From: an uncultured Bacillota bacterium
Lineage (GTDB): Bacteria > Bacillota_I > Bacilli_A > RFN20 > CAG-826
Assembly (NCBI GenBank): GCA_949291655.1
Contig: CASEWT010000007.1
Coordinates: 1 to 32,413 of the forward strand
Length of the DNA stretch: 32,413 nucleotides
Direction: 5' to 3'
The notes under the pieces are model-generated. The model had not been told where the DNA came from, did not search any database, and saw only the letters and a list, made by a program, of their open reading frames with translations. The number at the start of each line of letters is the position of its first letter. The stretch's first letter is position 1. The translations under genes were made by a program, and so were the position numbers. This document shows, one piece after another, positions 1-32,413 of the stretch.

Positions 1-1
1 C

Positions 2-454
2 ATGTACTCCTTCCTCGACTCCACGAAGATCGAGGCCGCGGACATGAAGCTCGACGGGAAGTATTCCCTTCAGTACATCCATGACTCCCGCTTCGAGAAC
101 TGCTCCTTCTCCGGCCGCGATGCCTTCTGGCACGCCAAAGACGTGACGATCGTCGACTCGACCCTCGAAGGGGAGTACCTGGCCTGGTATAGCGAGAACC
201 TCACCCTCATCCGTTGCCGCATCGCTTCCCACCAGCCCCTTTGCTATTGCAAGAACCTCCGGCTTGTCGATTGCACCTTCGGGCCGGAAAGCGACCTCGC
301 CTTCGAGAATAGCGAGGTCAACGGCAACGTCATCGGGCCGGTTCCTTCCATCGTCAATCTCGGCTCCGGGGAAATCCGGGTCGGAAAGGGGACTTCGGTC
401 GTCGAGGAACCCGACGTCTACGTCCATAAGGGCAAGGTCATCATCGAAGAATAA
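2..454 (+). CDS. DUF3737 family protein (3' part, N-terminus outside window)
   Basis: The 150 visible residues are rich in short aromatic/Cys/Asn strand repeats of the form 'xxNLTLIRCRI' and 'CKNLRLVDCTF', ending in a short charged tail. This is the C-terminal half of the DUF3737 family, whose members are about 270-290 residues and are predicted right-handed beta-helices. Recognisable family blocks are DGKYSLQYIHDSRFENC, GRDAFWHAKDV and EGEYLAWYSENLTLIRC. The reading frame is open to the window edge, so the ATG at base 2 is probably an internal methionine. The biochemical function of the family is unknown. No signal peptide can be judged because the N-terminus is missing. The gene converges on thioredoxin and ends just before a shared terminator. 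Confidence 0.8.
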   Translation: MYSFLDSTKIEAADMKLDGKYSLQYIHDSRFENCSFSGRDAFWHAKDVTIVDSTLEGEYLAWYSENLTLIRCRIASHQPLCYCKNLRLVDCTFGPESDLAFENSEVNGNVIGPVPSIVNLGSGEIRVGKGTSVVEEPDVYVHKGKVIIEE

Positions 455-470
455 GGCGAAGATAAGGAAA

Positions 471-496
471 AGGCGCCTCCGCGGAAGCGCCTTTTT
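471..496. terminator. bidirectional intrinsic terminator
   Basis: A 6-bp stem AGGCGC (471-476) / GCGCCT (487-492) encloses a 10-base loop. On the plus strand it is followed by TTTTT and on the minus strand by TTTT. It lies between the convergent ends of the DUF3737 gene and thioredoxin and can serve both. Confidence 0.8.
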
Positions 497-504
497 CGTT
501 TCCC

Positions 505-810
505 TTACTTTCCGATGAAAGCCTTGAGCCGGGGTTCGGGGACGTAGCCGACTTGCTTGTCCTTGAGCTTGCCGCCATCGAAAAGGAGCAGGGTCGGGAT
601 CGAGTAGACCTCGAAGCGAGCGGCTAGGCGCGGGGCCTCGTCGACGTTGATTTTGACGAAGTCGACGTCGGGGTACTCCTCGGCGAGTTTCTCGACGATC
701 GGGGCGAGCATCTTGCAGGGCCCGCACCAATCGGCGTAGAAGTCGACCAAGATGGTCCCTTCCTTCACGGTAGCATCGAATTCGGCTTCGTCCTTGACGT
801 GCTTGAGCAT
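505..810 (-). CDS. trxA: thioredoxin
   Basis: A 101-residue cytosolic thioredoxin, the normal length for a single-domain member. The redox motif W-C-G-P-C is at residues 28-32 (Cys29, Cys32), and the cis-proline of the SIPT block is at residue 72. It reduces protein disulfides using electrons from thioredoxin reductase, which is not in the window. The start is set by an AGGAGG Shine-Dalgarno 6 bases before the ATG. It is the last gene of the minus-strand operon CPBP protease - TraX - trxA, starting 16 bases after the TraX stop, and it ends at the bidirectional terminator. Confidence 0.95.
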   Translation of the reverse strand: MLKHVKDEAEFDATVKEGTILVDFYADWCGPCKMLAPIVEKLAEEYPDVDFVKINVDEAPRLAARFEVYSIPTLLLFDGGKLKDKQVGYVPEPRLKAFIGK

Positions 811-826
811 GACTGACCTCCTGTAA

Positions 827-1753
827 CTAAAGGGATATTAGGGCAAAGACGGCGGCAAGCAAAAGGATATGCACCGGGAAGAAGGACCATTCGAAATAGA
901 CCCACCATTTCGGATGATAGCCGCGACGTCCGTTATAAAGGAGGAGGAAGAAGGCGGCGAGGATGCCGTACATCTCGAAGGAGAGGCCCGTTTGGCCGAG
1001 CGGCTCGAAGGAAAAGCCGAGGAGGGGCGTGAGGTAGGAAACGATCCAGAGGACGGCGAAGACGGCAGCCACGGCCGCAGCGTTCAGGGCATTGTGGTGG
1101 CGGCGGTAGGCTTCCGGCCCATAGCTTTCCGGACGGGGGAAGGAGACTTCGGCCCCGTCCTTTGCGAGCAGTCCGGCCCCGACGAGCCTTCCATCCATGG
1201 CCTTCGGAAGGAAATAGAGGGCGAGGAAGAGGGCAAGGCCCATGATGTTGTACTGGGCTAGGAGATAGACCGGGACGTAGGTTTGGATGCCGTTGACCGA
1301 AAGGATGTTCAAAACGCCGGAGCCGATGAGGTAAACGGCAGGCACGGCGATGAGGAAACGCCAGTTCCCGCCCTTTTCGTAGAGGTAGGCGATGGCAGCG
1401 AACGAAAGAAGGTCCCCGAAAGGCTGGGCGAGCCCCGAAAGGGAGGCGAAGGCCGGGATTTGGCCAAGGCCAGCCTGGGCGATGAGCACGAGAACGAAAA
1501 GGATGGCGAAGCGGAGAAGGTAGTTTCCCCGATCGTGGGTCTTCCGCATCCCTTCGGCCACGAAGAAGGCAAAAAGAGGGAAGGAAAGGCGCCCGATGGC
1601 CCGGAGGACGATGACGGCGACGTAAAGGGGATTGCCCTCGACCGGGACGTAGGTCATTTGGATGAAGGCCCCGACATGGTCGAGGAGCATGAGAAGCAAG
1701 GCCAGGACCTTGAGGGAAAAGCCGTCGAGAATCTGGAAACGCTTGGCGTTCAT
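827..1753 (-). CDS. TraX family membrane protein
   Basis: A 308-residue polytopic membrane protein of the TraX family. The family is named for the F-pilin acetylase but is widespread in Bacillota, where its substrates are unknown. It opens with a cytosolic-type start (MNAKRFQILDGFSLKVLAL) followed by LLLMLLDHVGAF, then RLSFPLFAFFVAEG; the C-terminus holds RRGYHPKWWVYFEW-FPVH, all typical TraX blocks. About eight hydrophobic segments are visible. A longer frame upstream exists, but the ATG at 1753 overlaps the TGA of the CPBP gene in an ATGA arrangement and matches the family N-terminus. No Shine-Dalgarno precedes it, so translation is probably coupled to the upstream gene. An acyltransferase role is inferred from the family only. 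Confidence 0.85.
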   Translation of the reverse strand: MNAKRFQILDGFSLKVLALLLMLLDHVGAFIQMTYVPVEGNPLYVAVIVLRAIGRLSFPLFAFFVAEGMRKTHDRGNYLLRFAILFVLVLIAQAGLGQIPAFASLSGLAQPFGDLLSFAAIAYLYEKGGNWRFLIAVPAVYLIGSGVLNILSVNGIQTYVPVYLLAQYNIMGLALFLALYFLPKAMDGRLVGAGLLAKDGAEVSFPRPESYGPEAYRRHHNALNAAAVAAVFAVLWIVSYLTPLLGFSFEPLGQTGLSFEMYGILAAFFLLLYNGRRGYHPKWWVYFEWSFFPVHILLLAAVFALISL

Positions 1754-2634
1754 TGGGCAATCAGGGTCATGATGACCGCGTAGAGATTGTTGACGACGTG
1801 GGCGCTTACCGATGCCGAGAGGCCGAAGCGGTCGTAGGTAAAGGCGAGGATGCCGCCGGCGATGAGGTAGGAGGGGAAGTTCAGCCATTCGTTTACCGAG
1901 CCGAAGTCCTTCATGTGGATGAGGCCGAAGACGACCGTCGCGAAGAGGTAAGCGACCCATCGATTGATCCGCATCCCAAGGTTAAAGAGGCCCACCCGAT
2001 AGGCAAATTCCTCGCAAATCGGGCCTATGATGCCCGTAATCAAGATGCCGAGGAAGGGCGAATAGGTGACGATATTGGTCACGCCGGCCTGGTTGTCGCT
2101 CGTGCCACCGCCGGCGAGGAGGACGATGAGGTTCCAAAGGATCGAGGCGAAGATGAGGGCAAAGCCCAGCCCGGCCCCGATGAGGTATTTCCTCCAATTG
2201 GAAAACTGCCGCTTGGCGATATAGGAGAGGTCCGGCCAGACGACGATGGCTACGGCGATGAAGAAACCGACATAGGCGCCGTAGTTGACGAAGCTCGAGA
2301 AGGCCGCTGAGCTGGCGTAATCGAGAAGGGCTTGTTGGAGGGAACCGCCGGTGAGCCCGGCCCCGACGAGGACTTCCTGGGCCCAGGCTTGGCCGACGAT
2401 CGAAAGAAGGAGACCAATCAGCTGGAAACCGAAAAGGCCGATGAGGAAAAGGGCAAGCTCCCGCCATGTCCCGAGGGGGCAAATGCGTTCGAAGCAGCGG
2501 GTCCATGGATCGTCATAAACGCGGCTGCAGTAGGGGCAGGCATCCCGGGCCGCGTCGATGGTTTTCCCGCATTCGCAGCGGCGTTGGTGGGTGCAATGGA
2601 GGCCGGTTGGCCGGCCGCTTTCTGGTTCTTTCAT
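1750..2634 (-). CDS. CPBP family intramembrane metalloprotease with N-terminal zinc-ribbon-like cysteines
   Basis: A 294-residue membrane protein. Catalytic motifs of the CPBP/Abi (CAAX-protease-like) family are visible in order: Glu208-Glu209 with Arg213 (EExxxR), His240 in FGLIH, and His279 with Asn282/Asn283 in HVVNN. About eight hydrophobic segments run from residue 58 to the end. Ahead of them sits a soluble segment with Cys14, Cys20, Cys22, Cys33 and Cys36 (including CEC and CPYC), which looks like a small zinc ribbon. The ATG at 2634 is preferred over an in-frame start 11 codons upstream because a perfect TATAAT lies 7 bases before it. First gene of the CPBP-TraX-trxA operon. CPBP proteins act on prenylated or bacteriocin-related peptides in some species; the substrate here is unknown. 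Confidence 0.88.
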   Translation of the reverse strand: MKEPESGRPTGLHCTHQRRCECGKTIDAARDACPYCSRVYDDPWTRCFERICPLGTWRELALFLIGLFGFQLIGLLLSIVGQAWAQEVLVGAGLTGGSLQQALLDYASSAAFSSFVNYGAYVGFFIAVAIVVWPDLSYIAKRQFSNWRKYLIGAGLGFALIFASILWNLIVLLAGGGTSDNQAGVTNIVTYSPFLGILITGIIGPICEEFAYRVGLFNLGMRINRWVAYLFATVVFGLIHMKDFGSVNEWLNFPSYLIAGGILAFTYDRFGLSASVSAHVVNNLYAVIMTLIAQ

Positions 2635-2670
2635 CCCCGGGATTATAAACGATTTCCCCTTCTCCAAGGA
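2635..2670 (-). promoter_or_regulatory. promoter of the CPBP-TraX-trxA operon (leaderless layout)
   Basis: On the minus strand TATAAT (plus 2642-2647) stands exactly 7 bases before the ATG at 2634, which places transcription start at or one base before the start codon. No Shine-Dalgarno fits. The -35 is weak: TTGGAG is present, but at only 14 bases. Confidence 0.6.
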
Positions 2671-2690
2671 GAAAGAGGCGGATTGCTCGA

Positions 2691-2726
2691 TTGCTTCGCC
2701 CCTTTGTCTGCCTTACAATCATAAAG
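2691..2726 (+). promoter_or_regulatory. promoter of the giant protein operon (leaderless layout)
   Basis: TTGCTT (2691-2696), a 17-base spacer and TACAAT (2714-2719) lie 7 bases before the ATG at 2727. Transcription would start at the A of the ATG or one base earlier. The TTG of the -35 box happens to be in frame with the gene, but it is a poor translation start. Confidence 0.7.
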
Positions 2727-5700
2727 ATGATTGCAGTTCCGGTTTTCCTCAGCGCGGGCATCGACGCCTCCGCCATTGTCAACGTTGTCAATTATGTGAC
2801 CCTCGGCCTTCTTGTCGGGTCCTTGGTCATCGTTTTCTTAGGCTTCCTCCGCGGCCTCTTCCGAGGGTGGCGTTACGGGACCTACCGGCTCGTGATGTTC
2901 GCCCTTCTGGCAGCGGTGGCGATGCTGACCCTCCAGCCGATCGTCAATGCCGTCGGAACCTTCGACCTTGGCCAGCTGGGCCTTGGAAGCAGCTGGGAAT
3001 TGCCGTCTTTTACGTTGAACGTTAACGGGACGAGCGTCACTATTGCTAGCGAAGGCACGACGGCCTTCACGGTCGTTTCCGGCTATATCGAAAACCTCTG
3101 CAAAGCCCTGAACGTCAACATGGCTCCGGCCGATCTTTCAGCCTATGCCCTCTCTTTGGCCGTGAGTCTCGTCTCTTTCTTCCTCATCATGGTCGATGCC
3201 ATTCTCATCGCCATTTTCGGGACCTTCTTCGTCTTCCTTCTATGGCACCTCGCCTTCAAGCGCTTCATAAGCAAGGACAAGCGGAAGGCTTCTTACCGGA
3301 AAGGAAAGATCGTCGGCGGCCTTACCAATTGCCTTGTCTCCGTCCTTTGCCTTGCCATGTTCCTCGCCCCCTTGACGAGCATGGCCAATTCCTTAAGTGC
3401 CGCTTGGAACGGGGCCCAGCTCGACGAAGAGGACCAAACCGTCCTCCATACCGTCGACAATTCGATCTACCAAGCCATCGACGGAGTGGTGGATGCCTAC
3501 GACAATTCGGCCTTCGCCAAGGCTTTCTTCTCCTGGAACAAGGATAGCGAGGGCAAAAGCCTCGACGTGAAGCTCGTCGAGTTCCTGACCTCGACGAGCG
3601 TTTCCCTCGGCGAGCAGGAAAAAATCCAGATGTCTTTCCTGAACGAGCTCTCCTCCTTGGCCGAGGTCTTCACGATTGCCGTCCAGTCCGGGGTCGTCTC
3701 CGAAGAGGGCTTCGACAACATCAAATGGCCCCTCCTTTTGACGACTTCTGCCGCCCCGGAGGCCCTCCGGAGCCTTGCGGGGAGTCGCCTGGTGACCGGG
3801 GTTTTGCCCTATGGCCTTTCGATTCTTGAGAACATCGATCCCGTCTCTAGTTACATCAAGGTCGGGACCGGCATTGACTTCTCCGGCAACTATGAGCTTA
3901 CCCTCGAGGAACTTGCCGATATCTACGACACGGTCCTCGACTCGAATCTCGTCGAAGGGATCGTCGACCCCGAGACCGGGGAGCTCGGCGCTTCCTCGGT
4001 CGTCGCCGGGAACGTCTTGAGCGAGGACAACGCCTCGGTCGTCGCCTCGGTCTTCTCTTCCCTCGACGGGGAGAACCTCCAGATCTTCGACGCCCTCATC
4101 GAAAGCGCGCTTACCATTCAAGCCTACAAGGATTACGAAAGCGGGAACGTCGCTTCCGAGGAGCTTACCGTCGCCGACTTCCTACCGGCCGTAAACCTTT
4201 CCGACTTCGCGCCGGAAGAGGGGAAGCCGACCCTCATCCCGGAGGCCTACAAGGACATCAAATGGGGCGAGATCTTCGCCGACTTCTTCCTTTCGACCGT
4301 CAATCTCGTGAACGTCGACCCCGACCTTTATCTTGCCGTCTGCAATGCCATCCCGGACTGGAATGGCGAGCAAAAGCCCTTCTCCTACCAGGATTTCCTC
4401 GCCCCGATCCTCGAGGACGGAAACTTCGAGAAGGCCAAGGCGGCTCTCGTCGGCACTTCCGAGACGGCCAAGGCGGCGGCCGGGGAGGCCGATGACGGGG
4501 CCATCACGCCCCTTCTCGGGACCGAATTCCTTCTCAATGCCACCCCGAAGCTCATCACCATTCTCGAGAATAGCCTCAACGAGTCCCTCCAGCTGAGCGA
4601 GGACAAGGCAGTTGACCTTTCCGAGATCGCTATCGACATGGCCGCCGATCACTCGATCATCCTTCCCGAGTGGAGCGCCCTTCTCGAAGTCGTCGGAGAC
4701 TTCGCGACGACCGAAGCCGGCCGCGAATTCCTCCTCCACGTCGAGGCGATGCCCGGCATCTATTTCGCCCCCGACCAGAGTTTCGTCGGCGTCGACGAAG
4801 GACTTGCCGACGGCCTTGTCGCCGGCCTCGCCGGCCTCGACTCCTCGCGCCTGGCCACGGCCATTATCCCCCAGGCCTTCGAAGGCTTCCTCGAGGGCGA
4901 GGATTCCCCGATCGCCGACCTCGGGGTCGAGTTGACCTTCGATTTCACCGTTCCGAACATCGGGAGCCAGCTGAGCAACCTCCTCACGACCCTCGTCGAT
5001 GCCCAGGACCTCCTCGCCTACCTTGCCTCCCTTAACGGGCAGAACCTCACCGGCGGACCCCTCAAGAACGCCATCTCGACGATCGCCGATCATTCCGGCG
5101 AGCTCGCCGACCTTCTTTCTTCCGTCGCCGCGAGCCCGATGCTCAACCCGGTCGTCGGAGGCCAAAACAACGCCAACATCGTATCCCTCATCGGCCTCGT
5201 CTTCTCGACCATCGGCCTCAAGGAGCCGGAGAACCTTTCAGCGACTCTTTCCGGCCTTGCCCCGGAGGCGACGGCCGCCGAAATGGAGCATTTCGTGGCG
5301 GCCCTTGTCAACGTCATGGATTCAGGGCTCGTCGATGCGGCTTTGGATGAGAACATCGACCTTGGCTCCTTTGCCGAGGTTTCCTTCGAGGCGGCCTTTG
5401 CCAAGTTCGACGAGAGCCTCATCTTCCGCGATTGCTTCGGCCCGGTCCTCGATGGCTTGCTAGAGGATAGCGAAGCCTTCGCTTCCTTCTTCGCGGAAGG
5501 CTTTTCCTTCGCCAACGTCACCGATTGGCAAAAGGAAGGACAGAACCTTGACGTCCTCATCGCTTCCGTCGACGAGCTTGGGGCCGCCGGCCTCCTCGAC
5601 GGCGGGACGATCGATGTCTTCAATAGCGATCCGGGTGCCGTCGAGAACATCGTTAGTGTCCTTGCCACGAGCGACCTCTTTGTCAGCCGCGAGGAGGGCG

Positions 5701-8700
5701 GGACCTATACGTATTCCTTCCCACGGATCGTCGCGAAGATGATCGAAGACAACCTTCCGGCCGGAAGCGAAGCCGCCTCTTTCTTCAAGGTGCCGGATGG
5801 GGACGGGGTTGCCGCCCTCGCCTTGGACATCCGCTCGACCGCCGTCGAAGGCGGAAGTGCCGCCGATGTCGAGGCGAGCCAAGACCTCTGGAAGGAAGAA
5901 GCCCATCGCTTTGCCCTCATCCTCCGGGACATCCTTTCCCTCGGCGGGATCGATTCGATTGCCGTCGACGGGGGGATGAGCCTCAAGGAAATGAGCCCCG
6001 AGCCCCTCGACTTCCTCCTCCGCGACGCGACCGAGCTCCTCGTTTTCGGACGGGTCCTCAACTATTCGCTCTATAGTCTCCTTTCCGAGCAGATTGCCGC
6101 CACCTTCCCTTCGGCCGAAGGCCTGAGCAACCTGGATGCCTTCTATGAGCCGACCCTTGCCTCTTACCAAGAAACCATCGCTGTAAGCGGCAACGTCTTC
6201 GAAAGCGAGGCCGAGACGATGAGCAAGCTCGTCTATGCCGTTCTCGACCCCTCGACCGGCATTGCCGAGGCCATCGGCGAGGATGGGACGGTTTCCATCG
6301 ACATCAATGATGTCTCTCCCGAGTACCTTGTCCGGCCGCTCCTCCAGTCCCTTTCCGGGAGCCAACTTTTCAACTCCCTCGCCGCCGGGAATGCCAAGAC
6401 GGCCTACGAGGGAATCCTCGGAACCCTGCTTGAGGATAGCGGTCTCTTTGAGGAAGGCGAGGCCGAGTCCTACGTTACTTCCGTCCGCGGTGACCATGAG
6501 GACTTCGCGGCCATCGTGGAAGCCTGGGACGTCGAAAACGAGGCCATCGTCGCGACGGTATCCGCCGTTCAGGAGAGCGGGGTTTCCACCGATAGCCTCG
6601 CCTCCGACCCGATGTCCTTCTTCGCGGAGGGGAGCAGCTATAGCCTCCAGCGCGCCCGCCTCGAGAACATTCTCGTCGCGGCGGCCGATTCCAAGATCAT
6701 CCGCCCGGCTTTGGCAAGCATCGTCGAGACGGGGGCCGCTTCCATCGGGGAAGGATATGCCGTCAATTCCGAATGGCTCCTCGAGGCTTCCTCCGCCGAG
6801 TACAAAGAGGAGGCCCGAACCCTCAGCTATGTCATGCTCTACGGCTCGCTCGTCGACGACCTCGGGAACCTTTCCATCGGTTCCGTCGTCGATTCGCCGG
6901 CGGCCGAGAACCTTCTTCGGGAAGCGGCCCGAAGCTACGTTTTCAATACCTTGCCCGCCGGAGAAGAAGGCTACTACCCGGCTTTCGTCCAGATGGTCGA
7001 CGACATTTTGTCCTCGAGCGGCTACTACGGGGACGAGGGCGATGCCTTGACGTCCGAGCGGATCGATGAAGTCATCGGCCGGATCGATGTTCCCGGGATG
7101 GAAGACGAAGCCCGCTTCGCTTCTTGGGAAGAGGAAATCGATGCCCTCATGGATGCCCTTTCCACCCTTGAGGAGACCGGGCTCGAGCTTTCTGGAAGCA
7201 TCGACGTCGGAAGCCTCTTCCCGGGAGGGGCCGAGGAAGCCCTCCTCGACGAGCGGGAAGCTAGCCTCGCCGCCTTCCTCGTGGCCGCCAACGACAGCCG
7301 CCTCGTCTATCCTGGCCTCGCCTCGGTTCTAAGCGAGGCCGTCAGTAACGTTTCCCTCCCTAACGGCGCGAGCCTCGAGAATGCCAATTACTATTACGGG
7401 GAGCGGGGAAGCGCGGACATCGATTACGGCTTCCTTTCGGCGCCCTATGACGATGCGGAAATGGAGCGCCTAGCCGCCATCGTCCGCCGGGCCAACGCCC
7501 TGAGCGCCGAGACCGATTTCTCGATCGAGAACCTGAGCGGCACCCCGGATGCCGAGATTCTTCTCCGGAACCTCGCTGCGAGCGCGATCTTCGACTCCCT
7601 TGCCGAGGAACGCTCTTCCTCTTCTGACTTCGGGGAATACACCGTTTTCGAGAATCTTTTGGCCTCGTCCCTCGAGGCTTCGGGCTTCTACGGCTCCGAC
7701 GGCGCCTCTTCCATCCGGATCGAGGAAATCCTCGGCCGGGCCCTTACCGAGGAGGGCTCTTCCCGCTTCATGACCTTTGAGGAGCGGAATGCCTTCTGGA
7801 ACGGCGACGGGACGACGGGCGAAATCGCCTCCCTCGTCGCTCTCGCCGACTCGATTGCCGAAGGGCAAAACCTCGGCATCGACTTCGGGAGCCTCTCCTT
7901 TGCCGAGCTTTTCGCCGACGCGGCCGAGGCCGAGACGGTAAGGACGGCCCTCTACGGGATCCTCGATGCCGCTTCCTCATGCCAAATCGTTTACCCGGCC
8001 ATCCCCCTCAACCTTGAATCCGCCACCGGGGAAGGCGATTCCTTCTCGTTAGAAGGGGCCGACTTCTATTACACCGGGCGGTGGGGTAGCCAAACCGATC
8101 TCCTCGAGCGGCCCTATGCCGATGCCGAGAACGAGCGTCTCAGCTACGTCGCCATGTATGCCGGCCTTCTCGGCTCGACCGATCTTTCGAGCCTCGATAA
8201 CATCGATGGGGGCGAGGTCGGAGGCCTTTTGGCCAACATGTCCTCTTCCTATATCTTCAATGCCGCTTCCGAGGGGAGCCCGAACGCTTTCGTCGGAGCC
8301 TTGAACACTCTCCTCAGCGACAATGCGACGATTTCCGGCCTCTATTTCTCGAGCGAGAACCCGGTCAACGCCTACCTAGGCTACGCGGGCGCCGAGGAAA
8401 AAGCCGCCGGGCTCGCCGAAGAGCGTTATCCCGCCCTTTCCTATGGCGATGAAGACGCCGGCAAGCGGAACTGGGGCGACTTCCTGACCTCGGAAGCCGG
8501 CGACGGGGTAACGAGCCTCGAAGCGATCATCGATTCCGAGGGACTTGGCTCGGTCATCGACGGCTTAGCTGGCGAAGGGGCTGTGACCCTCCCGAAAGAG
8601 CGGGAGGAGCTTTCCTCGGTCCTTGCTCTTGTGAGCGGCTCGCCGCTTCTCAAGGACATGGTCCCCAATGCCGTCCGAAAGGCCCTCCAAGATGGTAGCG

Positions 8701-11111
8701 GCATCGCCTTCGAGGGGGTCGACTTTGCCCGCTCGAACCCCTATTTCGCCTACTTTGAGGCGGAATGGCCGTCAGTCCCGGACGAAGACGCGACCTCTTC
8801 GGCCCTTGCCCTTCGCTGGTTCAGCGAGGAGGAAATCGCCTCCATCGTCGATGTCGTCTACGATGCCGAGAGCCTCAATTCGTTCTTCTCGAGCTTCGAT
8901 GTGATCACCCGAGAGGCGATAGGCAACATTCGCGTCCTCCTTCAGGAAATGGCTGGTTCGAAGGTCTTCAACTCGGTGCCCTTCGAGGCGACCCCCGGCT
9001 TTGCGGTGACCGACTCCTCTTCGGGAGCGAGCGTCCCCGTCGATAGCCGCCTCAATGTCTTCCAAGGCACTCTCTTCTACATGATGGTGGAGACCTTCCT
9101 TTACGAACGGGCCTACAATCCGGTCCTCGATGCCGAAAGGGGCTTCCCCTCGGCCGGGGCGAAGCTGACCTCCTCCCTTTTTGCCGCGACCGGGTCCTTC
9201 GATGATTCCTTCGAAACGAAAAGGAGCCTCGGGGAGAAAGCCGTCGACGCCTTGGTGAGCGATGGCCTGGACGGCGGGCTCCTCAACACCGTCTTCCAGG
9301 AGCTTTCCGTCGACGGGAGCCTCGCTCTCGACTTCTCCAACGAAGGGGTCCTCGACTTTGAGGACATCAACCCGACTTCCCTTGGGAAGATCCTCCAAAG
9401 CCTCAACGCCGTCGACTTCTGCGAAGGAGTCATCGCTAACGGGGCCGAGTACCTCCTCAGCGACGCCATCAACCTCGGAGCCTGGTCGATGGTGACGACC
9501 GACCGGAAGCTCGAGGGCGAGCGGGGGAGCCTCCGCCTCAACGAGATCGCCTATGTCGGTACCGGAACCGCTCCCTCGGCTCTCTACTACCATTATGGCG
9601 AGGGCTACCGTTCGGTGAGCCCGGACGCGAATGGCGTCTATTCCTTCCGCGACGAGAACGCTCCCCACGGGGAAAGCTCGCTCGTCGGTCCGACCGACGT
9701 CTATCTCGACGCCGGGCTGACCGTAAGCCTCTTCGCTTCGGATAGCGCCGCTGACTTCTCCTTCGTCTACGATCTATCGACCTACCACCTCCTGACGCGG
9801 GAACAGTACCGGACCGGGGCCATTCCCTCCCTCGTCCGCTTCCTCGGGAACGTCCTCTACGACTACGAGGCTGAAAGCTATGACCAAATCGAAAGCGCCG
9901 ACGACTTCTTCGCCCCGCTGTTGGACGGTTCCGGTGAAGGAGGGGTCGACTACGTCTACGAAATCGCTTCCTTCCTCTTGAACGCCGACGGCTTCTTCAA
10001 TGCCGACTTCGATAAGGATGGCGGCATCCTTTCTTCCGACCCCGACGCCGGAAATCTTGCCTACATCTCCGGGGATATCCTCGTCCGGAACTTCCTCCAG
10101 TTCAGCGTTTCTGTCCCCGCTGCCCCGGGCGAGGCCTTGGAGGTCGACCTCGGGAGTCTCTTCCTCCACGAAGTGTCTTCCGACCCGGTCGCTACCGAGC
10201 GGAGCCTCATTTCCTCGATCCACGAGGCGATGTATGAGGAGGCGAACATGGTTAGCGGAAGCGGTGAGGTCCCGACCTACGCCGAGCGGGAGGCTGCCTA
10301 CCCCGGAGGCCTTACTTACCTAAGCGAGAACCTTGCGGCGATCACGACGGCAGCCGCCCTCTACCAAGCGGCCGAAAGCTACGTCTATCCGAATGCCTCC
10401 AAAGCCTTCAAGGAACTCTTCCTCGCTTCTTCGAATACCCTCGGGCTGATGGAAAAAGCGAGCGGAGCTCTTAGCCTTACTTCGGTTGCCAATAACGTCG
10501 TCTCGAGCCTCGTCAATACGTCCTTTGCTTCCGGCCTTGCCTTCGAAGCCCATCCGAACCGGGGTTTCCTTGGCATCGTCGTGTCGATCGAGGGAATATC
10601 CACGGTTACCATCGGAACGGTCCAAGGCCTACCTAGTAGCACGGCTAAGCGACAGGAAATCGACGCTTTGGGCGGCGCGATGCCGACCGGCCTCGAGGAA
10701 CTCAGGGCCATCTCCTATGCTTCCGATCCGGATTTCTATCGCGCGCTTTATGCGGTCTTGTCCGAGGCATCGGGCCTCCTCGAAAGGACGGTCGACGCTT
10801 CTTACGTTTCCGCCATCGAGGAACTCAATACCGCGGGCCTGACCCTCGAAAACGTGACGCTACGAGGGCTTGCATCGACGCTCCTCGATTCCTACTTCTA
10901 CGAACTTGTCGTTGGCGGCCTCTATATCCATACTCTCGTGGCGATCGGGGAAAATTCGACCGCCGTCTACGGGTCGGGCGGCCGGTTGCTGAGCACGGCG
11001 GAAATCGCGGCATTGAAGACCTCTTCCGTCGATTTCGACGGCTCGGCTCATTACTTTGGGACGGACGGCTATCTCGCGCAAGCGGCCGGACTCATCAGGC
11101 AATCCCTCTAA
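2727..11111 (+). CDS. giant membrane-anchored protein: CvpA-like N-terminal domain plus ~2,550-residue repeat-containing exterior region
   Basis: About 2,794 residues. Residues 1-240 hold hydrophobic segments at roughly 14-40, 48-75, 130-180 (long, perhaps two helices) and 195-220, with GFLRGLFRG after the first and KIVGGLTNC before the last. This layout resembles the four-helix CvpA family. The rest (about 240-2794) is soluble, acidic and low in cysteine, with no further membrane segment, LPxTG motif or S-layer anchor, so the protein is held only by its N-terminus. The soluble part consists of predicted helices in a recurring pattern (LLxxLAxSxxFNxL); the clearest copies are at residues 1213, 1404, 1620, 1842 and 2079. 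I recognise no enzymatic motif and give no function; a surface or cell-envelope scaffold is a guess. The ATG at 2727 is preferred to an in-frame TTG 12 codons upstream, which forms the -35 box. Base usage matches the neighbours, so recent transfer is not indicated. Confidence 0.85.
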   Translation: MIAVPVFLSAGIDASAIVNVVNYVTLGLLVGSLVIVFLGFLRGLFRGWRYGTYRLVMFALLAAVAMLTLQPIVNAVGTFDLGQLGLGSSWELPSFTLNVNGTSVTIASEGTTAFTVVSGYIENLCKALNVNMAPADLSAYALSLAVSLVSFFLIMVDAILIAIFGTFFVFLLWHLAFKRFISKDKRKASYRKGKIVGGLTNCLVSVLCLAMFLAPLTSMANSLSAAWNGAQLDEEDQTVLHTVDNSIYQAIDGVVDAYDNSAFAKAFFSWNKDSEGKSLDVKLVEFLTSTSVSLGEQEKIQMSFLNELSSLAEVFTIAVQSGVVSEEGFDNIKWPLLLTTSAAPEALRSLAGSRLVTGVLPYGLSILENIDPVSSYIKVGTGIDFSGNYELTLEELADIYDTVLDSNLVEGIVDPETGELGASSVVAGNVLSEDNASVVASVFSSLDGENLQIFDALIESALTIQAYKDYESGNVASEELTVADFLPAVNLSDFAPEEGKPTLIPEAYKDIKWGEIFADFFLSTVNLVNVDPDLYLAVCNAIPDWNGEQKPFSYQDFLAPILEDGNFEKAKAALVGTSETAKAAAGEADDGAITPLLGTEFLLNATPKLITILENSLNESLQLSEDKAVDLSEIAIDMAADHSIILPEWSALLEVVGDFATTEAGREFLLHVEAMPGIYFAPDQSFVGVDEGLADGLVAGLAGLDSSRLATAIIPQAFEGFLEGEDSPIADLGVELTFDFTVPNIGSQLSNLLTTLVDAQDLLAYLASLNGQNLTGGPLKNAISTIADHSGELADLLSSVAASPMLNPVVGGQNNANIVSLIGLVFSTIGLKEPENLSATLSGLAPEATAAEMEHFVAALVNVMDSGLVDAALDENIDLGSFAEVSFEAAFAKFDESLIFRDCFGPVLDGLLEDSEAFASFFAEGFSFANVTDWQKEGQNLDVLIASVDELGAAGLLDGGTIDVFNSDPGAVENIVSVLATSDLFVSREEGGTYTYSFPRIVAKMIEDNLPAGSEAASFFKVPDGDGVAALALDIRSTAVEGGSAADVEASQDLWKEEAHRFALILRDILSLGGIDSIAVDGGMSLKEMSPEPLDFLLRDATELLVFGRVLNYSLYSLLSEQIAATFPSAEGLSNLDAFYEPTLASYQETIAVSGNVFESEAETMSKLVYAVLDPSTGIAEAIGEDGTVSIDINDVSPEYLVRPLLQSLSGSQLFNSLAAGNAKTAYEGILGTLLEDSGLFEEGEAESYVTSVRGDHEDFAAIVEAWDVENEAIVATVSAVQESGVSTDSLASDPMSFFAEGSSYSLQRARLENILVAAADSKIIRPALASIVETGAASIGEGYAVNSEWLLEASSAEYKEEARTLSYVMLYGSLVDDLGNLSIGSVVDSPAAENLLREAARSYVFNTLPAGEEGYYPAFVQMVDDILSSSGYYGDEGDALTSERIDEVIGRIDVPGMEDEARFASWEEEIDALMDALSTLEETGLELSGSIDVGSLFPGGAEEALLDEREASLAAFLVAANDSRLVYPGLASVLSEAVSNVSLPNGASLENANYYYGERGSADIDYGFLSAPYDDAEMERLAAIVRRANALSAETDFSIENLSGTPDAEILLRNLAASAIFDSLAEERSSSSDFGEYTVFENLLASSLEASGFYGSDGASSIRIEEILGRALTEEGSSRFMTFEERNAFWNGDGTTGEIASLVALADSIAEGQNLGIDFGSLSFAELFADAAEAETVRTALYGILDAASSCQIVYPAIPLNLESATGEGDSFSLEGADFYYTGRWGSQTDLLERPYADAENERLSYVAMYAGLLGSTDLSSLDNIDGGEVGGLLANMSSSYIFNAASEGSPNAFVGALNTLLSDNATISGLYFSSENPVNAYLGYAGAEEKAAGLAEERYPALSYGDEDAGKRNWGDFLTSEAGDGVTSLEAIIDSEGLGSVIDGLAGEGAVTLPKEREELSSVLALVSGSPLLKDMVPNAVRKALQDGSGIAFEGVDFARSNPYFAYFEAEWPSVPDEDATSSALALRWFSEEEIASIVDVVYDAESLNSFFSSFDVITREAIGNIRVLLQEMAGSKVFNSVPFEATPGFAVTDSSSGASVPVDSRLNVFQGTLFYMMVETFLYERAYNPVLDAERGFPSAGAKLTSSLFAATGSFDDSFETKRSLGEKAVDALVSDGLDGGLLNTVFQELSVDGSLALDFSNEGVLDFEDINPTSLGKILQSLNAVDFCEGVIANGAEYLLSDAINLGAWSMVTTDRKLEGERGSLRLNEIAYVGTGTAPSALYYHYGEGYRSVSPDANGVYSFRDENAPHGESSLVGPTDVYLDAGLTVSLFASDSAADFSFVYDLSTYHLLTREQYRTGAIPSLVRFLGNVLYDYEAESYDQIESADDFFAPLLDGSGEGGVDYVYEIASFLLNADGFFNADFDKDGGILSSDPDAGNLAYISGDILVRNFLQFSVSVPAAPGEALEVDLGSLFLHEVSSDPVATERSLISSIHEAMYEEANMVSGSGEVPTYAEREAAYPGGLTYLSENLAAITTAAALYQAAESYVYPNASKAFKELFLASSNTLGLMEKASGALSLTSVANNVVSSLVNTSFASGLAFEAHPNRGFLGIVVSIEGISTVTIGTVQGLPSSTAKRQEIDALGGAMPTGLEELRAISYASDPDFYRALYAVLSEASGLLERTVDASYVSAIEELNTAGLTLENVTLRGLASTLLDSYFYELVVGGLYIHTLVAIGENSTAVYGSGGRLLSTAEIAALKTSSVDFDGSAHYFGTDGYLAQAAGLIRQSL
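6300..9026 (+). repeat. diverged tandem protein repeats of ~190-240 residues inside the giant gene
   Basis: Landmark 1, [QYAK]-[LVI]-F-[ND]-[ST/A], starts at residues 1213, 1404, 1620, 1842 and 2079 (spacings 191, 216, 222, 237). Landmark 2, the AADSKIIRPAL / ANDSRLVYPGL / ASSCQIVYPAI / VSGSPLLKDMV series, is centred at residues 1321, 1523, 1751 and 1971 (spacings 202, 228, 220). Both ladders keep the same phase, so these are true repeats. Between them recur SG-[LYF]-[FY]-G turns and YYxG blocks. The units containing residues 1523-1620 and 1751-1842 are the most alike. Weaker, shorter echoes such as LRSLAGSRLVTGVLP and DFLLRDATELLVF occur upstream, so the repeat may extend through most of the exterior region. 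Confidence 0.75.
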
Positions 11112-11720
11112 ATGCTTACTATCAAGGAGCCCGTCGTCCGGGAGACGAAAATCCTTTCCAGTCGTTTCATCGGGGTTTTGCTGCCGCTTTTGGGTACCGA
11201 CTTCAAGCTAGCGAGGGTCGAGATCGAACGCCTTTATCCGAAGGCCGACCACTATTGCTATGCCTATAAGCAAGGCGCGAAGGAAGGAAGTAGCGACGAC
11301 GGGGAGCCCTCCCATTCGGCCGGGCTTCCCCTCCTCAACGTCCTTCGGGGGTCGCTCCTCGACGAGTGCGCCCTCTTCGTCGTCCGCTATTTCGGAGGGA
11401 CCAAGCTCGGCCTCGGGCGCCTCACCCACGCCTATTCCGATCTTGCCAAGGCGGTGGTGGCGGATGCCGTCCCCTTCGAGGCCAAACCGGGAAAAAAGGC
11501 CACGCTCGACATTCCCTATCCTTCCTATGACCTGGCCCGCGACCGGGCGGAAAGGATGGGGCTTGAGGCCGGAAAGCCATCTTTCCATGCCTCCGTTCTC
11601 CTCCCGGTTGCCGGCGATGCTACAATTCTTAGGGCTTTCCTTCTCCTCTTCCCGGAAATCCGGGCCGCGGGGGAGGAAGACTGCTTTGTTTATAGGAGGC
11701 CAAGCCATGATCAAGGCTAG
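11112..11720 (+). CDS. YigZ / IMPACT (UPF0029) family protein
   Basis: A 202-residue cytosolic protein with the IMPACT signature blocks SSDDGEPSHSAGLPLLNVL and VVRYFGGTKLGLGRLTHAY in the N-terminal half and a small alpha/beta C-terminal domain. IMPACT proteins bind translation-related partners in eukaryotes; the bacterial role is unsettled. The ATG directly abuts the TAA of the giant gene with no Shine-Dalgarno, so translation probably depends on termination of the upstream gene. It overlaps the next gene, an aminopeptidase, by 14 bases. Identification is firm; function is not. Confidence 0.9.
   Translation: MLTIKEPVVRETKILSSRFIGVLLPLLGTDFKLARVEIERLYPKADHYCYAYKQGAKEGSSDDGEPSHSAGLPLLNVLRGSLLDECALFVVRYFGGTKLGLGRLTHAYSDLAKAVVADAVPFEAKPGKKATLDIPYPSYDLARDRAERMGLEAGKPSFHASVLLPVAGDATILRAFLLLFPEIRAAGEEDCFVYRRPSHDQG
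11618..11626 (+). promoter_or_regulatory. possible internal extended -10 promoter before the aminopeptidase
   Basis: TGCTACAAT within yigZ fits an extended -10 (TGnTAnnnT), about 80 bases before the aminopeptidase start. The same nine bases precede the ATP-grasp gene at 25048. There is no good -35. This may be chance in coding sequence. Confidence 0.25.
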
Positions 11721-12999
11721 CGAATACAGCGAGCGCCGTGAGAAGCTCATCAACATGATGGAGCCCCAGTCGGCAATGGTTCTTTTTTCCGGGGTCGAGA
11801 AATGCAAGTCGGCCGACGAGGACTACCCCTTCGAGGTCGCCCGGAACTTCTATTACCTCACGGGCATCGACCAGCCCGACAGCATGCTCCTCCTCGTCAA
11901 TGTCGACGGGGAGCGGAAGGAATTCCTCTTCGTCTCGCCCTTCGACGAGCGGAAGGAGAAGTGGTACGGCCGCCGCTTGAGCCTCGAAGAGGCCGAAGCC
12001 CGCTCCGGCATCCGAAACGTCCTCGTCAATTTCTCCTTCCAAGGGAAGCTCGACGCAACGCTATCTCCGGCGATCAGCCAGTTCGGGGACGTCTCGAGCC
12101 TCTACGTCGATCTCGACCGCGAGCTGAAGATTGCCGATGGCACCTACGTCGAGGACTTCCTTTCGACGATTAAGAACGCCTACGGAAACGTCGCCATCCT
12201 CAACGCCTATCCCCTCGTCACCCAGCTCCGCCTCCGCAAGAGCGTCGGGGAAATCCAAGAGCTGAGAAGCGCCATCAAGACGACCCACATCGGGATCAAC
12301 GCCGCCCTGAAAATCCTCGAGCCGGGACGGAAGGAATATGAGCTGGCCGACGCTTTCCGCCACGCCATCAACGACAGCAACGGGTATCAGGGGGAATCAT
12401 TCAATACCATCATGGCGAGCGGAATCCATACGACCTGCCTTCATTATCCGCGGCCGGTCGATACCATTCCCGCCGGTAGCCTCGTCCTCATGGACCTTGG
12501 GGCCCGGAACGGCTATTACTGCGCCGACGTGAGCCGGACCTACCCGGCCGACGGGAAGTTCTCGCCCGAGCAGCGCTCGGCCTACGAGCTCGTCCTCGAG
12601 GCCAACAAGATGACGGCGGACCTCGCCAAGCCCGGGGTCACCATCGAAGAGCTCCAGAACGCCGTCATCGCCCTCTATGAGCGGGAGCTGCCGCGGCGGG
12701 GGCTTTTATCCGAAGGGGAGAAAGTGGAAGACGTCTACTTCCATAGCGTTTCCCATTTCATCGGCCTCGACACCCACGATCCCTACCTTTCCCCGAGCGA
12801 TCGTTCCTACCGGAAGATCCCCCTCGAGCCGGGGATGGTCATCTCCGACGAGCCGGGGCTCTACTTCTCCCGCCTCGGCTTCGGGATAAGGATCGAGGAC
12901 GATCTTCTCATCACCGAGCACGGTTCCGACGTCCTTACCCGTGACATCCCGAAGGAAACCGACCAGATCGAGCGCCTGCTCCAAAGCCAAAAGAAGTAG
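11707..12999 (+). CDS. pepP: Xaa-Pro aminopeptidase (M24 family)
   Basis: A 430-residue cytosolic metallopeptidase that removes N-terminal residues preceding proline. Residues 1 to about 165 form the aminopeptidase-P N-terminal domain; the remainder is the pita-bread catalytic fold. The dimetal ligands are all visible in order: Asp in LMDLGARNGYY, Asp in CADVSRTY, His in SVSHFIGLDTHD, Glu in ISDEPGLYF and Glu in IRIEDDLL. A much longer frame upstream is an alternative-frame artefact over yigZ; the ATG at 11707 is set by TAGGAGG about 8 bases upstream. It is the last gene of the giant-yigZ-pepP operon and is closed by a terminator. It might also have its own weak internal promoter. Confidence 0.95.
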   Translation: MIKASEYSERREKLINMMEPQSAMVLFSGVEKCKSADEDYPFEVARNFYYLTGIDQPDSMLLLVNVDGERKEFLFVSPFDERKEKWYGRRLSLEEAEARSGIRNVLVNFSFQGKLDATLSPAISQFGDVSSLYVDLDRELKIADGTYVEDFLSTIKNAYGNVAILNAYPLVTQLRLRKSVGEIQELRSAIKTTHIGINAALKILEPGRKEYELADAFRHAINDSNGYQGESFNTIMASGIHTTCLHYPRPVDTIPAGSLVLMDLGARNGYYCADVSRTYPADGKFSPEQRSAYELVLEANKMTADLAKPGVTIEELQNAVIALYERELPRRGLLSEGEKVEDVYFHSVSHFIGLDTHDPYLSPSDRSYRKIPLEPGMVISDEPGLYFSRLGFGIRIEDDLLITEHGSDVLTRDIPKETDQIERLLQSQKK

Positions 13000-13002
13000 G
13001 AA

Positions 13003-13024
13003 AGGGGGCTTCGGCCCTCTTTTT
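13003..13024 (+). terminator. intrinsic terminator after pepP (UUCG tetraloop)
   Basis: A 7-bp stem AGGGGGC / GCCCTCT (one G-U pair) is capped by the stable TTCG tetraloop and followed by TTTTT. It starts 4 bases after the pepP stop and ends the giant-yigZ-pepP operon. Confidence 0.88.
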
Positions 13025-13039
13025 CTTCTTCCTCGCGCG

Positions 13040-13075
13040 TTTACTTAATGGGGATTAGGAAAGATAATTAAGCCA
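13040..13075 (+). promoter_or_regulatory. promoter of glpK (leaderless layout)
   Basis: TTTACT (13040-13045), a 17-base spacer and GATAAT (13063-13068) lie 7 bases before the glpK ATG. No Shine-Dalgarno is present between them, so the message should begin at the start codon. Confidence 0.7.
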
Positions 13076-14560
13076 ATGAAGAAATACGTTCTCGCCCTTG
13101 ACCAAGGGACGACTTCGACGAGGGCGATCCTCGTCGATCGCGAGGGAGTGGCTCGCTATAAGGCCAGCCGCGAGCTCGAGCCGCTTTATCCCCGCCCCGG
13201 GGAGGTGGAGCTCAATGCCGAGCGGATCTGGATCTCGACCGTCGACGTCATCAACGAGATCATGATCGTTTCCGGAGCGAGCTGGGACGACATCGATTCC
13301 ATCGGGATCACCAACCAAAGGGAGACGACCGTCGTCTACGAGAAGAAGACGGGGCGGCCCATCTTCAATGCCATCGTCTGGCAGTCGAAGGCCAGCGCAT
13401 CCATCTGCGACCGCTACCACGGCCAAGAGGAGTTCATCCGTTCGCGGACCGGGCTTCTCATCAATCCCTATTTCAGCGCCTCGAAGATCCGCTACATCCT
13501 CGAGAAAGTGCCGGGGGCCGAGGAAAGGGCCAAGAAGGGAGAGCTCGCCTTTGGGACCGTCGACTCTTTCCTCGTCTACAAGATGACGAAGGGAAAAAGC
13601 TTCCTTACCGATGCCACCAACGCTTCGCGGACGATGCTCTTTAACATCAATACCTTGCGTTACGATGAGGATTTGCTGAAGCTTTTTGATGTTCCTCCCG
13701 CGATGCTTCCGGAGGTGAGAAGCTGCGACGACGATTACGGGGAGGCCACCTTTTTCGATTGCTCGGTCCATATCCGCGGCATCGTCGGCGACCAGCAAAG
13801 CGCCCTCTTCGGGCAAGGATGCCTCCGTCCCGGGGAAGGGAAAAACACCTATGGCACCGGTTGTTTCATGCTCATGCATACCGGCGATAAGCCGGTCTTT
13901 ACGCATGGCGGGCTCCTCACGACGGTTGCGGCCATGCGGAAGGGAAAGGCGACCTACGCTCTCGAGGGCTCGGTCCTTGTCGGCGGGGCTGTCGTCCAGT
14001 GGCTCCGCGACGAGATGAACTGGTTCAAGAAATCCTCCGATGTCGAGGAGTATGCCCTCCGGCGCCCGGATACCGGCGGGGTTTACGTCGTCCCGGCCTT
14101 TGTCGGCCTCGGGACGCCCTATTGGGACGACGAGGCCCGGGGAGCCGTCTTCGGTCTGACCCGCGGGAGCGACCGCCACAACATTACCCGGGCCGCCCTC
14201 TATTCGATCGCCTACCAGTCGATGGACGTCATCGAGCTCATGAAGAAGGAAACCGGGCTTCCCCTGACGACCCTCAAGGTCGACGGCGGGGCCTCTTCCG
14301 ACGGCCTCCTCATGCAGTTCCAGGCCGATATCCTTAGAAGCGAGGTCCTCGTCCCTGAGCAAATCGAGACGACGGCCCTTGGAGCCGCTTACATGGCAGG
14401 CCTAGCGACCGGCTTCTACCAAAGCGAGGAAGTCCTTTTCGCCCATCGGAAGTTCGCCCGGCGTTATGTCCCGGCCATTTCCGAGGAGGAAGCCGCCCGC
14501 CTCTACGAAGGCTGGCTCGAGGCCGTGAAGGCGACCCGGGCCTTCAAGCCGAGGAGATAA
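13076..14560 (+). CDS. glpK: glycerol kinase
   Basis: A 494-residue FGGY-family kinase that converts glycerol and ATP to sn-glycerol 3-phosphate in the cytosol; the length is normal. Visible blocks are the N-terminal phosphate loop LALDQGTTSTRAI, GITNQRETTVV, the central GDQQSALFGQ and NTYGTGCF, and the C-terminal GAAYMAGLATGFY. A histidine sits just before GLLTT, close to where the HPr-phosphorylated histidine of other Gram-positive GlpK proteins lies, but it appears shifted by one residue, so PTS control is uncertain. No glycerol facilitator or glycerol-phosphate oxidase is adjacent, which suggests use in lipid precursor supply or scavenging (inference). The next gene starts one base after the stop. 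Confidence 0.97.
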   Translation: MKKYVLALDQGTTSTRAILVDREGVARYKASRELEPLYPRPGEVELNAERIWISTVDVINEIMIVSGASWDDIDSIGITNQRETTVVYEKKTGRPIFNAIVWQSKASASICDRYHGQEEFIRSRTGLLINPYFSASKIRYILEKVPGAEERAKKGELAFGTVDSFLVYKMTKGKSFLTDATNASRTMLFNINTLRYDEDLLKLFDVPPAMLPEVRSCDDDYGEATFFDCSVHIRGIVGDQQSALFGQGCLRPGEGKNTYGTGCFMLMHTGDKPVFTHGGLLTTVAAMRKGKATYALEGSVLVGGAVVQWLRDEMNWFKKSSDVEEYALRRPDTGGVYVVPAFVGLGTPYWDDEARGAVFGLTRGSDRHNITRAALYSIAYQSMDVIELMKKETGLPLTTLKVDGGASSDGLLMQFQADILRSEVLVPEQIETTALGAAYMAGLATGFYQSEEVLFAHRKFARRYVPAISEEEAARLYEGWLEAVKATRAFKPRR

Positions 14561-14561
14561 G

Positions 14562-15686
14562 ATGGAACGCAAGTTTTCGAAGGAATCCTTCCTCGACTTC
14601 CTGAAAGCCGCCCTCCCTTCCTACAAAGGGGACGTCGATTTCCTTTACGAGCTCTCGGAAGCCGCCTTCGGGGCCATCCCGACCCTTTCGAGCCAGTCGA
14701 AGGTCCTCGCCCGCTTTGCCTATAGCCCGGCCAAGATCGTCTTTTACCTCGTCGGGGAGCACACCTTCTACCTTCAAACCCATCCTGACAAGAAGGAGGC
14801 CGACCTCCGGGGCGATCCTTCCTATGCCTCTTTCATCGTCTCTTACGCCCTCGACAAGTACTACACCAACGAGCACCTCTCCTATAGCGAGGGTAGCCTC
14901 CTTTCCCCCTACATGCCGGAGGTATCGACCCTCTCCCTTTATCTCAATTTCATCCTTGGGACCCTCCGCGGCCAAAAGAAGGGCGACCCCCGGGAAACCC
15001 TCTTCGTCGACATCCTCTCGAAGGGGCTTTCGATGGCCCGCTGCATCCTCGAGCTCCTCGTCGGGGGCTACGAGACCGAGGCTTTCTCGACCTGGCGGAC
15101 CCTCCATGAGAACGAATGCATCCTCCTTGCCCTCGTCGGTGCTGGGGAAAAGGCCGTCCAGTCCTATCTCCGCCACCTCCAGTACGCCCTCGCCTTCCGA
15201 GGAGCCATCCAGGGAAAGGAAGAAACCGACAAGGTCTTCCTCCAGATCAAGGAGGAGATGCACGCCCACGGCCTCAAGAGCAAGGACATGAAGCGCTTCA
15301 TCGAGTACGGCTGGCTCTACGATATCGACGGGGCCGAGGCGACTGAGGGCTTCAAGCTCAACTTCCGGGACGGGGTCGAGCGTATCGCCGGCCTCCACGA
15401 CTACAGCAAGGTCTACGAGATGAGCAGCGAGATCGCCCATTCCTCGCCCCTCCTCATCTACAGCCGGAAGTCCTATTTCCTCCTCGTCACCCTCCTAAGC
15501 CTTTACGAGAGTTTCTTCCGCCTCGAGAAGATCTTCGCTTCGCTATATCTAGCAAGCGCCCCCGAAGAGGCAAGGAAACGCTACGAGAACCTCCGGAAGG
15601 CCTATTATGGGGAGATCGTCGCCAGCTACGAGAAGGTGAAGAAACGCTTCGTCGCCCTCCCGAGCAAGGAAAAGGCCCCGCGGTAA
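14562..15686 (+). CDS. DUF5677-like protein of unknown function
   Basis: A 374-residue soluble, largely helical protein. The central region SMARCILELLVGGYETEAFSTWRTLHENECILLALV and the later YEMSSEIAHSSPLL fit the DUF5677 pattern of a helical bundle with an Arg/Glu-containing helix and a late Ser/His motif. The N-terminal 120 residues are not recognised. No signal peptide, membrane segment or nuclease motif is visible. A GAGGAG site inside the end of glpK lies 8 bases before the ATG, so the two genes are one transcription unit. A role in glycerol use is not supported by anything in the protein. The stop codon falls in the loop of the following terminator. Confidence 0.65.
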   Translation: MERKFSKESFLDFLKAALPSYKGDVDFLYELSEAAFGAIPTLSSQSKVLARFAYSPAKIVFYLVGEHTFYLQTHPDKKEADLRGDPSYASFIVSYALDKYYTNEHLSYSEGSLLSPYMPEVSTLSLYLNFILGTLRGQKKGDPRETLFVDILSKGLSMARCILELLVGGYETEAFSTWRTLHENECILLALVGAGEKAVQSYLRHLQYALAFRGAIQGKEETDKVFLQIKEEMHAHGLKSKDMKRFIEYGWLYDIDGAEATEGFKLNFRDGVERIAGLHDYSKVYEMSSEIAHSSPLLIYSRKSYFLLVTLLSLYESFFRLEKIFASLYLASAPEEARKRYENLRKAYYGEIVASYEKVKKRFVALPSKEKAPR

Positions 15687-15701
15687 GAAGGCGGGGCCTT
15701 T
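15671..15701. terminator. bidirectional intrinsic terminator overlapping the DUF5677 stop
   Basis: A perfect 11-bp inverted repeat, AAAGGCCCCGC (15671-15681) and GCGGGGCCTTT (15691-15701), encloses a 9-base loop that holds the TAA stop of the upstream gene. The minus strand also has TTTT after the stem, so it can end the convergent Pr6Pr gene as well. Confidence 0.88.
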
Positions 15702-15711
15702 CCGCTAGCTC

Positions 15712-16434
15712 CTAGGCGGAGTGGCTTTTTCTTTTTCTTGGGTGGAAGAGGCGCTGGAGAGAGACAAGGAGGAAGGAAAGGGCTAAGACGATGGTCGAAA
15801 GGAGAAGAATCCAATAAAAGACCCCGAAGTCGAGGTTCCCGCTCCCAAAGGAAAACCAACCCAGGGCCTCATCGTCGAGGAAGAAGTAGGGGACCTTGGC
15901 CCCGGAGAGGTCGAAGGAGAGACCGAGGGGACGGGCCACCCCGTAGACGAAAAGGAGATAGAGGAGGGGAAAGGCGAGGCCGGCGAAAGCCTTAGGAAAG
16001 GCCGTGGGCTTTCCTTCGAAGACGACGAAATCGAGGATTCCGAGGACCGGCACGATCAAATGGACGCTCAGGTTGGCCAAACTTTCGACGTATCCGGGGC
16101 CGGCGCTTGGAAGGAGGAAGGCAAAGAAGACGGCCATCGTAAGGGCGACCCCGACGGCGGATGAGAGGCGGAAGAGGCGGAAGAAAGGAAGGGAATTCTC
16201 GCGTCCCGTTTCCAAGGCCGCGACGTCGATGACCAGAAAGAAAAAGGAAGAGGCCATCATGGCGATGTTCGAGAGGATGGTGAAATAAAGAAAGAGGTAG
16301 GAGCCGTCCATGAAGCCCCCGGCATTCTCGAGATTGAGAAGAAGGCCGATGCCTCCGAAGAGGATGATGGCGACCTTCCATATAAGGCCGAGGAAAAGGC
16401 GGGCCCGGCTCGCCTGGCTTAGAGTTGCTTTCAC
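15712..16434 (-). CDS. Pr6Pr family membrane protein
   Basis: A 240-residue membrane protein with about six hydrophobic segments. Family blocks are YFTILSNIAMM near residue 50, LSVHLIVPVLGILDFVVFE near 125-140 and LAFPLLYLLFVYG near 155-165, the pattern of the Pr6Pr (FAR-17a/AIG1-like) family found in many Bacillota. Its function is not known. Translation starts with GTG at 16434; an upstream -35/-10 pair ends 6 bases before this GTG and no Shine-Dalgarno is present. It forms a single-gene unit between two terminators. Confidence 0.8.
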   Translation of the reverse strand: MKATLSQASRARLFLGLIWKVAIILFGGIGLLLNLENAGGFMDGSYLFLYFTILSNIAMMASSFFFLVIDVAALETGRENSLPFFRLFRLSSAVGVALTMAVFFAFLLPSAGPGYVESLANLSVHLIVPVLGILDFVVFEGKPTAFPKAFAGLAFPLLYLLFVYGVARPLGLSFDLSGAKVPYFFLDDEALGWFSFGSGNLDFGVFYWILLLSTIVLALSFLLVSLQRLFHPRKRKSHSA

Positions 16435-16469
16435 GGGCCGAGTTTAGGGCAAGGAGAGAACTTCTTCAA
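16435..16469 (-). promoter_or_regulatory. promoter of the Pr6Pr gene (leaderless, GTG start)
   Basis: On the minus strand TTGAAG (plus 16464-16469), a 17-base spacer and TAAACT (plus 16441-16446) are followed by 6 bases and then the GTG start. No Shine-Dalgarno is present. Confidence 0.6.
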
Positions 16470-16480
16470 TGGGAATAGAC

Positions 16481-16506
16481 AAAAAAGAAGCCGCTTTTGC
16501 GGCCTC
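16481..16506 (-). terminator. intrinsic terminator after the nucleoside kinase
   Basis: On the minus strand GAGGCCGC - AAAA - GCGGCTTC (8-bp stem with one G-U pair) is followed by TTTTTT. It begins 16 bases after the kinase stop. Confidence 0.88.
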
Positions 16507-16522
16507 TTTCATCGTCTACCCA

Positions 16523-18175
16523 TCAAACATCCGCGTAGCAGCTTCCGCCGATGAACTCGCGCATGAGGGAGTTGGAAGGGACCCATTCGTCTTTCATGTC
16601 GAGGAAGAACTTCATCATCCGGATGAGGCGCTCGGCCAAGGGGAAGTAGGGGCTTTCCTTGTCGATGTTGCTAAGCAAGGGGAGAGCGTACTTCCGCATG
16701 ACGGCTAGTTCGTAGGGAAGGAAGGAGTTGAAGACGTAGTCGCTGCCTTCTTGGAAGGGATAGATCCATTTGAACTCCCCAGCCCGGACGTTTCCCCACA
16801 TCGAGAAGGTCTCTTCGGCCGGGGCGGCGCGGAATTTGTAGTCACGGACGAGCCGGCGAATGAGGCGGAGGTCGGTGAGGGAGAGGGGGTTATGGTCGTC
16901 GAGATTGATTTGGGCCTGGGGCGAGATGAAGACCTTGAACTTGTTGGCCTTGGAAATGGAAGGAGTGAGAAGATCGTTCAAGGCGTGGATTCCCTCGATG
17001 ATGATGGGTTCATCATGATGGACACGGAGCTTCCTTCCCGGAACCCGGTGGCCGACCTTGAAGTCAAATTTCGGGAGCTGGACTTCCTCCCCGTTGATGA
17101 GATCGAGCATGTTCTGGTTGAAGAGCTCGGTGTCGAGGGCTCCGATGGCCTCGAGGTCCGGGTTCCCGTTTTCGTCGAGCGGGGCTTCGTTCCGGGTCTT
17201 GTAGTAATCGTCGATCGAAATGCGGATCGGGTGGATCCCCCGGGAGAGGAGCTCGATGCGGAGGCGGTTGGCGAAAGTCGTTTTCCCGGAACTCGAGGGA
17301 CCGGCCACGCATACGAGGCGGATGTCTTCGATATCGTCTTCGATGAGTTGGCCAAGCTCGGCGAGCATCCGGTTGTGGCGGGCTTCGCAGATGTTGATGA
17401 ACTCGACGCTCCCGTTATGCTCGATTTCGTGGTTGATCTTCGCCACGGTGTCGATCCCGGCAATCTTGGCCCAGTCGTGGCTCTCTTTGAGGGTCCTTCC
17501 AAAGGTCGGGGCATCCTCGAAAGGCGGGATTTTCCCGCCGCACTCCGAGCGGGGGTACTGAACGAGGAAGCCCGGGGCGTAGAGGCGGATTTTGTAGTCC
17601 TTGATGTGGCCGGTCGAAGGGGCGAGATGGCTATACATATAGTCGAGGTAGCCGTTGCACTCGTTGAGGTGCACCGTCTTCTCGGGGCGGTACTCCAAAA
17701 GGGAAATCTTGTCGTTGAAGCCCCTTTCGCGATAGATTTCGGCGGCTTTCTCATTGGGAACGACGGTTCGGGTAATCGGATAGTCGGCGGCGACGATTCG
17801 CTCGACCTCGTGGTTGAGCCTTAAAAGCATCGCCGTATTGGCTACCATCTTCGAATCGATGAGATGGACGCTGATGCAGCGGCTCACGTTGTAGGCAAAG
17901 CGGATCTTGAGGTCGGGATAGAGGTTATGGAAAGCCATCGCCACGATGTAGCGGAGGGTCGCCTCGTAGATCTTCATCGCCTCGTGGTCCCGAAGATCGA
18001 GGAATTCGACCTCGGCGTCGTAATAAACCTCGTAGTTGAGGTCGCGGACCCGGTTGTTGACCATCGCGGCGATGAAGCGCTCCGGCTCGATCCCGAAGTC
18101 CTTTTCGAGTTCGAGGAGGGAGAGCTTTTCCTCGTAGGTCTTTTCCTGGCCTTGGCATTTGACGGTGAATGGCAT
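16523..18175 (-). CDS. nucleoside (uridine) kinase with N-terminal TGS and ThrRS-like domains
   Basis: A 550-residue fusion. Residues 1-60 form a TGS-like domain and about 60-210 a threonyl-tRNA-synthetase second-additional-domain-like region (ending in the STGHIKDYKIRLYAPGFLVQYPRS block). The C-terminal half is a uridine-kinase P-loop domain with Walker A GPSSSGKT at 292-299 and the ISIDDYY lid motif near 319-325. This architecture is known in Bacillota and Thermotogae, where such proteins are annotated as nucleoside kinases; the N-terminal half probably contacts RNA or acts as a regulator (inference). The kinase would phosphorylate uridine or cytidine for salvage. The ATG is set by AAGGAG 6 bases upstream. 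It is divergent from the ATP synthase operon and ends at its own terminator. Confidence 0.9.
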   Translation of the reverse strand: MPFTVKCQGQEKTYEEKLSLLELEKDFGIEPERFIAAMVNNRVRDLNYEVYYDAEVEFLDLRDHEAMKIYEATLRYIVAMAFHNLYPDLKIRFAYNVSRCISVHLIDSKMVANTAMLLRLNHEVERIVAADYPITRTVVPNEKAAEIYRERGFNDKISLLEYRPEKTVHLNECNGYLDYMYSHLAPSTGHIKDYKIRLYAPGFLVQYPRSECGGKIPPFEDAPTFGRTLKESHDWAKIAGIDTVAKINHEIEHNGSVEFINICEARHNRMLAELGQLIEDDIEDIRLVCVAGPSSSGKTTFANRLRIELLSRGIHPIRISIDDYYKTRNEAPLDENGNPDLEAIGALDTELFNQNMLDLINGEEVQLPKFDFKVGHRVPGRKLRVHHDEPIIIEGIHALNDLLTPSISKANKFKVFISPQAQINLDDHNPLSLTDLRLIRRLVRDYKFRAAPAEETFSMWGNVRAGEFKWIYPFQEGSDYVFNSFLPYELAVMRKYALPLLSNIDKESPYFPLAERLIRMMKFFLDMKDEWVPSNSLMREFIGGSCYADV

Positions 18176-18181
18176 GGTTGT

Positions 18182-18233
18182 CTCCTTATCGCGGTTAGCC
18201 GCTCATTTTAGGGGCGGAGGAAGTTCTATGCAA
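18182..18233 (-). promoter_or_regulatory. promoter and Shine-Dalgarno of the nucleoside kinase
   Basis: On the minus strand TTGCAT (plus 18228-18233), a 17-base spacer and TAAAAT (plus 18205-18210) predict a start near 18198. The leader of about 23 bases carries AAGGAG (plus 18182-18187) 6 bases before the ATG. This is a conventional leader, in contrast to the leaderless promoters nearby. Confidence 0.65.
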
Positions 18234-18283
18234 GCGCTTACATGGCTTCTGCTTAGACCGCCCCTCATTTTACCGCCTTTTGC

Positions 18284-18325
18284 TTGAAAAATTCGGCCCT
18301 AATGACCTATGCTAAGGCCACTAGC
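18284..18325 (+). promoter_or_regulatory. promoter of the ATP synthase operon
   Basis: TTGAAA (18284-18289), an 18-base spacer and TATGCT (18308-18313) lie 12 bases before the ATG at 18326, giving a leader of only about 5 bases without a Shine-Dalgarno. An in-frame TTG at 18284 coincides with the -35 box and is therefore unlikely to be a translation start. Confidence 0.6.
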
Positions 18326-18811
18326 ATGAATAAATTAGTCAAACGCTTTCTCAGCCTTACGGCCGAGGGAAAATCCATCGTCATCTTGGCTTTTTTGACG
18401 ATTGTCCCCTTTTTGGCGATGCTGCCTCTCTTTTTCTTTCACGCCGATGACGGCTATCCCCTCGGGGCCTACGCCCTCGGGTGGCTGCTCGGGAGCGCGA
18501 CGGGCCTTTTGGCCTACGCGAGCATGACCTTCGGTGCCCGGGCCATCCTCCGGAAGGGGGACATCCCGTCCGGCAGCCTCCTTATGGCCGTCGGCTTCAA
18601 TTTCGTCCGCATCCTCCTTTATGCCGCCGTCCTCATCGTCTCGGGCATTTGCACCTTCCGGAGCGAATGGTTCGGCGGTTTCAATGCCTTCAATTTCTGG
18701 ACGGCGTTCGGGGGCCTCATCCCCCTTACCGTCGTTTCCGTCCTCTCCAATTTCATCGAGGTCAAGGTCGAGAAGGAGGATAGCGGCGCCCCCTCGCCGA
18801 AAAAAGAGTGA
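18326..18811 (+). CDS. atpI: AtpI-like ATP synthase assembly/membrane protein
   Basis: A 161-residue membrane protein with four hydrophobic segments (about residues 15-35, 45-68, 80-105 and 120-145) and a charged C-terminal tail ending KKE. Sequence similarity alone is weak; the call rests on size, four-helix topology and position immediately before atpB at the head of the operon, where atpI normally sits. AtpI proteins help c-ring assembly and have been linked to cation supply in sodium-type enzymes. Its TGA overlaps the GTG start of atpB. Confidence 0.7.
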   Translation: MNKLVKRFLSLTAEGKSIVILAFLTIVPFLAMLPLFFFHADDGYPLGAYALGWLLGSATGLLAYASMTFGARAILRKGDIPSGSLLMAVGFNFVRILLYAAVLIVSGICTFRSEWFGGFNAFNFWTAFGGLIPLTVVSVLSNFIEVKVEKEDSGAPSPKKE

Positions 18812-19674
18812 GCATGGACGCATCCTTCCTCTACGACACCGTCGACGAAAAAGTCGCCCACATGCTCGACTTTGAAATCGAGCCGGCCCTCGTCTCATCC
18901 CTCCTCGTGATGGCGGTGCTCTTGATCCTCGGAGCCATCGTCGGGTTCCGGGCAAGGAAGGCGCTCAAGAACGAAGAATACAAAAAGCGGCCATCCGGCC
19001 TCATGTTCTACGCCGAGCAATATGTTAATTTCGTCGACGGTTTTGCCGTCGACACGATGGGCTATCAGGTGTTCGAGCCGTGGGGCGGCTACTTCTTCAC
19101 CCTTTTCGCGTATCTCTTCATCGCTTTCAATTTTTCCCTCCTCGGCCTCCCGAGCATCATCGACTGGCTGGCCGCGCCCCTGTCCCTAGCCATCATCATG
19201 TTCTCGATCATCCAATACCAGGGCCTGAAATGGAGCCGGTGGAGCTATTTCCATCGCTACGTCGAGCCGATTGCCGTCTTTTTGCCGGTGAACCTCATCA
19301 CGATGTGGAGCCCGATTCTCTCGACGACGATGCGTCTATTCGGCAACGCCCTTTCCGGAACCATCATCATCGGCATCGTCCAGTGGGCCCTTTCGAACCT
19401 CTCGGGCGTCCTTTTCGGGAGCCTTACCGCTATGGCGCAGGCCCATTACTTCCCGCTTTGGGATCCCGACCAATCGACGGTCTGGACCCAGATTTGGCTG
19501 GCCCCGATCCCGATGGGGATCCTCAATTTGTACTTTTCCCTCTTTTCCGGCGGGGTGCAGACGCTCGTCTTCTGCTCTCTGAACGCCGTCTGGATCGCGG
19601 CCGAGCGCCCGGTGAGCGAGGATAGCTCCCCGGCCCTTCTCGACCACGAACGGCCGGCCCCGGAAGCAAGCTAG
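18808..19674 (+). CDS. atpB: F1Fo ATP synthase subunit a
   Basis: A 288-residue membrane stator subunit that forms the ion half-channels against the c ring. The essential arginine is Arg176 in TTMRLFGNALSG. The last helix pair contains NLYFSLFSGGVQTLVF, matching the conserved FSGxxQ block. About six hydrophobic segments are present, and the C-terminal tail of some 25 residues is hydrophilic. The GTG at 18808 overlaps the atpI stop; an ATG two codons on (18814) is an equally good start. Placement and motifs make the identification firm. Confidence 0.95.
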   Translation: MSMDASFLYDTVDEKVAHMLDFEIEPALVSSLLVMAVLLILGAIVGFRARKALKNEEYKKRPSGLMFYAEQYVNFVDGFAVDTMGYQVFEPWGGYFFTLFAYLFIAFNFSLLGLPSIIDWLAAPLSLAIIMFSIIQYQGLKWSRWSYFHRYVEPIAVFLPVNLITMWSPILSTTMRLFGNALSGTIIIGIVQWALSNLSGVLFGSLTAMAQAHYFPLWDPDQSTVWTQIWLAPIPMGILNLYFSLFSGGVQTLVFCSLNAVWIAAERPVSEDSSPALLDHERPAPEAS

Positions 19675-19700
19675 GGGAAGGTTGCCCAAAGGAGGTAGTT

Positions 19701-19940
19701 ATGACAGATTTGGGTATTATCGCGATCGCCGCGGCGATTGCCGTCGGCCTCGGATGCCTATCGGCCATCGGGGAAGCCATCATTTGCTCGTCGGCCATCA
19801 AGGCTATGGCCCGGCAGCCGGAGATGCAGAAAAAGCTCCAGTCGACAATGGTCCTAGCCGTCGCCCTCGACGAATCGACGGCCATTTACACCCTCGTCGT
19901 CGCCATCCTCATCATCTTCGTCCTCGGCGGGAGAGCGTAG
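19701..19940 (+). CDS. atpE: F1Fo ATP synthase subunit c, two-carboxylate (probably sodium-binding) type
   Basis: A 79-residue hairpin of two membrane helices joined by the polar loop ARQPE (residues 37-41). Aligned without gaps through this loop to the sodium-type c subunit of Ilyobacter tartaricus, the helix-2 carboxylate is Glu58, followed by Ser59, Thr60 and Tyr63, the known sodium ligands (Glu65, Ser66, Thr67, Tyr70). The helix-1 ligand Gln32 is replaced by Glu25 in the motif IGEA. Two facing glutamates 33 residues apart define the two-carboxylate sodium site described for Fusobacterium nucleatum. Asp57 next to Glu58 is unusual. A strong AAAGGAGG site lies 5 bases before the ATG, fitting the high synthesis this subunit needs. 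Confidence 0.96.
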   Translation: MTDLGIIAIAAAIAVGLGCLSAIGEAIICSSAIKAMARQPEMQKKLQSTMVLAVALDESTAIYTLVVAILIIFVLGGRA

Positions 19941-19943
19941 GCG

Positions 19944-20486
19944 ATGCCCTTCTTTCTCGATGACACCCCGTTCGATGCGGGGGATTTCATCGGGAAGCTC
20001 GTCCCTAACCTCTGGAGCTTCCTCATCAACCTCGCGGCCCTTGCCGTCCTTTTCGTGGCCCTTTATTTCATCGCCTACAAGCCGGTGAAGAAGTTCGTGA
20101 AGGCAAGGAAGGACTATATCGAAGGGAACATCCGTTCGGCCGAGCGGGGGAAGGAAGAAGTCGAGAAGACCCTCCGTCAGAAGGACTCGATCATCGCCGA
20201 GGCTCGAGAAGAAGGAAACAAGATCATCGCCACGAGCAAGGAAGACGCCGGGCGGCGGGCGGCCGCCATCGTCGACGAGGCCGAAAGCCAGGCCAGGGCC
20301 CTGAAGCTCGAAGCCGAAAAGGACATTGCAGAGGCCAAGAAGAAAGCCGAAGGGGAAATGAAGGAGGCCATCGTCATGACGGCGACGGCCTCGGCGAAGA
20401 AAGCTCTTGGGCGGAGCCTCAGCGCGAAAGAAGACGCGGCCATTCGGGCCGCCGTGGCCGAGGAGCTCAGCCATGATGAGGAATAG
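19944..20486 (+). CDS. atpF: F1Fo ATP synthase subunit b
   Basis: A 180-residue peripheral-stalk subunit. One membrane helix is at about residues 22-45 (LWSFLINLAALAVLFVALYF), followed by a long charged coiled coil rich in Ala, Glu, Lys and Arg up to about residue 145, and a C-terminal region (TATASAKKALGRSLS) that binds delta. It starts 3 bases after atpE and overlaps atpH by 14 bases. The preceding GGGAGAG is a modest ribosome site. Confidence 0.95.
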   Translation: MPFFLDDTPFDAGDFIGKLVPNLWSFLINLAALAVLFVALYFIAYKPVKKFVKARKDYIEGNIRSAERGKEEVEKTLRQKDSIIAEAREEGNKIIATSKEDAGRRAAAIVDEAESQARALKLEAEKDIAEAKKKAEGEMKEAIVMTATASAKKALGRSLSAKEDAAIRAAVAEELSHDEE

Positions 20487-21009
20487 CCTTTCCCACGCCT
20501 CGGGCGCGGCCCTTTACCGCTATGCGAAGGAGCGGGGCAAGGAAGAGGAGGCCTACGCCTCCCTTCGCTCCTTGTCCGCTTCCCTTCAGGAAGAGCCCCT
20601 TCTTCTAACCTACTTCCGGAACCCGGCGGTTGATACGGCCCGGAAAAAGGAGCGGCTGGACCGCCTTCTTTCTGCCCTTCCTAGCTACTTCCGGGCCTGG
20701 GCGGCCCTTTGCCTTCGAAAGGCCCGGGAGGGCTTTGACCCGGAAGCGGCCCTCGAGGGCTTCCGGGAGCCCTATGACGATGATCGCGGTTACCGGCGCG
20801 GGCTCGTTTATTCGGCCCGGCCCCTCTTGGAAGAAGAAAAGGCCAAGCTGAAGGCCGCCCTCGGCGGGGAGAAAGTCGCTTTGACCTACAAGGTCGACCC
20901 GAGCCTCATCGGCGGCTACCGCATCTACATCGACGGGCGGCTCATCGAGCGCTCGCTCGATGGCAAACTCGACGAAGCCCGAAGGATGCTTTTGTCGGAG
21001 GAGGACTAA
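20473..21009 (+). CDS. atpH: F1Fo ATP synthase subunit delta
   Basis: A 178-residue subunit joining the peripheral stalk to F1. The N-terminal helical bundle begins ALYRYAKERGKEEEAYASLRSL, and the C-terminal part has the family block VDPSLIGGYRIYIDGRLIERSLDGKLDEARRML. A longer in-frame extension overlapping atpF was rejected because the ATG at 20473 (or 20476) follows GAGGAG and matches the family N-terminus. Confidence 0.94.
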   Translation: MMRNSLSHASGAALYRYAKERGKEEEAYASLRSLSASLQEEPLLLTYFRNPAVDTARKKERLDRLLSALPSYFRAWAALCLRKAREGFDPEAALEGFREPYDDDRGYRRGLVYSARPLLEEEKAKLKAALGGEKVALTYKVDPSLIGGYRIYIDGRLIERSLDGKLDEARRMLLSEED

Positions 21010-21011
21010 CT

Positions 21012-22516
21012 ATGGGCATGAACCCGCGCGAAATGGCTTCCCTTCTCGTGAAGGAAATCGAGGAAAGCGAAGCCAAGGACATCGACCGCTCGGTCGGAAC
21101 CGTCGTCGCCGTTGGCGACGGCATTGCGACCGTCTACGGTCTTCCCGAGGCGATGCTTGGGGAATTGCTTTCCTTCCCGCATGGCGGCAAAGGCCTCGTC
21201 ATGAACCTCAACGAGGATAGCCTCGGCGTCGTCCTCCTCAAGGGGGCCGAGGCCATTTCCGAAGGCGATCCGGTTTCCTCGACCGGGGAAGTCCTCGAGG
21301 TCAAGGTCGGGGATGCCCTCCTTGGGCGGGTTGTCTCCCCTTTGGCCGAGCCGCTCGACGGGCTCGGCCCGATCCAGAGCGACAGGAAGCTCCCGATCGA
21401 ACGGATCGCCCCGGGGGTCATGGAACGGGAAAGCGTGAGCGTCCCCCTCGAGACGGGCCTCGTGGCCATCGACTCGATGGTTCCGATCGGCCGCGGCCAG
21501 CGCGAGCTCATCATCGGCGACCGCCAAACCGGGAAAACCTCGATTGCCATCGACGCTATCGTCAACCAGAAGGGGAAGGGTGTCTACTGCGTCTACGTCG
21601 CGATCGGGCAGAAGAATTCCTCGGTTGCCGCCATCCATGAACGCCTTCGTTCCCTCGGCTGCCTTTCCTACGTGACCATCGTCAACGCCTCGGCAAGCCG
21701 GCCTTCCCCCGAACTCTACATCGCCCCCTTCGCCGGGATGGCCATGGCCGAGGAATGGATGGAGGAAGGAAAGGACGTCCTCATCGTTTTCGACGACCTC
21801 AGCAAGCACGCGGTCGCCTATCGGGCCCTCTCCTTGCTTCTTCGCCGCTCCCCGGGCCGCGAGGCCTACCCGGGCGACATCTTCTATCTCCATAGCCGCC
21901 TCCTCGAGCGGAGCTGCAAACTCTCCAAGGAGCGGGGCGGAGGCTCAATCACCGCCCTCCCGATCGTCGAGACGCAAGCCGGGGACATCTCGAGCTACAT
22001 CCCGACGAACGTCATTTCCATCACCGACGGGCAGATCTTCTTAAGCGCCGACCGCTTTCAAGCCGGCTTCCGGCCGGCCATCGATAGCGGCCTCTCCGTC
22101 TCCCGCGTCGGTAGCGCCGCCCAGACCAAGGCCATGAAGGAAGCCAGCCGCTCGCTCAAGATCAATCTCGCTTCCTACCGCGAGAACCTTTCCTTTGCCC
22201 AGTTCGGGAGCGACCTCGATAGCGAGACGAAGAAGATCCTTGCCCACGGCTCGGCCCTCGAGGCCGGCCTCCGGCAAGTCAACTACGCTCCTCTTCCGAT
22301 GGAAGAGCAGGTCATCGTCCTTTTTGCCCTCCAGTCCGGCTATCTCGACGGGCGAAAAGACGAAGAGGTTTCAACTCTTCTTGCCGAGCTCTTGGAATTC
22401 GCCAAGGACCGGGGTTCCGAGCTTCTTGCCGCCCTTCGGGAAAAGAAGGCTCTTTCCGACGAAAGCCGGAAAAGGATCGGGGATTTGCTTGAGCTTTTCT
22501 TCACTAAGGAGAAGAA

Positions 22517-22520
<4 letters not shown>
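21012..22520 (+). CDS. atpA: F1Fo ATP synthase subunit alpha
   Basis: A 502-residue non-catalytic nucleotide-binding F1 subunit of normal length. The Walker A is GDRQTGKT, the arginine-finger region is [15 protein letters not shown], and the late block [12 protein letters not shown] is standard. GAGGAGG precedes the ATG. Its TGA overlaps the ATG of atpG (ATGA), implying coupled translation. Confidence 0.98.
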
Positions 22521-25045
<2,525 letters not shown>

Positions 25046-25047
25046 GG

Positions 25048-25067
25048 TGCTACAATGTCGCCCGGAG
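25048..25067 (+). promoter_or_regulatory. extended -10 promoter and ribosome site of the ATP-grasp gene
   Basis: TGC-TACAAT (25048-25056) fits an extended -10 with no good -35. The predicted start is near 25063, just before GGAG (25064-25067), which is 8 bases before the ATG at 25076. Read-through from the ATP synthase operon is also possible, because no terminator follows atpC. Confidence 0.5.
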
Positions 25068-25075
25068 AACGAGCC

Positions 25076-26305
25076 ATGAACTTCGTCTTTGTCTCGCCCA
25101 ACTTCCCCCGGCGGTACTACAAATGGGTCGAAGCCCTTCGGGAAAGGGGCATCAACGTCCTCGGCATCGGGGACTCGCCGACCTATGACCTCCATCCCCG
25201 CCTCAAGGCCTCCCTCAACGAGTATTACTTCCTGCCGGACCTCGGGGATTTCCCGAAGATGAAGGAGGCCGTCGCCTACTACGAGAAGAAATACGGCCCC
25301 ATCGATTACATCGAAAGCGACAACGAGTGGTGGCTCGAGATGGATGCCCGCCTCCGCGAGGCTTTTGGGGTAAAAAGCGGCTTCCAGCCGAGCGAGATGC
25401 GGCAGATCAAGGCCAAAAGCGCGATGAAGGAATGCTTCCGGGAAGGCGGGGCGATCACGATACGCTACGTTCTTGCCGACGGGCCGAAGGATCTCGATAA
25501 AGTCCTCGCCTTCGCTAGCGAGGTCGGCTATCCCCTCTTCGCCAAGCCCGACGTCGGGGTCGGGGCCAGCGACTCCTTCAAATTGAAGGACGAGGCTTCC
25601 GTCCGCGCCTTCTTGAAGGAAGAGCTTTCCGAGACCCACATCGTCGAGGAATTTATCGACGGGTCCATCGTCTCCTTCGACGGCATCTGCGACTCGAAGG
25701 GGGACGTCGCCTTCATGAGCAGCGACCACTTCCCGACGCCGATTGCCGACATCGTGAACGAAGGCGTTGACTATTACTATTACAACAATCCCTTTGAGCT
25801 CCCGATGGAAGATATCGACCGGGAAGCCTTCAAGAAAGTGGGGCAAGGGGTCGTCAAGGCCTTCGGCATCAAGAAGCGCTTCTTCCACATTGAGTTCTTC
25901 GTCCTCAAGGAGGACAAGCCGGGCCTAGCGAAAAAGGGCGATTTCGTCGCTCTTGAATGCAACATGCGACCGCCGGGCGGCTATACCCCGGATCTCATCG
26001 ACTTCGGGGGCTCCCTTTCTTGCTACGAGATCTACGCGGACATCGTCGCCTACGACGAAAACCGGCAGAACATGGGGCTTGAGAAGTACTATGCCTTCGC
26101 CTCCCACCGGCTCGACCGCCTTTCCTATGCCCATAGCATCGAGGAAATCAAGGCGAAGTACTGGGACAAACTATCGATGGAGGGCCGTTATCCCGCCCAC
26201 ATGGCCGCCGTCATGGGCGATCAGTTCTTCTACGCCAAGTTCAAGACGATCGAGGAAGGCTTGGCCTTCGATTCCTTCGTCCGGGAGAAGGCTCAGGCGA
26301 AGTAA
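25076..26305 (+). CDS. ATP-grasp domain ligase of unknown substrate
   Basis: A 409-residue cytosolic protein. Residues 1-95 form a pre-ATP-grasp Rossmann-like domain (NFVFVSPNFPRRYYKWVEAL). The ATP-grasp core shows the lysine strand GYPLFAKPDVGVGASDS, the hinge HIVEEFIDGSIVSFDG and the metal-binding VALECNMRPPGG with Glu and Asn. It resembles carbamoyl-phosphate-synthase-type carboxylate-amine ligases, which join a carboxylate to an amine using ATP. The substrate cannot be read from the sequence and no partner enzyme is adjacent. The ATG at 25076 is chosen over 25055 because of the GGAG spacing and because the earlier ATG lies in the -10 box. The 3' end overlaps the convergent lipoprotein gene by 13 bases. 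Confidence 0.85.
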   Translation: MNFVFVSPNFPRRYYKWVEALRERGINVLGIGDSPTYDLHPRLKASLNEYYFLPDLGDFPKMKEAVAYYEKKYGPIDYIESDNEWWLEMDARLREAFGVKSGFQPSEMRQIKAKSAMKECFREGGAITIRYVLADGPKDLDKVLAFASEVGYPLFAKPDVGVGASDSFKLKDEASVRAFLKEELSETHIVEEFIDGSIVSFDGICDSKGDVAFMSSDHFPTPIADIVNEGVDYYYYNNPFELPMEDIDREAFKKVGQGVVKAFGIKKRFFHIEFFVLKEDKPGLAKKGDFVALECNMRPPGGYTPDLIDFGGSLSCYEIYADIVAYDENRQNMGLEKYYAFASHRLDRLSYAHSIEEIKAKYWDKLSMEGRYPAHMAAVMGDQFFYAKFKTIEEGLAFDSFVREKAQAK

Positions 26306-27093
26306 TCTTCGATCGCTGCCGTAGCCTCTTGGCTCGGAAACGGATAGCTTACGCCGCCCACATGGACGGCGTTTTCAAACGTATCGAGGCCGAATTCTTC
26401 GCAAAAAGCTATTGGATTGTCCTCTTTTTGGGCGGCATAGTCGTAGGTTTCGACCTTTTTTCCGGTTCTTTCGGCTTCCTTTTTGATGGTTTCCAGATAA
26501 GCGGAATAGGCGTCTTCGTCTTCGCTATCGACGAGGACGGAAAGCACCTCGGGGTCGAGGGCCGAGGGCGCGAAGAAGCGGCTAACGGAAGTGGAGGCGA
26601 AGTTGTTCTCGAGGAGGCGGAAATAATAGTCTTCGCTCGTCTCGCTTCCCGTTCCGGAAAGGATGCTCGTCGCTCCTTCCGGCGTCACGTAGTAAAGCCA
26701 CGGGGTGTAACGCCCGATGTCTTCATTGTCGGTGCTTTCGGAGAGATAGGAACGGACGATCTGGTAGTCGCTCGAGGGGTCGTTCACTTCCAAGGAGCTT
26801 TCGATGTAGACGAGGCTCACGAAAAGACCGGTCCGGGCAACGGCCCGGGAAAGGGGCTCCTCGATTTCCTCGCAGTGTCGGCACGTGGCACTCGCGAAGT
26901 AGACGAGCTCGCTTTCTCCGGCCCGAAGCTCGTCGACGAGGTCTTCGCCGTCTCGGCGGACCATCGCCTCGAAGTAGGTGGAGGCCCCGGAAGGCATGTC
27001 TCCCCGAAGATCGGCTCGGTAGGGAGCTGAGTTTCCGGAGCAGGATGCGGCAGCGAGGGCAATCGTAAGGAGGGGAAGCGGAAATTTTCTCAT
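26293..27093 (-). CDS. thioredoxin-fold lipoprotein
   Basis: A 266-residue secreted protein. A lipoprotein-type signal peptide (basic MRK, hydrophobic stretch, then AAAS-Cys18) predicts a membrane-tethered exterior protein. The segment LVYFASATCRHCEE has a CRHC pair (Cys71, Cys74) in the thioredoxin position after a beta strand, and the late GGVSYPFP may hold the cis-proline. It is probably an extracytoplasmic thiol-disulfide protein, although the intervening 150 residues are not recognised. The in-frame start 7 codons upstream was rejected because it would break the signal peptide and lies in the promoter. Confidence 0.75.
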   Translation of the reverse strand: MRKFPLPLLTIALAAASCSGNSAPYRADLRGDMPSGASTYFEAMVRRDGEDLVDELRAGESELVYFASATCRHCEEIEEPLSRAVARTGLFVSLVYIESSLEVNDPSSDYQIVRSYLSESTDNEDIGRYTPWLYYVTPEGATSILSGTGSETSEDYYFRLLENNFASTSVSRFFAPSALDPEVLSVLVDSEDEDAYSAYLETIKKEAERTGKKVETYDYAAQKEDNPIAFCEEFGLDTFENAVHVGGVSYPFPSQEATAAIEDYFA

Positions 27094-27107
27094 CGCATAA
27101 ATATATA
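27094..27107 (-). promoter_or_regulatory. -10 element of the lipoprotein gene (leaderless layout)
   Basis: On the minus strand TATATT (plus 27100-27105) ends 6 bases before the ATG at 27093, with no Shine-Dalgarno. The -35 is not convincing. The A/T-rich run TATATATTTAT stands out in this GC-rich sequence. Confidence 0.45.
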
Positions 27108-27140
27108 CTTCCAAAGGAGCGACTTGGGCCCTCGATAGTT

Positions 27141-27157
27141 TATAATCGCCGTTGAGG
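27141..27157 (+). promoter_or_regulatory. -10 element and ribosome site of the pyrophosphatase gene
   Basis: A perfect TATAAT (27141-27146) predicts a start near 27153. GAGG (27154-27157) is 7 bases before the ATG. No -35 match was found at 16-18 bases. Confidence 0.5.
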
Positions 27158-27164
27158 TAGAACG

Positions 27165-27701
27165 ATGAACCTTTGGCACGCCGTGAGAAAAGAACGCATT
27201 GCCCCGACCAAATTCCTTTGCTGCGTCGAGATAAGCGCCGATTCCTCGCTCAAATATGAGCTTGACAAGGAGACGGGAGCCCTCCGGCTCGACCGCATCC
27301 TTTCGACGGCTACCCATTACCCGCACAACTACGGCTTCATCCCCCGGACCCTCGGGGACGACGGCGACCCCCTCGACGTCCTCCTCATCGCCTCGCGGCC
27401 GATCCAGCCCTTGGCCCTAGCCCGGGCCCTCCCCCTCGGGGTCGTCATGATGGAAGATAGCGGCCGGGGCGACGAGAAGATTCTTGCCATTTGCCCCGAC
27501 GACCCGGTCTACGGCGGTTACCGCTCCCTTGAGGAGCTACCGCCCCACCTCGGACCGGAAATCGCCCATTTCTTCGCCGTCTACAAGGGCCTCGAGCCTG
27601 GCAAGAGCACCGAAGTCGGCGATATCTTGGGCCGGGAGAAGGCCGTTTCCGTCATCAAGGAAGCCATGGAGAGGTATGAGCGCGCTTTTCCCGAGCCTTA
27701 A
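27165..27701 (+). CDS. ppa: inorganic pyrophosphatase (family I)
   Basis: A 178-residue soluble enzyme that hydrolyses pyrophosphate to two phosphates and drives biosynthetic reactions forward. The family signature D-G-D-P-L-D-V is at residues 66-72, with upstream HYPHNYGFIP (51-60) and downstream EDSGRGDEKI (97-106), which supply metal-binding aspartates and a lysine. The length fits family I. It overlaps the next gene, a VanZ protein, by 26 bases, so the two are one transcription unit. Confidence 0.96.
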   Translation: MNLWHAVRKERIAPTKFLCCVEISADSSLKYELDKETGALRLDRILSTATHYPHNYGFIPRTLGDDGDPLDVLLIASRPIQPLALARALPLGVVMMEDSGRGDEKILAICPDDPVYGGYRSLEELPPHLGPEIAHFFAVYKGLEPGKSTEVGDILGREKAVSVIKEAMERYERAFPEP

Positions 27702-29448
27702 GCATCGGCATTGGACGGTTTATTTCTTCATGGCCCTCTATGGGCTTGCTGCCGCCTTTACCGTCGTAGAAAGCGCCCTCCCGGGCGATGTTAGTTCGAC
27801 CCAGTCTTCTTTCATCGGGAACGTTTTAGCATGGTTTGCCAACCTCTTCCCAGCCGCCGAGCCGACGCCCGTTCACCCGACGGGGATCCGCCTCCTTTCG
27901 AGCTCTAGTTACCTTGACGCCCTCGAGGACGATCCCTCTTCCAACCAGGTGTGCCTCGGGACGACTTCGATGCTGACCTTCGAACTCGACTATCCCGAGA
28001 GTTCGGAAGGGACCTACGAGTACGCCTCCTTCCGTGCCGAGGCGGTGAAGGGCGGGGAAAACTTCTCCTTGGTCGTCGATCCCTCTTCCTTCGTCGTGAG
28101 GATCGTCTCCGATGGGGAAGCGGCCGAGGATTGCGAAATAGCCGTCTACGGGGACGAAGGCGTCTCCATGACCTATTCCTTCGACATCGTCCCCCGTCCG
28201 GCGCCTATCTCCTTCGAGCTTGAGTCCTTTCCTTCTTCCATCCAAGCCGGGACGGCCGCCTCTTTCGACCTCGTCATCGAAGACCCGATCGGCGAGCGGA
28301 GCGACTATGAGCTTCGCCGCTACTTCGACGTTTCCGCCCTCGAAATCGAAAGCGAGGAAGGCATTCACGTCGACCCCCGGGGAAGCCTTTTCGTGGAGAG
28401 CGGCGTCACCCCCGGGTCCCATTCCTTTGTCATCGGCGGAAAAAGCTATTCCTTCGACGTCATAAGCCCCATCGGGGTCCATTACGACGTCGATGGCATC
28501 GCCCTTAGCGAGGTCGTGGGCGAACTGGCCCTCAACGACTACGACTATGGGCAGTCCGGCGTTTCCTTTGCCGCTTCTTACGTAGGGACCTCGGTTCCCG
28601 AAGAGGGCCTATTCCTCCTCTCCCTCGACGAGATGAAGGCCCGGGCCGTCGATCCTTCCGGCTCCTCTTTCAACGTCAAGGGCTACCGGAAGGAGGCAAG
28701 CGAAGAAGACCCGCTCCTCATCCGGGTGGAAAGCGCCGTCTTGAAAGGGGGGACAAACGAGCCCTTGGCAAGCGTGACCCTCTCCCTTACCTCGAAGGAA
28801 GTCCTCCCGGTTTCGATCGAAAGCCTCCGGGTCGGGAACGCTCCCCTTACGGACGGCGGCCAATTCAAGGCGAATGCCGGCTCCTCGGCTTCCGTCGCCG
28901 TCTCTTTCCTTGGGGCCAACAGAAGCGAAAACGTCTATGACCGTTCGATTGCCCTCGTCTCTTCGAATCCGGACGTCGCCTCCGTGAGCGGCTCCCCTTC
29001 CCTTTCCCCGCGGATTTCCTTCCATAAGGAAGGAAGCGCCTTATTTACGGTGACTTCGAGAGCCAATCCGAGCCTCGAGGTCTCTTTCTCGGTAAGCGTC
29101 GAGGGTGCGGTTAACGTCGATCCGGAGGACGAGGACTTCGCCATCGCCGTCCGGAAGAACATCGGGCACCTCTCCCTTTTTGCCTTCCTCGGGGGCATCG
29201 GGGCCCTATTCTTCGCCCTCTATTTCGGAGATCCCCGGAAGGCATACCTAACCGTGGCCTTCTCCGGCGGGATTGCCGCCATCTTGGCCTTCCTGACCGA
29301 GGGCATCCAGATGCTTGCCCCGATGCGGGGCCCAAGCCTCGTTGACGTCGGGATCAACCTTGCTGGGGCCTTCATCGGCCTATTGGCCTTCCTTCTCGTC
29401 TACGGGATCGTCCTCCTCATCAAGTCCCGGCGGGATAGAAAGGGCTAA
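27676..29448 (+). CDS. VanZ-like membrane protein with a large inserted extracytoplasmic region
   Basis: A 590-residue protein. One membrane helix at about 11-32 is followed by the VanZ-like ESALPGDVSSTQS block. The C-terminus holds the rest of a VanZ domain: VRKNIGHLSLFAFLGG (about 491-506), a third helix with LTEGIQMLAPMRGPSLVDVGINLAGAFIG (about 541-569) and a final helix and basic tail. Ordinary VanZ proteins are 150-200 residues because these parts are almost contiguous. Here about 430 beta-rich residues (60-490) are inserted; near 455-485 they show an Ig-like (BIG2-type) end, with SSNPDVASVSG and a late FSVSVEG strand. VanZ family members are linked to glycopeptide resistance and envelope functions, but the insertion has no assigned role. 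The ATG at 27676 overlaps ppa; the ribosome site GGAGAGG is very close to it. Confidence 0.82.
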   Translation: MSALFPSLKHRHWTVYFFMALYGLAAAFTVVESALPGDVSSTQSSFIGNVLAWFANLFPAAEPTPVHPTGIRLLSSSSYLDALEDDPSSNQVCLGTTSMLTFELDYPESSEGTYEYASFRAEAVKGGENFSLVVDPSSFVVRIVSDGEAAEDCEIAVYGDEGVSMTYSFDIVPRPAPISFELESFPSSIQAGTAASFDLVIEDPIGERSDYELRRYFDVSALEIESEEGIHVDPRGSLFVESGVTPGSHSFVIGGKSYSFDVISPIGVHYDVDGIALSEVVGELALNDYDYGQSGVSFAASYVGTSVPEEGLFLLSLDEMKARAVDPSGSSFNVKGYRKEASEEDPLLIRVESAVLKGGTNEPLASVTLSLTSKEVLPVSIESLRVGNAPLTDGGQFKANAGSSASVAVSFLGANRSENVYDRSIALVSSNPDVASVSGSPSLSPRISFHKEGSALFTVTSRANPSLEVSFSVSVEGAVNVDPEDEDFAIAVRKNIGHLSLFAFLGGIGALFFALYFGDPRKAYLTVAFSGGIAAILAFLTEGIQMLAPMRGPSLVDVGINLAGAFIGLLAFLLVYGIVLLIKSRRDRKG

Positions 29449-30275
29449 GCCATCGTCTTGAAGAAGGGCCGCCGGGCATAGGCGGCCTTTTTGTCTTGGT
29501 AGATTTCCTGAAACACCGGATTAGCGGTCATTTTGTAGCGGTAGAGGGCCCAATAGCCCCAAAGGATGTCCTCGAAGGCGAGGAAGAGGGCAAGGCGGTC
29601 GGGATCCCCATCGACCCCGAAGAGGTCGTAGAGGGCCTCGCTTAGGAGCTCCTCGTCCTCGATCTTGTTTTCGCTGAGGAGGGAGGCGAGGTCGAAATAG
29701 GGGTCGTTGTAGCCGGCGAACTCGAAATCGATGAGAAGGGCTTTCCCCCCGAAATAGAGAATGTTGCTTCCGACGAGGTCGTTATGGGAAGGGACGAGCC
29801 GGGAAGAAGATACCGCTTCCTCGAAAGAGGCGACGATCTCGCTTTCCCCGGCGAAAAGGAGGCGGGCACCGGCCTCGTCTTGGTAGTAGGCGAGGCGCCT
29901 AAGGGGATCGAAAGGCGGGAGGGATATCTCGCCTTCGTGGAAGGCCTTGATGGCCTTGACGGCTTTCTGGATGTCTTCCCTCCGGGCGCCCGAGGTGGGG
30001 AAGCTGCTGTCCCCGGGTATGTAGATGCTCACCATGTCGCCGCTCTTCTCGTCGAAAAGGAGAGCCGGGACGGCGATGCCCTTCTTGGCTCCTTCGTCGA
30101 TGGCCCGCTTCTCGTAAAGGGGCTGGTAGAAATAGGGATCGGAAGTGCGCTTTTCCCGATAGACCAAGGCTTTTCCGAGGAGGTAGGTATCGTTGCTCGT
30201 CCCTTCCCCGAGGGGCAAGAGCTCCTCGCAGTCGATGCCTTGGGCGGAAAGGAACTCCTTGAAGGCGGCGTTCAT
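29445..30275 (-). CDS. choline/ethanolamine kinase-like phosphotransferase
   Basis: A 276-residue cytosolic protein of the aminoglycoside-phosphotransferase/LicA fold. The nucleotide loop is PLGEGTSNDTYLL (21-33), the catalytic loop is SHNDLVGSN (163-171, with Asp166 and Asn171), and the metal-binding LLIDFEFAGYNDPYFDLASLL carries Asp183. It most likely phosphorylates choline or a similar amino alcohol, possibly to decorate surface polymers, but the licB/licC/licD partners are not here. The ATG overlaps the stop of the RqcH gene (ATGA), and its own stop overlaps the VanZ stop on the other strand. Confidence 0.85.
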   Translation of the reverse strand: MNAAFKEFLSAQGIDCEELLPLGEGTSNDTYLLGKALVYREKRTSDPYFYQPLYEKRAIDEGAKKGIAVPALLFDEKSGDMVSIYIPGDSSFPTSGARREDIQKAVKAIKAFHEGEISLPPFDPLRRLAYYQDEAGARLLFAGESEIVASFEEAVSSSRLVPSHNDLVGSNILYFGGKALLIDFEFAGYNDPYFDLASLLSENKIEDEELLSEALYDLFGVDGDPDRLALFLAFEDILWGYWALYRYKMTANPVFQEIYQDKKAAYARRPFFKTMA

Positions 30276-31678
30276 GGCTTTTCGGCCCTCCTCGCCCCCT
30301 TGAGGGCGGCCCGGGCCTCTTCGGAGACGGCCCGGACGCGGATCGTCTCGAATTTCTTCACGACGGCTTGCCCCGAGACGCTTCCCTTCCGGACGTCCCC
30401 GCGGAGGGCGTGCATGACGTCGCCGTCTTCCTTGCCGGAAAGGAGGCAGGCTATGTCGGCGGCCAATTCGATTTCCCTTTCCGTCGGTTCCTCGCTTTTG
30501 AGGACGAGGTGGGAGCCGCTATCGCCTAAGACGTGGAACCAGTGGAGCTTCCGCCCGCGGGCAAAAAGGAAGGTCAGGCAGTCGTTTTCCCGGGCCGAGC
30601 GGCCGAAAAGGAGCCGGGTCTTGCCGAGGTGGCATTCGTAGGGAAGGGAGGAGCGGGAGAGTCCCCTCCATCCGGCCTGAGGACGCCCTTTTTCCGGAAT
30701 CGCGAGCTCCTTCGCCATCTGCTCGAGGCCTTCTTCGTCGCTGGCCTCGTACTGGGCGATGGCGCTTTCGACGTCGGCGAGCTCCTCCCGGCAGGCGGCT
30801 AGGTGCTTCTCTCCGAGGGCGAGGGTATCCTTCGCTTTCTTGGCTTGGCGGTAGTAGGCCTCGGCATTCTGGGCGAGCGTCTTTCGGGGATCGAGGGCAA
30901 TTTCCGTCCCCTCGAGGACGACTTCCCGGGCACGGGGGTCGATCTCACCGAAATAGGTATAGATGAGTTCCCCTTTCTTCCCGGCGTCTAGCCGCGAGGC
31001 AGCTCCCTCGAGGTCGCGGGAAAGGGCCTCTGCCTTCTTCTCGAGCGTCTTCTTGCGGGAGCGGAGGTACTTCTCGAGTTCACCGAAGCGTTCTTTCTTC
31101 CGGAGGGCCCTGAGGTCTTTCTCAAGCTCCTCGTAGCGTTTCTTCGTGAGGTCCCAATCGAGGGGAATGTCCTCCTTTTGGAAGGGGTTTTGCGGGGGAA
31201 GTTCGTAGGTAAGCCCCTTGAAGATGGGCCGCTTGTCCTCGATGGAAGCCGTCCGGTAGGCGGTGATGACCTTCCTTTCTCCGTCGAGGAGGACGAGGTT
31301 GGCGTGGCGGGGGAACATCTCGAAGACGAGATAGCGGCGCTTGGGGAAAAGCGCCTCCTCGGAAGCGAGGAGGGAAAGCTCGACGATTCGGTCTTCTCCG
31401 AGGATCGATAGTCCGCGTACCTCGGCCCGGTAGAGCTGTTTCTTCAGGATATCGAGGAAGGTCGTCTCGAGGCTTTTTCCCTCGAGGAGGGTTTCGGAGA
31501 GGTAAAAGCGGGGTTCGCTTCCCTCGACGACGAAGGTGAGGCGGGGGAATTGGCTTCCCGACACCCGGAAGGAAATAACGCCCGGGGCAAAGGAAGTCGC
31601 CCGGGAAAGGTAGCGGCCCTTGAGGAGAGGGTCGAGGCGGGCGACGTATTGGCTTAGCTCGGAGTATTTCACCCCCAT
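30272..31678 (-). CDS. rqcH: RqcH/NFACT ribosome-quality-control protein, apparently lacking the HhH domain
   Basis: A 468-residue protein against about 570 in Bacillus subtilis. In bacterial quality control RqcH binds stalled 50S-nascent chain-tRNA complexes and adds alanine tails. The NFACT-N domain shows EDRIVEL with Asp96-Arg97, matching the Asp97-Arg98 pair needed for alanine tailing, and EMFPRHANLVLLD. After LPPQN near residue 164 it passes directly into a coiled coil, where B. subtilis has about 100 residues of helix-hairpin-helix domain. The NFACT-R domain follows (RSARENDCLTFLF, HVLGDSGSHLVLKSEEP). The start is uncertain: ATG 31678 or GTG 31672, neither with a Shine-Dalgarno. A longer frame to 31816 lacks family similarity. 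First gene of a two-gene operon with the choline-kinase-like gene. Confidence 0.88.
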   Translation of the reverse strand: MGVKYSELSQYVARLDPLLKGRYLSRATSFAPGVISFRVSGSQFPRLTFVVEGSEPRFYLSETLLEGKSLETTFLDILKKQLYRAEVRGLSILGEDRIVELSLLASEEALFPKRRYLVFEMFPRHANLVLLDGERKVITAYRTASIEDKRPIFKGLTYELPPQNPFQKEDIPLDWDLTKKRYEELEKDLRALRKKERFGELEKYLRSRKKTLEKKAEALSRDLEGAASRLDAGKKGELIYTYFGEIDPRAREVVLEGTEIALDPRKTLAQNAEAYYRQAKKAKDTLALGEKHLAACREELADVESAIAQYEASDEEGLEQMAKELAIPEKGRPQAGWRGLSRSSLPYECHLGKTRLLFGRSARENDCLTFLFARGRKLHWFHVLGDSGSHLVLKSEEPTEREIELAADIACLLSGKEDGDVMHALRGDVRKGSVSGQAVVKKFETIRVRAVSEEARAALKGARRAEKP

Positions 31679-31998
31679 AGGATAACGCAACGAAGGCTTC
31701 CCGTCCCCTTCGGCGGTTGCCGTCTGCTCTCGGGACTTACGAGGATCAAGCGATGGAAGCCCGTAGGTCGCCTTTTCGGCATTTCGGGGATGGCCCTTGG
31801 CAAATTGAAGAAACAAGGGGGTTTTGCGAGGCTTTTAGATGCGCTCTATTTCCAAATTGCCGATTTTTCTTGGCCCTATCGGGCCTCTAGCCGGCGGCGG
31901 GCCGGGATACCGCGGAGGCAAAAAAGCCGAAAAGCCCGCAAAACATGCGGATTTCGTTTGCCTTGCAAAGACGAATTTGCGATACTCTAAAGTTATAT
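31679..31998. other. divergent intergenic region between rqcH and gmk
   Basis: About 320 bases without a credible gene. It holds the gmk promoter at its right end. A short GGCCC-TATC-GGGCC hairpin lies at 31872-31885, without a U-run. The left 140 bases are open in frame with rqcH but read like noncoding sequence. I could not define a good promoter for rqcH and see no tRNA, T-box or riboswitch fold. Confidence 0.5.
31958..31998 (+). promoter_or_regulatory. promoter of gmk (very short leader)
   Basis: TTGCCT (31958-31963), a 17-base spacer and GATACT (31981-31986) are 12 bases before the gmk ATG, leaving a leader of about 5-6 A/T-rich bases with no Shine-Dalgarno. Confidence 0.6.
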
Positions 31999-32413
31999 AT
32001 GGCAAAGCGCGGGCTTCTTATCGTGATTTCAGGACCATCCGGGGTCGGCAAAGGGACGGTGCGCGAGCTTCTCATGGGCGACCGGGAACTCGACCTCGTC
32101 TATTCCGTTTCCTATACGACCCGCGACATGCGACCGGGGGAAAAGGACGGCGTCGACTACCATTTCGTCGACGATTCGACCTTCCGGAAAATGATCGCCG
32201 AAGGCGGCTTCCTCGAACACACCAATTTCGTTTCCCACAATTACGGGACTCCGAAGAAAGAAGTGTTCGCCGCCCTTGAGGAAGGGCATAACGTCATCCT
32301 CGAGATCGAGGTCAACGGGGCCCATCAGATCATGAAGAAGTGCAAGGGCGAGAACCTCCTTACCATCTTCATCCTCCCTCCCGATCGCGAAACCTTGCTT
32401 GAGCGCCTCGTCG
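31999..32413 (+). CDS. gmk: guanylate kinase (5' part, cut by window end)
   Basis: The first 138 residues of a kinase that phosphorylates GMP to GDP with ATP; the full protein is usually about 200. The P-loop is GPSGVGKGT (residues 12-20), the GMP-binding region is SVSYTTRDMRPGEKDGVDYHFV (about 37-58), and LEIEVNGAHQI replaces the common LEIDVQGA. The reading frame is open to the last base. The gene diverges from rqcH. In B. subtilis these two also lie in the same neighbourhood but with yloB, yloC and remA between them. Confidence 0.95.
   Translation, partial: MAKRGLLIVISGPSGVGKGTVRELLMGDRELDLVYSVSYTTRDMRPGEKDGVDYHFVDDSTFRKMIAEGGFLEHTNFVSHNYGTPKKEVFAALEEGHNVILEIEVNGAHQIMKKCKGENLLTIFILPPDRETLLERLV

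Follow-up and report, generated by a model that had tools for sequence, protein, structure and literature searches.

A giant protein of Bacilli with a CvpA-like membrane module and a repeat-built, probably extracellular region

The stretch of DNA analysed here (the window, 32,413 nucleotides) encodes a protein of 2,794 residues that is very probably a CvpA-anchored, outward-facing giant built of repeats. As for its role, we somewhat favour a CvpA-tethered surface rod, extended by repeats and ending in a fast-evolving tip, that would act as an adhesin or coat; our confidence in this whole model is modest because we infer its function (adhesion or coat). The genome is one that we take to belong to order RFN20. 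The features of the gene are:

2727-11111, forward strand: giant gene, 2,794 aa (ORF with ATG start, single copy in the genome)
2727-3413, forward strand: CvpA-like four-helix membrane module, residues 1-229 (hydropathy, Colicin_V in orthologues, HMM-HMM comparison)
2793-2849, 2889-2945, 3162-3218 and 3309-3365, forward strand: transmembrane (TM) segments of the module (hydropathy)
2850-2888, forward strand: predicted first cytoplasmic loop with the RGLFRGWRYGTYR block, net charge +4, the family's most conserved motif
3243-3308, forward strand: predicted second cytoplasmic loop, WHLAFKRFISKDKRKASYRKGK, net charge +8 (sequence, loop charge)
3414-5108, forward strand: conserved, putatively membrane-proximal ectodomain core, residues 230-794 (36-sequence alignment; model nearly all-helical)
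5109-5522, forward strand: repeat unit 1, residues 795-932 (repeat HMM)
5646-6242, forward strand: repeat unit 2, residues 974-1172 (repeat HMM)
6339-6851, forward strand: repeat unit 3, residues 1205-1375 (repeat HMM)
6909-7511, forward strand: repeat unit 4, residues 1395-1595 (repeat HMM)
7560-8171, forward strand: repeat unit 5, residues 1612-1815 (repeat HMM)
8226-8879, forward strand: repeat unit 6, residues 1834-2051 (repeat HMM)
8937-9476, forward strand: repeat unit 7, residues 2071-2250 (repeat HMM)
9477-11108, forward strand: distal tip, residues 2251-2794 (fastest-evolving part, confined to close relatives)

Coding status and family searches

The frame at 2727-11111 (forward strand) runs for 2,794 codons without an internal stop, whereas the longest ORF in shuffled windows (n = 50) was 324 residues. 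Relative to orthologues that were 81% and 98% identical, dN/dS was 0.22 and 0.11, respectively. The gene is thus coding and under purifying selection, and the ORF, the shuffled-window control and dN/dS together confirm the single, huge, uninterrupted gene of ~2,794 residues proposed in the first-pass annotation. A Pfam search with the whole window protein returned no match at E ≤ 10, and sequence searches of the PDB with the N-terminus and with the whole protein gave nothing credible. PADLOC had no match for the giant, and a defence role was therefore rejected. The Spiroplasma motility protein Scm1 (NF033571) gave a weak, sub-threshold NCBIfam match over TM3-TM4 (E 0.003) that was present only in the window protein and one near-identical sibling; at 16–20 bits against an equivalog cut-off of 150 bits it was judged to be due to chance.

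The N-terminal module is related to CvpA

Four strong TM segments were predicted from hydropathy (residues 23-41, 55-73, 146-164 and 195-213), with a weaker hydrophobic stretch at 2-20. Beyond residue 213, a single marginal stretch (2614-2632) was found and otherwise none above threshold, in agreement with the N-terminal hydrophobic layout and the lack of other membrane segments described at first pass. The GFLRG block described with them was also present, directly C-terminal to TM1, and G43 and G47 were invariant among 36 homologues.

As in CvpA, there are four TM segments within the first ~240 residues together with basic cytoplasmic loops. Although the window protein itself had no Pfam match, Colicin_V (PF02674) matched the N-terminus of an orthologous giant (hmmscan, E 1.8e-5), orthologue N-termini in searches of three genomes (G041, 4e-5; G051, 1e-4; G013, 6.5e-4) and distant giants (best E 2.2e-7). 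HMM-HMM alignment of 38 giant N-termini with 18 CvpA proteins from the same order gave a probability of 97.1% (E 7e-11) over 196 columns that included all four helices, while an unrelated membrane family used as a control (TraX) gave 1%. These sequence comparisons support the relationship of the giant N-terminus to CvpA/Colicin_V that had been suspected from the letters. Other Pfam matches in distant giants (DUF7779, McpB_HAMP, ATG5_HBR and others) occurred in one member each and were dismissed as chance in repetitive sequence.

The profile derived from the giants also found frames of ~280–305 codons in the order (e.g. 4.7e-13 in G142), presumed to be CvpA, and a separate stand-alone CvpA is encoded by a 270-codon frame in the same genome (G000:C2). 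Classical CvpA shares with the giant the four-helix module, an RG-rich first cytoplasmic loop and a basic second loop, but it is small (stand-alone homologues here are ~180–390 codons) and has no giant exterior, whereas in the 2,794-residue protein the module makes up only 8%. Given this size and share, and the separate stand-alone CvpA in the genome, we regard the giant as carrying a CvpA-type domain rather than as a classical CvpA. The known phenotype of CvpA is deoxycholate resistance in enterics (PMC6705877).

Predicted topology and surface exposure

Averaged over 38 members, the loop charges, read from the N-terminus through to the segment following TM4, were -2.1, +3.1, -4.7, +8.1 and -7.8. 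Under the positive-inside rule, this alternation predicts an external N-terminus, four helices and an external C-terminus, which supports the outward orientation proposed initially. The region that follows the module contained 16.0% D+E and 4.5% K+R (neighbouring cytosolic enzymes, 12–13% K+R), and neither an LPXTG-like motif nor a lipobox was found in the giant, so that the acidic exterior without a wall-anchor motif is confirmed as described. The acidic stretch of 2,500 residues would thus lie outside the cell, as would the N-terminus, and with this placement the CvpA module may act as a signal-anchor that stands in for a signal peptide, a sortase motif and a lipid anchor.

A reversed orientation, with an intracellular acidic region, is very improbable. 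HEAT-like solenoids, to which the repeats may be similar (see below), are known mostly from intracellular proteins, and the giant has no signal peptide; against this, the mean loop charges of the 38 members fit the N-out/C-out arrangement and the K+R content is far below that of the cytosolic neighbours. MarP (Rv3671c), a mycobacterial membrane serine protease the four-TM part of which is a CvpA-type module, also argues for an external region. It has four TM helices and a protease domain outside the cell (PMC4992679), and is thus a precedent for four TM helices followed by an external C-terminal domain. Both proteins would combine four N-terminal TM helices with a large domain outside; the exterior of MarP, a protein of ~397 residues, is one trypsin-like protease domain, whereas in the giant helical repeats make up an exterior of 2,500 residues, and neither Pfam nor NCBIfam detected a protease domain, of the MarP type or any other, in the window protein.

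Anatomy and predicted structure of the exterior

The exterior had been described as a single enormous region, helical and acidic. Its helical and acidic character was borne out, but it is not featureless, as it comprises a conserved core, tandem repeats that went unnoticed at first pass and a variable tip. Within the core, Y258, S261, D280, G576, E648 and D705 were invariant or nearly so among 36 proteins. An iterated HMM identified seven degenerate repeats of ~140–220 residues each that span residues 795-2250, as well as a weak eighth match inside the core (265-386). The repeats emerged from profiles, whereas self-BLAST of the single giant sequence detected none; reversed and shuffled distant giants, used as controls, yielded no repeats. 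Full-length orthologues had 2 to 11 units, and repeat number tracked protein length (r 0.94, 29 proteins), showing that repeat number explains the length of the giants. Repeats were not found elsewhere in the same genome. The units had no match in Pfam (HEAT included) and thus form a family absent from that database; in PDB sequences the matches were weak and not credible (eIF4G, virilizer). Nor was an adhesin or ligand-binding domain of a known family found in the giant, a point against the surface-rod model. The last 344 residues were 55% identical between the same two orthologues that were 81% identical overall.

AlphaFold2 models were built for residues 1-1090 (36 sequences) and 1091-2190 (10 sequences). 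Their mean pLDDT was 78 and pTM 0.55–0.58, and they were nearly all helical, in line with the helical exterior proposed before any model was made. Foldseek ranked HEAT solenoids first for both models, significantly for the repeat part alone, which matched SF3b, CRM1 and CAND1 with E 3.6e-4 at a TM-score of ~0.1; VIA-align placed no PDB chain above Z 5.0 (repeat part, Z ≤ 3.8). Because of the TM-score and the VIA-align result, we treat the HEAT-like fold as a lead rather than an assignment, and the models hint weakly at an alpha-solenoid. The repeats may resemble the HEAT alpha-solenoids of SF3b1, CRM1 and CAND1 in local helical pattern, but those proteins are eukaryotic and intracellular and have no sequence match to the giant. 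The models cover multi-domain stretches, and the lack of a match to a known fold does not establish a new one. If the lead holds, the repeats would stack as an extended HEAT-like rod, the reach of which would be set by repeat number.

Distribution among relatives

The N-terminal profile matched 108 of 192 genomes of the order, and giants (an N-terminal match in a frame of >580 codons) were found in 97 of them. Across the class, 98 of 296 genomes matched, and most of 20 loci fetched from these had four TM segments within ~240 residues followed by an acidic region. The repeat HMM matched at three loci outside the order (L170, L171 and L178) and four in other families of the order (L192-L194 and L197). 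Among the class-wide members, the one at L173 (G345:C1) was 3,689 residues long. Named relatives were Bacilli MAGs, including Candidatus Alloenteromonas, which we take to be placed in GTDB order RFN20, and isolate names referred mostly to the gut of horse, sheep, goat, deer and chicken. The same two-part architecture is therefore present in relatives order-wide and class-wide. No description of CvpA-anchored giants was found in the open-access literature on CvpA and giant bacterial proteins; the suggestion of an undescribed class of tethered surface giants stands in that respect, while its limitation to one lineage does not, as the class spans Bacilli more widely.

Several loci were unusual in their own right. 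Two had CvpA-anchored giants in tandem (L181:3647-15449, 2,942 and 961 aa; L182:4001-16015, 2,640 and 1,327 aa). In each case the third protein in line is acidic, with ~580 aa and one TM segment. At L165 (1-18168, reverse strand), a CvpA-like N-terminus begins a frame of at least 6,056 codons that runs off the end of the fetched stretch and adjoins a partial frame (530 codons) in which repeats are present. At L043 (G060:C4:111282-113411), the orthologue match crosses one TAG in a 1,593-codon frame, possibly a pseudogene or an assembly error.

Genomic neighbourhood, loss and possible function

The neighbours of the giant are:

827-1960, reverse strand: TraX-family membrane protein (PF05857, 2.5e-16), divergent neighbour
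1750-2667, reverse strand: CPBP (Rce1-like) intramembrane protease (PF02517, 6.6e-15), divergent neighbour
11112-11720, forward strand: UPF0029 (YigZ/IMPACT family), adjoining the giant's stop codon (TAAATG)
11260-12999, forward strand: M24 aminopeptidase P (Pfam domains)

The TraX start codon is probably further in, as the ORF overlaps the CPBP gene, and the true start of the M24 gene probably lies near 11720, as its domains begin at residue 156. The CPBP protease has an N-terminal zinc-ribbon-like CxxC stretch, and the CPBP-TraX pair stays with UPF0029 where the giant is lost. Elsewhere in the window, a 654-aa ORF (27484-29448, forward strand) had a weak C-terminal VanZ-like match.

The slot (CPBP-TraX, divergent from giant-UPF0029-M24-FGGY) was kept wherever neighbours were readable in the order, and the TraX and UPF0029 flanks persisted at L192 and L193, which belong to other families of the order. 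In seven genomes (G014, G017, G029, G077, G096, G098 and G114), no giant lay between still-adjacent TraX and UPF0029 genes, and some giant-less genomes retained CPBP, TraX, UPF0029 and M24. As other families have the giant in place, these empty slots are most simply explained by natural loss; several genomes have apparently undergone clean loss of the giant, which is hence dispensable.

The PF00905 transpeptidase was found neither in the giant's own genome nor in any listed same-genus genome; of the 192 genomes in the order, 25 had it. Sortase (PF04203) was not found in this genome (~91% complete), and the sortase family occurred in 3 of the 192; with no C-terminal motif and no PF04203, the giant is not a sortase-anchored LPXTG protein. 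Published work predicts that some RFN20 families have lost peptidoglycan and that the order has no sortases (PMC10868615, PMC7301438). The absence of PF00905 from this genus might suggest that giants form a protein coat that gives mechanical protection after peptidoglycan loss. We consider this improbable, as loss of the giant is seen in several wall-less genomes and the cross-table runs the opposite way: giants were present in 23 of 25 transpeptidase-positive but 74 of 167 transpeptidase-negative genomes (raw counts, kinship ignored). This cross-table indicates that the giant is probably no wall substitute and predates wall loss, and the wall-substitute idea was rejected.

A different role, rather unlikely in our view, is that the CvpA module and core belong to a housekeeping membrane complex in which the repeats dock extracytoplasmic proteins or space the membrane from the surface, adhesion not being the protein's job. 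Such an envelope scaffold is consistent with a slot shared between the genera and families of the order, the strongly conserved core with its many invariant residues, purifying selection throughout and retention in 23 of the 25 transpeptidase genomes. Strict synteny of this sort would sooner be expected from a core envelope gene than from an adhesin, which counts against the rod model. Clean losses in same-genus genomes, however, speak against an essential scaffold, and no neighbour was co-lost, as CPBP, TraX and UPF0029 stay. We lean towards the surface rod, since the tip varies, repeat number differs between members and some species have lost the gene; these features suggest that the rod may serve for adhesion or as a protein coat on the cell surface of gut Bacilli that would be mostly without sortase and often without a wall.

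Comparison with known giant surface proteins

Sortases are nearly absent from these bacteria, and many have no wall. A CvpA-anchored giant would offer one general answer to how they display large proteins, and would assign the poorly understood CvpA module a definite role in anchoring proteins that face outward. It is quite possible, and we propose it tentatively, that CvpA modules are the general signal-anchor for giant extracytoplasmic proteins of alpha-solenoid form (~850 to >6,000 residues). These would make up an undescribed superfamily that goes back to the ancestors of many non-model Bacilli, wall-less relatives of Acholeplasma among them, and that provides surface display independent of sortase. 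Comparable by description are Giant1-5 of Apilactobacillus kunkeei, extracellular proteins of 3,000–8,000 aa, among which Giant1-3 form rods composed mostly of alpha-helical repeats (PMC12863079). Both sets would be huge extracellular Bacilli proteins with helical repeat rods, but those of A. kunkeei have an N-terminal-proximal beta-solenoid (Giant1-4) and DUF5776 or SH3b-like C-terminal domains, and their description does not mention CvpA (PMC12863079), whereas the giant described here begins with a CvpA-like module.
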